From NCBI GenBank assembly GCA_903871545.1, contig CAIQHG010000083.1, positions 1-64,000 of the forward strand: DNA of 64,000 nt. Direction: 5' to 3'. A program made the translations under genes and the position numbers. Of this stretch, positions 1 to 64,000 are shown one piece after another. The number at the start of each line of letters is the position of its first letter. Position 1 is the stretch's first letter. The stretch is from an uncultured Burkholderiales bacterium (lineage in GTDB: Bacteria; Pseudomonadota; Gammaproteobacteria; Burkholderiales; Burkholderiaceae_C). The notes under the pieces were generated by a model. That model did not search any database. It was given only the letters and a program-made list of their open reading frames with translations, and was not told where the DNA came from.

Positions 1-897
1 TCTGGTGTAGCGATAGCAGTATCTAAGGTTGCACTTGAAAAGAAAAAGGTGCTGATGGTTACTGGTTCAGGGTCAACTAGGTTGCACAATGAAGATTGCA
101 ATGCCTACTCCATACATTACGGGTGGGATACAAGAACATTTGTTAATGCCCAGGTCAAAGCATTAGCTGAACAGGGAAAGAAGTCTTGGTATTTTGTATC
201 AGTGGATTATGCGTTAGGTCAGGCTTTAGAGTTTGATGGAGCGGAGGCTATCAAAGCATCAGGCGGTTCAGTAGTGGGGTCTATTAAGCACCCGCTAAAT
301 TCATCTGATTTTTCATCTTACATAATTCAAGCGATTGGCTCTAAAGCACAAGTAGTTGCATTTGCAAATGCAGGGGGAGATTTAATTAATGCAGTAAAAG
401 CATCTAAAGAATACGGACTCACGAAAAACCAAACTGTAGCCGGATTAGTTACCTCTATTATTGATGTTCACTCTATGGGTGTAGAGCTAAGCCAGGGTAT
501 GTATTTAGTAGAAGACTATTATTGGGATCTAGACGAAAGTACAAGAGAGTTCGGAAAAAAATTCTTCTTAAAACAAAAAAAGATGCCTAATTTTGTTCAT
601 GCCGCGTTATATTCATCCGTCTTGACTTATTTAAAATCTGTTCAAGAAGCCAAAACCGATAACGCTGAGGAGGTGATTAAGCAGATGAAAAAGATGACGA
701 TTAATGATTACTTTACCAAGAACGGAAAAATCAGAGAAGATAATAAAATGATCCACGATGTGTACTTTTTTGAAGTGAAAAAACCAAATGAAGTTAAAAG
801 CCCTTGGGATTACTATACATTGAAGAAAAAATTATCTGCCTCTGAGGTAACACCACCTCTTTCCGCCTCAAGGTGTTCTATGGTGAATAAACAATGA
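1..897 (+). CDS. ABC transporter substrate-binding protein (LivK-like), 5' truncated by the window edge
   Basis: Frame is open from base 1 (SGVAIAVSKVALEKKKVLMVTGSG...), so the ORF at 49 is an internal start; periplasmic binding-protein style sequence (KSWYFVSVDYALGQALEFDGAEAIKASGGSVVG). Confidence 0.8.
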   Translation, partial: SGVAIAVSKVALEKKKVLMVTGSGSTRLHNEDCNAYSIHYGWDTRTFVNAQVKALAEQGKKSWYFVSVDYALGQALEFDGAEAIKASGGSVVGSIKHPLNSSDFSSYIIQAIGSKAQVVAFANAGGDLINAVKASKEYGLTKNQTVAGLVTSIIDVHSMGVELSQGMYLVEDYYWDLDESTREFGKKFFLKQKKMPNFVHAALYSSVLTYLKSVQEAKTDNAEEVIKQMKKMTINDYFTKNGKIREDNKMIHDVYFFEVKKPNEVKSPWDYYTLKKKLSASEVTPPLSASRCSMVNKQ

Positions 898-1004
898 TTG
901 ACATCAATTAAGTTTAAAGAAGCTAATTGTCATTGAACTTACCCAATATTGTGTCCCATCCCGTCTTGAGATGAAACGCAACAATTGAGCTATCTTTTGA
1001 GTGC

Positions 1005-1529
1005 CTAATCATGGCACGGTTGTTTTGAATGTTCAAAGTAGGTGGCCTCTGTGATTGGTTCACCAGTCTTTCTGTTGAGAGTGCTTTTTATCCAGTATGT
1101 TCCCTTTGGCAAAGGCATTGAAACCTCCCTAGACCAGTAAGAACCGGGAGGCACAACGAGGTTTCCAGCAGCGGCGTCTAAGATTAGTTTTTTAGCAAGA
1201 ATTGGGGTGGACGCTGGGTCGACCCACTCTCCGGGCTCTGCTTTTTCGATTTTATGCACCTCAATCGTCATGTCCCCTTTGCCCTCCGGTATTAATTTAA
1301 CGGGTACGTTACCTTTATTTGTAGCCTTCACACGAATGACTAAGAGTTTTGGATCTTCTTTAATTTTCATAGACGCCCCTTCTAATTGAATCACTATGTT
1401 CTCGTCATATGTGCCGGTAATAAAGTAATCCATTAAGGGTTGCCAAAGTAAGAACGCTGCAGCCCCTACGGCGGAGAGGGCCGCTGCAATCCAACCGCCC
1501 TTGGGCATGTGGGGTTGATTTTCAATCAT
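1005..1529 (-). CDS. Hypothetical membrane-anchored protein
   Basis: 174 aa ORF with one N-terminal hydrophobic segment. Confidence 0.6.
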   Translation of the reverse strand: MIENQPHMPKGGWIAAALSAVGAAAFLLWQPLMDYFITGTYDENIVIQLEGASMKIKEDPKLLVIRVKATNKGNVPVKLIPEGKGDMTIEVHKIEKAEPGEWVDPASTPILAKKLILDAAAGNLVVPPGSYWSREVSMPLPKGTYWIKSTLNRKTGEPITEATYFEHSKQPCHD

Positions 1530-1745
1530 CGGGTTATTTATGTAGTCGTTTCAAAAAATTATAAAAATAAAAATTAGGAATAAACCTAGAATTAATTGTA
1601 GTGTTCAAGATCTCTAATCCTCGGGAAAACCCAAAGACAGGTAGTAAATATTTAAGCTTTAATGAGAGAGTAAATTTTAGGCACACAGTTGGCCTTGATT
1701 CGCTGTCACCTGAAATTTTGAAATCAACTTTCTAGGAAATAAATA

Positions 1746-2243
1746 ATGAAGTCAATTTTTAGAACTCAAAACTTAATTGCCGCTCTCGCATGGATTGTCT
1801 TTAGTTGTGCTTGGACTCACGTTTTTGGACAAACGGGCCCCAAAGATTTTTTTCGAATTACTCAAAGTGAAATTATATGGAAGGAGGGGGCAAATGGAGT
1901 TAAATCAAGCGTCATATACGGGGACCCAACCAAGCCAGGTATTTATGTAGTTCGTAACATCTTCCCCCCAGGAATTATGAGCTCACCGCATACCCATAAC
2001 CAAGATAGATATGTAACTGTCATCCGGGGAACGTGGCACACGGGTACTAGTGCCAATTGGGACCCTAGTGGAACTGTCGGATTAACTGCCGGCTCATTTA
2101 TGTTCCATCCGGCAGGTGGAGTTCATTTTGATGGGTCTCTAAAAGAAGAGGTTGAAGTTCAAATTATTGGAATGGGTCCAGTCACTAACGACTTTCTTTA
2201 CCCTAAGGAAGGCAATTTCGGTAAACCTCATAAATTAGACTGA
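1746..2243 (+). CDS. Secreted cupin-domain protein
   Basis: N-terminal signal peptide; cupin-like PHTHNQDRYVTVIRGTWHTG...FHPAGGVHFDG. Confidence 0.75.
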   Translation: MKSIFRTQNLIAALAWIVFSCAWTHVFGQTGPKDFFRITQSEIIWKEGANGVKSSVIYGDPTKPGIYVVRNIFPPGIMSSPHTHNQDRYVTVIRGTWHTGTSANWDPSGTVGLTAGSFMFHPAGGVHFDGSLKEEVEVQIIGMGPVTNDFLYPKEGNFGKPHKLD

Positions 2244-2386
2244 ACTCCTTCATGGTTTAACGTAATTATTTTCAAGTCACTGTTCGAACCAATAGGCTCA
2301 CCAAATGAGTTTGAGCTAATTTTGGTGGCCTTGATACCTCTCTAAGATTATCGATAGCATAAAAACTTTAGAGTTTTAGTTTGAGA

Positions 2387-2608
2387 TCAGGTAGTGGGGG
2401 TCGCCCCTGGGGTAGAGTGACCTAGGGAAATGACTCCTCCTCTCATAAGTGTCCCTTGAGCGTTTTTCGGTGCAACGCTTGCGTCTTCATGTGCTTTCGG
2501 TAGTGTGGTTACTATCGTATTTTCAGATGTTATTTTTTCTGCAAAAGCGCCTGCTGGCGGACATTGCTCCTCACTCATTTGATTTTCTTTGACGCTCATG
2601 ATGTACAC
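2387..2608 (-). CDS. Small hypothetical protein
   Basis: 73 aa ORF only; no recognised motif. Confidence 0.25.
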   Translation of the reverse strand: MYIMSVKENQMSEEQCPPAGAFAEKITSENTIVTTLPKAHEDASVAPKNAQGTLMRGGVISLGHSTPGATPTT

Positions 2609-2714
2609 CTTTGAATTGTGGATTTAAATTGCTTGAGCTTAAATAAAGTCTAGCCCACTAACAATAATATTCATTGACTTTAAGGTCAGTACGCTTAGGC
2701 ACTAAAGCGTAAAT

Positions 2715-3236
2715 TTAAGGGTTAAACTTTTTGCGGTTTAAGAAAAGTGCATCGCATTGAGTCTCTAAAACACCACCTATTAACTGTGTTTGACTAAAGC
2801 TACTGGCCTCGTTGATGTCTTTTGCGCTGTATTCAAATGCGGCAATGCCGGATTTTTTAATGGTGTTGATTGAGCTTCCAAAAACCACCCCACCAATCCC
2901 TGCCCATATCAGCGCGCTCATACACATTGGGCAAGGCTCACCCGTGGTGTACAAAATAATAGCGCTCCAATTTTTGTTGCCCATTAGACTGACATAGTTA
3001 TTCATGCAAACGATCTCGCCGTGAAGAATGGGATTGGAAGGAGTTGCGTTGACGCCTTTGGCGAGGATTTTGCCGCTAATGGCGTTGGTAATGACTGCGC
3101 AAAATGGACTTTGAGTAGCTAAATCAATGGCAACTTGCATTGCTGCTTCATGGTCCTTTAAAGAAGTAGATGCCATATTGGTTTTCGAATTAACGCGTTG
3201 CGAATTGCTGAGTAGCCCCGCTGCGCATAAGCACAT
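2715..3236 (-). CDS. Cytidine/guanine deaminase-like nucleoside deaminase
   Basis: Zinc-binding HGE...PCPMCMSALIWAG deaminase motif. Confidence 0.85.
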   Translation of the reverse strand: MCLCAAGLLSNSQRVNSKTNMASTSLKDHEAAMQVAIDLATQSPFCAVITNAISGKILAKGVNATPSNPILHGEIVCMNNYVSLMGNKNWSAIILYTTGEPCPMCMSALIWAGIGGVVFGSSINTIKKSGIAAFEYSAKDINEASSFSQTQLIGGVLETQCDALFLNRKKFNP

Positions 3237-3433
3237 AATGGCTTGACGTCGGTTTCTAGACTTACCGAATTTGGAAATTGTGTCTTGAAATATAGAATTA
3301 ATTTTTTGAATGCCTCATTGTGGCTTGAATAGTAAGAGATCGCAAATCATACCCCATCAGGGCTTAGCAGCGCATATTTCAGTTAATACGAAAGCGAGAA
3401 CTTGTGCAGAGTAATTGATCAATTCAAGAATGT

Positions 3434-3455
3434 ACGCACTCCCCCTTCAGTGCGT
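3434..3455. repeat. Hairpin ACGCACT-N8-AGTGCGT
   Basis: Perfect 7-bp inverted repeat upstream of the 3522 gene. Confidence 0.5.
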
Positions 3456-3521
3456 CCGCATACAGACGCATTATTGGTCAACGTCGAGAATATTCATTAG
3501 ACAGGATACTATTAAATAAGG

Positions 3522-3731
3522 GTGCCGCCTATGATTTCGGAAAACGCTGTTGATGAAGTGACTTTAGTGCCTTGCCATATGTGCCTCGCACAAGTCCACG
3601 TTCGAGGACTCAGTGAGTCCCAGGCCAGAGACTACGGCGAACACTTTTGTGGATTAGAGTGCTATGAGAAGTGGTCTAAAGGTTTAGATAATCCTCTCCA
3701 AGATCCTACGCGCCTACAAGGTGGCATATAA
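3522..3731 (+). CDS. Small Cys-rich protein, DUF3330-like
   Basis: CHMC...CGLEC possible zinc ligands; stop codon abuts the next start. Confidence 0.6.
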   Translation: MPPMISENAVDEVTLVPCHMCLAQVHVRGLSESQARDYGEHFCGLECYEKWSKGLDNPLQDPTRLQGGI

Positions 3732-3986
3732 ATGCATAAACACCACGTCCGTTTTACAGATCTATTTGCGCAACTTGGTCTCGCTTACGACACTCAAAGC
3801 GTTGAAAGTTTCATTGAAAAAAATGCTCCTATTCATGAAACCGTTAAGTTGGAAGACGCTGCGTTTTGGAGCGCTAGCCAGGCCACGTTTTTGCGGGAGG
3901 CGATCGTTTTAGATGCAAATTGGGCTGAAGTGGTCGATCAACTCGACACCGCATTAAGAGAAAAAACTACCTATAGCCCTCAATAA
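3732..3986 (+). CDS. DUF2789-like protein
   Basis: 84 aa; MHKHHVRFTDLFAQLGLAYD resembles the DUF2789 family; start directly follows the upstream stop codon. Confidence 0.6.
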   Translation: MHKHHVRFTDLFAQLGLAYDTQSVESFIEKNAPIHETVKLEDAAFWSASQATFLREAIVLDANWAEVVDQLDTALREKTTYSPQ

Positions 3987-4583
3987 CTAGGTTAAGAAGA
4001 ATCTCTTAAGACCTGATAAGATCATCTCGGTTGCAATGGCTGCGAGTACTAACCCCATTAATTTTTGACTCGCTTCAACGATTGCGTCCCCTACCAAATT
4101 TCGTATTTGAGCAGCTAGCCCGATCACCAAACCAGATATGGCTACGGCTAAGCCAAGGGCAATGATCCAAGTTTTTTGGTTATCTCGCTCATTGGATGCC
4201 ATTAGCAAAACCGTTGCTATTGCTGAGGGCCCAGCTAACAACGGTATGGCAAGAGGAATAATGAAAGGTTCTCTAATGGATTTGAAATCTCCCAAGCCTC
4301 CACTTGCGTCGCCAAATACCATCCGTAAAGCAATGATAATTAAAATGAAACCTCCCGACACGGCTAATGACTGCTCAGATAAGTGCATGACACTCAAAAA
4401 TCCGTCGCCCGTCAACATAAATGCCAGGAGGATGAAAAAAGCCAGCGTGCTTTCCCTGATCGCAACGAAGACTCTTCTCTTTTGCGGTACCGCATCCATA
4501 ATGGGAATATAAACGGGTAACGACCCAAATGGATCAAGCACGAGGATTAGCAAGATGACGGCTGATATAAGGCTATGATTCAT
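3987..4583 (-). CDS. MarC family integral membrane protein
   Basis: LILVLDPFGSLPVYIPI...GPSAIATVLLMAS typical of MarC. Confidence 0.85.
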   Translation of the reverse strand: MNHSLISAVILLILVLDPFGSLPVYIPIMDAVPQKRRVFVAIRESTLAFFILLAFMLTGDGFLSVMHLSEQSLAVSGGFILIIIALRMVFGDASGGLGDFKSIREPFIIPLAIPLLAGPSAIATVLLMASNERDNQKTWIIALGLAVAISGLVIGLAAQIRNLVGDAIVEASQKLMGLVLAAIATEMILSGLKRFFLT

Positions 4584-4759
4584 ATTGAGGCTTTTGGGAA
4601 ATTAGCCGTGAACCCTATGATGCGAATCACTCTTGGTGAGAGTTGAAAAGTATGACAGTTCCAACCCCGTACCTTAATCTCCCCCGCGCATCCGTGGCTA
4701 GATTTAATAAAAAGTTCAGTAAATCCGCTTACTTTAGCTAGCGGGCACGTGTGTGTGAA

Positions 4760-5071
4760 TTAAGAGATCGTTAGGTTGTTGTGTACTGACTTGACCCCTT
4801 TGACTTTAGCTGCGCAGTTAGTTGCAATGTCGGACTCTTCCTTGCTACTAACTTTGCCGGTTAAATCGACAACGCCGTGATCTGTACGGATACTAATATC
4901 GCGGCTTTTAATCATTTTCTCCTCTGTAAGTGCAACTTTTACCCTCGCTGTAATTGTTGCGTCCTCCATGTACTCAGTCGCCGTATCGTTAGTTGCGTCG
5001 GCTGCGTAAAGGGCGGATGGTGAAATAAGTACGCCGAGTAAAAATACTGTGCTGATAAATTTAATGTTCAT
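4760..5071 (-). CDS. BON-domain periplasmic protein
   Basis: Signal peptide plus DISIRTDHGVVDLTGKVSSKEESDIATNCAAKVKGVKSVHNNL. Confidence 0.85.
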   Translation of the reverse strand: MNIKFISTVFLLGVLISPSALYAADATNDTATEYMEDATITARVKVALTEEKMIKSRDISIRTDHGVVDLTGKVSSKEESDIATNCAAKVKGVKSVHNNLTIS

Positions 5072-5112
5072 GATTTTTTCCGAAAATTTGGGGATTGCTA
5101 CACCTTAATAAA

Positions 5113-5134
5113 AAGGGCTATTCAATTAGCCCTT
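5113..5134 (-). terminator. Intrinsic terminator of the CsbD gene
   Basis: Minus strand AAGGGCTA-ATTGAA-TAGCCCTT followed by TTTATT. Confidence 0.75.
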
Positions 5135-5140
5135 ATTTAG

Positions 5141-5332
5141 TTAGCGGGCTTTAGCGACATTAGAAATAACTGCCAGTGCGTCTGCGATAGCGGCTTTAGC
5201 GGCACCCAGATTTTTTTCAGTATTACCCTTGGATTGGAGTTTTTCGTTGCCAACTGCTTTGCCAACCACTTCCTTTACTTTGCCTGTTGCTTGCTCTGCA
5301 CGCCCTTTGATTTGCTGTTTGTTAATAGTCAT
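5141..5332 (-). CDS. CsbD family stress protein
   Basis: IKGRAEQATGKVKEVVGKAVGNEKLQSKG. Confidence 0.9.
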   Translation of the reverse strand: MTINKQQIKGRAEQATGKVKEVVGKAVGNEKLQSKGNTEKNLGAAKAAIADALAVISNVAKAR

Positions 5333-5452
5333 GATGTGTAACCTTTAGAGTTGTTCGATTTACCGACCGTGCGCGGCGCATACCGCACCCTCAAACGATA
5401 AATGAAGACAATAAGGACGTCTGTGCGCTCGGCAACTTTCTAAAATATCTGA

Positions 5453-6130
5453 CTAGAACAAGCTTAGTTGCCGATCTCCTATTAGAAGCTCGGACACAAA
5501 ATAATTAAGGAGAGTATGGTGTTCCCCGTTGTGCCAAAAGGGCTTCATGTACTTTTTGGTGTACCAATTTGACTCACTCTCTAAGTGACAACCAATGAGT
5601 CCAATTGAGCCTTGAACAATCGCCATAGGGTCTCCGTTGGCATAAGTAGCAATCACCTCAAACGGACCACCCACAAAAGTAGGGCCATCATAAAAATACA
5701 TTCTTTTTGGTTGTCCCCGCCACGTAACAAGAGCTGTTGTTCCGTAGGAGGATTTAATATCTGCACGAGGGCGCTTAATGTACTGAACGACCCGCGTTCC
5801 TTTAAGGAGATTGAAATAGTAGGCATCTGCCCAGTACGCGCCCATGCAAATTCCTAAGAACTTACCGCCTCGACTTATGAATTTTTTAATATCTTCTAAA
5901 TTTAGTTTCATGATTTGCTTAAATACCCCTGCGTCTCCGTCCCCTCCTGGAAAAATAACCAAATCTACAGAATCAAAGAAGCCCTCTGAGACTTTGTATT
6001 TGGTCCAAATTTTGATTAGATAATGATTAGACAAAGACCTGATAATGCCGTTCACAGAATCAGTGGAGCATGTGGGGTGATGCAAAAATAGTGCAACTGT
6101 TTGCTTATTAACGCCAGACTGTACGAGCAT
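5453..6130 (-). CDS. BPL-N-like / class I glutamine amidotransferase-like protein
   Basis: FPGGDGD...FLGICMGAYWA nucleophile elbow. Confidence 0.7.
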   Translation of the reverse strand: MLVQSGVNKQTVALFLHHPTCSTDSVNGIIRSLSNHYLIKIWTKYKVSEGFFDSVDLVIFPGGDGDAGVFKQIMKLNLEDIKKFISRGGKFLGICMGAYWADAYYFNLLKGTRVVQYIKRPRADIKSSYGTTALVTWRGQPKRMYFYDGPTFVGGPFEVIATYANGDPMAIVQGSIGLIGCHLESESNWYTKKYMKPFWHNGEHHTLLNYFVSELLIGDRQLSLF

Positions 6131-6300
6131 GAATCAAAAAGTCATTTTTTTCAAATAGTAATCCAAAGACCGTACAAATCATTTTCGTATGAAATGATCT
6201 AAAGAAAGAGGAAGTGACTCCCCACTTTACAGTAACCGCGTCGTTGCGACAAGATTGGGTGGTTAAAAACTCAATGTAAAACTTTTCAAACGGGGATCCC

Positions 6301-6423
6301 ATAATTAATATTACCAGAGTTGGAGTTGATTTGGCGAAAAATACTATCCAAGCTTGTGCAGTTGATACAACTGCAAAGATAGCGGTCAATATGGCACTAC
6401 CTTGGGCTAACCTTAAGGACTAA
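6301..6423 (+). pseudogene. IS110-family transposase N-terminal remnant
   Basis: Read in frame: INITRVGVDLAKNTIQACAVDTTAKIAVNMALPWANLKD*, resembling the IS110 N-terminal VGVDLAKNxFQxxxVD motif; ends after about 40 codons. Confidence 0.7.
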
Positions 6424-6617
6424 AGTAACAGACCCAGCCAATTTTGGTCCCAGCCGGTTTGATCAATGGTTTATAACGGCCAATGTAAGTATCAGCATTC
6501 GTAGACATTGCGAACGAGGTCTAATAATCTAAAAAAATAATAGGTTGCAATTAAAAGACTAATATCTTGGTTGTAAGATTCTCTTAGAGCTATTCTTTCA
6601 TTCACGCATTATTAAAT

Positions 6618-7586
6618 ATGACCTATCTACAGCGATTCCTCTTATTAAGCGTCCTTGCCCCGGGTTTTAATTTAAGTCTCTGCGCGCAGGAAAATTGGCC
6701 ATCAAAGCCAATTCATTTGGTTATTCCTTTTTCTGCCGGTGGCGTACAAGACGGAATCTCAAGGTCTATATCCAACGAACTCGCAGAGGTCCTTGGGCAG
6801 CCCCTTATTATTGACAACAGGGTTGGGGCTGGAGGCACGATCGGTACGTCTTACGTGGCCAAATCCCAAGCCGATGGATACACAATGGTGTTTGCCGCTA
6901 CCAATCACAACATCAATGGGACACTTTATACGAAATTAAATTACCATCCGATAAAAGACTTCACATCAGTGGCGCAGGTTGGAAAAACAAGCTATATATT
7001 GGCTATTTCGTCCTCGTTGCCTTCAAAAACCCTTGATGAATTTATTGCTTTGGCCAAGTCCAAGCCTGGTCAATTTAATTACTCTAGCGCGGGCATTGGA
7101 AGTTCATCCCATCTTGGGATGGCTTATTTCAATGTCTTGGCTGGTTTAAACCTTGTTCATATCCCTCTTAAGGGAACGGGAGACGCGATGAATGAATTGT
7201 TATCTGGACGTGTTCAGGCGTTGATCGGCGCCAATAATGTTATTTTACCTTTCGCATCTGACCCAAGAATTCGTTTGATAGGAGTCACCTCTGAGAGGCC
7301 CTCTCCCTATGTCCCTGGTGTGCCAGCTATTGGAGTCAGTGTGAAAGGATTTGCTTATGACAGTTGGATCGGATTTCTTGCGCCAAATGGCGTATCCAAA
7401 CCAATCTTAGATAAGCTCTATAAGTCATTGAACATTGTTTTAAAAAGACCTGATGTTGTTGAGCGTCTAATTAAAGAAGGGGTGGAGATTCAACCCCTTG
7501 GCGCAGAGGAGTTTAACCAAGTCTTACGAACGGATTTCGATAAAATGGCCAAGGTAGTGCAGATCTCAGGTGCCCGCATAGACTAA
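6618..7586 (+). CDS. Bug-family (tripartite tricarboxylate transporter) substrate-binding protein
   Basis: WPSKPIHLVIPFSAGGVQDGISRSIS...VDNRVGAGGTIGTSYVAKSQADGYT. Confidence 0.9.
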   Translation: MTYLQRFLLLSVLAPGFNLSLCAQENWPSKPIHLVIPFSAGGVQDGISRSISNELAEVLGQPLIIDNRVGAGGTIGTSYVAKSQADGYTMVFAATNHNINGTLYTKLNYHPIKDFTSVAQVGKTSYILAISSSLPSKTLDEFIALAKSKPGQFNYSSAGIGSSSHLGMAYFNVLAGLNLVHIPLKGTGDAMNELLSGRVQALIGANNVILPFASDPRIRLIGVTSERPSPYVPGVPAIGVSVKGFAYDSWIGFLAPNGVSKPILDKLYKSLNIVLKRPDVVERLIKEGVEIQPLGAEEFNQVLRTDFDKMAKVVQISGARID

Positions 7587-7602
7587 CAGGTCATTGTCCT
7601 AT

Positions 7603-8571
7603 TTAGATTTCTTTTAAAGTACCCAGCCTTACAAAGGTTACCCCCGGCATCACATGCCTAAGAGAGGGCATCACTAACACGCAGTTTGAAAATGGAGTTT
7701 TTACAGGTTCTCCTGAATCGGATGCGATGATCGTTTCTTTTTCTTTAATTACTTCCATGCCTAGCCAGTTCTGAGCAAATTGAACGTCTTGTGTTTGTGC
7801 CACGCAGCGGTTTGAGACGCTTACCTCGACTTGCGAAACTTTTTCTTGATATTGGGGCGGTATTGAATGATTGCTGAGGGTGCCCGTAGTTGCTAAGAAC
7901 CTGTAGAGCGTATGTTCTGAGTTTTCAACGGATTTGACGCTCCAGTGGTGGCCAGCTTCAATGAGCAACCCGATAGCTGCTTTTTCGGGATTTACAAAAT
8001 CTCCGTAATCAATTAATCTTTTCCCGTCAGCATGGCCTTCATCTCGCATTAGTACTCTTGGGTATCCCATTCTCTTTGCAAATTCATAGGCCCGCTGGGT
8101 GGTCCCAGTGACCATCATGGGCTCACAAGCCTCATGCATTGAGTGCAGATCTAAGAAAAAATCAGCTTCCTTAATAAAAGGAATCAAATTTCGCGCTCTT
8201 TTAACTTCCCTAATGTCAGATTTGGCAGATAACTTCTCCTCTGTCCAAACTCTGTTCATATCCATGTCTAAAAATCTTGATTTATCAGGATCTTTTGGAT
8301 CAAATGTCTGGAAAGCGGCCACATTTGAAAAACTTAAAATCCAGGTACCGCAAGTTGGCTTTAACCCTTTCTTGAGAAGATTCGAGAGCACTACGGCGCC
8401 GCTGTATTCGTTGCCGTGCATTAAAGCGTTGAGGAGGATAACGGGTCCTGGCGCGCCAGAGGTGAGCCGGTGAACGTAATCAACCCCTGTATTTCCATTT
8501 TTAAGGTGAGATATGTCAGGATGCCCCACCTCAATTGGGTAAGAGGGTAGAGCAGTTTTGGTGATGAACAT
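7603..8571 (-). CDS. Succinylglutamate desuccinylase/aspartoacylase family protein
   Basis: NALMHGNEYSGAVVL...DLHSMHEACEPMM zinc carboxypeptidase-like motifs. Confidence 0.8.
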   Translation of the reverse strand: MFITKTALPSYPIEVGHPDISHLKNGNTGVDYVHRLTSGAPGPVILLNALMHGNEYSGAVVLSNLLKKGLKPTCGTWILSFSNVAAFQTFDPKDPDKSRFLDMDMNRVWTEEKLSAKSDIREVKRARNLIPFIKEADFFLDLHSMHEACEPMMVTGTTQRAYEFAKRMGYPRVLMRDEGHADGKRLIDYGDFVNPEKAAIGLLIEAGHHWSVKSVENSEHTLYRFLATTGTLSNHSIPPQYQEKVSQVEVSVSNRCVAQTQDVQFAQNWLGMEVIKEKETIIASDSGEPVKTPFSNCVLVMPSLRHVMPGVTFVRLGTLKEI

Positions 8572-8891
8572 AGTAGAGCTGAAATAAAGATATAGCTATC
8601 GATAGACTCAGGGCAATTTTAGTTGAATACGAACTCACACAGACGGGCAAAGTTGATTCAAGTGCGCTACAGGGGATTAGATGCCTAATGCGAAGGCAAC
8701 TGTCCCTGTGCATAGTTTTTAAAAGTATCGCTAAGTTGCACACCTTGGATGAAATGAATTATTCTTTTAAAGGGTTGTTCGAGTTTTGAGGGCTAGTGGC
8801 AACTTTATTGAAATATTTTTCAAAAGCTCCAAGTTTGGCTATATTAGCTAGAATAAACTTAAGTGGCTTATGAAAAATTATTTATAACAAT

Positions 8892-9080
8892 ATGAATAAA
8901 TCAGAACTTGATTCCTACATAGTTTCTGCATCTGAATTGCATCAGATCACACTCACTCCAGCTCAGCTTGAGAGAACTAAAATCCATCTTAGCCGAACCG
9001 TGAAAATTGCTGAAAAATTGATCGAGTATTCATTCCTAGACGGGGATGAGTTGGTTGAAATTTACCGAGTGATTGAATAA
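8892..9080 (+). CDS. AtzG-like (GatC-like) small subunit
   Basis: 62 aa helical protein immediately upstream of an AtzE-like amidase, the arrangement of AtzG/AtzE. Confidence 0.65.
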   Translation: MNKSELDSYIVSASELHQITLTPAQLERTKIHLSRTVKIAEKLIEYSFLDGDELVEIYRVIE

Positions 9081-9100
9081 TTTCGAAAAATAAACTAATT

Positions 9101-10456
9101 ATGAGTAAAACCCCATTTCGAGATGCGGTTGAAAACACCGTGCAGCATATTCAAAAAAATGATGCAACCGTAAACGCATTTACCTACCTAAGCTTAGACA
9201 GAGCTAGAGCTCAAGCAGATGTCTTGGACCGTAAGTCAAAAGACGGAGTCCCCCTTCCCCCACTTGCGGGGGTACCATACGCGGTGAAAAATTTGTTCGA
9301 TATCAAGGACGTAACAACGCTAGCGGGGTCAAAAGTTCTTAAAAAAAATCCCCCTGCAAAAGATGACGCAGTGCTGATTCAACGATTAAGCGCAGCGGGC
9401 GCTATTTTGCTCGGCGCGCTGAACATGGATGAGTTTGCGTACGGATTTACGACAGAAAATACACACTATGGTGCCACACACAATCCGCATAAAATAGGAT
9501 ATATATCAGGTGGATCCTCTGGAGGGTCGGCCGCTGCGGTTGCTGCAGGGATGGTCCCTTTGAGTCTTGGATCAGATACCAATGGATCCATCCGTGTGCC
9601 TGCCTCGCTTTGTGGTGTATGGGGCTTAAAACCGACATTTGGTCGCCTACCTAGGTACGGAAGTTATCCCTTTGTTGACAGCATTGACCATGTGGGCAAT
9701 TTCGCTAAAAACGTGGACTTACTCTCCCTCTCCTATGATTGTATGCAGGGCCCTTATGCAGCCGACCACTCTTGTATAGCGAAACAAATAGATACAACGA
9801 CTACTACTCTTAGCCAAGGCGTGGGGGGCTTACGTATAGGTGTGCTGGGGGGTTATTTTGAGAATAATTCGGGTGCTACTGCTCGGCAAGCTCTAGAGTT
9901 AGTTGCAAAAGAACTCAGCGCGCAAGATGTGGTAACTTGGCCTAACGCGGAGATGGCAAGAGCTGCTGCATTCGTAATTAGCGCAAGTGAAGGCGGAACA
10001 AGACATGTGCACCACTTGAGAGAACATTACGAGGACTTGGAACCTCTGTCCGTAGACCGCTTTATGTCGGGACTTTTGCAGCCTGCAAGTTGGTATTTAA
10101 AAGCACTTAAATTTAGAAAAATATACAGAAGTCAAGTATTTGACTTATTTAAAAAATGGGATTTATTATTGGCCCCCTGTACGCCAGTACAGTCCCATCC
10201 TATTGGTACAGAGTGGATCGATATCAACGGGATTCAGATGCCTGCTCGTGCTTCAATGGGTATTTTGACCCAGCCAATTTCATTTGCAGGATGCCCGGTT
10301 GTCGCTGCACCTGTGTGGCCCGCGGGAGAGGGAAATCTGCCTGTGGGGATTCAACTCATTGCAGCTCCTTGGAGGGAGGACGTAGCGCTAAGAGCTGCCA
10401 AAGAGTTAGAAAATAGTGGGGCCTGCAAAACTGTACCGGTGACTATTTTTGACTAA
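9101..10456 (+). CDS. AtzE-family amidase
   Basis: Amidase signature: AVKNLFD, SGGSSGGSAAAVAAG, GSDTNGSIRVPASLCG. Confidence 0.85.
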   Translation: MSKTPFRDAVENTVQHIQKNDATVNAFTYLSLDRARAQADVLDRKSKDGVPLPPLAGVPYAVKNLFDIKDVTTLAGSKVLKKNPPAKDDAVLIQRLSAAGAILLGALNMDEFAYGFTTENTHYGATHNPHKIGYISGGSSGGSAAAVAAGMVPLSLGSDTNGSIRVPASLCGVWGLKPTFGRLPRYGSYPFVDSIDHVGNFAKNVDLLSLSYDCMQGPYAADHSCIAKQIDTTTTTLSQGVGGLRIGVLGGYFENNSGATARQALELVAKELSAQDVVTWPNAEMARAAAFVISASEGGTRHVHHLREHYEDLEPLSVDRFMSGLLQPASWYLKALKFRKIYRSQVFDLFKKWDLLLAPCTPVQSHPIGTEWIDINGIQMPARASMGILTQPISFAGCPVVAAPVWPAGEGNLPVGIQLIAAPWREDVALRAAKELENSGACKTVPVTIFD

Positions 10457-10501
10457 TATGTGGTTTAAGTAAGAATATTAAAGATCGAAAATGTAGTGGG
10501 A

Positions 10502-11251
10502 CTATTTTCCACCCCAGTGAACATATTTTTTCTCAACGAGAAGAAAAATAAGGTTCAAAAAATATCCTAAAGTACCCGCTGCAAAAATAGCAGCATACAT
10601 CTCGGGCATGTCGAATACCATTTGTGAGTTGATGATTTTTTGTCCTAGCCCATTGCTCGAACCTATAAACATTTCTGCAACAATTACGATAACCAAAGCT
10701 ATAGAAATACCAGACCTCATACCGATAAAGGTTTGCGGCATAGATTCTAAAAAAGTAACATCTTTTAAAATATAGATTGGCGGCGCACCCATTACTTTTG
10801 CCGCAAGTTGCCGCAATTTTCTAGCATTCATCACACCATAAGCCACATTAAATAGTATGGCCAGAGCGGCACCGAAAGTGGCGACTGCAATTTTAGTCTT
10901 CTCGCCTGTACCAAAAATTACTAAAAAAAGCGGGAAAAGTGCTGATGCAGGGGTTGATCTAAAAAAATCTATTAAAAACTCTACTCTTTGATAAATTATT
11001 TCTGACGATCCAAAGAATACTCCAATGGGTACAGCAATAGTTGTTGCCAAGATAAAAGAAATAATGGTTCTTCGAACTGTGATTAAAAAATCAGTTTCTA
11101 AATCACCGTTTGAAAATCCTTTTATAAGTGCCTGAATTACTTGAATAGGCGAGGGAAGTAGGACCGGGTCAACCATTTTAGATTGAAATAGTATTTCCCA
11201 AAGCAGGAGAAATCCCAAAATGCTAACTAGGAAGTTTAGGCTTTTTTTCAT
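10502..11251 (-). CDS. NitT/ThiX/SsuC-like ABC permease
   Basis: BPD-transp-type permease; operonic with the ATPase. Confidence 0.85.
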   Translation of the reverse strand: MKKSLNFLVSILGFLLLWEILFQSKMVDPVLLPSPIQVIQALIKGFSNGDLETDFLITVRRTIISFILATTIAVPIGVFFGSSEIIYQRVEFLIDFFRSTPASALFPLFLVIFGTGEKTKIAVATFGAALAILFNVAYGVMNARKLRQLAAKVMGAPPIYILKDVTFLESMPQTFIGMRSGISIALVIVIVAEMFIGSSNGLGQKIINSQMVFDMPEMYAAIFAAGTLGYFLNLIFLLVEKKYVHWGGK

Positions 11252-11261
11252 AAAGAGTACA

Positions 11262-12041
11262 TTAGACGTTATTCACCTGAGCCAGAAATATATTTAGACT
11301 TTGAGTTTTCACTTTCATGAATTCCTCTGATGATAAAACGTCTACCGTTCTAGGACGGGGGGCAAAATAATCAAGAAAAGCAGCCACTTGGGTTGGTTTT
11401 CTAGTGAGCAGTAAAACTTTATCAGCTAAATAAACGGCGTCTTCAAGGTCATGAGAGACCAGTAGGGTTGTCGTTTGTCTTTCTATAAATATTTTTTGAA
11501 GTTGTTCGCGCATAAATAAAGTCATCTCATAATCTAGTGCAGAGAACGGCTCATCAAGAAACAATACTTCTGGATCTACTATTAAAGCACGCATAATTGA
11601 GATTGATTGTTGTTGCCCACCTGACAGTTGATAGGGATAACTATTTAAGTCAAATTTAATATCGAAAGATGAAATAATTTTTTCAACTTTTGACTTTTTT
11701 TCAGCCTGAGTCAGTTTTAAAAATTTCAGAGGGTAATAAAGATTTTCTAAAGCGGTCAGCCATGGAAATACTGCTTCTCTGTAGTTTTGAAACACGTAAC
11801 CTATGCGAGTATTTTGAAGAGTTTTACCCCCGAATAAGATTTCACCAGAATTGAAATCTTGAATTCCTGACATCATATTGATGAGCGTAGATTTACCACA
11901 CCCATTTGGTCCGAAGATGGAAATAATTTTCCCTTTCGGTATATCAAGGTTGAAATCATTAAACAACTGCACGTCGCCAAATTTTTTGGAGAGACTGCGA
12001 ATAGTAATATGAGTGTTATCTATTACAGATGAAGTTTGCAC
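11262..12041 (-). CDS. NitT/ThiZ-like ABC ATPase
   Basis: Walker A GPNGCGKST; signature LSGGQQQ; Walker B VLFLDEP. Confidence 0.9.
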   Translation of the reverse strand: MQTSSVIDNTHITIRSLSKKFGDVQLFNDFNLDIPKGKIISIFGPNGCGKSTLINMMSGIQDFNSGEILFGGKTLQNTRIGYVFQNYREAVFPWLTALENLYYPLKFLKLTQAEKKSKVEKIISSFDIKFDLNSYPYQLSGGQQQSISIMRALIVDPEVLFLDEPFSALDYEMTLFMREQLQKIFIERQTTTLLVSHDLEDAVYLADKVLLLTRKPTQVAAFLDYFAPRPRTVDVLSSEEFMKVKTQSLNIFLAQVNNV

Positions 12042-12056
12042 AACTAATTTTTGTTA

Positions 12057-13031
12057 CTAATAGGATTTTACAAAAGTCTTTACATCAATCGGCCCTTTAA
12101 CTAATCCAGTTTCAACTCCAAAATTGATAAACTTTTGGAAATCAGCATAATCATTTGCTTTGAATTCTGAGAGCATTGTGAGTTTTGCTAATGGAATAGT
12201 AGAGGTCATGTCAGCAGGGACCTGGAATTTAGTTAAGTAATCCCGAGCTTTAGGATCTGTCGCAACATCTTTGACTGCTCGCGCCCATGCCTTTGCATAT
12301 CTTTGCGCCACATCTGGCTTTTCCGTTATCAATTTAACAGCAAGCGCACCGCCCGCAACGTAGGCCAATGCCTCTGTTTTACCAAGAATATAAGTCGCAA
12401 TCACACCTCCTTCAATACGTTTTCCTGCCGATTGTTTAACGATCATGGACGCGACAGGCTCTAGGGTGTATGCGGCGTCAAACGAGCCGGCTAGTATTGC
12501 TCCTACATGTATTCCCATAGCCTGCTCGGTCATGGTGTAGTCCTTAACATCTTCCAGGCCAACAGCTTTTAAGGAAGCCTTAGCTGCGAAGACATTAGCC
12601 GGACCAGGCGCTACTAATATCTTTGCACCTTTAAGTTCCTTTAGACTTTTAATTGAGCTATATGGACCGACATTGCTAACCAAAAATTGCTCGGTTAAAT
12701 ATTTACTATTTGCACCGTTTAAAGAAATAAATGTGACAGTGTCAGGCCTACGCTGATTAATATTAGCCGCCTCTAAGGTAACCAAATTTGCGCACCCATC
12801 AATTTCCCCGGCAACTAATGCTTGTACTTGTATTTGATGTGTATTCATGGGAATACCTTCTACCTCTAGCCCCTCATCCTTGAAGTACCCTCTCTCAGTC
12901 GCTATGTAAAAGGGGACTGATGAGCTAGCTGGGAATACTCCGATTTTTAACTTGTCTAAGGCAAAAGCAAAATGGAAGTGGCTTAATAATCCTAGAACTA
13001 AAAAATATTTTTTTAAGGTTGTTAGTTTCAT
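12057..13031 (-). CDS. NMT1/ThiY-like ABC substrate-binding protein
   Basis: Signal peptide plus KIGVFPASSSVPFYIATERGYFKDEGLEVE. Confidence 0.85.
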   Translation of the reverse strand: MKLTTLKKYFLVLGLLSHFHFAFALDKLKIGVFPASSSVPFYIATERGYFKDEGLEVEGIPMNTHQIQVQALVAGEIDGCANLVTLEAANINQRRPDTVTFISLNGANSKYLTEQFLVSNVGPYSSIKSLKELKGAKILVAPGPANVFAAKASLKAVGLEDVKDYTMTEQAMGIHVGAILAGSFDAAYTLEPVASMIVKQSAGKRIEGGVIATYILGKTEALAYVAGGALAVKLITEKPDVAQRYAKAWARAVKDVATDPKARDYLTKFQVPADMTSTIPLAKLTMLSEFKANDYADFQKFINFGVETGLVKGPIDVKTFVKSY

Positions 13032-13543
13032 TTAAATTCCCCGTTCTTATAAACTTCATGATTAAAAAAACTTGCTCCAGCAATATACCTCCTACCCTCA
13101 GACATGTCAGGGGGTGGTCCTTGCTCTATTTTTCCTTCGAATGTTAATTCCAACTGCACACCACTGGGATCATAAATAAATAATTGCCAAATTGATGTGT
13201 TCGGCACAAGAAACTCTTTGAAAGGCAATCCTAATTCGATAAAACGATTGCGGTAGGTGTGGTAACCGCTGCAAGAGAAGGACACATGATCGATCGCTGA
13301 GGTGCCTGTGGGAGTTACACCTTCTTTACCTAAAGCAGGCCCGCCCGCATAGACGTGAATAATGGCCTGTCCACCAGGAATGGGGGAGGCACTCCATGCA
13401 CCAGGGAAGCCGAAATCAGGTCTAAATACTTCGATAAGACCAATTACTTTCGTATAAAAATACTTAGTTGCTTCTAAATTATTAGTTTTAATCGCTATGT
13501 GAAAAAGACCATTAGTAATCATAGAGTTCTTACTTAAGATCAA
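13028..13543 (-). CDS. VOC/glyoxalase-family protein
   Basis: FHIAIKTNNLEATKYFYTKVIGL...IDHVSFSC...YDPSGVQLELTFE. Confidence 0.85.
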   Translation of the reverse strand: MILSKNSMITNGLFHIAIKTNNLEATKYFYTKVIGLIEVFRPDFGFPGAWSASPIPGGQAIIHVYAGGPALGKEGVTPTGTSAIDHVSFSCSGYHTYRNRFIELGLPFKEFLVPNTSIWQLFIYDPSGVQLELTFEGKIEQGPPPDMSEGRRYIAGASFFNHEVYKNGEFK

Positions 13544-13925
13544 TTAAGCTGACATGAGCAGAGACTATTCTCCAGCCTTCATCCGTTCTTACCCAGGTTT
13601 GGCTTTGTCTTCCCATTTTCCCTGGGACAGTTTCTCGGGAAAACAATGTGTTTGCGGTAGCCAGATCATGTCCAAATGTAGTGATTACGGTTTTAGTGAG
13701 GCTCCTCATAAGTCCTACTGAAGGTCTAGCTGCGCGAAAGGCCGCAATTTCTTGGAAGCCGTATAAGTTTTCATTCATTCCGTAGCGAATGACAAGAGGG
13801 TTGTTCCAAAAAGAGTTGTCAAGTACATTGATGTCGTTATTTATCAGCGCATTTTCGTATTGATCAAATAAATTTTGTACTTCTTTGACCACTTTAGGAA
13901 TATTTATTTCCATATTTTGTTTCAT
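13530..13925 (-). CDS. AtzH/HpxZ-like (DUF3225) protein
   Basis: NPLVIRYGMNENLYGFQEIAAFRAARP...GRQSQTWVRTDEGWRIVSAHVSL. Confidence 0.75.
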   Translation of the reverse strand: MKQNMEINIPKVVKEVQNLFDQYENALINNDINVLDNSFWNNPLVIRYGMNENLYGFQEIAAFRAARPSVGLMRSLTKTVITTFGHDLATANTLFSRETVPGKMGRQSQTWVRTDEGWRIVSAHVSLIDLK

Positions 13926-14606
13926 AGATTTCGTTCTCTTTCGCCTTGAGTAATTGCGTTAATAAAATAGTTTTTTGTGGCCACATTAAAAATACATGTT
14001 AATTTGAGATTAGTTTAATAGAATTTTTAATTAAAAATTTATATTATTCCAAATTCATTATGATATTTAGTTAGAAGGCCAGGGGTATGAGTACCGGGGA
14101 AAATGAACTCAGCTTAGCTTCATAAAACATCCCCCAACTCGCTTAATTGCTGTTTTTGAGCCCATTGAAATCAGTATACTCGAACCTTAGACAGTCAGAT
14201 TTTTGATAAGCGGAAAAATCTAATTCCGTTAAAAAATCGACATTAAAGTTCTATACGAATTTCTTCGGATAAGCAATTCTGCCCTTAGATAAAACCTAAA
14301 TAAAATTTCAATAGATTGGTAGTAGTCCGCGATTTAAAAAATAATAATCCCTCTAAGTGTGATTAAAGAAAATGACTAAGCTAGTTATTACAGTGCATGA
14401 GTACGGTTTTGGTGCGAATAAAACCAAGTTAAAAAACCTGACAACAGAAAAATCGAGCAGATAAACATGGATGAAAACTCAGCAGGTCTTTAGAGTTATG
14501 AGTGCGTTCGTATGATTGTTAGGTGAATTGTCTTGGGTTATCGGTTTTTATTAAGAGTTGGATGCGATTAAGCATTAAAATTATTTTTTAATCTTTAATA
14601 TTAGCC

Positions 14607-15494
14607 ATGGAAACACTCAAATACCATAACCGTTTTAACTACGAAGCGATACCCAGCCGAGTGGGATTTGAATGGCCCAATAAAAAACGTTTAGCTGTGT
14701 ATATTGGTTTTAATATTGAACATTTTCATTTTGGCTCTGGATTAGGCGCTAATTTAGGCCCAAGTTGTCCAGAGCCAGATGTTCTTAATTACATGTGGCG
14801 TGATTACGGAAACAGAGTTGGGGTTTGGCGTTGCTTAGATTTGTTTGAACAGCTTCAAATGCCAACTGGCGCCATCATTAACACTGCTCTTTATGAGCAT
14901 TGCCCCGAAGTAATTAAAGCCTTTGTATCTAGGGGGGACGAACTCATTGGGCACGGCCACACGAACTCAGAGCGACAAGGAACATTAGTGGAATCACAAG
15001 AGTTTGAGCTGATTAAAAGTTGTAAAGAAATAATTAGAAAACAATCTGGGGTTGCCCCAAAGGGCTGGCTGTCGCCTTGGATTTCTGAGAGTCTAGTTAC
15101 TCCAGATCTTTTGTCAGAAGCGCATTATGCCTACACTTTAAATTGGTGCCACGACGATCAACCAACGCGCGTAAAGACGAGACAGAACTTAAATTTTTGG
15201 TCGATTCCCTACCCACAAGAACTGAATGACATTCCAATGATCATGCACAGGCAAATGGATGCGGTAGATTTTTCTCAAATGATCATCGATCAGTTTGATG
15301 AAATGATGTACCAAGCGTACAAGGGAGGATTACAAAAATCTTTAGTCATGGGAATTGCACTCCATCCCTACATTGTTGGGCAGCCTTACCGATTAAAGCA
15401 CTTAAGGAATGCATTAACTCATATCAACAAATTTAAAGATGATATTTGGCTCACTACGCCAGGTGGCATTTGCGATTACATGAATACTTTGTGA
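14607..15494 (+). CDS. Polysaccharide-deacetylase-fold hydrolase (PuuE/allantoinase-like)
   Basis: GDELIGHGHTNSERQ; family-typical N-terminus. Confidence 0.75.
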   Translation: METLKYHNRFNYEAIPSRVGFEWPNKKRLAVYIGFNIEHFHFGSGLGANLGPSCPEPDVLNYMWRDYGNRVGVWRCLDLFEQLQMPTGAIINTALYEHCPEVIKAFVSRGDELIGHGHTNSERQGTLVESQEFELIKSCKEIIRKQSGVAPKGWLSPWISESLVTPDLLSEAHYAYTLNWCHDDQPTRVKTRQNLNFWSIPYPQELNDIPMIMHRQMDAVDFSQMIIDQFDEMMYQAYKGGLQKSLVMGIALHPYIVGQPYRLKHLRNALTHINKFKDDIWLTTPGGICDYMNTL

Positions 15495-15534
15495 AGGAGT
15501 GATTAGAGTTGGGTAGACCACTAGAAATGGGCGG

Positions 15535-15572
15535 TGCACCACAATGAGAGTCTGCCACCTCTTTGTGGTGCA
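15535..15572. repeat. Perfect 10-bp inverted repeat between convergent genes
   Basis: TGCACCACAA-N18-TTGTGGTGCA. Confidence 0.7.
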
Positions 15573-15643
15573 TTTAACTTGGGTCTTGAAATCGCGCACC
15601 AAAAAAAGGCCGACTGAAAAGTTTCAGTGAAACAATTTACCAT

Positions 15644-16669
15644 TTAAGCAGATCTGTAACTTTTAAAATTTCGATTGATTTTTTCTGAAATATAAACACC
15701 AGCCAGCGTATCCTTGTATTTAATTGGGTTACTCTCGCTTGCGCAAGTCGGGATGCAAGAAACAATGGCGTCTGGGTTAGGTTGATGAAAGAAAACCATC
15801 GATAGTCTTTTGTTTTCTTTAGCAACCTCTGGGGGAGGATTAACAACTCTATGAACTGTTGACACCCACCGATCATTAGACCATTGGGCCATCATATCTC
15901 CAATGTTAACGATAAGACAATTGGGATTGGCTGATACGTCGATCCACTCTTTATTTTTGTTTCTGATTTGCAACCCACCCGGACCGCTAGTAGCGGCAAC
16001 TATGGTGAGGGTTCCAAAGTCCGCGTGTGCACCCGCCCGCAGTTGGCCCGGTAGGGGGGGTGTCGCTTGTGTCGGATAGTGATTAATTGCTAACGATGAC
16101 ATGCCTTTGTCAACTTTGTCCTCAAACCAGTTTTCATCCAAGTTAAGTGTGAGGGCAAACATTTTTAAGAGACTGCGAGAGAGCTGATTCATGGAGTTGT
16201 AGTAGTCCTTCATTACAGACTCAAATGTGGCTATTTGACTGGGCCATTGATTGGGGGCGTAAGCAGTTTCTAAAAACTGTTTAACGGGGTCTCCCATGTG
16301 AGTGAAATCATCAATCGGGCCTATCCTGTATCGCTCAAAGAGGTCTGCCGGTTGGACGGTATTTTGCTTAATATCCTCCGCGTCCATTGCATACGATAAG
16401 CCCTGCTCTCCAAGCGCTGTATAGCCTCTGGATTTATATTTTATAGCCGCAGTTTTTAGTTTTTCTACCAGGGGCAAATCAAAAAATTTTTGAGCTACAG
16501 ACTGTGCATTCTCGATATAGGGGGCACTAATGGGAGTTCCAGTTATGCACAAAAAACCTATATCTTTAAGAGCCGAGTCGATTTGATTTAACAACTCCTT
16601 GGTCAGTGGATCATCTCGCTTTGAGGACCAAAAGGGGCTGACATCAATTAAGGGAATATCAAGTTTCAT
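15644..16669 (-). CDS. Isopenicillin N synthase-like 2OG/Fe(II) dioxygenase
   Basis: HADFGTLTIVAATSGPGGLQI...VHRVVNPP; start moved to MKLDIPLIDVSPFW. Confidence 0.85.
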   Translation of the reverse strand: MKLDIPLIDVSPFWSSKRDDPLTKELLNQIDSALKDIGFLCITGTPISAPYIENAQSVAQKFFDLPLVEKLKTAAIKYKSRGYTALGEQGLSYAMDAEDIKQNTVQPADLFERYRIGPIDDFTHMGDPVKQFLETAYAPNQWPSQIATFESVMKDYYNSMNQLSRSLLKMFALTLNLDENWFEDKVDKGMSSLAINHYPTQATPPLPGQLRAGAHADFGTLTIVAATSGPGGLQIRNKNKEWIDVSANPNCLIVNIGDMMAQWSNDRWVSTVHRVVNPPPEVAKENKRLSMVFFHQPNPDAIVSCIPTCASESNPIKYKDTLAGVYISEKINRNFKSYRSA

Positions 16670-16742
16670 GGTTGTGTGGGCAAGGGAGTATGAAAAATTG
16701 ATCAGCAAGTAATGTGCCACTGAAAAGTTTACGCTAGAAAAT

Positions 16743-16758
16743 TGGCATGTTATTTGCA
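16743..16758 (+). promoter_or_regulatory. Candidate sigma-54 promoter for the liv-type operon
   Basis: TGGCATGTTATTTGCA versus consensus TGGCACG-N4-TTGCA; GG-N10-GC spacing. Confidence 0.75.
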
Positions 16759-16861
16759 AACCATAACCAGATAGGAACTAAAGAAAATGATTACTTCGCT
16801 AGTTTTTAATGGTATCAACAAAGCTCAACTATATGGTTGAGCAATTTAATAAGGCTAATTT

Positions 16862-18031
16862 ATGTTGAAAATAAATAATGGGAATTTGTTATCAATAGCC
16901 ACAGCTTTAATTTTGCTCTCATCGGCTTCAGTAAATGCAGAGGATATTAAGATTGGTTTGGTTGCAGCTTTAACGGGTCCCTCCGCTCAGTCGGGAGAGT
17001 CAATTACGAGAGGACTAACTGTTGCAATTGATGAGATCAATGCCAAAGGTGGGGTGCTTGGTAAAAAACTAGTTCTCGTCAGGCGTGATGATGAGTCAAG
17101 TCCTCCTAAGGGAGTAGCAGCGGCAAGAGAGTTAATCTCAAGTGAAAAGGTCACCGCGTTTTTTGGGGGAATCGATACTCCTGTATCCTTGGCTATTACG
17201 CCGATTGCTAATCAAAACAAGACCCCTTTTATGGCTGTGTGGGCCGCGGGTACAAAAATTACTCAAAACGGCGCTATCCCTAACTATGTATTTCGTGTAT
17301 CCGCGCAAGATGATTTGGTTGATATTGCATTAGTGAAATATGCTCAGCAAAAATATACCGCTAAAAAGTTGGGTCTAATCTTAGTCAATAACCCGTGGGG
17401 CGAATCCAACGAGAAGGGCCTAAAGGCGGCAGTTGCCGATACGGGCAACAAAGTTGAGATTGTTGGAATCGAAAAACTCGAGCAAGCTGATATCGATGTG
17501 GCTCCACAGCTGGGACGTCTTAAAAGTGCTGGGGCTGATTGCATCATCATGGTGGCCAATGCAGCACCGGGAGCTCAAATGATGAAGTCCAGAGAACGCA
17601 TGGGTTGGAAGGTGCCAGTGGTTTCTCATTGGGGTATCTCTGGAGGACGATTTGACGAATTGGTGGGTGAGAGTGCGGGAGATGTACATTTCATACAGAC
17701 TTACAGTTTTTTCTCCAAACCAACTGATGTGTCAAAGAAGGTGATGAGTTCCTTGGAGTCTCACTACGGCGTTAAATCACCTGCAGATGTGATAGCTCCG
17801 GTGGGAACTGCAAATGCTTATGATGGTATGCAGCTTTTGGCAAAAGCAATGGAGCGCGCGAAAAGCACCGACGGAGAGGAGATTCGAAAAGCAATGGAGC
17901 AGATTGATGAATACGCAGGACTAATTAAAAATTATAAAAAACCTTTCGGTCCAAACGATCACGAAGGTTTGATGCCTGAGGACTACATCATGGTGCATTA
18001 CGAGGGCGGCAAAACGATTCCAGTCAAATAA
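16862..18031 (+). CDS. Branched-chain-type ABC substrate-binding protein
   Basis: IKIGLVAALTGPSAQSGESITRGLTVAIDEINAKGGVLGKKL. Confidence 0.9.
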   Translation: MLKINNGNLLSIATALILLSSASVNAEDIKIGLVAALTGPSAQSGESITRGLTVAIDEINAKGGVLGKKLVLVRRDDESSPPKGVAAARELISSEKVTAFFGGIDTPVSLAITPIANQNKTPFMAVWAAGTKITQNGAIPNYVFRVSAQDDLVDIALVKYAQQKYTAKKLGLILVNNPWGESNEKGLKAAVADTGNKVEIVGIEKLEQADIDVAPQLGRLKSAGADCIIMVANAAPGAQMMKSRERMGWKVPVVSHWGISGGRFDELVGESAGDVHFIQTYSFFSKPTDVSKKVMSSLESHYGVKSPADVIAPVGTANAYDGMQLLAKAMERAKSTDGEEIRKAMEQIDEYAGLIKNYKKPFGPNDHEGLMPEDYIMVHYEGGKTIPVK

Positions 18032-18100
18032 GTAGATAGCACTGTTTACGCGCCGTACTTAAACAGAGCTATTTTATACGGCCTCATTCATAGATCTTTC

Positions 18101-18979
18101 ATGCTAGAACAAATAGGATTGGCCATCATCTCAGGACTTGGGGTGGGGAGTATGTACGGTCTAACTGCTTTAGGCTATCACGTTACGTATAGGGTTTCTA
18201 AGACAGTAAACTTTGCACAGGGTACTTGCCTTATGCTAGCTGCAGTTTTAGGATTTACTTTTCAAGTAACGTGGCATTGCCCGGCACTCTTATCCGTCTT
18301 ATTCTCTTTGGTCTTATGTGGATTTTGGAGTTTACTGGTTGAGAGAGTTGCAGTAAGACCTTTTGTGAAAGTTAATTCAGATGCTTGGCTGATGTCGACT
18401 CTAGCTTTAGGACTGGTGTTAGAAAATGGAGTATTGTTTGTATTTGGTAAAGATCCGCGCGGTATGCCGTCAGCGTGGCAAGAAATTTATTTTGTATTGA
18501 TGGGGCTTCGTGTTAGTGCATTGCAGGCGTTGATCCCGTTGGTTGGTATTTTAATAGCAGTAGGACTTGGCTGGACCCTGAAGAAGACCAAATACGGCAA
18601 GTCCTTACTTGCAGTGTCCTTAAACTTAGACGCCTCGAAAATAATGGGAATTAATTCGCAAAGAGTGATCGCTATGTCCTACGCATTGTCCGGTGTCCTT
18701 GCCGGCGTTGCTGGGCTCATGATTGCTCCAATATATACCGTCTCTGCGGGCATGGGGACATTATTCGGTATCAAAGCCTTTGCAGTTGCGATATTGGGTG
18801 GCCTAGACAGCGCAGTAGGTGTCATGGTGGCTGGGGTATTGATGGGTTTATTGGAGGCTTTAATCATCACGGTCTTTGGCTCTACTTACGCACAAATGTT
18901 TTCTTTTGGAATAACGATCGTTGCTCTTTGTATTAGACCAAACGGTTTATTTGGCAGGGTTGCAATTAAAAAGATATGA
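18101..18979 (+). CDS. LivH-type ABC permease
   Basis: GLGVGSMYGLTALGYHVTYRVSKTVNFAQG; position in liv operon. Confidence 0.9.
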   Translation: MLEQIGLAIISGLGVGSMYGLTALGYHVTYRVSKTVNFAQGTCLMLAAVLGFTFQVTWHCPALLSVLFSLVLCGFWSLLVERVAVRPFVKVNSDAWLMSTLALGLVLENGVLFVFGKDPRGMPSAWQEIYFVLMGLRVSALQALIPLVGILIAVGLGWTLKKTKYGKSLLAVSLNLDASKIMGINSQRVIAMSYALSGVLAGVAGLMIAPIYTVSAGMGTLFGIKAFAVAILGGLDSAVGVMVAGVLMGLLEALIITVFGSTYAQMFSFGITIVALCIRPNGLFGRVAIKKI

Positions 18980-21618
18980 AACTATTACAGCCTAGCAGTC
19001 CACACCGAGGAGTGCTTTTAATTGCAGGAATTTGGCTCACCGTTATAAGCTTTGCATTGCAAAGGATTAATGAATATCAAATTTTGATAATAGGGACTGT
19101 TGCTATTAGTGCCGTGGTTGGGATAGGTCTTAATGTGTTGATGGGCTTGTCGGGTCAGATTTCATTAGGTCATGCGGCTTTTTATGCAATTGGAGCTTAC
19201 ACGGCCAGTATTTTGTCGACAAACTTTGGATGGAATTACTGGAATGCAACTTTAGTGGCGACGGGTGTCTCTGGCGCTAGTGGGCTTTTGTTGTCTCTTC
19301 CAGGACTTCGTTTGAGAGGTCCCTATCTAGCCATGGTGACTATTGCGTTTGGTTATTTTGTTGAGCAAGGGGTTGCAAATTGGAAGGATTTAACAGGGGG
19401 CTGGAACGGGTTGATGGGAATACCAGCTCCGACTTGGATAGACGGGGAATTGTTTAGCGCAAAAGAAATTGCTTGGACTGCGACTCTATTGAGCGCCTTC
19501 TTGGTTGTTGCATATTCATTATTCTCCATGAGTCGTTGGGGGCGTATGATGCGGGCCTCCAAGGACGCAGAAATAGCAGCTGAAAGCTTAGGGATTCGGT
19601 TGGTTTGGATTCGTGTTTTAGCTTTTGCAATATCAAGTGCAATTGCTGGTTTGGGGGGGGCACTGTTTGCGACATTGAACGGATTTATCAGTCCAGAGTC
19701 GTTTCCATTTTTTCAATCAATAGTATTTTTACTTATTGTGCTTATTGGCGGTCGGGGCTCAGCTGTTGGACCTCTTTTAGGCTCTTTGATTGTGGTTTTG
19801 TTACCAGAGTCGATATCTTTCCTTGCTGAGTACAGGCTCATGTTTTTCGGGGGGCTGTTGATGATCGTTCTTTGGGTTGCCCCGCGGGGATTAACCGGTT
19901 TATTCGAAGATTTTCAAAAAAAATTTTTAGCTCTATTGAGTAAGCCAACTCCCCCAAGTGCAAACTCAGAAGATGTTTTAGAAAAAAATTTATTGAACTT
20001 GAAAAGCAAAAAAGAATCGCCTACAAAATCTAACTTTGGACTTTATTTCACTGTACCGCCTTCGTTGTTGATTTTGAATAAAGTAGGAATTCAGTTCGGA
20101 GGCAATTACGCTTTAAGCGACGTTGACCTGACGATTCAATCAGGAAGTGTGACCAGTTTAATCGGGCCCAACGGCGCGGGTAAAACTACTCTTATTAATA
20201 TATTGGGAGGTTTTTACGAAGCTGGTAAGGGGCAATTTAAATTAAACGAAAAATTAATGAGTGGTTTGAGTACTTACCAAATCGGTAGGGCTGGAGTTGC
20301 ACGGACGTTTCAAACATCCCAATTATTCAATGAGATGTCCGTTTTTGAGAACGTCCGGGTCGCAGTTGATAGGGGATGGTTGTTTAATGATTGGACTAAG
20401 GACAAATGGATTGAATATGAGGGTGTAAATTCGCATTGTTTGCAGTTGTTGAGAACAGTGGGCTTTAAAGGCGATCCGCAGGCAAAGGCTTGCGGGCTAG
20501 CCCATGTTGATAAACGCCTTGTTGAGATAGCGCGCGCCTTGGCGATGAAACCGGTTTTTTTACTTCTCGATGAGCCTGCAGCAGGACTATCAAAAGAAGA
20601 AAGCAAACAGCTGGGTATATTGCTAAGGGATATTGCTCGCTCAGGAGTTGGAGTCCTTTTGGTCGAGCATGACATGAGCTTGGTGATGGAGGTATCAGAT
20701 TGCATTCATGTTTTGGAGGCAGGCCGCCTTATTGCATCCGGCACTGCTTTTGAAATTCAAAATAATGAGCGTGTTGCAAAAGCGTACCTGGGCGAAGGAG
20801 AAATAGATTTTAAGAATCTTGAGCAAAATAGCTCAGATGAGTCAAGTACATTTCACTCAAATGAGTTAATAAAGCAAGAGTTAAACGTAGCTGAGGATAG
20901 ATCGGTCAACTTGAGCATTTACAATTTAAATGCCAGTTACGGAGCTGCGCCTGTGCTAAACAATGTTAACCTGAGCGTGTCCCACGGGCAGTCTGTATCG
21001 ATTCTTGGGCCCAACGGTGCTGGTAAGTCCACTTTGATGCGCTCTATCGCTGGATTACATCCGCAAAAGGTTGGACATATCAAATGGTTAGGTAAAGAGA
21101 TCGGCGATTTACCTGCTCACATTATTGCTGGTTTTGGTCTGACTTTAATTCCTGAGGGTCGCCAAGTTTTCTCTGAGTTAAGCGTTGATGACAATATTCG
21201 CTTAGGGGCCTTTTCTAGAAAATCAATCTCTGAGAAAGAGATCTCAGATTTATATGCGATCTTTCCCAAGCTCCTTAAGTTGCGAGGGCAAGCGGCCGGC
21301 TCCCTATCGGGTGGAGAGCAGCAAATGCTTGCCTTTGCAAGGGGCTTAGCTGCGAAGCCCCAGTTATTGATGCTTGATGAGCCCTCCTTGGGTCTTGCCC
21401 CAAACATAGTTAAAGAATTGTTTTTGAAACTATCAAAGCTCAGCAAAACGGGAATGACTTTGCTTTTAGTTGATCAAATGGCTGGCCTGGCTATGGCATT
21501 GTCGGATCACTCGCACTTGATGAATGCAGGAGACATGATTTTTTCAGGGACGCCCCATCAACTTATTGACTCGGGTCTTTTGGAGCAAACTTATTTTGAA
21601 AATCACAAAAAGCATTAA
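18976..21618 (+). CDS. Fused LivM permease - LivG ATPase - LivF ATPase (880 aa)
   Basis: Permease (GLSGQISLGHAAFYAIGAY) followed by two complete ATPase domains (GPNGAGKTT and GPNGAGKST, two LDEP Walker B motifs) in one continuous ORF. Confidence 0.9.
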   Translation: MKLLQPSSPHRGVLLIAGIWLTVISFALQRINEYQILIIGTVAISAVVGIGLNVLMGLSGQISLGHAAFYAIGAYTASILSTNFGWNYWNATLVATGVSGASGLLLSLPGLRLRGPYLAMVTIAFGYFVEQGVANWKDLTGGWNGLMGIPAPTWIDGELFSAKEIAWTATLLSAFLVVAYSLFSMSRWGRMMRASKDAEIAAESLGIRLVWIRVLAFAISSAIAGLGGALFATLNGFISPESFPFFQSIVFLLIVLIGGRGSAVGPLLGSLIVVLLPESISFLAEYRLMFFGGLLMIVLWVAPRGLTGLFEDFQKKFLALLSKPTPPSANSEDVLEKNLLNLKSKKESPTKSNFGLYFTVPPSLLILNKVGIQFGGNYALSDVDLTIQSGSVTSLIGPNGAGKTTLINILGGFYEAGKGQFKLNEKLMSGLSTYQIGRAGVARTFQTSQLFNEMSVFENVRVAVDRGWLFNDWTKDKWIEYEGVNSHCLQLLRTVGFKGDPQAKACGLAHVDKRLVEIARALAMKPVFLLLDEPAAGLSKEESKQLGILLRDIARSGVGVLLVEHDMSLVMEVSDCIHVLEAGRLIASGTAFEIQNNERVAKAYLGEGEIDFKNLEQNSSDESSTFHSNELIKQELNVAEDRSVNLSIYNLNASYGAAPVLNNVNLSVSHGQSVSILGPNGAGKSTLMRSIAGLHPQKVGHIKWLGKEIGDLPAHIIAGFGLTLIPEGRQVFSELSVDDNIRLGAFSRKSISEKEISDLYAIFPKLLKLRGQAAGSLSGGEQQMLAFARGLAAKPQLLMLDEPSLGLAPNIVKELFLKLSKLSKTGMTLLLVDQMAGLAMALSDHSHLMNAGDMIFSGTPHQLIDSGLLEQTYFENHKKH

Positions 21619-21754
21619 TTAAAATACTGAACTTATCAACTCAGAGTTCAAGAGAATAAAAATTAAGGCTAACTAATTATTATGTTCAATAGTACCAATA
21701 ATTTTTTTGAGTACTACGCAGCGTTTCAAGCCAAATAGCTTGCTTTGCAAAATA

Positions 21755-22228
21755 TCATAAATTTAAATCGCTTAGCGATGCGTGATCATCAGGTCGTCTG
21801 CCAAGAGGCCAAAAAAACTTTCGATCTTTTTCTGCTATGGGACAATCATTGATGCTTGCAAATCGCCGCTGCATATATCCATGCTCGTTAAACTCCCAAT
21901 TCTCGTTTCCAAAACTTCTGTGCCACTGTCCCGATTCATCGTGCCACTCATAAGCAAACCGAACGGCGATGCGGTTTTCAGTAAAAGACCATAACTCTTT
22001 AATCAATCTGTAGTCAAGCTCAGTGGACCATTTGCGTTTTAAAAATTCTTTCACCGCTTGGCGACCTACGGGGAACTCTGTGCGATTACGCCAAACTGTG
22101 TCCTCTGTATAAACCAAGGATACTCGTTCAGGGTCGCGCGAATTCCAGGCATCTTCAGCCATTCTAATTTTTTGAATGGCTGTTACTTTCGTAAAAGGAG
22201 GTAGGGGCGGTTTTAGATCCATTTGCAA
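21755..22228 (-). CDS. NTF2-like DUF1348 family protein
   Basis: [29 protein letters not shown]...[23 protein letters not shown]. Confidence 0.85.
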
Positions 22229-22232
22229 TATC

Positions 22233-23621
22233 CTAGACTGTTGAATGTGGGTGCACTGGGTTATTCATCGTGTCGGCAATAAGCTTGAGAGACATCTCAC
22301 ACTCTTCACGACTTGTTGGGCCACCGAGGCAAATTCTGACTGCCTGTGGTGGATCGGGAATGGATGAAAACGCAGCACTAGCCACAACGCTAACGCCCTT
22401 TCCCCTTAAGTAGGATGCAAATTCAACTGCACTCCAGTCATTGATCAATGGAAGCCATAAATGAAATCCTTGAGCGTTAGCTTTATATGTACCTTGTTTA
22501 AAGTAATTCGTTACAAGTTTTTGTCTAAAGGTTGATTCCTCCCTAATCGCTAAAAGCATTTTGTCAACTATCCCATTTTCTATCCAATGACTGGTGAGTG
22601 CGTTGGTAATAGGAGAGGCCATGACCGTTGTAGCTCTTAGAGAGCCGGCAAGGCGTTGTGAGGCTCTAACACTAGGGGAACTCACAAAGGCACTGCGCAC
22701 ACCAGCCCCAAAACATTTTGAGAGTCCAGAGACGTAGTAAGTGAGTTCAGGGGCAATAGTAGCTAAAGCAGGTACGAAATGAGTGGGAAGCATTGAATAA
22801 GCATCATCTTCGATAATGGGTACGGAGTACTTTAAAGCGATATCGGCTAATTGATTTCTGCGGTTAAGTGTAATTGTTTGAGAGGTTGGATTAAGTAGCG
22901 TTGGATTGCAATAAAAAGCTTTTGGTTTAAGCGTCTGACAAGCATTTTCAAATTCTTGGGGTAGGGGACCATCTTTGTCCAAATGAATGGGATGAACCAT
23001 CAAGCCTAATTGGGCTGCTATTGCTTTAACGCCTGGGTAGGTGAGAGACTCTATGCAAATAGTTTCTCCTGGCTTAGCAAGCATTGAAAACAATGCTGTT
23101 AATACACTGTGAATCCCCGGGGCAACCAACACCTGAGAGGCTTTTACTTGAGGGACTCTTCTTTGTAACCACTGAGTTGCTAGCGATTTGTCTTTATCCG
23201 ATCCGCCAAAATCTTGATATCGCAAAATTTCATAAATATTGCTTTTACCCATCATTTCAGCGGCAGACACCTTCATATTGTCTAACAGTATTGCGTTATT
23301 TGGTTCTGGGGGAAGGTTCATGGTCATCTCAGCAGCACTACCTCCCCTAATAGGCGCGCTTTGAAGCGATCCTTTTATAAAAGTACCTGACCCGGTCTTT
23401 GAGTCAATCAATCCCATCTTTCGCGCCTGTGCGTAACCACGTGCAATGGTCGTGTAATTTAGCTCAAGTTCAACCGATAAATCTCTGAGGGTAGGCAACC
23501 TGTCCTTATTGGATAAGCGACCCATCTTTATATCTTCAGCAATTAGTTCCGGTAACAACAGGTAAGCAGGCACATCACTTTCGCGAAGTCGCTTTACCCA
23601 GTGTGCAAACTGTTTGCTCAT
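22233..23621 (-). CDS. MocR-type (GntR-HTH plus aminotransferase) regulator
   Basis: N-terminal [41 protein letters not shown]-terminal fold-I aminotransferase with [17 protein letters not shown]. Start set at MSKQFAHW. Confidence 0.85.
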
Positions 23622-23700
23622 GTTGATTTTTTTATTGATATGAAGGGAGAGTTTTTTTCTTGCATTTATCGTGCCTAAAAATGCGATCAATGAGAATCGG

Positions 23701-23765
23701 TTTGGTGCAAACTACAAAGTTGATTGGTGCGTTGATTGCATTTCATGTTTTACATATTGGTGCAA
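23701..23765. promoter_or_regulatory. Cluster of TTGGTGC half-sites (NtrC-like or MocR operator)
   Basis: GGTGC at 23704, 23726 and 23759 (spacings 22 and 33 bp). Confidence 0.5.
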
Positions 23766-23847
23766 TTTTTTTATAAAAACAGAAAAACCACGGAAATTTT
23801 TTGATTTTTTTAACTTATGAAACTTTAATTTAAGAGGAGAAAAAGAG

Positions 23848-23868
23848 TTGATTGCATATTGATTGCAT
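23848..23868. promoter_or_regulatory. Tandem TTGATTGCAT direct repeat (operator candidate)
   Basis: TTGATTGCAT at 23848-23857 and 23859-23868 (11 bp apart), with a third copy at 23732-23741. Confidence 0.55.
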
Positions 23869-23884
23869 GTCTAAGGATTGCTCT

Positions 23885-23900
23885 TGGCATAGCTGATGCT
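23885..23900 (+). promoter_or_regulatory. Candidate sigma-54 promoter of the nit1C cluster
   Basis: TGGCATAGCTGATGCT: GG-N10-GC spacing with one main deviation at the first T of -12. Confidence 0.65.
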
Positions 23901-23952
23901 AGGTTTTGATAGGCCCTTTCCTTTAACTAAATATCAATTGGAGTTCATTCAC

Positions 23953-24435
23953 ATGCCAAAAGTCACTAAACCTGCTAACGCCAAAGGTGATTTCTTAGTC
24001 GATTACGAAGAAAAAGTCTTTGAAGACGTTAAAGCTAAACCCGGCGAAAAAGCGCTAGTTACATTTCATACAGTCGCTTTTGAAGGCTCCATTGGGTTCG
24101 TAAACTTACTTCAAGCGACTCGCTTGAAGCGCAAAGGTTTTGAGACTTCGGTGCTTCTATACGGACCTGGCGTTACTTTGGGTGTTCAGCGCGGCTTTCC
24201 TAAACTAGGGGATGAAGCTTTTCCCGGACATCAAAATTTCAATAATCAAATTACCAAATTCATGGAAGAAGGAGGCAAAGTCTATGCATGCCGATTCGCC
24301 CTTCAAGCGCTTTATGGCCACGGTGAAGGCGCACTCATCCCAGGTATAAAACCCATTAATCCGCTTGATGTATTAGATATTATTTTGTTACACCGAAACG
24401 ACAACGCGTTCATTTTGGACACCTGGACACTTTAA
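23953..24435 (+). CDS. nitB: MSMEG_0572/Sll0783-family nitrogen starvation response protein
   Basis: First gene before the Nit1C nitrilase; start at [14 protein letters not shown] rather than the upstream ATG at 23896. Confidence 0.85.
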
Positions 24436-24443
24436 AAGCTTAT

Positions 24444-25442
24444 ATGACAAGCAAACCCTCAACCGTAAAAGCGGCTGCTGTTCAGATAGCGCCCGATTTT
24501 GAGAGTCCGACTGGAACTTTAGAGAGGGTTTGCGAATATATAAAAAACGCAGCATCACAAGGCGTACAGATTATAGTTTTTCCAGAAACATTCGTTCCCT
24601 ACTATCCATATTTCTCCTTTGTGCTGCCCCCCGTTATGCAGGGGGCACCACACCTAAAACTATACGAGCGAGCAGTCACTGTACCCGGTCCTGTGACTCA
24701 GACGGTATCAGATACGGCTAAAGAAAATAACGTGGTCGTTGTTTTGGGTGTTAATGAGCGCGATCATGGTAGTTTGTACAACAGCCAATTGGTGTTTGAT
24801 TCAGATGGATCTTTGATTCTCAAGCGTAGAAAGATCACGCCAACCTATCATGAGCGCATGGTATGGGGCATGGGGGACGGCTCAGGACTCAAAGTCGTTG
24901 ATTCATCCGTTGGTCGAGTAGGTGCTCTTGCATGCTGGGAGCACTATAACCCTTTAGCTAGGTATTCCTTGATGGCTCAACATGAAGAGATTCACTGCGC
25001 TCAATTTCCAGGTTCAATGGTAGGCCCCATATTTGCTGACCAAATGGAAGTAACTATTAGGCACCATGCACTTGAATCGAGTTGTTTTGTTATAAACGCA
25101 ACCGGTTGGCTCACGGACAAACAAATTGAATCGATAACACCTGACCTTCAGCTTCAAAAAGCACTAAGGGGTGGGTGCCACACCGCAATAATTTCTCCAG
25201 AAGGCAAGCACTTGGCGCCACCCCTTAGCGAAGGGGAGGGTATGGTGATTGCTGATCTTGATATGTCACTTGTTACGAAACGTAAACGTATGATGGACTC
25301 TGTTGGTCATTACGCTAGACCGGAGTTACTGAAGTTATACGTCAACGACAAACCTCAGCATACTGCTACGTTTGAGTCTGACGCCTTGGATAAAAAAGAC
25401 TCAGCTATGAATTCTTTACTAACCAAACAACCAATCCTTTAG
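24444..25442 (+). CDS. nitC: Nit1C-type nitrilase (Nit6803-like)
   Basis: Catalytic Glu [10 protein letters not shown], Lys [11 protein letters not shown], Cys [10 protein letters not shown]. Confidence 0.95.
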
Positions 25443-25458
25443 AGCGGAGAAGACCACC

Positions 25459-26565
25459 ATGAGTTCTACAGATCTAATGAGCAGCAAAGATTTAATGACA
25501 GAGCTTCAAACGCAGGGCCTACGTCTTGTAGATCCAAAGCACGGGGCCGCCAGTCGCAAGGGCGGTGCTGGGCCCACCGATCATAAAGCAGTTATCGTTG
25601 ACGGTAAGACCATTATGGTTCCTGTGCATACTTCTACTGCCTGGGATTCGCCCTTCGTAGCTGAGGCCCCAAACGCTGAGGGCATAAGCGTAATAACTCG
25701 TTTTAGCATCCCCATTGCATCCGTGAGTTTCCCTAAAAATCCCCGTTTCTATTTGTTAAAGACAGAGGAGGGAATCCCGTACTCTCACATCGCCACTCTT
25801 CACGGCTCGGATGTATTGGCCACTACGATTCTTCAAACCTGTATCAGGTATGAGAGTCGTAAAAAAGCGTGTAAGTTTTGTGCAATAGGACAATCCCTTG
25901 CGGCCGGTCGCACCGTTGCCCATAAAACGCCAGCACAACTCGCTGAGGTGGCAAAAGCTGCTGTGGTGTTGGACGGAATTAAACATATGGTCATGACAAC
26001 TGGGACGCCTGCAGGAGACGACAGGGGGGCGGCTGTATTGTGCGAGAGCGCGTTTGCTATCAAGGCGGCTGTGGATATTCCAATTCAAGGGCAATGCGAG
26101 CCGCCTGCTGATTTTCAGTGGTTCCAGCGTATGAAAGCAGCTGGGATTGATACGCTTGGCATGCATTTGGAGGTAGTTACGCCGTCTGTGAGGGAGCAAA
26201 TTATGCCTGGTAAGTCAACTGTTGGAATCGACTATTACATGAAAGCATTTAAAGCTTCTGTGGAAGTGTTTGGGCGTGGGCAGGTCAGCACCTACATTTT
26301 GGCAGGGCTGGGGGACACGAGTAACGCAATTTTAGATATTTGTAAAGAATTGTTAGAGATTGGTGTTTACCCCTTTGTGGTCCCTTTTGTGCCAATTAGC
26401 GGTACTCCTTTGGAGGATCACCCCTCGCCAAGCGCGGAGTTCATGAAGTCCATTCTTGAGCCATTAGGAAAAATGATTTCTGGGGCTAATCTTCTTTCCA
26501 GTGATATCAAGGCCGGTTGCGGCAAATGCGGCGCATGCTCTTCATTGTCTGTATACGAGACTTAA
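25459..26565 (+). CDS. nitD: MSMEG_0568-family radical SAM protein
   Basis: CIRYESRKKACKFCAIG; C-terminal CGKCGAC; operon position. Confidence 0.9.
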   Translation: MSSTDLMSSKDLMTELQTQGLRLVDPKHGAASRKGGAGPTDHKAVIVDGKTIMVPVHTSTAWDSPFVAEAPNAEGISVITRFSIPIASVSFPKNPRFYLLKTEEGIPYSHIATLHGSDVLATTILQTCIRYESRKKACKFCAIGQSLAAGRTVAHKTPAQLAEVAKAAVVLDGIKHMVMTTGTPAGDDRGAAVLCESAFAIKAAVDIPIQGQCEPPADFQWFQRMKAAGIDTLGMHLEVVTPSVREQIMPGKSTVGIDYYMKAFKASVEVFGRGQVSTYILAGLGDTSNAILDICKELLEIGVYPFVVPFVPISGTPLEDHPSPSAEFMKSILEPLGKMISGANLLSSDIKAGCGKCGACSSLSVYET

Positions 26566-26584
26566 AGTCTATTAGGAGTGAGTC

Positions 26585-27139
26585 ATGATTTGTGTAGATA
26601 ACTTGATTGAACCCTTTGCTGAGTGGACTCCAAATGAATTCCTTATAAGAGAGGCTTGTCAGGACTGGGAAACCAGGGGAGCTATGAGTCTCAGACGGGC
26701 TGTGTTTTGTTATGAGCAAGGGCTTTTCAGCAAAGACGACAAAGACGATATTGATGGACATGCAACTTTATTGGTTGCGATGGCTTGTAGCGCAGGGATG
26801 CCAGATCAAGTTGTCGGCACTGTGCGTGTATTTGAGAAATCCCCTGGGCTTTGGTGGGGCTCTCGCTTGGCAGTTCATCCCTCTTTTAGATCACAGGGAC
26901 AAATCGGTGCAACATTAATTAAATTAGCCGTAAGTCGTGCACACGCTCTTGGATGTAAAACCTTTATGGCACATGTTCAAAGTCAAAACGGCCCTCTTTT
27001 TAAGAAGCTTAATTGGGTAGAAGTAGGGTCACTAAAGATTCATGGACGGCCTCATTTAGAGATGCAAGCCGATTTAAGTGCTTATCCTCCCTGCTACGAC
27101 CCGATTAGCGGGTTTGTGACTCGCTCTAGAAATCAGTGA
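26585..27139 (+). CDS. nitE: MSMEG_0567-type GNAT N-acetyltransferase
   Basis: LAVHPSFRSQGQIGATLIKLAVSRAHALGCKTFMAHVQ. Confidence 0.85.
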   Translation: MICVDNLIEPFAEWTPNEFLIREACQDWETRGAMSLRRAVFCYEQGLFSKDDKDDIDGHATLLVAMACSAGMPDQVVGTVRVFEKSPGLWWGSRLAVHPSFRSQGQIGATLIKLAVSRAHALGCKTFMAHVQSQNGPLFKKLNWVEVGSLKIHGRPHLEMQADLSAYPPCYDPISGFVTRSRNQ

Positions 27140-28125
27140 TGAACGAAGCTCAGATACTTTGCAATGCCTTACTAAAAAGTCGCGGATTTATCCATAAACG
27201 AGATATCAGCACGGCGCTGAGCTCATTGAAGAAAAATCTGCCGCTCGACGATGACTTAAACCACCTCGGGCAAGTAGTGCCGATTGGAGATGATTGCGCT
27301 GCCATAGATGATGGGCACGGAGAATACCAGCTATTTGCGATTGAGGGGTTGGTGGAGGAGTTTATAGAGAGCATGCCTTGGTTTGCGGGTTATTGCAGCG
27401 TTATGGTTAATGTGAGCGATATCTACGCTATGGGCGGTAGACCAACCGCAGTGGTGAACGCTATTTGGAGTAAAGGGAGTCAGACTGCGTCAAAGGTATT
27501 TGAAGGTATGGTACAGGCCTCCCGGGTTTACTCAGTTCCAATCGTTGGGGGGCATAGCAACTACCAGAGTCAAAAACCGCAACTCGCTGTCTCCATTCTT
27601 GGTCATGCAAAAAAACTACTCACAAGCTTTGATGCAAAACCTGGTGAAGAATTAATGGTTGCAATAGATTTGCGCGGACACTACCAAGATCCTTATCCTT
27701 ATTGGAACGCCTCAACAGAGAGTCCATCTATTCGTTTAAGAGAAGATCTTGAGTTGTTGCCCTACATTGCTGAAGCTGGGCTAAGCCAAGCAGCTAAAGA
27801 TATTAGTATGGCAGGCGTAATTGGAACCGCATTGATGCTTCTTGAGTGCTCGCAAGTAGGCGCAGTTATTGATATTGAATCCATCCCGAGGCCACAAGAT
27901 ATAGAACTAGTGAAGTGGCTTACTTCATTTCCAAGCTACGGATTTATTTTGAGTGTGAGCTCCGAGAATGTTGATAAAGTAAAAGCATTATTTACGAGCA
28001 GAGAGATTGCTTGCAATGTCATTGGCCGTGTCACTCAAAACAAAAAAATCGTTCTTAACTACAACGCAGACGCAGCAGAGTTGTGGGATTTAGAAAAAGA
28101 AGCCTTTATTTGTGCTGTCACATGA
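27136..28125 (+). CDS. nitF: Sll0787-type AIR synthase-related protein
   Basis: PIGDDCAAID...VMVNVSDIYAMGGRPTAVVNAIW...VGGHSNY. Confidence 0.9.
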   Translation: MMNEAQILCNALLKSRGFIHKRDISTALSSLKKNLPLDDDLNHLGQVVPIGDDCAAIDDGHGEYQLFAIEGLVEEFIESMPWFAGYCSVMVNVSDIYAMGGRPTAVVNAIWSKGSQTASKVFEGMVQASRVYSVPIVGGHSNYQSQKPQLAVSILGHAKKLLTSFDAKPGEELMVAIDLRGHYQDPYPYWNASTESPSIRLREDLELLPYIAEAGLSQAAKDISMAGVIGTALMLLECSQVGAVIDIESIPRPQDIELVKWLTSFPSYGFILSVSSENVDKVKALFTSREIACNVIGRVTQNKKIVLNYNADAAELWDLEKEAFICAVT

Positions 28126-29294
28126 AAATAGCCCTACTTACGCATTCAGTCAATCCAAGGGGCGGCGTCGTCCACACCCTTGAGTTGGGCGAAGCGTTGC
28201 ACAAGGCTGGACATGAAGTGACTGTGATGGCTCCAGCAATCAATGATCAAGATTTCTTTAGGGGTACGCGCTGTAAAGTTGAGTTGATTCGAATAGAAAA
28301 TAGACTAGATACAGATCTTGAGGACATGGTCGAGCGGCGACTCAATGCTTATGTTTTGCACATAACGAATTTATTAAGAGTTGAATCTTTCGATATCTTT
28401 CACGCTCACGACGGTATTGGTGGGAATGCTTTAATTGAGCTCAAGCGCTTAAGGCTTATAAACCACTTTGTACGTACAGTGCATCATTTGGATGACTTTG
28501 TTCAGCCCAGGCTTAAGCATTGGCAAGAAGCATCTGTGTTGAGGGCCGAAAAAGTGCTGTGTGTGAGCAATTTATGGAGGGGAAAACTTGCTGAGCAATT
28601 TGGCATTGATGCGCAGTTAGTCAATAACGGCGTAGACCCAGAGCGTTTTAAAACGGTAGATGAGGATCTTTTGCAGGAGGTTAAGGCATATTTCCGCTTG
28701 GACTTTGAAGGGCCAATAGTATTGGCAATGGGCGGAATTGAGAAAAGAAAAAATACGCTTTTATTACTTGAAGCATTTAATATCTTCAGGGCTCAACATC
28801 CAAATGCAAAGCTTGTCATTGCAGGTGGTGCTACTTTGTTAGATCATTCAGAATATGTAAAAATATTTAATCATAGGCTCACTGAACTTGGTTTGAATAG
28901 CGAACATCTAAATACTGTAATAGTTACTGGCCCAGTGGATGATTCTTTTGTGCCAGCTCTGTATCAACTTGCAAGCGTGGTGGCCGTTCCCTCTGTCAAA
29001 GAAGGATTTGGGCTTGTTACGCTTGAGTCGCTTTGCAGTGGTACACCAATTGTGGTTTCACAAATAGAGCCTTTCACAGAATATCTAACTTCCAGCGATT
29101 GCTACTGGATTGATCCAAAAGATCCAAAAAGCATCGCAAATGGATTGACTTTGGCTACAAAGCAAGTTGATTCTCAAAGAGTGAGTGCGTCTGCAAAAAA
29201 ACTTGCCCAGACCTATAGCTGGAAGAAGTCTGCAGCGACGCATGTTGCGATATATAAGCAAATTTTATTAAACGAGAGTATCACATGCCCGTAA
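28122..29294 (+). CDS. MSMEG_0565-family GT4-like glycosyltransferase
   Basis: MKIALLTHSVNPRGGVVHTLELGEALHKAGHEV...PSVKEGFGLVTLESLCSGTPIV; ATGA overlap with the preceding gene. Confidence 0.9.
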   Translation: MKIALLTHSVNPRGGVVHTLELGEALHKAGHEVTVMAPAINDQDFFRGTRCKVELIRIENRLDTDLEDMVERRLNAYVLHITNLLRVESFDIFHAHDGIGGNALIELKRLRLINHFVRTVHHLDDFVQPRLKHWQEASVLRAEKVLCVSNLWRGKLAEQFGIDAQLVNNGVDPERFKTVDEDLLQEVKAYFRLDFEGPIVLAMGGIEKRKNTLLLLEAFNIFRAQHPNAKLVIAGGATLLDHSEYVKIFNHRLTELGLNSEHLNTVIVTGPVDDSFVPALYQLASVVAVPSVKEGFGLVTLESLCSGTPIVVSQIEPFTEYLTSSDCYWIDPKDPKSIANGLTLATKQVDSQRVSASAKKLAQTYSWKKSAATHVAIYKQILLNESITCP

Positions 29295-29572
29295 TGCATT
29301 TCCAAGTTAGGTGGCCTGATGAAAGTGAATTAAATTGTTATTCGCCATCCCTGGTCATAAAAGATTTTCTCCAAGTGGGTGAAACCTACTCTATTCCAAA
29401 ATTTTTGGAACTGGTTCGAGAAGCTTTAAATATAGCCTCAGAAAGAGTGCGTGCCAAATATGGTTTTGCTTGTTCACAAGCCTTGGACCAATTAGGTGAG
29501 ATTGAAACAGTCGCTGCTAGGTTTAGCGACTCCTCAGATCAAAAAATTACAGTGATTGGTTTTACAGATTAG
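29285..29572 (+). CDS. nitG: MSMEG_0570-family nitrogen starvation response protein
   Basis: Small protein in the conserved Nit1C position (MHFQVRWPDESELNCYSPSLVIKDFL). Confidence 0.85.
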   Translation: MPVMHFQVRWPDESELNCYSPSLVIKDFLQVGETYSIPKFLELVREALNIASERVRAKYGFACSQALDQLGEIETVAARFSDSSDQKITVIGFTD

Positions 29573-29587
29573 AAGAGGTTTTTTTAT

Positions 29588-30868
29588 ATGGCAATTATCG
29601 ATCAACAAAGAACACACTACCCTGTGGTTATAGTAGGAGCAGGTCAAGCCGGCTTGTCTTTAAGTTACTATTTAAAACAAGCAGCTATTGATCACTTGAT
29701 TGTCGAAAAAAGATCCCCAGTGCACACTTGGAGAACGCAACGCTGGGATTCATTTAGTCTTGTTACGCCAAATTGGCAGTGTGATCTTCCAGGCTGGCCT
29801 TACAAAGGAGATGATCCGCACGGATTTATGCTTAGAGATCAAATCAATGAGTGGTTGAAGGGATTTGTAGAGATGGTTGACCCTCCCGCTCTTAATAATA
29901 CGGAGGTCTTAAGGGTAAAAAAAATAGAAGTTAAAAACTACTTTGAAGTTAAAACAACACACGGAGACTTCACTGCCAATCAAGTGGTCGTAGCGTCTGG
30001 CGGCTATCTCAAACCTATTATTCCAAGGTTCGCCGAACGACTTCCACAGTCGATGGCTCAAATTCACTCCGCCCAATATTCAAACCCTAATAAACTCCCC
30101 GATGGACCTGTTTTGGTTGTGGGCAGTGGTCAATCGGGTTCACAAATCGCAGAAGATTTGCATCTCGCAGGTCGTAAGGTATTTCTCGCAACGGGCGATG
30201 CTCCCAGATGCGCACGCTTTTACAGAGGCAAAGACGTGGTTGATTGGCTTGCTGAGATGAATTACTATGAAATGCCCGTCACCTCACACCCCCTAAAAGA
30301 AGGTGTTCGAGACAATACAAATCACTACGTGACGGGCAGGGACGGGGGACGAGATATTGACTTTCGTAAGTTTGCTCTTGAGGGAATGGAGCTCTTTGGT
30401 TTGATGACCGGTTTGACGGGTGAAGAATTGACTTTTCTGCCCAACTTAAAAAATAATCTGGATCATGCAGATGCAATTTTTAATGGGATAAACGCCTCGA
30501 TTGATAAGTTTATTGAATCCAAGCACATCAAAGCGCCTCCAGCATCGGTTTATGAACCAGTTTGGACTCCCACAGAGGAGAGAACAAGGTTGAACTACCA
30601 CGACGCTGGAATTAAAAGCATTGTGTGGTGTATTGGATTTTCTCCAGATTTTACGTTTGTCGATTCCCCAGTATTCAACGGGAAAGGCGATCCAGTGCAC
30701 AGTCGTGGAATTACAAATGAAAAGGGTTTATATTTCCTTGGACTTCCGTGGCTGCATACTTGGGGAAGTGGAAGATTTTCTGGAGTAGCAAGAGATGCGA
30801 AGTATTTGTATCAGTCCATTGTTCAAAATCTAAATGAGATTGAAGTAACTGAGGAGTCTTTTATTTGA
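29588..30868 (+). CDS. nitH: MSMEG_0569-family flavin-dependent oxidoreductase
   Basis: FAD motif VIVGAGQAGLSLSYYL and second GxGxSG motif VVGSGQSGSQIAEDL. Confidence 0.9.
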   Translation: MAIIDQQRTHYPVVIVGAGQAGLSLSYYLKQAAIDHLIVEKRSPVHTWRTQRWDSFSLVTPNWQCDLPGWPYKGDDPHGFMLRDQINEWLKGFVEMVDPPALNNTEVLRVKKIEVKNYFEVKTTHGDFTANQVVVASGGYLKPIIPRFAERLPQSMAQIHSAQYSNPNKLPDGPVLVVGSGQSGSQIAEDLHLAGRKVFLATGDAPRCARFYRGKDVVDWLAEMNYYEMPVTSHPLKEGVRDNTNHYVTGRDGGRDIDFRKFALEGMELFGLMTGLTGEELTFLPNLKNNLDHADAIFNGINASIDKFIESKHIKAPPASVYEPVWTPTEERTRLNYHDAGIKSIVWCIGFSPDFTFVDSPVFNGKGDPVHSRGITNEKGLYFLGLPWLHTWGSGRFSGVARDAKYLYQSIVQNLNEIEVTEESFI

Positions 30869-30901
30869 TACTGCTCTTAACTTAAACTTGGCTCATCTAA
30901 A

Positions 30902-33790
30902 CTAGGTACCATTAATCATTCTGCGCAACTCAGGCACACAAGAGCCGCACTGGGTACCGCACTTTAAACTACTTTGCAATGCTGCCAGTTGTTCTTCTTT
31001 TGTACCCTGCTTTGATTTTAAATGGTCTCGAATTGCGATATCTTTAACGCCCACACAGCTACAAATTGTTGTCCCCAACTGTGCCTGTGCAATCGGGGGC
31101 GTGCTGCCCGTCATCAATAAGCGACGGCCGTACGCTTTGGTGGAGGACTGTGTTTGGAGTAATGTTTTAAGCCAACCCTCAGATGAGGTCTCCCCGGCAA
31201 TGATGAAGCCTTCAAGCACCGTGTCTGTTGAGGGGGAATGTTCATGTGGATGTGTTGAACTTTTTTGAATATGTTCAGCACTGTGCAGCCGCATACTCCT
31301 CAGCTGCCCCCTGCGAGCGTCAACGTAGCGCAAGCTCTCTTTCCCGCTAAAGCGTAAAATTTTCTCCAGTTGAAAGAGCTTTTGTATCTCGGGTGCTTGA
31401 CTACAGGCCGCGCGTAGCATTACCCCGCCGCGCTCGTGACCTTGGCTATCTGTTGAACTTAAAGGGGTACAACTGGCAAACTCGAACTCCGCCATCATGG
31501 AGCGAAGATGCTGCTGTGTGGTTCGCGCCTCATGTTCCTCAATCCATGCAACAGCGAGTAGTCTCCAGGGAAGTTCGGCTTTAAGTATTTTGACCACTGC
31601 GTGTTTGAGCTCTGGTTGTTTGGAGGTGGGACAAAACGTTGATGTGGTGAGGGCGTTAATACCCATTAGGGGTTTGTTTTGGTGATCGCGACCGCTCAAA
31701 TACGCTGCTCCCCAGTGCATTGCAATAAATGCTTGATTGGCCCCTTGGTCCGCACTGCTTTGACAGGGCACCACGATGGAGCCGCGTTTACTGGTTACGT
31801 GCACAAGGGAGCCATTAATTAAACCCAAACGCTCCATATCTTTGGGGTTTAGTTGGACAACGGGCTCGGGCACATGCCCAAAGAGCTTGCCAACTAAGCC
31901 TGTGCGGGTCATGCCGTGCCACTGATCTCTCATGCGTCCAGTGTTAAGAGAGAAGGGGTAACGAAGATCGCGCACTTCTGCAGTTTGCTCGTAGGGTAGG
32001 GCCGCAAAGTTGGCGCGCCCACTAGGTGTTGCGAATACCCCGTTCTCATAAAGACGAGGTTTACCACTTTTAAAACCCTCAGCCATGGGCCACTGCTCGG
32101 GGGTGTGCTCCAAATGTTTATAACTAAGACCCGTGATATCTAGATCACGCCCGCGAGTAGATTCACGGTGCTCATTCCAAATCTCCTCCGGCGAGAGGTA
32201 GGACATGTGCAGACCCGCGCACGTCCCCATTCCGGGCTCACGAACTAAACGCGCAGCCAAGTCCACGACGATTTGCCAATCAGGTCTGGCTTGTCCGGGA
32301 GGAGCCACTGCAGCGCGCACTCTCGTGATCCTACGCTCACTATTGGTGACAGTGCCTTCCTTCTCCCCCCAAGTTGCCGCGGGAAGCAACAGATCCGCAA
32401 ACTCGCAGGTCTCAGATGTCGCAAAAGCTTCCTGTACCACGACAAATTCTGCACGCTCAAGGGCGCGACGAACTGCATTTTGGTTGGGCATAGACTGGGC
32501 AGGATTTGTACAAGCGATCCACAGCATTTTGATCTCCCCGTCCGCTGCCGCTTCAAACATTTCAACTGCAGTTTTGCCAGGCTTTCTCGGCACATCTTCG
32601 ATGCCCCAAAGGTCGGCCACCTCTTGGCGGTGAGTTGGATTACTCATATCACGGTGCGCGCTGATCAAGTTAGCCAACCCCCCCACCTCGCGGCCCCCCA
32701 TCGCATTGGGTTGTCCAGTCAGTGAGAAAGGCCCAGCGCCCGGTTTGCCGATTTGTCCAGTTGCTAAATGAAGGTTGATCAGAGAAGCATTTTTAGCTGT
32801 GCCGCTACTGGACTGATTAAGGCCTTGGCAGTACAAGCTCAAAGTGCCTGAATTTGTTTTTAATTGCCTCCCACCCTCATCGTCCACACCCGCAAACCAT
32901 CGTGTGGCTTTAATTAGTTGTTCGTGTGTGATCCCGCAAAGCGAGCTCACGCTGTCTGGGGTGTAGTCTTTAACAAGGGTTCGTAAAGCTTCGAATCCGT
33001 GTGTGTGTGCACCGATATAAGCCTCATCAGTCCAGCCCTCTGTTAGCATCAAATTTAACATGCCGTGGAAAAGTGCAACATCAGTTCCAGGCTGAACGGG
33101 TAAATGAAGGTCTGCGCTACTTGCGGTATCTGTGCGTCTTGGATCAACAACAATAATTTTTAAATCAGGATTTTTCACCCGTGCTTCCTCAATCCTCCTA
33201 AATAATACGGGATGTGCAAAGGCAGTGTTACTCCCCACTATAAATAAGCAACTCGCGTGCATCACGTCCTCATAACAAGCGGGCGGGGCGTCGGCGCCGA
33301 GGGTGAGTTTGTAGCCCGCTACTGCGCTACTCATACACAAACGAGAGTTGGTGTCAATGTTGTTGGTGCCGATGAGTCCTTTCACCAACTTGTTGAACAC
33401 GTAATATTCCTCTGTAAGCAGTTGCCCCGATACATAAAAACCAACCGCATCTGCTCCATGTGCGCGAATAATGCTCGCTGTGGTGGAGCTGGCCAACTCC
33501 ATGGCGTCGTCCCAAGTCACAGGCACTAAAGAACTGCTTTCTCGCTCGCCGCTCATTTTGCTCATCCCGCTCGCCCGGTTCATCCGGCGCATGGGCTGGA
33601 GTAAACGTGTTTGAGAGGTGAGTGCAGGGCGAGTTGATAAATGAAGTGTTGAGCCCTTGCTGCACAAGCGCCCAAAGTTTGCTGGGTGAGCGGGGTCTCC
33701 CCTTACGCCCGTAATCTCACCTGCGTGTGACTCGATGATCACGCCGCAACCCACACCGCAGTAAGGACAGGTAGAACGGGTTTCTTTCAT
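30902..33790 (-). CDS. nasA: Assimilatory nitrate reductase catalytic subunit with C-terminal BFD-like Fe-S domain
   Basis: N-terminal CPYCGVGCG; molybdopterin oxidoreductase domains; C-terminal CSCVGVKD...CGTQCGSCVPELR. Confidence 0.95.
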   Translation of the reverse strand: MKETRSTCPYCGVGCGVIIESHAGEITGVRGDPAHPANFGRLCSKGSTLHLSTRPALTSQTRLLQPMRRMNRASGMSKMSGERESSSLVPVTWDDAMELASSTTASIIRAHGADAVGFYVSGQLLTEEYYVFNKLVKGLIGTNNIDTNSRLCMSSAVAGYKLTLGADAPPACYEDVMHASCLFIVGSNTAFAHPVLFRRIEEARVKNPDLKIIVVDPRRTDTASSADLHLPVQPGTDVALFHGMLNLMLTEGWTDEAYIGAHTHGFEALRTLVKDYTPDSVSSLCGITHEQLIKATRWFAGVDDEGGRQLKTNSGTLSLYCQGLNQSSSGTAKNASLINLHLATGQIGKPGAGPFSLTGQPNAMGGREVGGLANLISAHRDMSNPTHRQEVADLWGIEDVPRKPGKTAVEMFEAAADGEIKMLWIACTNPAQSMPNQNAVRRALERAEFVVVQEAFATSETCEFADLLLPAATWGEKEGTVTNSERRITRVRAAVAPPGQARPDWQIVVDLAARLVREPGMGTCAGLHMSYLSPEEIWNEHRESTRGRDLDITGLSYKHLEHTPEQWPMAEGFKSGKPRLYENGVFATPSGRANFAALPYEQTAEVRDLRYPFSLNTGRMRDQWHGMTRTGLVGKLFGHVPEPVVQLNPKDMERLGLINGSLVHVTSKRGSIVVPCQSSADQGANQAFIAMHWGAAYLSGRDHQNKPLMGINALTTSTFCPTSKQPELKHAVVKILKAELPWRLLAVAWIEEHEARTTQQHLRSMMAEFEFASCTPLSSTDSQGHERGGVMLRAACSQAPEIQKLFQLEKILRFSGKESLRYVDARRGQLRSMRLHSAEHIQKSSTHPHEHSPSTDTVLEGFIIAGETSSEGWLKTLLQTQSSTKAYGRRLLMTGSTPPIAQAQLGTTICSCVGVKDIAIRDHLKSKQGTKEEQLAALQSSLKCGTQCGSCVPELRRMINGT

Positions 33791-33826
33791 ACCTTAATTT
33801 ATGATAATGAGAAATCAGCGCAGATA

Positions 33827-34165
33827 TTAATCAAGAGCTAAAGTATTGAGTTCATTCAAATCAAGCGACACTTCCCCGTTGCTCACAAGAACCTCAAAGC
33901 TCTGAGTGCAACCCTCGTCGGGTTCTGCAGCGCAACCACTAGAGAGATCAATTTGCCAGTTATGCAAAGGGCAAGCGACGGTTTGACCGTAAACAATGCC
34001 CTGACTGAGTGGCCCCCCTTTATGGGGGCAACGGTCGAGGAGTGCAAAGACTTTGTTCTCCGCGTTTCGAAATACGGCGACCTCTGCCCCCCTTTCGCGG
34101 CGCACGCGGCGTGCGCCGAGCACTGGGATATCTTCTAGCTTACAAATCGTTTTCCATTCAGACAT
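33827..34165 (-). CDS. nirD: Nitrite reductase small subunit
   Basis: Rieske-like CPHKGGPLSQGIVYGQTVACPLHNW. Confidence 0.95.
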   Translation of the reverse strand: MSEWKTICKLEDIPVLGARRVRRERGAEVAVFRNAENKVFALLDRCPHKGGPLSQGIVYGQTVACPLHNWQIDLSSGCAAEPDEGCTQSFEVLVSNGEVSLDLNELNTLALD

Positions 34166-34183
34166 GGCAAGTTCCCGAGTTTT

Positions 34184-36637
34184 TCATGAAAGAGATAAGG
34201 CCTCAAACTGGCGAGTGTCGACCTGAGCCTTGTCAAATTCGAACCACGGATCTGGCTCGCCCTCAAGTGTGAATTGCAACCTCGCCCATAGGGCTTTGCG
34301 ACCTTCGTGGTCATCTAAGATTTTTTTCTTCACATAATCCATCCCAACACGGTTGACGTAGTGAACTGTTCTCTCTAAGTACCAGCCCTCTTCTCTGTAG
34401 AGTTGCATAAAGGCACCTGTGAACTCAAGCACCTCAGCGGCAGTTTTAACTTTTGTGAAGAACTGGGCAACTTCGGTTTTAATGCCCCCATTGCCTGCAA
34501 TATACATCTCCCACCCACTGTCCACGCCGATGATGCCGACATCTTTGATACCAGCTTCGGCGCAGTTACGGGGACAGCCCGAGACCGCAAACTTCACCTT
34601 GTGGGGCGCGTACATTCGCCACATCGCGCGCTCTAAGTCTTTGCCCATCTTTGTGCTGTCTTGAGTGCCCATGCGGCACCACTCACTGCCTACACAGGTT
34701 TTTACGGTTCGAAGAGCCTTGGCGTAAGCGTGACCAGAGGGCATACCGATGTCCCTCCAAACATTGACCAGGTCCTCTTTTTTGACACCTAATAAATCAA
34801 TGCGCTGACCCCCTGTGACTTTGACGGTTGGGATTTTGTATTTATCAACTACATCTGCAATTCTGCGCAATTCATCCGCCGTAGTCTCACCACCCCACAT
34901 CCGGGGGATAACACTGTAGGTGCCGTCTTTTTGGATATTTGCATGGCTGCGCTCGTTGATAAAGCGGCTTTGCGGATCATCAAGCGCCTCTTTAGGCCAA
35001 CTGCTTAAGCGGTAATAATTGACAGCAGGCCTACAAGTGGCGCAACCCGTTGGGTGTCGCCAGGAAAGTGCTTTAAAGACCATCTCATTGGTTAGGAGTT
35101 TTTTCTCACGTATTGCGTCCCTTACCTCTTGGTGAGAGCTATCGGTACAGCCACAAATGGCCTTTTTCTTAGGCGTGGCCGAGAAGTCACCACCTGCGCT
35201 GAACATCAATATTTGTTCAACTAAGCCGGTACAAGATCCGCAGGAGGCGCTCGCTTTGGTGTGTTTGCGCACCTCCTCTAAGGTGAACAAACCCCTCTCT
35301 TTGATGGCCTTACAGATAGTGCCTTTACTGATACCGTTGCAACCGCAAACCTCCGCCTCGTCTGGCATGGTGGCAGCTTTGCTGTGACCCTCATGACCTA
35401 CGTCCCCGATGTTGGATTCGCCGAACATGAGTTTTTCTCTTATGTCGGATATGTTTCTTGCGTCCCTAAGGAGTTTGAAATACCAACTACCGTCAACTGT
35501 ATCCCCGTACAAACAAGCACCAATCAACTGATCGTCTTTGATGACGAGCTTTTTGTAAACCCCCTCTTTGGGATCGCTTAGGACGATCTCCTCTGTGGAG
35601 CCATCATCGCTGCCAGTAAAGTTACCTGCGCTGAACAAATCAATGCCAGTTACTTTTAATTTGGTTGATGTCAAAGAACCCGTGTAGCGACCGATGCCGT
35701 ACTCTGCCAAATGGTTGGCAAGGACTTTGCCTTGCTCAAAGAGCGGCGCGACAAGTCCGTAGGCAATGCCTCGGTGTGCAGCGCATTCCCCTACTGCGTA
35801 AATGCGCGCGTCGGTTACGGTTTGAAGCGTGTCTGTGACGACTATTCCGCGCTCGCAGTGAAGACGCATCTTCTCAGCCAACGCAGTATTGGGACGAATA
35901 CCGACCGCCATCACAACGAGGTCGGCTACGGCGTAGGTGCCGTCTTTAAAGAGGACCTGCCCAACGCGCCCATTTGCGTTGCCAAGAAGCGCCTGAGTTT
36001 GAGCGTCTACCTTAAACTGCATTCCTCTTGCTTGAAGAGATTTTTGAAGCATCTGGCCCGCAGTCTTATCAAGTTGACGCTCCATGAGCCACTCAGCAGC
36101 GTGGACTACAGTCACGGCCATACCGCGTTTCATCAAACCATTGGCTGCCTCTAAACCGAGTAACCCGCCCCCGATGACGACAGCGTCCTTGTATTTCTCG
36201 GCCGCATCGATCATGGCCAGAGTGTCCGCGATGTCACGGTACGCAAGTACCCCTTCAAGCTCGCGCCCTGGGATGGGGAGCATAAAGGGGTTTGAGCCTG
36301 TGGCCAAGATCAAGCGGTCGTAGGGGGCAGAGCGTTTTTCACCTGCTGAGTTTTCGGAATAAACGATGCGTTTTGTGCGGTCAACCTGAGTGACCGTATA
36401 ACCCGTGTGCAAATTGACGTCGTTATCCTTGTACCAACTAAGCGGGTTGAGAATGATTTCCTCAATTTTTTGCTCTCCCGCTAGTACAGGGGATAACAAA
36501 ATACGGTTGTAGTTGGGGTGAGGTTCACTACCAAAGACAGTGATGTTATAAAGCTCAGGGGTGAGTTTGATGAGCTCTTCTAGAGTGCGCACACCTGCCA
36601 TACCGTTGCCCACCATCACGAGGTTCATTTTTTTCAT
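34184..36637 (-). CDS. nirB: Nitrite reductase large subunit
   Basis: FAD/NAD domains, BFD cysteines, siroheme motif CVGSEWCRMG...FAVSGCPRNCAEA. Confidence 0.97.
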   Translation of the reverse strand: MKKMNLVMVGNGMAGVRTLEELIKLTPELYNITVFGSEPHPNYNRILLSPVLAGEQKIEEIILNPLSWYKDNDVNLHTGYTVTQVDRTKRIVYSENSAGEKRSAPYDRLILATGSNPFMLPIPGRELEGVLAYRDIADTLAMIDAAEKYKDAVVIGGGLLGLEAANGLMKRGMAVTVVHAAEWLMERQLDKTAGQMLQKSLQARGMQFKVDAQTQALLGNANGRVGQVLFKDGTYAVADLVVMAVGIRPNTALAEKMRLHCERGIVVTDTLQTVTDARIYAVGECAAHRGIAYGLVAPLFEQGKVLANHLAEYGIGRYTGSLTSTKLKVTGIDLFSAGNFTGSDDGSTEEIVLSDPKEGVYKKLVIKDDQLIGACLYGDTVDGSWYFKLLRDARNISDIREKLMFGESNIGDVGHEGHSKAATMPDEAEVCGCNGISKGTICKAIKERGLFTLEEVRKHTKASASCGSCTGLVEQILMFSAGGDFSATPKKKAICGCTDSSHQEVRDAIREKKLLTNEMVFKALSWRHPTGCATCRPAVNYYRLSSWPKEALDDPQSRFINERSHANIQKDGTYSVIPRMWGGETTADELRRIADVVDKYKIPTVKVTGGQRIDLLGVKKEDLVNVWRDIGMPSGHAYAKALRTVKTCVGSEWCRMGTQDSTKMGKDLERAMWRMYAPHKVKFAVSGCPRNCAEAGIKDVGIIGVDSGWEMYIAGNGGIKTEVAQFFTKVKTAAEVLEFTGAFMQLYREEGWYLERTVHYVNRVGMDYVKKKILDDHEGRKALWARLQFTLEGEPDPWFEFDKAQVDTRQFEALSLS

Positions 36638-37467
36638 GTTTTCTCCACATGCACTTGCCGTGTATATAAAAAATCAATCACAGCTTTGCGGTAACCTTGG
36701 TAGGATGGGTCATCGGCCAAAGCAATCCGAGAGCGCGGGCGGGGTAGGCCCACTTTGAGAACTTCACCAATCGTGGCTGCGGGGCCGTTGGTCATCATCA
36801 CTATTTTGTCGGACAGGAGAACGGCTTCATCAACGTCGTGGGTAACCATCACGACGGTACTGTGTGTATTGGCAACGATGGCGAGCAACTCGTCTTGTAA
36901 TTTAGCGCGAGTCAGCGCGTCGAGCGCTCCGAAAGGCTCATCCATCAATAGCACTTGCGGCTCCATTGCAAACGCTCTTGCAATGCCAACACGTTGCTTC
37001 ATACCGCCCGATATTTCTCCAGGCCGCTTGTGCGCGGCTTGGCTAAGGCCGACCATCTCAAGCGCTGCGTGAGTGCGCGCAGCGAGTTGGGCTTTGTTCT
37101 CTTTGATTTTTAGGTCCACCACACTGCTGCGACCAAACACGCGTTCGACGCCGAGGTAGACATTTTCAAAACATGTCAACCAAGGGAGCAGAGAATGATT
37201 TTGGAATACCACGGCGCGCTCAGGACCTGGACCTGTGATTTCGCGGTTTGCACAAATAAGATTTCCTTGTGAAGGGACAGTTAATCCTGCGATTAAGTTC
37301 AGCAAGGTTGATTTGCCGCACCCTGAGTGACCAATGAGCGCTACAAATTCACCCTTAGTAACTGTCAAGTTGATATCTCGCAGTGCCGGGAAATCGCCTT
37401 TAGCAGTTTTAAAGGTTTGAGCAACGTTTTGTATCTCTAAATATTTGCTACTCAAGGTCTCGCTCAT
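36634..37467 (-). CDS. Nitrate ABC transporter ATPase
   Basis: GHSGCGKST, SGGMKQRVGIARA, LLMDEPFGALD. Confidence 0.9.
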   Translation of the reverse strand: MSETLSSKYLEIQNVAQTFKTAKGDFPALRDINLTVTKGEFVALIGHSGCGKSTLLNLIAGLTVPSQGNLICANREITGPGPERAVVFQNHSLLPWLTCFENVYLGVERVFGRSSVVDLKIKENKAQLAARTHAALEMVGLSQAAHKRPGEISGGMKQRVGIARAFAMEPQVLLMDEPFGALDALTRAKLQDELLAIVANTHSTVVMVTHDVDEAVLLSDKIVMMTNGPAATIGEVLKVGLPRPRSRIALADDPSYQGYRKAVIDFLYTRQVHVEKT

Positions 37468-38255
37468 GACTTCACCTCTTCGTAGGTGAAAGCGGTTGCA
37501 ATCTTAATGAGGATGTACTCTAAGATTAAACCAACGATACCAATCACAAAGATTGCGATGATGATGTTTTTGACGTTTAAGTTGTTCCACTCATCCCACA
37601 CCCAAAAACCAATCCCCACCCCGCCAGTCAACATCTCTGCGGCGACGATCACCAACCACGCTGTCCCCACAGCCAAGCGAACACCTGTCAGCATGTAGGG
37701 CAACACGGCGGGAAACAAAATGGTTCGCATGATCTTCCACTCTGAGAGGTTTAGTACGCGAGCAACATTCATATAGTCCTGTGGCACGCGTTGCACACCA
37801 ACCGCCGTGTTGATGATCATCGGCCAAATGGAGCAAATAAAAATAGTCCAAATTGCTGCAGGATTGGCCCCCTTAAAAACCAATAAACCAATGGGTAACC
37901 AAGCCAGTGGTGAGACGGGTCTGAGCAGACTGATGAGGGGGTTGAACATATTTGACAGAAACTTGAACCGACCAATCAAAAAACCCATCGGAATACCAAT
38001 GAGCGCGGCCAAACCAAAACCCATGGCAACTCTTTTAAGGGAGCTAAGGACGTTCCAACCCACGCCTTGGTCGTTAGGGCCGTTGCTGTAAAAAGGGTCT
38101 TTAAATACTTCAATTGCTTGTAAAAAAGTCTCCCACGGCGAGGGGAAATTGTTGGTGCTGGTGAGGGAGACGATTGACCACAACCCAACTAAAGCCGCCA
38201 TGCCCATTAGGGGGGCTAAGGCGCTAGAGATGCGTTGCCTAGAAAAATCGTTCAT
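37464..38255 (-). CDS. nrtB: Nitrate ABC transporter permease
   Basis: NrtB-like permease sequence between ATPase and NrtA. Confidence 0.9.
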   Translation of the reverse strand: MNDFSRQRISSALAPLMGMAALVGLWSIVSLTSTNNFPSPWETFLQAIEVFKDPFYSNGPNDQGVGWNVLSSLKRVAMGFGLAALIGIPMGFLIGRFKFLSNMFNPLISLLRPVSPLAWLPIGLLVFKGANPAAIWTIFICSIWPMIINTAVGVQRVPQDYMNVARVLNLSEWKIMRTILFPAVLPYMLTGVRLAVGTAWLVIVAAEMLTGGVGIGFWVWDEWNNLNVKNIIIAIFVIGIVGLILEYILIKIATAFTYEEVKS

Positions 38256-38264
38256 ATCAAGCCT

Positions 38265-39509
38265 TTAAACGTGTACTTTAAAGCTATCGGCGTATTTTTT
38301 AGGATCTTTGCCGTCCCAAACCACGCCATCAATTAATTTGGACGTACGCATCACATCTTTTGGAATGGGTGTTTTACTAGCGGTGGCCGCGTCCTTATAG
38401 AGGTCAATGTGGTTGATCTCCTTAGCTACTTTTAAGTAATCGGGGTGATCTTTAAGTAACCCCCAACGCTTGTGCTGCGTTAAGAACCACATGCCGTCTG
38501 AGAGGTAGGGAAAGTTGGTGCTGCCGTCTGCGTAAAACCGCATGAAATGAGGATCATCCCAAGTCTTACCCAAACCGTTTTGGTAGCGTCCTAAGATGCG
38601 TTGATTGATCACGTCAACACTTGTGTTAACGTATGCTTTGTCGGCGATTGTGTCCGCCATCTTCAGTTTGTTGGTAAGACCTGAGTCAATCCACTTGCTG
38701 GCCTCCAAAATAGCTGCAGTGACGGCTCTCGCTGTATTGGGATATTTGCTCACAAATTCCGCAGTAGTGCCCAGAACTTTTTCTGGATGATCTGGCCAAA
38801 TCTCTTGTGAGGTGCAGGCCGTGATTCCGATCCCGTCTGCAATCGCGCGGTGGCCCCAAGGCTCACCCACGCAGTAACCATCCATATTGCCCACACGCAT
38901 GTTGGCAACCATTTGGGGAGGCGGCACCGTGATCACTTTGGCATCTTTGAAGGGATTAATTCCTGCACTGGCTAACCAGTAATATAGCCACATGGCATGC
39001 GTGCCAGTTGGAAAGGTTTGAGCAAAGGTGTACTCATTCTTTTCCTCTTTCATCAGCTTTGCCAGACCCGCCGCGTCTACAGCACCCTTGTCCGCTAGTT
39101 TTTTGGATAGCGTGATTCCTTGCCCATTTTGGTTTAGGCCCATGAGCACCGCCATGTCTTTTTTGGGTCCTGAGGTGCCGAGGTGAACGCCGTAGATGAG
39201 CCCATATAGCGCGTGCGCAAAGTCAAGCTCACCACTGACTAATTTATCTCTTACACCCGCCCAACTCGATTCTTTGGAGGGAACGATTTTGACCCCATAC
39301 TTTTTGTCAATACCAAGCACAGAGGCCATAACAACGCTTGCACAGTCGGTGAGGGGAATAAATCCAATTTTGACTTCCTCTTTCTCGGGTTTGTCAGAAC
39401 CTCCTGCGTAAACTGATGCACGCAGGGCAGGAGCAACGCTTAGGGCAGTGGCTGAAGCGGCCTGCAAAACGTTGCGACGGCTCATGGGGACCTCCAAAAG
39501 ATCAGACAT
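38265..39509 (-). CDS. nrtA: Nitrate ABC transporter substrate-binding protein (Tat-type signal)
   Basis: SRRNVLQAASA; VKIGFIPLTDCASVVMASVLGIDKKYG; RBS AAAGGAG upstream. Confidence 0.92.
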   Translation of the reverse strand: MSDLLEVPMSRRNVLQAASATALSVAPALRASVYAGGSDKPEKEEVKIGFIPLTDCASVVMASVLGIDKKYGVKIVPSKESSWAGVRDKLVSGELDFAHALYGLIYGVHLGTSGPKKDMAVLMGLNQNGQGITLSKKLADKGAVDAAGLAKLMKEEKNEYTFAQTFPTGTHAMWLYYWLASAGINPFKDAKVITVPPPQMVANMRVGNMDGYCVGEPWGHRAIADGIGITACTSQEIWPDHPEKVLGTTAEFVSKYPNTARAVTAAILEASKWIDSGLTNKLKMADTIADKAYVNTSVDVINQRILGRYQNGLGKTWDDPHFMRFYADGSTNFPYLSDGMWFLTQHKRWGLLKDHPDYLKVAKEINHIDLYKDAATASKTPIPKDVMRTSKLIDGVVWDGKDPKKYADSFKVHV

Positions 39510-39539
39510 TTTTACAACTCCTTTGATGACTCTTAAAAC

Positions 39540-39589
39540 AAAAAAAGCGCCCGCAGAAAAACCCGTTAAAACAAGTTTTTCGCGGACGC
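39540..39589 (-). terminator. Intrinsic terminator in the nrtA leader
   Basis: Minus-strand stem GCGTCCGC-GAAAAAC / GTTTTTC-(T)-GCGGGCGC followed by TTTTTTT; lies upstream of the nrtA start. Confidence 0.85.
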
Positions 39590-39613
39590 CTTTGTCCTCA
39601 AGCTAATTCAGCT
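39584..39613 (-). promoter_or_regulatory. Candidate ANTAR (NasT) target hairpins in the nrtA leader
   Basis: RNA GGAC-AAAGGC-GUCC gives a hexaloop with A1 and G4; preceded by AGCU-GAAUU-AGCU. The GUCC arm overlaps the terminator 5' arm. Confidence 0.65.
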
Positions 39614-39628
39614 CTCTGCCAAGTGGCG

Positions 39629-39644
39629 TGCAAAAGTCATGCCC
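39629..39644 (-). promoter_or_regulatory. Candidate sigma-54 promoter for the nrt-nir-nas operon
   Basis: Minus strand GGGCATGACTTTTGCA; GG-N10-GC; predicted start just upstream of the leader hairpins. Confidence 0.7.
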
Positions 39645-39789
39645 AGTATTATGTTGAATCCAAAGGATAAGCATCCCTTGTTTGGTGCGTTTTCAAGGTT
39701 TATGCCCCTCAATTTAAAAGAAAAGCTCACCAAATTAATGCAAAAAAAGTTAGATGAACTAATTTAGGAAAGTAGATGGGCCAAGTAGG

Positions 39790-40500
39790 TCAAGCGAGTA
39801 GGTCTGCCATATCTAGCATCCGTTTGGCAACCTCTCCTAACTTAATGCCTTGGTCCATAGCAGCTTTGCGAAGTTTGTTAAAAGCTTGCGACTCATTGAG
39901 GCCTTGACGTTGCATCAGTAAAGATTTGGCTCGGTCAACTAATTTGCGCTCTTGTAGTGCACTGCGGGCATCGTCCCGTTCTAAGCGAAGATTTTGTTCG
40001 TATTCAAAACGAGCCATGGCAACTTCAAGAATGGGGCGAATGCGTTTGCTAGAGAGTCCGTCCACAATATAGGCGCTCACCCCCACTGCAACTGCGTCTT
40101 TAACGTGTGAGGTGTCGCTGTCGTCAGTGAATAAGACGATGGGGCGACGCTCATCTCGGGTTGCGAAGACCACATGCTCTAGGGCGTCACGGGCCTCGGA
40201 CTCTGCGTCAACGATGATCAAGTCGGGCTGTAACTGTTTGATTCTGTCCGCTAAAAACACATCAGAGGGGAGTGAGGCGATCAAGTTAAAGCCGCTCTCC
40301 AGCAACCCAATGCGCAAGGCTCTAGAACGCTCAGCTTGTGTAACCGCGTGCTCGTCGCTTGGGTCTTGAACGTCCAAGTCGGGCGCCACAACAACAATTT
40401 TTAATTTTGTTGAGGTGGTTGTTTTGGAAGTCTTGTGTTTCTTCAATTGATTGACCTGAACGCATTCATTTAAGCAAATACCCACTCTAGGTCGAACCAA
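39790..40500 (-). CDS. nasT: NasT-like response regulator with ANTAR RNA-binding domain
   Basis: Receiver-like N-terminus and ANTAR C-terminus DRAKSLLMQRQGLNESQAFNKLRKAAMDQGIKLGEVAKRML. Confidence 0.9.
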   Translation of the reverse strand: MVRPRVGICLNECVQVNQLKKHKTSKTTTSTKLKIVVVAPDLDVQDPSDEHAVTQAERSRALRIGLLESGFNLIASLPSDVFLADRIKQLQPDLIIVDAESEARDALEHVVFATRDERRPIVLFTDDSDTSHVKDAVAVGVSAYIVDGLSSKRIRPILEVAMARFEYEQNLRLERDDARSALQERKLVDRAKSLLMQRQGLNESQAFNKLRKAAMDQGIKLGEVAKRMLDMADLLA

Positions 40501-40508
40501 ACTTGTGT

Positions 40509-41900
40509 CTAAATTACGGGTGGTAATCTTTCATGCCAGGTCGTCGCTTTTTGGTAAGCATAACCGATCCTCAATGCCTTATCTTCTTGATAGGCTTGGC
40601 AAACGATCTGCAAAGACAGTGGTAACCCGGCGTTTGTAAACCCATTGGGCAGGGAAAGTGCACACAAGTCTAGCAAATTCACAAAGCGTTGAAAACGGGT
40701 GGGCTGCTCTTTTTGGTCTACTTGATCAATCGCAATTGCTGCAGTTTGTGTGCTTGGAGTGAGGAATGCGTCAATGCCTTTCATGGCTGCGTTCATCTGT
40801 CGTTTCATCTCTTCTCGATGCCGCAGGGTTTCCAAATAATCATGAGCAGAGACGTTTGCGCCGCTGAGGAGTCTGCGCCTAACGAAGTCATCCATTTTTG
40901 AGCCTGGATCTTCTACAACAGCTTTGTTGAAAAAATAGGCCTCTCCCATTGTGATGTTCGTAATGGATAAGAAAATCTCTAAAGGAAAAGGCAATGCGAT
41001 GTCAACGATTTGCGCGCCCATGCCCTCTAATAGCTTCAGGGATTGGTCATAAGCCTGGAGAACCTCCCTGTCCACCCCCTCACGCTCTTGCCCGGGTAAG
41101 CGTGCAAGACGCAGACCTCGAACGCCGCCTTCAAGACTTGACATTACATCGGATACAGGGTGCCCAATGGTCAGCTTATCTTTTGAGTCTGGCCCTTGTA
41201 GTACCTCATACAAAAGCGCAACATCGCGAACTGTGCGTGCCATTGCCCCTGGTGTGTCAAGGGTTGTGCTGAGTGGCAGTATTCCGTGGGTGCTGATTCG
41301 CCCGATTGATGTTTTTAGGCCAGTGATGCCGCACCAGGCTGCCGGTTGCCTAACCGAGCAACCCGTATCTGTACCTAACGCCCAGGGTGCGAGTCTAGCT
41401 GCAACCGCAACAGCCGAACCACTACTAGATCCCCCAGGCGTGCGGGCTACTTCCTTGTCCCAAGGATTCCAAGGTGTGCCCATATGCTGATTTGTGCCCC
41501 AGGCCCCACAAGCAAACTCCACAGTGTGAGTCTTGCCAAGCACAATCATTCCTTGGCCAATTAAGCGGCGCACAACTGTTGCTGTAGTTACAGCTAGGTG
41601 ATTAAGTCTTGTCGCTGATCCACCCGTTGTAACTTTGCCCTCAATGTCAATGATGTCTTTGACGGCAATGGGAACGCCGTGAAAAGGGCCAAGTACGTGA
41701 CCTGAGCGAATTGCCTTATTTGCGCCCTGCGCTGCAAGCCGCGCTTGAGGGCCATAGACTTCTATGAATGCATGTAACTTTGGATCTAGACGCTCGATAC
41801 GGGCTAGATGTGCTTCCATGAGATCGACGGGGGAGAGCCGCCCGGACATAATCTCGTTGGATAAGACATAAGCGGGCAGTAGGGTTGGATCAGCGCTCAT
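40509..41900 (-). CDS. Amidase-signature family protein
   Basis: AVKDIID, TPGGSSSGSAVAVAA, GTDTGCSVRQPAAWCG. Confidence 0.9.
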   Translation of the reverse strand: MSADPTLLPAYVLSNEIMSGRLSPVDLMEAHLARIERLDPKLHAFIEVYGPQARLAAQGANKAIRSGHVLGPFHGVPIAVKDIIDIEGKVTTGGSATRLNHLAVTTATVVRRLIGQGMIVLGKTHTVEFACGAWGTNQHMGTPWNPWDKEVARTPGGSSSGSAVAVAARLAPWALGTDTGCSVRQPAAWCGITGLKTSIGRISTHGILPLSTTLDTPGAMARTVRDVALLYEVLQGPDSKDKLTIGHPVSDVMSSLEGGVRGLRLARLPGQEREGVDREVLQAYDQSLKLLEGMGAQIVDIALPFPLEIFLSITNITMGEAYFFNKAVVEDPGSKMDDFVRRRLLSGANVSAHDYLETLRHREEMKRQMNAAMKGIDAFLTPSTQTAAIAIDQVDQKEQPTRFQRFVNLLDLCALSLPNGFTNAGLPLSLQIVCQAYQEDKALRIGYAYQKATTWHERLPPVI

Positions 41901-41909
41901 ACAACGTTC

Positions 41910-43535
41910 CTAATGAAGGCTAACCAATGTCAGGTCGACGAACCAAGACTGAGCGGACACCATGCCCGTCACTTTCTTACTCATGGCGCGTGGGTTTAGA
42001 TCATGCACGATGTAAAGCCAAGGGGCATCGTCAACCAAACGCTCATGGGCTGTGCGAAACGCTGATTGGATCGTTGCCTCGTCACTTGCTTTGCCAGCTG
42101 TGTCAATTGCTACCTCAAATTTATCATCCTTCCATTGTGAAAAATTGCTTCCGTTTGGAGAAAAATTAGCGGCTGCAAAGTAACGCTCAAACATGGCAAT
42201 ATCGGTCGTTGGCGAACTGATATTTATTGCCATTGAGCCCTTAAGACCCGCATTATCGGGCTCTAGCCGTCCTGATGCGAAAAGTACCTGCCACTCGCTG
42301 ACATCAAACTTCACCTCGACACCGCATGCTTGTTTTAAGTTTCTTTGGATGGCTTCATTCATGGGTAACGGAACCATTTGCCCGGACCCAGAATTTGAAA
42401 TCATGACTTTAAATGACAGAGGCTTTTGAGCGTTAAAGCCCGCCTCCGCCAGCAAAGCTTTGCCCTTTACAGGGTCAAAGGTATAACGGTTTACGGGCTT
42501 TCCAAAGGCTGGATCGTTTGTCTTGAGCATTCCCACTGCGGGCTCAGCAATTCCGTTGAGCATCGTAACCAAGGAGGGGCGGTCTACACAATAGTTCAAA
42601 GCTTGCCTGACGCGAACATCTTTGAAGGGACTGTTGGTTGCTGCGATGTTATAAAACCAAGGCCAAATATGGGGGTATGAGTTGGTAACGATTGAGAACC
42701 CGGCACCTTTTAGTGAAGCGATTCCGTCTGGTGGGGGTACTTCAATCCAGTCAACTTGACCTGATCTGAGGGCCGCTAAGCGTGTGTTTGCCTCAGGAAT
42801 AGGGAGGAGCAGTACCGAGTCAAGCTTTGCTTTGCGCGCTACGTCCCAGTAACCATCCCAACGAGTCAGAGTGACGGATTGACGCGGCATGATTTGTGAT
42901 ATTTGAAAGGGGCCTGTGCCAGCTGCTGGGAGAGTGGCTACTTTAGCCCAATCACGTCCCGCCTTTTCAAAAGAGGCGGGTGAGGTAAAGAGGATGTACA
43001 CGACCATGTTCAGGAAATAGGAGGCTGGTTTCACGGTTGTTATCGCAACCGTATAGTCGTCGATCTTTTTGTAGCTGGCCAGCAGCGGTGCGCGAGCACG
43101 CACCAAACCTGTTGCAGCGGCCTCAAATTGCGGACTATCTTTTTTGTAGTAGCGGTCCAAGTTCCAAATCACGGCATCAGCGTTGAAATCTGTTGCGTCG
43201 TGGAACTTTACGCCCTTGCGCAGATGAAAAATCCATGTCGTCTTATCATTGGGTAGCTGCTCCCACCTCTCTGCCAGTCCTGGGCGAATGGTTGCTAATT
43301 TATCTGCATGGGTGAGGTCCCATAAGACTAAACCTTCAAAGGCGGGATAACCCAAAAAGCGCATACCCTCAAAGCCGTTGTTAGGCATGCCGGTTGTGGT
43401 CGGGATATCGGCTGCAGTCATAGCGATTCTTAACTGGCCCTGAGCAAAGCTAGGGGAGATTTGCAGCAAGGAAGTGCTGAGAGTTAATGCCAGTGTCAAT
43501 CGGTACAAGACGAGACGCAAAATACGAGTGCTCAT
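41910..43535 (-). CDS. Oligopeptide-type ABC substrate-binding protein (SBP family 5)
   Basis: WIFHLRKGVKFHDATDFNADAVIWNLDR; start at MSTRILRL with GGAGAA RBS. Confidence 0.92.
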   Translation of the reverse strand: MSTRILRLVLYRLTLALTLSTSLLQISPSFAQGQLRIAMTAADIPTTTGMPNNGFEGMRFLGYPAFEGLVLWDLTHADKLATIRPGLAERWEQLPNDKTTWIFHLRKGVKFHDATDFNADAVIWNLDRYYKKDSPQFEAAATGLVRARAPLLASYKKIDDYTVAITTVKPASYFLNMVVYILFTSPASFEKAGRDWAKVATLPAAGTGPFQISQIMPRQSVTLTRWDGYWDVARKAKLDSVLLLPIPEANTRLAALRSGQVDWIEVPPPDGIASLKGAGFSIVTNSYPHIWPWFYNIAATNSPFKDVRVRQALNYCVDRPSLVTMLNGIAEPAVGMLKTNDPAFGKPVNRYTFDPVKGKALLAEAGFNAQKPLSFKVMISNSGSGQMVPLPMNEAIQRNLKQACGVEVKFDVSEWQVLFASGRLEPDNAGLKGSMAINISSPTTDIAMFERYFAAANFSPNGSNFSQWKDDKFEVAIDTAGKASDEATIQSAFRTAHERLVDDAPWLYIVHDLNPRAMSKKVTGMVSAQSWFVDLTLVSLH

Positions 43536-43674
43536 GAAAGTTTCTCCAATGATTAAATGTGAGAGTTGAATAAAATGATGAAGTAAAAGGGCTGGCTTTT
43601 GAAGGGTGAGGAATCGTTTACGAGCGGACATTTTTATGGTGATTTCTTGATTGTTTTGTTATCATTTTTTAAAG

Positions 43675-44592
43675 TTAAGCGCGAACATCCATTGAAGAGC
43701 GGAGTCCGTCGCTGACCATGTTGAAGCAAATACTGGTGAGGAAGATGCAAAACCCGGGCAATATTGTGATCAATGGTTGTGTGTAAATTGCGGTGCGAAG
43801 GGTGTTGAGCATTAACCCCCACTCCGCCTCTGGCGGTTTGGTGCCTAGTCCCAGAAAAGACAGGCCTGCAGCAAGAATCATTGATACGCTGACCAAACTG
43901 GTTGCATAGACGAAGATGGGTCCAAGCACATTGGGCAACACATGGACCCGAATGATGGTGAAGTTGTCCGCGCCGCTTGCCCGTGCGGCTTCCACATAAT
44001 CGAGCTCTCGCACCCCTGTCGTCGCAGACTCGGATACGCGGATGAGGGGAGGTATAAAGACGATTGTGAGAGATAAGATGACGTTAATAATTCCCCCTCC
44101 CAATGCGCCGCTGATTGCTACTGCAAGTAACACAGATGGAAAGGCGAAGAACACATCGGTGACCCGCATGATCATTGTGTTAATCCATCCGCCCTGAAAG
44201 CCTGCGACAACGCCCAGCAATCCCCCCAGACAAAAGGCAATAACGACAGGCGTGATACCCAAAAACCAAGAGACTCGCCCGCCGTACAAAAGACGAGTCA
44301 ACATGTCTCTTCCTAATTCATCGGTTCCGAGCACGAAACCCTCATAACCAACCGGTTTTAAGCGACTCATCATATCCCCTTCAAATGGATCTTGTGAGCT
44401 CAGGAGCGGGCCAATGAGGATGGCCAAAAGCATCGCAAAGAGGACTCCGCAAAAAAAGAGGGTAGTCTTATCACGCATGAGTCTTTTTGCAACCCCTTGC
44501 CAATATCCCGTGCTCTTGTTTGTATTTACAGCCTCGTTGACAAGAGCCTGTCCCTGTGCTTTTGCGGCGAATTTAGTTGCTGTGTTGTTCAT
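43675..44592 (-). CDS. DppC/GsiD-type ABC permease
   Basis: GTDELGRDMLTRLLYGGRVSW. Confidence 0.93.
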   Translation of the reverse strand: MNNTATKFAAKAQGQALVNEAVNTNKSTGYWQGVAKRLMRDKTTLFFCGVLFAMLLAILIGPLLSSQDPFEGDMMSRLKPVGYEGFVLGTDELGRDMLTRLLYGGRVSWFLGITPVVIAFCLGGLLGVVAGFQGGWINTMIMRVTDVFFAFPSVLLAVAISGALGGGIINVILSLTIVFIPPLIRVSESATTGVRELDYVEAARASGADNFTIIRVHVLPNVLGPIFVYATSLVSVSMILAAGLSFLGLGTKPPEAEWGLMLNTLRTAIYTQPLITILPGFCIFLTSICFNMVSDGLRSSMDVRA

Positions 44593-45539
44593 GTGCGTTT
44601 GATCCTAGGGTCTAGAGTGGTTTGGATCAAGTCGACAATGAGGTTAAGGGAGACAAAAAGTAATGCAAGAGCTAGGATTGTTCCCTGCAGCATTGGTATA
44701 TCGCGTTGGAAAATGGCGTTGTTGAGCAGTAACCCAGTCCCAGGCCAACTAAAAACGGTTTCTACAAGAATGGAACCCCCCATTAAGTAGCCGAGTTGAA
44801 GGCCCATTACAGCAGAGGCACTCGGCGCTACATTCTTTAGCACGTGAGTAAATATATTGCGTTTGAGTAAGCCCTTACCTCTTAGTGTTGTAATGAAATC
44901 TTGATTAAGCACTTCAACAACGATCCCGCGCACGGTGCGAGTGATGATGCCCATTGGAATTGCAGACAGCGTTGCCGCCGGTAGGATAAGAAACTGCACG
45001 TGCTCCCAGTCCCATACCCAAGCCGTGCCACCAGGCCCTGCGCCCATGGCTGGCAAGAGATTTAGTATTACAGCAAAAATCACAACCAATACCATCCCAA
45101 GCCAATAATGAGGCAAAGACACCCCAGTAACTGCCAATGTGACTAGAGTGCGGTCAATCCAGGTGCCGCGAAACGCAGCAGCAACACCGCCGAAGATGGA
45201 ACCCAGAAAAAACCCAATCGTTGCAGCCACAACAGATAGTCTTAAGGTGTTGCGAATGGCGTTCGTGAGTTCCTCCCAAACAGAGCGGCCTGACACCAAC
45301 GAGTGTCCCAAATCCCCTTGCGCAACATGCGCTAGCCAGATGCTGAATTGGATGGGCAAAGGTTTATTTAGTCCGTATTCGTGCTTAAGTTGAATAACCA
45401 CATCAAGTGGTGCATCAGGTGGAGCAATCGCGCTGATGGGGTCACCCGGTGCGATGTGTACGAGCATGAAACATATCAAACTTACCCCTAGCGCGATTGG
45501 GACCGTGTAGAGGATACGTCGCAACAGATAAATAATCAC
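44589..45539 (-). CDS. DppB/GsiC-type ABC permease
   Basis: LLRRILYTVPIALGVSLICFMLVHIAPGDP. Confidence 0.93.
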   Translation of the reverse strand: MIIYLLRRILYTVPIALGVSLICFMLVHIAPGDPISAIAPPDAPLDVVIQLKHEYGLNKPLPIQFSIWLAHVAQGDLGHSLVSGRSVWEELTNAIRNTLRLSVVAATIGFFLGSIFGGVAAAFRGTWIDRTLVTLAVTGVSLPHYWLGMVLVVIFAVILNLLPAMGAGPGGTAWVWDWEHVQFLILPAATLSAIPMGIITRTVRGIVVEVLNQDFITTLRGKGLLKRNIFTHVLKNVAPSASAVMGLQLGYLMGGSILVETVFSWPGTGLLLNNAIFQRDIPMLQGTILALALLFVSLNLIVDLIQTTLDPRIKRT

Positions 45540-45567
45540 AAAAGAGTACTCATTCTAAATTTATAAG

Positions 45568-46551
45568 CTATAGCGCATCCGCTAAAAGCACGCATCGTGC
45601 GGCGCGATCGGGATAGGGACGCTTGGTGTGGGGCATCTCACTCAAACACTGGGAATTTACTTTTGAGCACCTAGGTGCAAAGGCACAGCCCTTAGGCAGG
45701 TGTTCTAAATTAGGGGGCGCACCAGGAATTGTTATGAGTCGCTTTCCTCTCATGCCTGGATTTACCGTAGCCCCAAGTAGACCTTGAGTGTAAGGATGAA
45801 GGGGGTTTTGCATGAGCGCGCGAGTTGGTCCCTCCTCAATGAAGCGACCTGCATACATAACCGCTATACGGTCAGCGATTTCCCCTGCAACCCCGAGATC
45901 GTGGGTAACAAAGATGACACCCATACCTAACTCTTTTTGTAATTTACGCAGCAATAAAAGTATTTGTATCTGCACAGTCGCGTCCAGTGCCGTTGTGGGT
46001 TCATCGGCTAAAAGCAGTTTAGGTTTACAAGCTAAGGCGATTGCGATCATGGCTCTTTGTCTAAGCCCTCCTGACATCTCAAAGGGGTAGGCGTTTAGAC
46101 GTTGTTTGGCGGAAGGGATCTGTACAAGCTCTAGTAGATCAAGCGCTCGTTTGTCAGCCTGTGCGCGGCTAACGCCCTCGTGGCGAACAATGGTTTCCGC
46201 GATTTGAAGGCCTATTTTGAAAACGGGGTCTAAAGCTGTCATCGGTTCTTGGAAGATCATGGATACGACCCGTCCGCGCATATTGCAGAGTTCTCTCTCA
46301 GACGCATTAATCAAGTCTTGGCCATTAACTCGCAAAGTACCTGTGATGACTGTTTTATGTGAGGGATTAAGACGCATGAGTGAGCGAAGCATGACTGATT
46401 TGCCCGAGCCGCTCTCACCGAGTACGCAAAGTGTCTCTTGCTGATGAAGCTCGAAATCAATTCCGTTGACCGCGTGAACTGTTGCATCCTTGGAGACAAA
46501 GTGCACATTAAGGTCTTTGACTTGAACTAAGGGATCTAAAGTTTTATTCAT
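45568..46551 (-). CDS. DppD-type ABC ATPase
   Basis: GESGSGKSV...LLADEPTTALDATVQ; C-terminal oligopeptide motif CAFAPRC. Confidence 0.93.
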   Translation of the reverse strand: MNKTLDPLVQVKDLNVHFVSKDATVHAVNGIDFELHQQETLCVLGESGSGKSVMLRSLMRLNPSHKTVITGTLRVNGQDLINASERELCNMRGRVVSMIFQEPMTALDPVFKIGLQIAETIVRHEGVSRAQADKRALDLLELVQIPSAKQRLNAYPFEMSGGLRQRAMIAIALACKPKLLLADEPTTALDATVQIQILLLLRKLQKELGMGVIFVTHDLGVAGEIADRIAVMYAGRFIEEGPTRALMQNPLHPYTQGLLGATVNPGMRGKRLITIPGAPPNLEHLPKGCAFAPRCSKVNSQCLSEMPHTKRPYPDRAARCVLLADAL

Positions 46552-47615
46552 GCCGCTATGCTCACGAGAGGCGCAGATGATAGGCCAAGCGATTGGCTAT
46601 GCCCATTGCTTTGTCCGGCCATCAAACAGGCTGCATGGTGTCCCTGGCCTAAGGCATTCATTGCGGGAGGCGATTTTGCGCAAATGGGCTCTGCATATTT
46701 ACACCGAGTACGAAAATGACACCCCGATGGTGGGTTGATTGGATTGGGTGGATCCCCCATCAGCGGGGGCTCAGTTCGCCTAAGATCTGGATCCGTTGAG
46801 GGGCGACTTGCAAGTAAGGCAGCTGTATAAGGGTGAGCGGCGCTTGTGTAGATGGAGTCCACTGGTCCAATCTCTACCACACGGCCCATATACATCACAA
46901 GCACACGGTCGGACATATGTTGCACGACATTCAAATCGTGGCTAATGAAGAGATAGCTCAGCCCGTACTCCGTTTTTAAATCAACGAGTAAATTGAGCAC
47001 CTGGGCTTGCACAGATTTATCAAGCGCAGACACGGGCTCGTCAAGAATGAGAAGACGCGGCCTTAGTGCGAGGGCTCGGGCAATATTGATCCTTTGGCGC
47101 TGTCCGCCTGAGAGCTCGTGGGGGTACCTACAGCCAAACTGATCCGGATTAAGTCCAACATTTGAAAGTAACTCATGAGCAGCTTTGGTTGCAGTGGGTT
47201 GATCAACTCCATGAACACGTGGACCAAAAGCAATCAACTCCTCAATGGTCATCCTTGGATTCAAGGATGAGTAACTGTCTTGAAAAACCATCTGCACTTG
47301 CCGCCGGTATTCCTTCAATGGCAAAGCGCGCGAGCCAACAGTCTGGCCATCAAAAAGGATTTCCCCAGCAGTTGGCTGCGTGAGAGCCATTATGAGGCGC
47401 GATGTGGTTGACTTACCGCATCCAGATTCACCAACAATACCGAGAGTTTCTCCTTTGAGCACATCAAAGCTTACTCCAGAGACCGCTTGGACTCTACCGG
47501 GACTGCGACCCAACAAACTACCCTTAAGTGGAAACTCCTTTATCAAGTCTTTTACGGTTAGTAAGGACTGTGCGGGTCCTCCTTGATCTGGTATGGGCTG
47601 AAGTGTTGCGGACAT
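46548..47615 (-). CDS. DppF-type ABC ATPase
   Basis: GESGCGKSTTSRLI...LILDEPVSALDKSVQ...CHFRTRCKYA. Confidence 0.93.
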   Translation of the reverse strand: MSATLQPIPDQGGPAQSLLTVKDLIKEFPLKGSLLGRSPGRVQAVSGVSFDVLKGETLGIVGESGCGKSTTSRLIMALTQPTAGEILFDGQTVGSRALPLKEYRRQVQMVFQDSYSSLNPRMTIEELIAFGPRVHGVDQPTATKAAHELLSNVGLNPDQFGCRYPHELSGGQRQRINIARALALRPRLLILDEPVSALDKSVQAQVLNLLVDLKTEYGLSYLFISHDLNVVQHMSDRVLVMYMGRVVEIGPVDSIYTSAAHPYTAALLASRPSTDPDLRRTEPPLMGDPPNPINPPSGCHFRTRCKYAEPICAKSPPAMNALGQGHHAACLMAGQSNGHSQSLGLSSAPLVSIAA

Positions 47616-47744
47616 GCTGTTGTTAATTCAACTATAAATAAAAAATATTGGCAACGGAAGTAGTAAATTCGAAGACCAAGCAAATCACTATCCCAACGAT
47701 AGGATTATTAATGGGTACCCAGTAAAGTCAGTTACAAGAACTTT

Positions 47745-47760
47745 TGCAAGATGTATGCCA
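47745..47760 (-). promoter_or_regulatory. Candidate sigma-54 promoter for the peptide ABC/amidase/nasT operon
   Basis: Minus strand TGGCATACATCTTGCA. Confidence 0.8.
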
Positions 47761-47819
47761 CAACCTTTTGCTCGGCCTATGTTCAATAACCGTTTAAATT
47801 CAATAAAAATCTACATTTA

Positions 47820-47871
47820 CGCTTTGTTTTGGTGCGAAGTTTTGCAAAAGTAGATGCACCTAAATGTTGCG
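47820..47871. promoter_or_regulatory. Two NtrC-like sites upstream of the sigma-54 promoter
   Basis: CGCTTT-GTTTT-GGTGCG (47820-47836) and TGCACC-TAAAT-GTTGCG (47855-47871) versus TGCACC-N5-GGTGCA; centres 35 bp apart. Confidence 0.55.
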
Positions 47872-48393
47872 TGCCAATTTATGAGCCCCTGCGCAAAATC
47901 CGTTCATTTACGAAGGAAATGTAAGGTGGCTTTGATTCGTATTTTTAATTTCTAGCGCTGTTTGGGGAGATACATGTAAGCGGTGGAAATATAACGCGTA
48001 TCCAATTGGAGTCAACTAGCAACAAGCTCTCATCATCTTGTGCGGCGAAATAAATTCTTATGAAGAAAATTAATTGTTCGCTTACGTTGAAATCTATTGC
48101 GTTTTTTTAATTCTTGAGGTGTGGTCCAACTCCCACATCGGCGATTTTTGTTGCTCGTTGCGAGGAAATTTTCAAACTCCAGCCTTTTAAACCCCTTCCT
48201 TATCATTTGGCAATGTAGAACTGATTAGTTCACTGGATGTCAATATATATCTCTACATCTTAGTAGAATTTAAACAATAGATGGCTGCCTTTTTTTGGGC
48301 ACCCCCATCCTAAACATCCTCTTCTAAATTTCTTTAACTAACAAAAGAAATAGGGAAGAGGACGCACTCTAAGAGTGAGTGCAAACGCCTCGT

Positions 48394-49389
48394 TTATTTA
48401 GGTGCCTGTGTTGTCATGGTGATATTTTCAGGGCGTACTTTTTTCAGTAAATCTGAATAAATATAGTTGCTGTAATTTAAGGGCGCCTTCAATTTCTTTT
48501 GCTGTGCAAGTAAATCTTCAGCCACTTTTATCGTTGCAACTGACCTGTCATTGAGTACCACTTCGTATTCAACTTTAGGCATGAGTTCGGTGGTAAGTTC
48601 AATGGGCATTTTTAAGAATTTAGAAACCATCTTCGCTGCTGCCGGTCTATCTTTGTTGATTAAATCATTGGCCTCAACGAGTGAGCGCATGAAGTTCTCC
48701 GCAGTTTCGCGGTTAGACTCAATCCAACTCTTGTTCATATAAATGAAGTTGATGTTGTTTAAGATACCATCCGCGTCCTGTAGGATCTTTGTGCCCTTGA
48801 TGGCAAACAAAGTGCGTGTGGGCCATGGTTCCCAAACGGAGAACGCATCAATGTCTCCTCGCTCAATGGCTGCGAGCATCTCGGGAGCTTCAACGTCAAC
48901 TATTTTGTAGTCAGCGGCTTTGAGATTTTTTTTCTCAAGCAAGCGACTCCAAAAAAGCTCACTCGCCGTTCCCTTAGCAATACCTATTTTTTTCCCTTTA
49001 AGCCCTTCTAAGTCATTAATATTTTTCCCCAAAATAGACATCCACCGCTTTAGGTAGGTGCCGTCTGCAACCACCACAACGTTGTTGTCCAAGTTGTGAT
49101 TGATGACTCCGGCCATATCGCTTCCGTAAGCCGCCTGGACTTGGTTGTTAATTAAAAAGGGCACCATTGCAGACCCTGAAGGACCCGTATTTATGGAAAC
49201 GTCTAGCCCGTTTTTGGCGAAGATGCCGGCCTCTTTGGCTACATAAAACTGTGAGAAGGCGGGATCTACCCCAGTTGCAATCGTCATTTTCACCAGAGTC
49301 TGCGCGCCAAGGGGCGCGGAGCTAAAGGCAAAAGCAACACACAAAACCCAAAAAAACTTTATTCTAAACATATGAAAATCCTTAATCAT
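48394..49389 (-). CDS. NMT1/SsuA-like ABC substrate-binding protein
   Basis: Signal peptide; VDPAFSQFYVAKEAGIFAKNGLDVSI. Confidence 0.85.
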   Translation of the reverse strand: MIKDFHMFRIKFFWVLCVAFAFSSAPLGAQTLVKMTIATGVDPAFSQFYVAKEAGIFAKNGLDVSINTGPSGSAMVPFLINNQVQAAYGSDMAGVINHNLDNNVVVVADGTYLKRWMSILGKNINDLEGLKGKKIGIAKGTASELFWSRLLEKKNLKAADYKIVDVEAPEMLAAIERGDIDAFSVWEPWPTRTLFAIKGTKILQDADGILNNINFIYMNKSWIESNRETAENFMRSLVEANDLINKDRPAAAKMVSKFLKMPIELTTELMPKVEYEVVLNDRSVATIKVAEDLLAQQKKLKAPLNYSNYIYSDLLKKVRPENITMTTQAPK

Positions 49390-49464
49390 TTTTATTAAAA
49401 AAACTATCCCTCAAACTCTCTGCTACCTAATCAGACTCAAAAAACATACAGACAGGTAAAGAAA

Positions 49465-50226
49465 TCAAATAGCCGTTGAAAACCGCTTGGCAAATACATT
49501 AATCGCCCACCTAAAGAGCTTGTCTGTCCCAAACCCGAGCAGTCCTAAAACTACCAAGGCAACAAAAATATCATCGACTAGCATGTACATTCGCGAGTCC
49601 CAGATCATTTTGCCTAAGCCTGAGTTGGCCGCGACGAGCTCGGCGGCAATGATCGTCACGAAGGAGTTCCCCATCGCCAGACGCATACCTGTCAAAATGT
49701 AGGGGATGGTTGCGGGTAGGGCAATAAAACAAAACAGCTGCAAGCGGTTCGCACCAAGCGACTGAGCAGCGCGGATCTTGTTGGGCGCAACAGCGGCCAC
49801 GCCTGCTGATGTGTTCAGTATGACTGTGAAAAGAGTCGTGTAAATAATCAGGAAAATCTTGGATCCCTCCCCAATCCCAAACCAAATGACCGCTACGGTG
49901 ATGAGCGCTGTGGGCGGGATGAAACGGAAGAACTCGGTATAGGGCTCAAGAATTCTGCGTGCAAGAGGGAAAGAGCCAATGATGAGTCCAAGCGGCACTC
50001 CAATGAGCGTACCAAAAAAGAAGCCCGACAAAATTCGACTCAAACTCACGATCACATTCTCTCCCAAAGATCCGTCTTGCGCCAACTCAATCGCTTTTGA
50101 TAGAACACGTAGCGGTGGGGGAAATAGCACAGAGCTGAGTATCCAAGTTGAGGCCACATGCCAAATAACAAAGAGGCTTACAAAACCAATAAGGTAGCCA
50201 GATAGGACGTCAAGGCGGTTTTTCAT
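49465..50226 (-). CDS. NitT/TauT-type ABC permease
   Basis: BPD-transp permease motif; operonic. Confidence 0.9.
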   Translation of the reverse strand: MKNRLDVLSGYLIGFVSLFVIWHVASTWILSSVLFPPPLRVLSKAIELAQDGSLGENVIVSLSRILSGFFFGTLIGVPLGLIIGSFPLARRILEPYTEFFRFIPPTALITVAVIWFGIGEGSKIFLIIYTTLFTVILNTSAGVAAVAPNKIRAAQSLGANRLQLFCFIALPATIPYILTGMRLAMGNSFVTIIAAELVAANSGLGKMIWDSRMYMLVDDIFVALVVLGLLGFGTDKLFRWAINVFAKRFSTAI

Positions 50227-51029
50227 TGAAGGCTCCCTGTTGGTAAGGCTTGTCTTTTTAAAGCAATTGCAACCTCATCTCTAATGAGTGAGTGCACGTG
50301 TCTGTAAACGTCAACAAAACGGTCATGGGTGCGGTCCCGCTCCTCAGGCAGTAAATCTATATCCACTAAGCCCTTAAGCTTGGAGCCTGGTCCAGCGTGC
50401 ATCACACCAATTTTGGTTGAAAGTACGATCGCCTCATCAATGTCGTGGGTTATAAAGAAAACAGTCTTACCCGTGGCGCGCCATATGTTGATGAGCTCCG
50501 TTTGCATCTCAGTCCTGGTGTGCGCGTCAAGGGCTGCGAAGGGCTCATCCATCAGGAGCATCTGCGGCTCGTTGGCCAGCACCCTAGCGATCTGTATGCG
50601 TTGCTTCATTCCGCCAGAGAGCTCCGAGGGGTACTTGTTCTCTTGCCCCTGTAGTCCCACCAAGGCAAGATAGTAACGCGCTTTTTCTGAACGCTCTTTG
50701 CGGGCCATTCCCCGCATTCGCAGACCAAATTCGATGTTGCCCAACGCCGTCAACCAACCGCAAAGGGAATCATCTCCTTGGAATACAACCCCTCTATCAA
50801 CCCCAGGGCCACGAATGGTATTGCCCGCAATGCGTATCTCACCAGACGTTGCTTGCTCAAACCCTGCGATCATGTTGAGCACAGTCGTCTTGCCGCAGCC
50901 ACTGGTTCCAAGCAGACAAAAGAAGTCACCGGACTCAATGTCGAGCGAGAAATCTTTAACTGCGTGGTAATCTGCCCCTTTGAGGGACTTATAAACCTTA
51001 CTCACACCGGCCAACTTAACTAACGCCAC
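50223..51029 (-). CDS. NitT/TauT-type ABC ATPase
   Basis: GTSGCGKTT, ELSGGMKQRIQIARV, LLMDEPFAALD. Confidence 0.92.
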   Translation of the reverse strand: MALVKLAGVSKVYKSLKGADYHAVKDFSLDIESGDFFCLLGTSGCGKTTVLNMIAGFEQATSGEIRIAGNTIRGPGVDRGVVFQGDDSLCGWLTALGNIEFGLRMRGMARKERSEKARYYLALVGLQGQENKYPSELSGGMKQRIQIARVLANEPQMLLMDEPFAALDAHTRTEMQTELINIWRATGKTVFFITHDIDEAIVLSTKIGVMHAGPGSKLKGLVDIDLLPEERDRTHDRFVDVYRHVHSLIRDEVAIALKRQALPTGSLQ

Positions 51030-51110
51030 ATCAATCTCCTAATAAAAACACGGATTAAAGAGGGCTCTTTAAAACTCTCTTTGTCTTTTAAACTGAGTCA
51101 ACAATTTAAA

Positions 51111-52025
51111 CTATTTACTAAATCCCAAAATACCCGACTGCTCGGAGCGGGGGTCACGCATTGCATATCTACCGGACAAGACGGAGAAGTAAAAATCCAT
51201 CAAATGTCGGTTAAAGACATCGGGGTCTTCTATGTTGTTGGTGTGGCCCGCTCTTGGGAGCACGACAAGGCAGGCGCTGGGTATGCTTTTTTTCATCAAA
51301 AGCGAAGGCTCTAAACAGGGGCCGTCCTCATCTCCGGTGAGAATAAGGGTGGGTACTTGAATGGTCTTCATTCCCTCTACCAGCTCCCAAAGTGAGGGGC
51401 GCATTTTTTGAACCCCTCTGAGCGTATTGGCAGATCCGAGCGGGTTGTGCTCGGCCATTTGCTGGGCAAACTCATTCCAACCTCTGGGGTCTTTGTTAAT
51501 GAACTGCACGCGTGTAGGTCCCATCGTGTATTTCTTGGCGGCCTCCACAGGACCTACAGAGTCAAAAAGAGCGGCAGCCGCTTCGACCTCGTTTTTAAAG
51601 TCTAAGCTCTTGTTGGGCTCAGCGCCGTAACCACACCCTGCGATCACTAGGGAGAGGGCGCGATTGGAGTGATAAATCCCCATGTGCAGGGTTGCAAATC
51701 CACCCATCGATAGACCCACAATATGTGCTTTTTCAATTTTTAAGTGATCCAGTAAACACACAATATCTTTGACTGCGCGTTCTTGTGAATAATCTTTGGG
51801 TAAGGGGGGAACATCGGAGGGGAGGTATCCGCGCGCTGAGAAAGTGATGCAGCGAAAGTAACGAGAGAAAAACCGCAACTGGGGCTCCCAACTCCTCCAA
51901 TCCCCAGCAAACTCGTGAACAAATAAGAGGGGTTGCCCGTGCCCGACTTCCTCATAGTAGAGACTCACGCCGTCGTCGGTTTTCGCAAAGGTCATTTTAG
52001 CTTGAGTAGACTCTGGTGTTGTCAT
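51111..52025 (-). CDS. Alpha/beta hydrolase
   Basis: HIVGLSMGGFATLHMG nucleophile elbow; start at MTTPESTQAKMTF. Confidence 0.9.
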   Translation of the reverse strand: MTTPESTQAKMTFAKTDDGVSLYYEEVGHGQPLLFVHEFAGDWRSWEPQLRFFSRYFRCITFSARGYLPSDVPPLPKDYSQERAVKDIVCLLDHLKIEKAHIVGLSMGGFATLHMGIYHSNRALSLVIAGCGYGAEPNKSLDFKNEVEAAAALFDSVGPVEAAKKYTMGPTRVQFINKDPRGWNEFAQQMAEHNPLGSANTLRGVQKMRPSLWELVEGMKTIQVPTLILTGDEDGPCLEPSLLMKKSIPSACLVVLPRAGHTNNIEDPDVFNRHLMDFYFSVLSGRYAMRDPRSEQSGILGFSK

Positions 52026-52071
52026 TTCTAGTTCCTGAAAAAAGGGGGTAGGTGTTTTTGAATGCTTTTTG

Positions 52072-53289
52072 TCAAACGATTTTTTGCTCAATGAGCTTTT
52101 TGATTTCATCAGTCGAGTAACCTATCTCTGCCAAAACGTCTCGCAAATGCTCACCAAGCGCAGGTGCAACACGTGTGATTTGAGCTGGAGTTCTGGACAA
52201 TTTAACGCCCTGGCTTAGAAGAGTTACTTCACCAAGCTCGGGGTGATCCACTTTTGTGCTCATGTGCTGGGACATCACCTGTGGATCATTGAAGACATCG
52301 CGAACGTTATAAATGGGTCCGCAAGGGACGCCGTACTCATTCAACCGGTTGACCCAGTAATCCTTTGTTTTGGATTTGAAAATACCGCTCAGCACGGCGT
52401 TTAATTCTTTTCTGTGAATGACGCGGTCTTTTTCGAACGTGAAACGTGCATCGTCTTTTAGCTCCTTGACTCCAAGCGCTTCACAAAACTTCAGCCACAT
52501 TGGCTCTCCCGTACAGGCCACATTCATGTACCCATCACTGCAGGCATAGCAAGAGGTGGGCATGCTTGTGGGGTGATCGTTTCCCACTTGCTCGGGAACT
52601 TGGCCGGTCATTAAGTACTTGGCGGCCTGGAAATCCATAAGGGAGACACCTGCTTGGACAAGCGAGCTTTGAACCCATTGACCTTTACCGGAGACTTCGC
52701 GCTCTAGGAGTGCTGTCAAAATCCCCATCGCACTCATGAACCCAGCGGTGATATCTGTGACTGCTGCCCCCGCCCGCATGGGACCCGAGCCGGGCTCTCC
52801 CGTGACGGACATGAGTCCGCTCATTCCTTGCGCGGTTTGATCAAATAGGGGTCTTTTCCTGTAGGGCCCGTCTTGCCCAAAGCCAGAGATAGAGGCCAAA
52901 ATAATTTTAGGATTAATTGCGCTGAGGACTGGGTAATCGATTTTTAAACGCTCTTTCACATCAGGCCTAAAATTTTCCACCACAACGTCTGCAGTTGCCA
53001 CTAATTTATAAAATATATTGCGCGCCTCCTCCGTCTTTAAGTCCAAAGTGATCGACCTGGTGTTGCGGTGCAGATTTTGCATATCAAAGCCTAAGCGCCC
53101 GCCAGCCATTAGCATGCCCTCTCCTAGGTGCAGGGGGGACTCGATGCGGATGACATCGGCACCAAAATCAGCAAACTGCTTTACGCATGTAGGTCCAGCC
53201 CTTGCACGAGTTAGGTCTAAAACTCGAAATCTGGAGAGGGCACCAAGTTTGGCAGCGGAATGTGTGTTGGACTGATCGGAGGGAGTCAT
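52072..53289 (-). CDS. CaiB/BaiF-type CoA transferase
   Basis: RVLDLTRARAGPTCVKQFADFGADVIRIESP. Confidence 0.93.
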   Translation of the reverse strand: MTPSDQSNTHSAAKLGALSRFRVLDLTRARAGPTCVKQFADFGADVIRIESPLHLGEGMLMAGGRLGFDMQNLHRNTRSITLDLKTEEARNIFYKLVATADVVVENFRPDVKERLKIDYPVLSAINPKIILASISGFGQDGPYRKRPLFDQTAQGMSGLMSVTGEPGSGPMRAGAAVTDITAGFMSAMGILTALLEREVSGKGQWVQSSLVQAGVSLMDFQAAKYLMTGQVPEQVGNDHPTSMPTSCYACSDGYMNVACTGEPMWLKFCEALGVKELKDDARFTFEKDRVIHRKELNAVLSGIFKSKTKDYWVNRLNEYGVPCGPIYNVRDVFNDPQVMSQHMSTKVDHPELGEVTLLSQGVKLSRTPAQITRVAPALGEHLRDVLAEIGYSTDEIKKLIEQKIV

Positions 53290-53441
53290 TGGGGTACTAA
53301 AAATTTGAATTTAATGTTTAAGGTTGATTAGGAGCAGAGTAAGAATAGATCAAGATCAAAGCAAGAGTAGAACACTAAAAATAATTGAAGTGGGTGTCAA
53401 GAATTAGGGCTTAGGGGATAGCGTTACAGGGCTGTAAAAGA

Positions 53442-54833
53442 TCAATAAAAACTAGAACCCTTTGGATACTCCAAATGATGGCTAGTGATGCGTTGAATCT
53501 GAGCTGCAATGTTTAGGATTAATTCATCCTCTTGTGCTCGTCCTGCCAGTTGTAATCCAATGGGTAGGCCTTGCGTGTCCAGGCCTGCAGGGATAGAGGC
53601 GGCGCAGGAGTCCAGTAAATTCATCAGCCTCGTGTAACGAACGGGTGGTCGGTCATGGTTGACGCCCTCAACGGGTTGGGGTGGTGTTGTAGAGGAGGGG
53701 GTTAGGTACGCGTCTAGGTGAGCGGTCGCGGCTAAAAACTCTTTCTTCATCCTGTCTTGATCTCTTAAGGCCTGGACATACTGAGCGCCAGTGATCTGCA
53801 TGCCCGCTAAGAGCCTTTGCCTGACCGCGCTGTCTACTGTTTGCCCCGGGTCCTTGGCTAAATCTCCGTACTCAACGACAGCCTGGGGCATCATGAGGGT
53901 TGATGAGACCTTGGCAACCGACTCAAAAGAGAACGGCATATCGATAAACTCAACCGCCGCGCCGTGCTCTTGAAGCTTAGCGAGCATGCGCTCGTAGGCC
54001 AATATTAAATCGGGATGAACGCCCACCAACTCCTGCGCTTTTAGCCGACCAAGCCGCAGTTTATTTATTGGGAAATGTGTTTCAAAGGGAGTGTCTTTAG
54101 TCTGGCTCTCAAAGGCGTATGGACTAAAGCGTTTGTGGGACAAAAGTATATTTAGCAAATCTTTAAGTCCCTGGGCGTCTTTGGCAAACATACCGACCGT
54201 ATCTAATGTCTGACTTAAAGGCGCAATGCCCTGAGTACTAATTCTTTTAACTGTTGTCTTTAACCCGCTGATTCCGCAAAACGCGGCGGGAATCCTGATT
54301 GAGCCCCCTGTGTCAGTTCCAATGGAGAGCGGCACCATGCCGCAGGCGACAGCAACCGCAGACCCACTACTTGAGCCGCCGGGGGTGAGGTGCTGAGTTG
54401 TACTCCAAGGGTTTTTCGGAGTTCCCATATTCTCATTGGTCCCCCATGCACCTAATGCAAATTGCACGGTATGTGTTTTGCCAATGACGATCATCCCTGC
54501 TTTTTGCAGCAGATCTACAACGTCTGCAGAGCGCTCAGCAACGTTTTTAAATAGCGGGGATCCAATCGTAGTAACTTTCCCGCGGATATCAATAATATCT
54601 TTGACTGCAATTGGTACGCCGTGCAAGGGGCTTAAAAATAAGCCGTTTTTAGCCATCTGATCACAAGCATCTGCGCCCTCTAAAGCCTCTTTTTCATAAA
54701 CTTCAACGAACGCCTTTAGGTGCGGGTCAAGCAGGTGAATTTTCTTTAAATAGTTGCTCACCAGGTCGCGCGAACTGAGAGCTCGCGAGTGAATTGCAGA
54801 CTGCAAGTTGGTAATATTATCAATAGAGGACAT
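53442..54833 (-). CDS. Amidase-signature family protein
   Basis: AVKDIIDI, TPGGSSSGSAVAVACG, GTDTGGSIRIPAAFCG. Confidence 0.93.
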   Translation of the reverse strand: MSSIDNITNLQSAIHSRALSSRDLVSNYLKKIHLLDPHLKAFVEVYEKEALEGADACDQMAKNGLFLSPLHGVPIAVKDIIDIRGKVTTIGSPLFKNVAERSADVVDLLQKAGMIVIGKTHTVQFALGAWGTNENMGTPKNPWSTTQHLTPGGSSSGSAVAVACGMVPLSIGTDTGGSIRIPAAFCGISGLKTTVKRISTQGIAPLSQTLDTVGMFAKDAQGLKDLLNILLSHKRFSPYAFESQTKDTPFETHFPINKLRLGRLKAQELVGVHPDLILAYERMLAKLQEHGAAVEFIDMPFSFESVAKVSSTLMMPQAVVEYGDLAKDPGQTVDSAVRQRLLAGMQITGAQYVQALRDQDRMKKEFLAATAHLDAYLTPSSTTPPQPVEGVNHDRPPVRYTRLMNLLDSCAASIPAGLDTQGLPIGLQLAGRAQEDELILNIAAQIQRITSHHLEYPKGSSFY

Positions 54834-55220
54834 TTTAATTAAGGTACCAAGTAAAGGGTGTGGTTTTAGAATTACAAGCGCCGAATTTTTAAATATAAGT
54901 ACTCAAGACAGTGGCGAGTTTAAGTAAAGATTGATCTACTCTCATAATACTCTTCAATGCCTAAGATTGAGTCAGGGTAAAGCCCTGTTCTCCTCCTAAC
55001 ATCTTTCCAATTTTATTCTAATCTACCCCGTTAGTTTGTGCGCATATCGGCGGACATATTTCAAATTTGTTAAGCATCTCCCTTAGCTGATTGCAAGTCT
55101 TTTTTAAGGCTACCACAGAATTATAATTTAATAATATTTTTTGGTTTATCAGTATTCTATGAGCTTTACGGCTCAAAGTTCTTTTAGTTTGATAACAACT
55201 TCACTTAGTCTATGGATAGC

Positions 55221-56021
55221 TTAAGATTTCATTTCTCTTTGAAAAATCTCAAGCGCTTTTGCTTTGATTGAAATGAACTTAGGGTCAGAGACAGACTCAG
55301 CTTTGCGGGGGCGCATAAGATCAAAATCAAGCAACGCCGCTATCCGGGTGGGTCGTCTGGTTAAGAGCAGTATCTGATCCGCTAAAAAAACTGCATCCTC
55401 CAAGTCGTGGGATACGATTAGCATAGTGACATCAGTTTTGAGATTGGCTTCTTGGAGCTTATCCCGGATAAAAAGAGTCATTTCAAAGTCCAATGCTGAG
55501 AAAGGCTCATCAAGGAAAAGCACCTCTGGCTCTGGAGCTAAGGCGCGCATAATAGAAATCGTTTGCTGTTGTCCCCCTGAGAGTTCGTAGGGGTAGAGTT
55601 GGAGGTTGAACTTTATATCAAAAAGTTCAATTAAAGAGTCAACTCTTTCTTTGACCTTGTCTTGACTTATCCCCATTCGCTTTAAGGGGTAGGCAATATT
55701 ATTCCAAGCATTCATCCAGGGAAACAACGCGTCGCGGTAGTTTTGGAATACATAACCAATTTTGGTTTGGGCAAGAGTCTTCCCGTCAAAGAGCACCTGT
55801 CCAGCGTCAAACTCCATCAAGCCGGAGATCATGTTGATGAGCGTTGATTTGCCGCACCCATTGGGTCCAAAAATGGAGATGATGTGACCTTTAGGAATAT
55901 TCAGACTAAAGTCTTTATAAAGCGTATCGCCGTTAAAGGACTTTGAGATGCTCTCAATACAAACGTGAGTTTTTTTCGGTTTAACTTCTATTGTCAGACC
56001 AGGTAAGGTGGGTGTATCCAT
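55221..56021 (-). CDS. NitT/ThiZ-like ABC ATPase
   Basis: GPNGCGKST, ELSGGQQQTISIMRA; visibly similar to the 11262-12041 product. Confidence 0.92.
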   Translation of the reverse strand: MDTPTLPGLTIEVKPKKTHVCIESISKSFNGDTLYKDFSLNIPKGHIISIFGPNGCGKSTLINMISGLMEFDAGQVLFDGKTLAQTKIGYVFQNYRDALFPWMNAWNNIAYPLKRMGISQDKVKERVDSLIELFDIKFNLQLYPYELSGGQQQTISIMRALAPEPEVLFLDEPFSALDFEMTLFIRDKLQEANLKTDVTMLIVSHDLEDAVFLADQILLLTRRPTRIAALLDFDLMRPRKAESVSDPKFISIKAKALEIFQREMKS

Positions 56022-56023
56022 AA

Positions 56024-56842
56024 TTAAACCTTCCCTCCCCAGTGAATGACGCGGGACTCTACGAGCATGAATATTAAATTCAAGCCGTAGCCCAGGGCCC
56101 CTGTGATCAAAATGGAGCTATACATGTCTTTGATATTAAAAACCTGTTGAGCGTCAATGATTCGATGCCCCAGTCCGCTTTCTGAACCAATGAACATTTC
56201 AGCCACAATGACGATCACTAAGGCAAGCGAGATTCCCGTTCGAAGACCAATGAAAGTCTGCGGTAAGCTCTCCATGAGCAAAATGTCTTTGAAGATATGA
56301 AACTGGCTAATGCCCATGGTTTTAGCGGCCATGACCCTTGTTTTCTTGGCGTTCATGACACCGTAAGCACTGTTAAAAATAATCACTAAAACGGCAGCAA
56401 ACGCCGCGATGGCGATCTTATTCAAATCGGTGATACCAAAGATCAGCATGAACAAAGGTATCAGTGCAGAAGACGGTGTGGACCGAAAGAAATCAATTAA
56501 AAACTCCAAGCTCTTATAAACCGGTGGAGAGCTCCCCAGCATTACTCCCAAAGGAACTCCGATCACACTGGCCCAACCAAAGGCATATAAAGTTCTTTGA
56601 ACTGTCGACCACAGGTCCGCCCAGATAACGCCTGTGAAGAACACGTGCGCGGTGTAGGAAAGCGTTATTTGCGGCGAAGGCAGCAAGGTGGATGAGACCC
56701 ACTTGGCAGAAACTGCGGTTGACCAAATTAAATAAAGGAGCAACGGCCCCAGCAGGGGCAATGCTTTGTAAATGGAGCGAAAACGCATAAAGTTAAAAAA
56801 CGCTATTGAAGTGGAGAACAAGAGACAGACTTCAAACTTCAA
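56024..56842 (-). CDS. NitT/ThiX-like ABC permease
   Basis: Similar to the 10502-11251 product (VIVAEMFIGSxxGLG); start may be internal (MRFRSIYK). Confidence 0.88.
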   Translation of the reverse strand: MKFEVCLLFSTSIAFFNFMRFRSIYKALPLLGPLLLYLIWSTAVSAKWVSSTLLPSPQITLSYTAHVFFTGVIWADLWSTVQRTLYAFGWASVIGVPLGVMLGSSPPVYKSLEFLIDFFRSTPSSALIPLFMLIFGITDLNKIAIAAFAAVLVIIFNSAYGVMNAKKTRVMAAKTMGISQFHIFKDILLMESLPQTFIGLRTGISLALVIVIVAEMFIGSESGLGHRIIDAQQVFNIKDMYSSILITGALGYGLNLIFMLVESRVIHWGGKV

Positions 56843-56888
56843 ACCAAATTAAGCCAAGAGAATTGATTTGAAGCCTGTGGCTGTAGTT

Positions 56889-57884
56889 TTAAGTTTTTTT
56901 ATAAAACAAAGGGAGCGCCAAAATTTGGTTTTCAAAAACCTTTTTCTCAGCAAAAACATCAAATAGCTTTTGTAGGGCTCTGATGTCGTTGGGTTTTACT
57001 TCCGAGTGATCAATATAGCCGCTGATCGGAACGGACTTGGCAAGCTCCCCCTCAATGGCCGTGTAACCTGCCAAATACTGGTTTGCATTTAGACCTTCCT
57101 TGCGTACAAAGGACACACCCTGTGAGTAGGCACTCAAATACTTGGGGATTAAGGCGGCTTTTTCTTTCAAGCAGGTCGCGCTGAGAGCTGCAGCACCTCC
57201 GATCCAAGGCAGGTAGTCCCCTATCACGTACTTGGACACAACACCTGCAGCGAGAACGCGGGAGATCTTTTGCTGCGTCCCGATTACACCGGTTGGCTCT
57301 AAGATATAGGCCGCGTCCACTTGTCCCGCGGAGAGGGCGGGCAAGATCTGAGCGATGGGGAGTTCAATCACTTTTGCGTCTTTGGCCCCCGCGCTTTGCA
57401 AAATTGCTTTGGCAAGGGTGACGTTGTTAATGCCCGGTCCACACGCTACTTTTTTGCCACTGAGCTCAGCCAAATCTTTAACGCTAGAGCCAATTGGGAC
57501 GATGATCTCGTCAAGTACAAACTTCTCGTTGGCAAAGTTAACGCAGGTGAACTTAATGGTGCCTGGGGACTGAGCGTCTGCGAGGGCGAGTGCGGTGATG
57601 GCAACCCCGTTTGCGCAACCATCTATTCGTCCCGCAATCATGGCCTCAACCACTTGGCTGGGACTTGCGAACTTAACCGCTTCAACTGTGACCCCTGCAT
57701 CTTTAAAGAAACCCTTTTCAATCGCACTAAAGAAGGGCAGCCCAGCAGCGATGGGCCAGTAACCGATTAGCAGCTTTTTATCCTCCGCTGAGCTGGTGTT
57801 TGCGACTCCTAAGCTTGTAAGGCCAAGACACAGACTTAAGAGTTTTCTAAGGCTTTGTCGCTTTTGTGGTTGAACGTTTGACAT
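56889..57884 (-). CDS. NMT1/ThiY-like ABC substrate-binding protein
   Basis: KLLIGYWPIAAGLPFFSAIEKGFFKDAGVTVEAVKF; start at MSNVQPQKR because the upstream region holds a promoter. Confidence 0.85.
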   Translation of the reverse strand: MSNVQPQKRQSLRKLLSLCLGLTSLGVANTSSAEDKKLLIGYWPIAAGLPFFSAIEKGFFKDAGVTVEAVKFASPSQVVEAMIAGRIDGCANGVAITALALADAQSPGTIKFTCVNFANEKFVLDEIIVPIGSSVKDLAELSGKKVACGPGINNVTLAKAILQSAGAKDAKVIELPIAQILPALSAGQVDAAYILEPTGVIGTQQKISRVLAAGVVSKYVIGDYLPWIGGAAALSATCLKEKAALIPKYLSAYSQGVSFVRKEGLNANQYLAGYTAIEGELAKSVPISGYIDHSEVKPNDIRALQKLFDVFAEKKVFENQILALPLFYKKT

Positions 57885-57923
57885 AAGTGAATGTATAAAA
57901 AGTGAAACAAGCACCAAGTTATT

Positions 57924-57939
57924 TGCAAGTATCAAGCCA
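57924..57939 (-). promoter_or_regulatory. Candidate sigma-54 promoter of the ABC operon 57884-55221
   Basis: Minus strand TGGCTTGATACTTGCA; flanked by GCACCAA half-sites at 57911, 57979 and 58000. Confidence 0.7.
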
Positions 57940-58308
57940 ATCATTTATGGATTAATTAGCGAGCGGCACAACAAATCTGCACCAAGTTAATCATCAGGCG
58001 CACCAAAATGTGTGCTCTGATCAAGTCCTGTCTAGGCGCACGAATTAGGTGCGGAGCTCGTGGGGGTTTTAGGTCCAGGGTTGCTGTTCATTAGCCTGCA
58101 AAGTAGATTTCGCACAATTTAAGGTTAAAGTGGACCTAGAGAGTCGATATTTTTGCGGGTTGTCTTCGTTTTTTCTTTTCGTTCATTGTGTTCAATGAAT
58201 GTGGACCTTTAGACGAATTGGGCGTCACATCCGTGTGCACCCGCACAGAGGTTGGACAGAATTACTTTAATACTCGGTGACTGGAGAGTAAATCAAGCCC
58301 TCAGGTAC

Positions 58309-58360
58309 AGGGTAAGTAAGGGAAGTAGGGTAAGAAGGGTAAGAAGGTTAAGTCAAGTAA
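58309..58360. repeat. Purine-rich GGTAAG-type imperfect tandem repeat
   Basis: gggtaagtaagggaagtagggtaagaagggtaagaaggttaag. Confidence 0.7.
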
Positions 58361-58511
58361 TTCAGCTAACAAGTCGCCAGGCAAGAAAGTAGCCTAGCAA
58401 CCAAGCTCGGGTTTCCCGCATTCATTTCAAATTAGGAGCAAGATAGGCCTCTCGCCGTAGCGAGCAGCTATTTTAAAAGCATTTAAAAACTCGTTTGTAA
58501 AGGAACATCCC

Positions 58512-58940
58512 ATGAAGACCATCAAGCATTTCCTAACCGATCACCCTCATGAGATATGGACAGTAAGTCCCGGCGACACAGTCCTTGACGCTTTGAGGCT
58601 AATGGCTCAAAAAAATATAGGCGCAGTCGTTGTCATGAGAGAGGGCCAATTGGTCGGCATAATGTCAGAGCGGGACTATGCCAGAAAAGTAGCACTGATG
58701 GGAAAGAGCAGCACGAGCACTAAAGTCAGTGAGATCATGACCGAGAAAGTCATCACTGTCTCTGCAGAATATAAAATAAATGATTGCATGAAAATAATGT
58801 CAGAGCATCAAATTAGGCACTTACCCATACTTGCCCACAATCAGTTGGTTGGAATCATATCAATCCGCGACGTTGTAAAAGAGATGATGAAAGCACAGCA
58901 AATGATGATTGATGACTTGCAGAAATATATTTCTGGCTAA
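58512..58940 (+). CDS. CBS-domain-pair protein
   Basis: Two CBS repeats: VLDALRLMAQKNIGAVVVMREGQLVGIMSERDYARK and ...MKIMSEHQIRHLPILAHNQLVGIISIRDVVK. Confidence 0.93.
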   Translation: MKTIKHFLTDHPHEIWTVSPGDTVLDALRLMAQKNIGAVVVMREGQLVGIMSERDYARKVALMGKSSTSTKVSEIMTEKVITVSAEYKINDCMKIMSEHQIRHLPILAHNQLVGIISIRDVVKEMMKAQQMMIDDLQKYISG

Positions 58941-58959
58941 GAAAAGCCTTAAATCCGAG

Positions 58960-60117
58960 CTAGAGGCTATTTCGTTTTAAAAACTCAAGGACCATGTGGC
59001 ACACCTCTTGTGGCTTTTCCTGCTGAACCCAATGCCCTGCACCCTCAACGAAATATGTCCCCTGATATTGCGTTGTCACCTCTGTCTCAAGGCGCTCTAA
59101 CCCACCTGGCGTTTGATAGTTCCCCCAGTCATTTTTGCCACCTATAAACATAGAAGGCACATTAATTTTTTGACCCGCAAAGACAGCTAAATCTTTATCG
59201 TAAGGGTTGAGCCTGTATCCTTGTAGCCCTCCTTGAAATCCGGTACGGGAGTACTCTTGTGTGTAAAACATGAGCTCGTCTTCAGTGAGCCATTTACATT
59301 TTTCAATTTCTTGCTGTGAAGGAGTCCCGCTCAGGACGCTTTCTGCCATTCCTTGGTGTAGATCCATGACGTAGTACCGTGGTAACTTCTCCCACTCAAG
59401 CGCAGTTAACTCTTTTAACGGAAATGGATTATTTCCTTTCCAGTCAGCGCTTTTGAAGTGGTAATAAGCGCGTAAGAAACTGTGAAGACCCTGCTGTGGG
59501 TAGAGCATATTCCAATTGGCCTGTTCGCTTGCATAATAGTGCTGATAGTACTTTCTGGGAGGATTGAGTAAAGCTAAATCCTCTGCTATACGGCTTGGCT
59601 TTAGAGGGGTAATAGGAATGGTCTCTGTATCAAAGGGGAATGTGACGGGGGCCAAAGGAAAGGGAGAACTCATCATGACCACGGATTTAAATATATCGGG
59701 GCGAGAGAGTGCGCACCAACCCGCCAAGGACGATCCCTGGTCGTGGCCGACAACTGCATCGATACGGCGACGTCCAAGGGCGGCGATCAATGCCAACATA
59801 TCCTGGATCTTGTTCAAAGTGCTAAAGGGGCGCAGATCATCTTGGAAGGCCACACCGGCCCCAGAGCTGCGACCGTACCCCCTGACATCAGGCGCGATTA
59901 CGTAGTAGCCCTGAGAGGCCAATTCAATCATTACTTTGCGCCAACTAAATGCGAGCTCTGGGAATCCGTGAATTAGTAGGATCGATTTACTAGTACTTGA
60001 GCGATGCCCGGACTCCAAGATATGAAAGCTTGCACCGTTTACGCCCTCAATAACCCGAGAGTTAATTCCTTTGGGTAAGGGTACGGGATTCATTTTTTTG
60101 CCGTGCGAATTAAGCAT
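58960..60117 (-). CDS. Alpha/beta hydrolase (epoxide hydrolase-like)
   Basis: LLIHGFPELAFSWRKVM...VGHDQGSSLAGWCAL. Confidence 0.9.
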   Translation of the reverse strand: MLNSHGKKMNPVPLPKGINSRVIEGVNGASFHILESGHRSSTSKSILLIHGFPELAFSWRKVMIELASQGYYVIAPDVRGYGRSSGAGVAFQDDLRPFSTLNKIQDMLALIAALGRRRIDAVVGHDQGSSLAGWCALSRPDIFKSVVMMSSPFPLAPVTFPFDTETIPITPLKPSRIAEDLALLNPPRKYYQHYYASEQANWNMLYPQQGLHSFLRAYYHFKSADWKGNNPFPLKELTALEWEKLPRYYVMDLHQGMAESVLSGTPSQQEIEKCKWLTEDELMFYTQEYSRTGFQGGLQGYRLNPYDKDLAVFAGQKINVPSMFIGGKNDWGNYQTPGGLERLETEVTTQYQGTYFVEGAGHWVQQEKPQEVCHMVLEFLKRNSL

Positions 60118-60167
60118 TAGTGGGGGCTCTAATCTTGCTTGATATACGAGATTGGTTTCATAGATTT

Positions 60168-61385
60168 TCAGCGCAGCATCTCGCCGCTAATAATGATTTT
60201 TCGAACCTCCGTCGTACCTGCGCCGATCTCCAAGAGTTTGATGGAGCGATACAGGCGGTTGATCTCCGACTCCCAGATATACCCCGTGCCGCCGTGTATC
60301 TGTACTGCTTCGTTAAGTACTTTGTTCATGGTGTCTGCGGCAAACATGACTGAGGCTGCAGTGATTTTATGAATATCACCTCTACCACCCCCGCCCACTT
60401 CTAAATCGTTTGCCGCCCGCAGCGCCTGGTATGTGAAGACGCGCATCGCCTCGACCCAGACAAACATATCGGCCAATTTGGACTGGATCATCTGAAAGCT
60501 TGCTATGGGCTTGCCAAATTGCTCACGCGTCTGTGCGTATTCAAGTGACAACTGGAGCGCACGCTCTGAGATGCCAAGGCAGATGGGGGAGATCATTGCC
60601 CGCTCCAGGTCCAGCCCACTCATGACTACTTTTACACCCGTGTCCTCTTCTCCCACGCGGTTAGCGACAGGCACTTTGCAGTTTTCAAACACAAGCTCAC
60701 CCGTCTGGCTGCCACGAAAGCCCATTTTGGTGAGTTTTTGTGCCACTTTAAAACCGGGAAAATCCTTCTCAACAATAAAGGCCGATATACCCTTGGCGCC
60801 CTTCTCCCGGTTGGTCTTCGCATAGACTAAAAGCACATCCGCAATTGGGCCGTTGGTGATGTAGAGCTTGCTACCGTTCAACACATAATGGTCGCCCTCT
60901 AAAGTGGCTGTGGTTCGCATGGAGCCTAGCGCGTCTGATCCGGCGCCAGGCTCGGTTAGACCGAGTGCGCCCACAGTCTTGCCGCTACAAAGGCCGGGCA
61001 AGTAGCGTTTGCGTTGCTCATCATTGGCGTTCCTGTAGATGTTGTACAAGCATAAATTCTCGTGTGCGACCCAGCTTAGCGCGAGCGCGTGGTTCCAACG
61101 CGAAAATGCTTGTAGTACCAACCCGCTGGTGAACATGTCAAGACCTGCTCCGCCGTGTGCCTCCGGCAAGGGAATACCAAAGTACCCGGCCTGCCCTATG
61201 GTCTTAAAGACACCCTCGGGCCACCACTCTTCGTTATCCATTTTTGGGGCTAAAGGATAGAGCTCTTGGCGAGCAAAATGGTCTGCAACGTCAAGCATTC
61301 CTTGCTCGTCATTGGACAAGCCTGAGAAACGCTGCATCGCTGATCCGTTGAGCGTTTGAGAGGGGGGAAGAGACATGTTGTTCAT
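60168..61385 (-). CDS. Acyl-CoA dehydrogenase (isovaleryl-CoA dehydrogenase-like)
   Basis: GLTEPGAGSDALGSMRT...QIHGGTGYIWESEINRLYR. Confidence 0.93.
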   Translation of the reverse strand: MNNMSLPPSQTLNGSAMQRFSGLSNDEQGMLDVADHFARQELYPLAPKMDNEEWWPEGVFKTIGQAGYFGIPLPEAHGGAGLDMFTSGLVLQAFSRWNHALALSWVAHENLCLYNIYRNANDEQRKRYLPGLCSGKTVGALGLTEPGAGSDALGSMRTTATLEGDHYVLNGSKLYITNGPIADVLLVYAKTNREKGAKGISAFIVEKDFPGFKVAQKLTKMGFRGSQTGELVFENCKVPVANRVGEEDTGVKVVMSGLDLERAMISPICLGISERALQLSLEYAQTREQFGKPIASFQMIQSKLADMFVWVEAMRVFTYQALRAANDLEVGGGGRGDIHKITAASVMFAADTMNKVLNEAVQIHGGTGYIWESEINRLYRSIKLLEIGAGTTEVRKIIISGEMLR

Positions 61386-61462
61386 AATGTGGATTTTGAA
61401 TTGTTGAAGTGAATTGTGGTTGTTAATTATTGATTTGAGTTGTAATCTTTTAGGCAGTTTTT

Positions 61463-62245
61463 CTAAATGGATTGTTTTTTTGCAAAAGAGGCGACCCGCG
61501 TTTGAAAATCTGTCGTCACCGCGCAGCGCAAAAACGCCGCCTTCTCCCGCTCTAGGTGTGCTTCAAGTGCTGGGATCGACTGCGCAGTCACCAGCCCTTT
61601 AAGTTCACGTAAAGATTGGTCTGTGAGAGTCAACAGTTGAGTGCCCCACGCGTTTGTCTCCTCCTGTAAGCGATCGTCATCCACCACACGGTTGATGAGT
61701 CCCCTTTGTAGGGCTTGCTCTGAGGTGAATTGCCCACCTGTTGTGAGCGCATCTAACGCACGAGCGTTCCCTAAGCGTTGAACCAAGAAAAAACTCAACC
61801 CCCCGTCCGCGGGCGCTCCCAGCTTTGAGTAGGCAACGACAAAGCGCGCTGAGCGGGTCGCCACGACTAAATCACAAGCCATCGCCAAGGAGAACCCCCC
61901 GCCAGCAACGGGTCCTTGCACACTGGCAATGACCGGCAGGCGCAGACGCTGCAAGCCCAGAACACATGCGTGAAAGGGATTAATGGTGTTTTCGATAAAT
62001 GTGGTTATGTTATTGCGGTTGGCATACATGGCCGCTACATCCCCGCCCGCACAAAAGGATCTTCCCTCTGCGCGCAGGATCACCAAGCGCGCAGAAGTAT
62101 TTTTTGAGGTGATTTCAATCTTATCTAAGAGCAGGCTGGCCATCTCGGTGTCCAAAGCATTTAGCTGTTCGGGGCGATTAAGCGTGAGAGTTACGACAGC
62201 GCCTATTTGGGCCATATTCACACTGGGTTCGTCGCTCATGCTCAA
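61463..62245 (-). CDS. Enoyl-CoA hydratase/isomerase family protein
   Basis: LTLNRPEQLNALDTEM...SFCAGGDVAAM...GGGFSLAMACDLVVAT. Confidence 0.93.
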   Translation of the reverse strand: MSMSDEPSVNMAQIGAVVTLTLNRPEQLNALDTEMASLLLDKIEITSKNTSARLVILRAEGRSFCAGGDVAAMYANRNNITTFIENTINPFHACVLGLQRLRLPVIASVQGPVAGGGFSLAMACDLVVATRSARFVVAYSKLGAPADGGLSFFLVQRLGNARALDALTTGGQFTSEQALQRGLINRVVDDDRLQEETNAWGTQLLTLTDQSLRELKGLVTAQSIPALEAHLEREKAAFLRCAVTTDFQTRVASFAKKQSI

Positions 62246-62574
62246 CCTCCTAAACTCAAAAAAACGCTGATTAAAATTTTTTGACCCTCACTCAAATTTC
62301 TCATTTAAATGGTCGGATAAGAAATTAGCGATAGTTTGCCAATGGCTGATAAGTCATTGATTCTTTGCAATCTTATTGCTAATTGAGCACAACTTGCAAT
62401 CAATATGTTGTCAATCAAGGGAAATCCACTAGCGAATTTAATTTGAGTCATGATCATAATTCTTCATGATTATGAAATTAATCTTTATCACTTTAGAGAA
62501 TCATTTAGTTGATAGCTAATGTTTCAACCATTGATTTAGAGACATAAAATTCTGATAATAATGATAAATTTATC

Positions 62575-63414
62575 GTGATATCAACAGCATCCACCGAACC
62601 TGCGACGCTTAGTAAGAAGGCTATGCTGAGTATCAACAACCTTCAGGTCTTTTATGACCATGCGGTTGAGGCGGTGCGGGACGTCTCCCTTGAGGTTGGA
62701 GGCGGGCGCATTGTTGCGCTCTTAGGTAGCAACGGAGCCGGTAAATCTACCGTTCTCAAAGCGATAAGCGGGGTACTTTACCCCGAGGAAGGAGAGATCA
62801 CCGGAGGAGGTGTCTCCTTCGCCGGTAAAGCTATCAACAAACTCCCTGCGCATGAGATTGTGCGTTTGGGCTTGGTGCAGGTACCCGAGGGCCGTCGCCT
62901 CTTTGATACTTTGACTGTAGAGGAGAATTTGCTAATGGGCGGCTACGTTCGTCCCTCATCTGAGTCCGCTGAGACCATGGACAGCATTTTTAAACTGTTT
63001 CCCGCCATTGAGGCGCATCGCAACAGAGTTTCGGGCTATCTCTCGGGGGGGCAGCAGCAAATGGTGGCAATTGGTCGTGCCTTGATGGGTAAGCCTAAAA
63101 TGCTGCTCCTTGATGAGCCCTCCCTTGGCTTAGCGCCGCAAATCATCTCTGAGATCTTCCAAGCGATTCGAAAGCTGCGCGATGAGAGTGGCCTCACTGT
63201 ACTCTTGGTGGAGCAAAATGCGCAACTCGCTTTGTCAGTCGCCGATTACGGCTACTTTATGGAGCGTGGACGAGTGGTGCTGGACGATACCCCTCAAAAG
63301 TTACTGGCCAATGATGACGTGAAGGAGTTTTACCTAGGCGTTCAAGAGGGGGGCGAGCGCCGCAGTATGCGAGATATCAAACACTACAAACGGCGCAAAA
63401 GGTGGCTGTCATGA
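62575..63414 (+). CDS. livF: LivF-type ABC ATPase
   Basis: GSNGAGKSTVLKAISG...YLSGGQQQMVAIGRALM...LLDEPSLGLAP; start uncertain. Confidence 0.9.
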   Translation: MISTASTEPATLSKKAMLSINNLQVFYDHAVEAVRDVSLEVGGGRIVALLGSNGAGKSTVLKAISGVLYPEEGEITGGGVSFAGKAINKLPAHEIVRLGLVQVPEGRRLFDTLTVEENLLMGGYVRPSSESAETMDSIFKLFPAIEAHRNRVSGYLSGGQQQMVAIGRALMGKPKMLLLDEPSLGLAPQIISEIFQAIRKLRDESGLTVLLVEQNAQLALSVADYGYFMERGRVVLDDTPQKLLANDDVKEFYLGVQEGGERRSMRDIKHYKRRKRWLS

Positions 63415-64000
63415 GCTCCTCTACGCAGCTACTGGGCGCCTCCAACGCCACACCAATTCTCGAGTTCTCCAATGTCTCCAAGCGCTTCGGCGGCTTAGAG
63501 GCCCTTGGCGGCATTAACCTGAGCGTGATACAAGGAGAGATCTGCAGCGTGATAGGTCCCAACGGCGCGGGCAAGACTACGCTTTTTAACCTTGCATCGT
63601 GTTTGCTTAAACCATCCGAGGGGAGTTTGAGTTTTGACGGAGAAGACATAAGTAATTTGCCGGCTCATAACCTGGCTAAACGCGGACTTGCGCGCACCTT
63701 TCAAAACCTCGCAGTGTTTAAACACGAGAGCGTGATGGATAACATTTTGATTGGTATGCATTCACGTTTAGATACGAACATTTTCAGCGCAGCGGTCTTT
63801 TGGGGGGCCACCAGAAACGCTGAAATTCGCGCGAGAGAGACCGCAGAGGAAATCATTGAATTTTTAGAGATCGAGGCGATTCGTGATTTACCTGTGGGCA
63901 CGCTTTCTTATGGCCTGCAAAAGAGAGTTGAGTTGGGCCGCGCCCTAGCGATGCAACCCAGGTTACTTTTGTTGGACGAAATGGTCTCAGGCATGAATCA
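63411..64000 (+). CDS. livG: LivG-type ABC ATPase, truncated by the window edge
   Basis: Read from ATG at 63411: MSSSTQLLGASNATPILEFSNVSKRFGGLEALGGINLSVIQGEICSVIGPNGAGKTTLFNL...; absent from the ORF track because it runs off the end. Confidence 0.92.
   Translation, partial: MSSSTQLLGASNATPILEFSNVSKRFGGLEALGGINLSVIQGEICSVIGPNGAGKTTLFNLASCLLKPSEGSLSFDGEDISNLPAHNLAKRGLARTFQNLAVFKHESVMDNILIGMHSRLDTNIFSAAVFWGATRNAEIRARETAEEIIEFLEIEAIRDLPVGTLSYGLQKRVELGRALAMQPRLLLLDEMVSGMN

Follow-up and report, generated by a model that had tools for sequence, protein, structure and literature searches.

The window, the whole 64,000-nucleotide stretch of DNA analyzed here, carries a nitrate assimilation operon on its minus strand in the order nrtA, ABC transporter, nirBD and nasA, with nasT directly upstream of the nrtA leader. 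The operon comprises nrtA (38,265–39,509), encoding the substrate-binding protein of a nitrate ABC transporter (PF13379, E = 5e-100), the genes for the transporter permease (37,464–38,255; TIGR01183) and ATPase (36,634–37,467; TIGR01184), both above the model cut-off, nirB (34,184–36,637) and nirD (33,827–34,165) for the large and small subunits of nitrite reductase, both with profile scores above the cut-off, and nasA (30,902–33,790), which by profile matches encodes an assimilatory nitrate reductase-like molybdoenzyme with a C-terminal BFD-like domain. The nasT gene (39,790–40,500, minus strand, start codon uncertain) encodes a pseudo-receiver and an ANTAR domain (PF03861, E = 5e-19), the latter assigned by Pfam; receiver matches by NCBIfam are weak. 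A whole-genome search detected nasT as the sole ANTAR gene, and it is 43–45% identical to rhizobial and Haematobacter ANTAR genes whose neighbors are NrtA-like genes. Farther 5′ on the same strand (40,509–46,551) lie an amidase gene and genes including those of an oligopeptide/nickel-type ABC transporter. Judged from the nearest named relative (L007), the genus is probably Limnohabitans.

NrtA carries a Tat-like signal, SRRNVL; a Tat-like motif is present in 90 of 99 relatives, and NRR in the other nine. A second in-frame ATG of nrtA is found at residue 9, immediately 5′ of SRRNVL and behind a GGAGG (39,485–39,509); either ATG looks usable as the start, and the relatives show the second one too.

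Architecture of the nrtA leader

The leader elements all lie on the minus strand. The sigma-54 promoter, GGGCATGACTTTTGCA (39,629–39,644), has its GG at 39,643–39,642 and its GC at 39,631–39,630, the GG-N10-GC arrangement within TGGCAC-N5-TTGC, and matches the TGGCACGNNNNTTGCW consensus at 10 of 12 scored positions; an equivalent site precedes nrtA in the aligned leaders of relatives. From sigma-54 geometry (12 nt past the C of the −12 element), transcription is predicted to start at about 39,618. The predicted transcript then contains a 15-nt hairpin at the P1 position (H1, GAGCU-GAAUU-AGCUU, 39,600–39,614), supported by covariation in 22 leaders and with a degenerate loop; the ANTAR-type hexaloop hairpin P2 (H3, GGAC[AAAGGC]GUCC, 39,584–39,597); an intrinsic terminator hairpin (GGCGUCC...GGGCGC, 39,547–39,590), whose GGCGUCC is common to H3; and its U7 tract (39,540–39,546). 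A Shine-Dalgarno-like AAAGGAG (39,518–39,524) precedes the nrtA ATG at 39,509. A reading made earlier from the sequence only had named the promoter, the GGAC[AAAGGC]GUCC hairpin, the terminator, the ribosome-binding site and nrtA, and each is present and correctly placed. NtrC-type sites scoring at least 9/12 are enriched among leaders (82 of 110, versus 8% of shuffles); the best candidate in the window, at 8/12, is no better than chance and was rejected.

The leader folds more stably than shuffled sequences (MFE z = −5.1), and the terminator folded alone reaches −26.5 kcal/mol. When H3 is forced, the regional MFE rises from −32.0 to −18.2 kcal/mol. The mutual exclusion of the two folds, proposed earlier because the GUCC arm lies inside the 5′ arm of the terminator, was thus borne out. 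A covariance search, suggested alongside the sequence-only reading, was run with a model trained on 20 relatives with the window left out. Applied to the window, it finds the leader at 38.8 bits (E = 9.7e-13), and in the genome it recovers the same leader at E = 5.4e-11, with the next match at E = 0.003; these E-values are rough, owing to short calibration, and the gap to the next match is wide. GGACAAAGGCGTCC has a single exact match in the 3.56 Mb genome, and pattern and covariance-model searches of the genome gave no convincing second NasT target. In two other genomes, hits at rpsG/fusA appear to be chance matches. Rfam at the gathering threshold gave no match in the window, and its weak matches to snR33, miRNA families and Alpha_RBS were dismissed as chance matches on the terminator hairpin.

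Conservation across Comamonadaceae

The leaders compared came from 80 nrtA loci, nearly all from Comamonadaceae, and from additional genomes in the same genus and family, giving 110 distinct leaders. The layout of promoter, hexaloop hairpin and terminator recurs 5′ of nrtA across the family, and the GGAC-type H3 hairpin is kept in 109 of the 110. Within those 109, G4 and C6 of the loop are invariant and A1 differs in only four (GAAGGC). AAAGGC, singled out earlier for its A1/G4 pattern, is a canonical hexaloop. Under a strict fold test the terminator pairs with the 3′ arm of H3 ahead of a U tract in 97/109 leaders; several of the failures listed have a 3′ arm of this kind, GGACGCC or GGGCGCC, ahead of a U tract that is interrupted or imperfect.

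Upstream of H3 the leaders vary. Most Comamonadaceae leaders contain three hairpins, at about +3 (H1), +28 (H2) and +60 (H3) from the predicted +1, with H1 often GACC[......]GGUC and H2 carrying [AACGGC] or similar loops. In Polaromonas-like leaders the usual pair is H2 and H3; in the window's genus it is H1 and H3, with the middle hairpin mostly absent and H3 at +18 to +23. The H1 of long leaders has a hexaloop in 57 of 64 cases, with A1/G4 in 27 of those 57; some are better drawn with UUCG (in Variovorax) or similar tetraloops. Because a hairpin needed at least four pairs to be taken as H1 or H2, and A1/G4 as well for H2, the inner pairs of both and the A1/G4 of H2 follow from the choice itself; for H2, the fifth and sixth pairs, which played no part in that choice, exceed shuffles.

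Co-occurrence of ANTAR genes and nrtA was examined in a sample of 84 genomes of the genus, with nrtA counted at ≥81% identity. It is present in 35, and 33 of these hold an ANTAR gene, adjacent in 32 and split over two contig ends in one (G175); in the two genomes without one, the contig breaks off within 400 bp on the 5′ side of nrtA. The five ANTAR genes seen in genomes that lack nrtA look AmiR-like by eye and lie before a urea-type transporter gene. ANTAR genes are present in all of twelve further relatives, including nine that gave no adjacent ANTAR match.

Three side observations concern related loci. Where they are long enough, the loci L196–L200 of the five nrtA-less genomes show the AmiR-like ANTAR gene ahead of a urtA-like gene; the latter has a good sigma-54 site, which reads TGGCACAAGGCTTGCA in three, and no A1/G4 hexaloop hairpin in the 114 nt that follow. 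In Variovorax (L043, L077) a NasR-like protein, with an NIT-like N-terminus and an ANTAR domain by eye, takes the place of NasT, and its gene precedes a leader of the window's type. Rhodoferax sp. OV413 has a second leader (L230, 1500–1770), flanked by an ANTAR gene and a nirB-like gene, that combines a sigma-54 site with an AACGGC loop.

The degenerate P1 hairpin

The P1 position, at about +1 to +5 in relatives, matches the place of H1 in the window. Across 22 short-type leaders, 9 cells changed on both sides of pairs, versus 2.3 in shuffles, a score lowered by the window and L097 rows, which are out of register; nearly all the variation sits in the H1 stem, and sliding the pairing partner destroys the pairing. 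About 2 nt separate the drawn P1 and P2 stems in the window, as in most of its genus, which is shorter than the 5–12 nt among the E. faecalis eut genes (PMC3369931); the length that suits NasT may differ from that of eut.

The loop behaves differently from the stem. Most of the genus has AAUGAC, AACGAC, AACGAA or AACGAU at P1, and L093, L094, L154 and L155 have CUCCAA. In the window and its closest relatives the loops are GAAUU (window), AAUUUA (L152), AUGACA (L002) and AUAUCA (L003, L092), all without the A1/G4 hexaloop pattern of Ramesh 2012, which P2 retains. The window H1 can be drawn with 5 bp and a 5-nt loop or, as by RNAfold, with 6 bp and a 3-nt loop, and neither drawing gives an A1/G4 hexaloop. 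In the NrtA tree these five sequences form a supported clade (100/99), and the loss of the loop letters needs one or two events; the 'canon' label in that tree is loose, as L008 has the loop GACGAA and the Variovorax entries L058 and L074 are three-hairpin leaders. Other features of the dual-hexaloop motif are found, namely the overlap of P2 with an intrinsic terminator and an ANTAR gene in the genome, here single and adjacent.

The sequence-only reading had left P1 as either degenerate or misidentified. It is not misidentified, since stem shape and place are kept and only the recognition letters are gone: the stem is compensated and sits where it does in relatives, and A1/G4 is lost clade-wide. 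The window P1 is the right hairpin, truly degenerate, in a clade that keeps the stem and has lost A1/G4. The NasT proteins of the clade have three peculiar positions in the ANTAR domain and three elsewhere; these do not establish co-adaptation of NasT with the lost loop, because only five linked sequences are involved.

Antitermination, nitrate sensing and known systems

From these comparisons, the leader is very probably a NasT-controlled transcription attenuator. RNA polymerase with sigma-54, most likely activated by NtrC under nitrogen limitation given the promoter type, would start about 109 nt upstream of nrtA. By default, as sequence and folding suggest, GGCGUCC would pair downstream and transcription would end at U7. 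Homology and synteny suggest that active NasT would bind the nascent GGAC[AAAGGC]GUCC, with the upstream hairpin helping or not; with GUCC held by NasT, the terminator would be blocked and the polymerase would read into the nrtA–transporter–nirBD–nasA operon. The antitermination by NasT proposed in the earlier reading gains support here, as conservation, nasT synteny and terminator overlap all fit it. The locus would then probably be a switch at the head of a nitrate-uptake operon in a freshwater bacterium, with the neighboring NasT opening the leader. Counting against this are a P1 without A1/G4, the weaker binding of NasR to P2 alone, the failure to find NasS, and an NtrC-site candidate in the window that does not exceed chance.

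NasR, NasT, AmiR and EutV are described as acting on two hairpins, the second of which overlaps the terminator (PMC3369931, PMC7496416). For EutV both hairpins are needed in vivo, and A1/G4 is needed for binding and induction (PMC3369931); the affinity of NasR for P2 alone is about 12-fold lower (~12 versus 1 μM; PMC7496416). The EutV structure suggests that the dimer cannot contact both hairpins together and binds one at a time, and shows G4 stacked on Tyr164, with a Met plug proposed to exclude small loops (PMC8934654). With A1/G4 missing from the upstream hairpin of the clade, NasT would have to work with one canonical hexaloop.

Two versions of the NasT-controlled attenuator differ in what the upstream hairpin does. 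It may still be a weak NasT site, read by shape with relaxed letters, which we consider close to an even chance: its stem is kept through compensatory changes across the genus, its spacing to H3 is conserved, and H1 loops drift in three-hairpin relatives too. Against this, P1 of the window has no hexaloop, and the stacking of G4 on Tyr164 and the proposed Met plug in EutV (PMC8934654) argue against recognition of so small a loop. Somewhat more tentatively, the hairpin may have ceased to serve NasT, which would use one hexaloop, and may now, as a 5′-end hairpin, guard RNA stability or prevent misfolding of the leader. The +3 hairpin of three-hairpin leaders accepts non-ANTAR loops, such as UUCG in Variovorax, with G4 of H3 always kept, which speaks for that version; against it, the upstream loop is canonical in most of the window's genus (AAUGAC, AACGAC, AACGAA), where this hairpin is the only possible P1 because H2 is missing. 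That the locus is instead a plain attenuator or relic, with a working terminator on an ancestral locus where NasT has no action, would agree with the degenerate P1, the missing NasS and the two promoter mismatches, yet it is very improbable, given that the H3 letters and terminator overlap persist in the clade, whose NrtA proteins diverge by about 9%, and that nasT is intact and adjacent to the leader.

The NasT-controlled attenuator, our preferred reading, raises the matter of the nitrate signal. In known systems NasS is an NrtA-like protein without a signal peptide that holds NasT until nitrate arrives, and a nasS mutant is constitutive (PMC5424462). Of this pair the window's genome has NasT; a search with a NasS-like query (a Haematobacter plasmid protein, L205, whose gene has an ANTAR gene on one side and an nrtA-like gene on the other) detected no NasS, that is, no cytoplasmic NrtA homolog. 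No separate NasS was found in ten genomes searched, where the best match was nrtA (31–33%), followed by a second transporter protein. A candidate on contig C3 was rejected as a Tat-signaled NrtA-like binding protein with a permease gene after it (G000; L083, 1150–3465). That NrtA itself senses nitrate is speculation, and a constitutive NasT or an unrelated sensor is equally open; because of its Tat signal, NrtA may already be folded when it leaves the cytoplasm and may, until then, retain NasT there. The combined proposal, in which the NasT of the clade antiterminates through a single canonical hexaloop, without NasS and with the nitrate signal from NrtA, is unlikely; if true, it would be a breach of the two-hairpin rule and would unite sensor and transporter.

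The field has no settled answer as to why an ANTAR protein should need a pair of hairpins. Because this lineage lacks one of the two RNA marks presumed necessary for NasT-type proteins, it offers a test of whether a single mark suffices, and the clade with lost P1 letters, beside sister species with an intact P1 (L097, L095, L100), forms a natural mutant series. A NasT without NasS poses a second testable question, on nitrate sensing.

The comparison also bears on the Rfam family narK RNA (RF03032), which aligns one-to-one with the relatives' leaders: its first 15 positions correspond to the sigma-54 promoter, its sole helix to the hairpin with the [AACGGC] loop, and the 3′ end, which the model leaves unpaired, to the GACAAAGACGUC hairpin. 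Scores lie below the gathering threshold of 43.2 bits (17.3 for the window, 31.6–41.3 for relatives), so homology is called probable only. As it matches the leaders and includes the promoter, narK RNA is probably a sigma-54 promoter plus an ANTAR target and not a stand-alone structured RNA, a link that would give this curated family a likely function. The family was reportedly named in a 2017 paper; the term 'narK RNA' was not found in the literature searched, and prior notice of the ANTAR link is possible.

The type of switch is already known, and the single canonical hexaloop and missing NasS differ from its textbook form. The NasT/NasS-controlled nas leaders of Azotobacter vinelandii, Pseudomonas putida and Paracoccus denitrificans (nasA) share with the window a NasT-type ANTAR protein, a nitrate assimilation operon and leader hairpins before a terminator (PMC5424462); unlike them, the window has no detected NasS, nrtA directly after nasT, and one canonical hexaloop. 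In the Klebsiella oxytoca nasF leader, likewise, a pair of hairpins precedes a terminator that overlaps the second of them, and its P2 has the C:G closing pair and A1/G4 loop of the window P2 (PMC7496416), whereas K. oxytoca NasR senses nitrate itself through an NIT domain and the window has NasT and a degenerate P1. With the dual-hexaloop ANTAR motif (Ramesh 2012, PMC3369931) the window shares a P2 A1/G4 hexaloop over an intrinsic terminator; compared with that motif, P1 of the window and its clade breaks the loop rule, and most Comamonadaceae leaders add a third hairpin at about +3.
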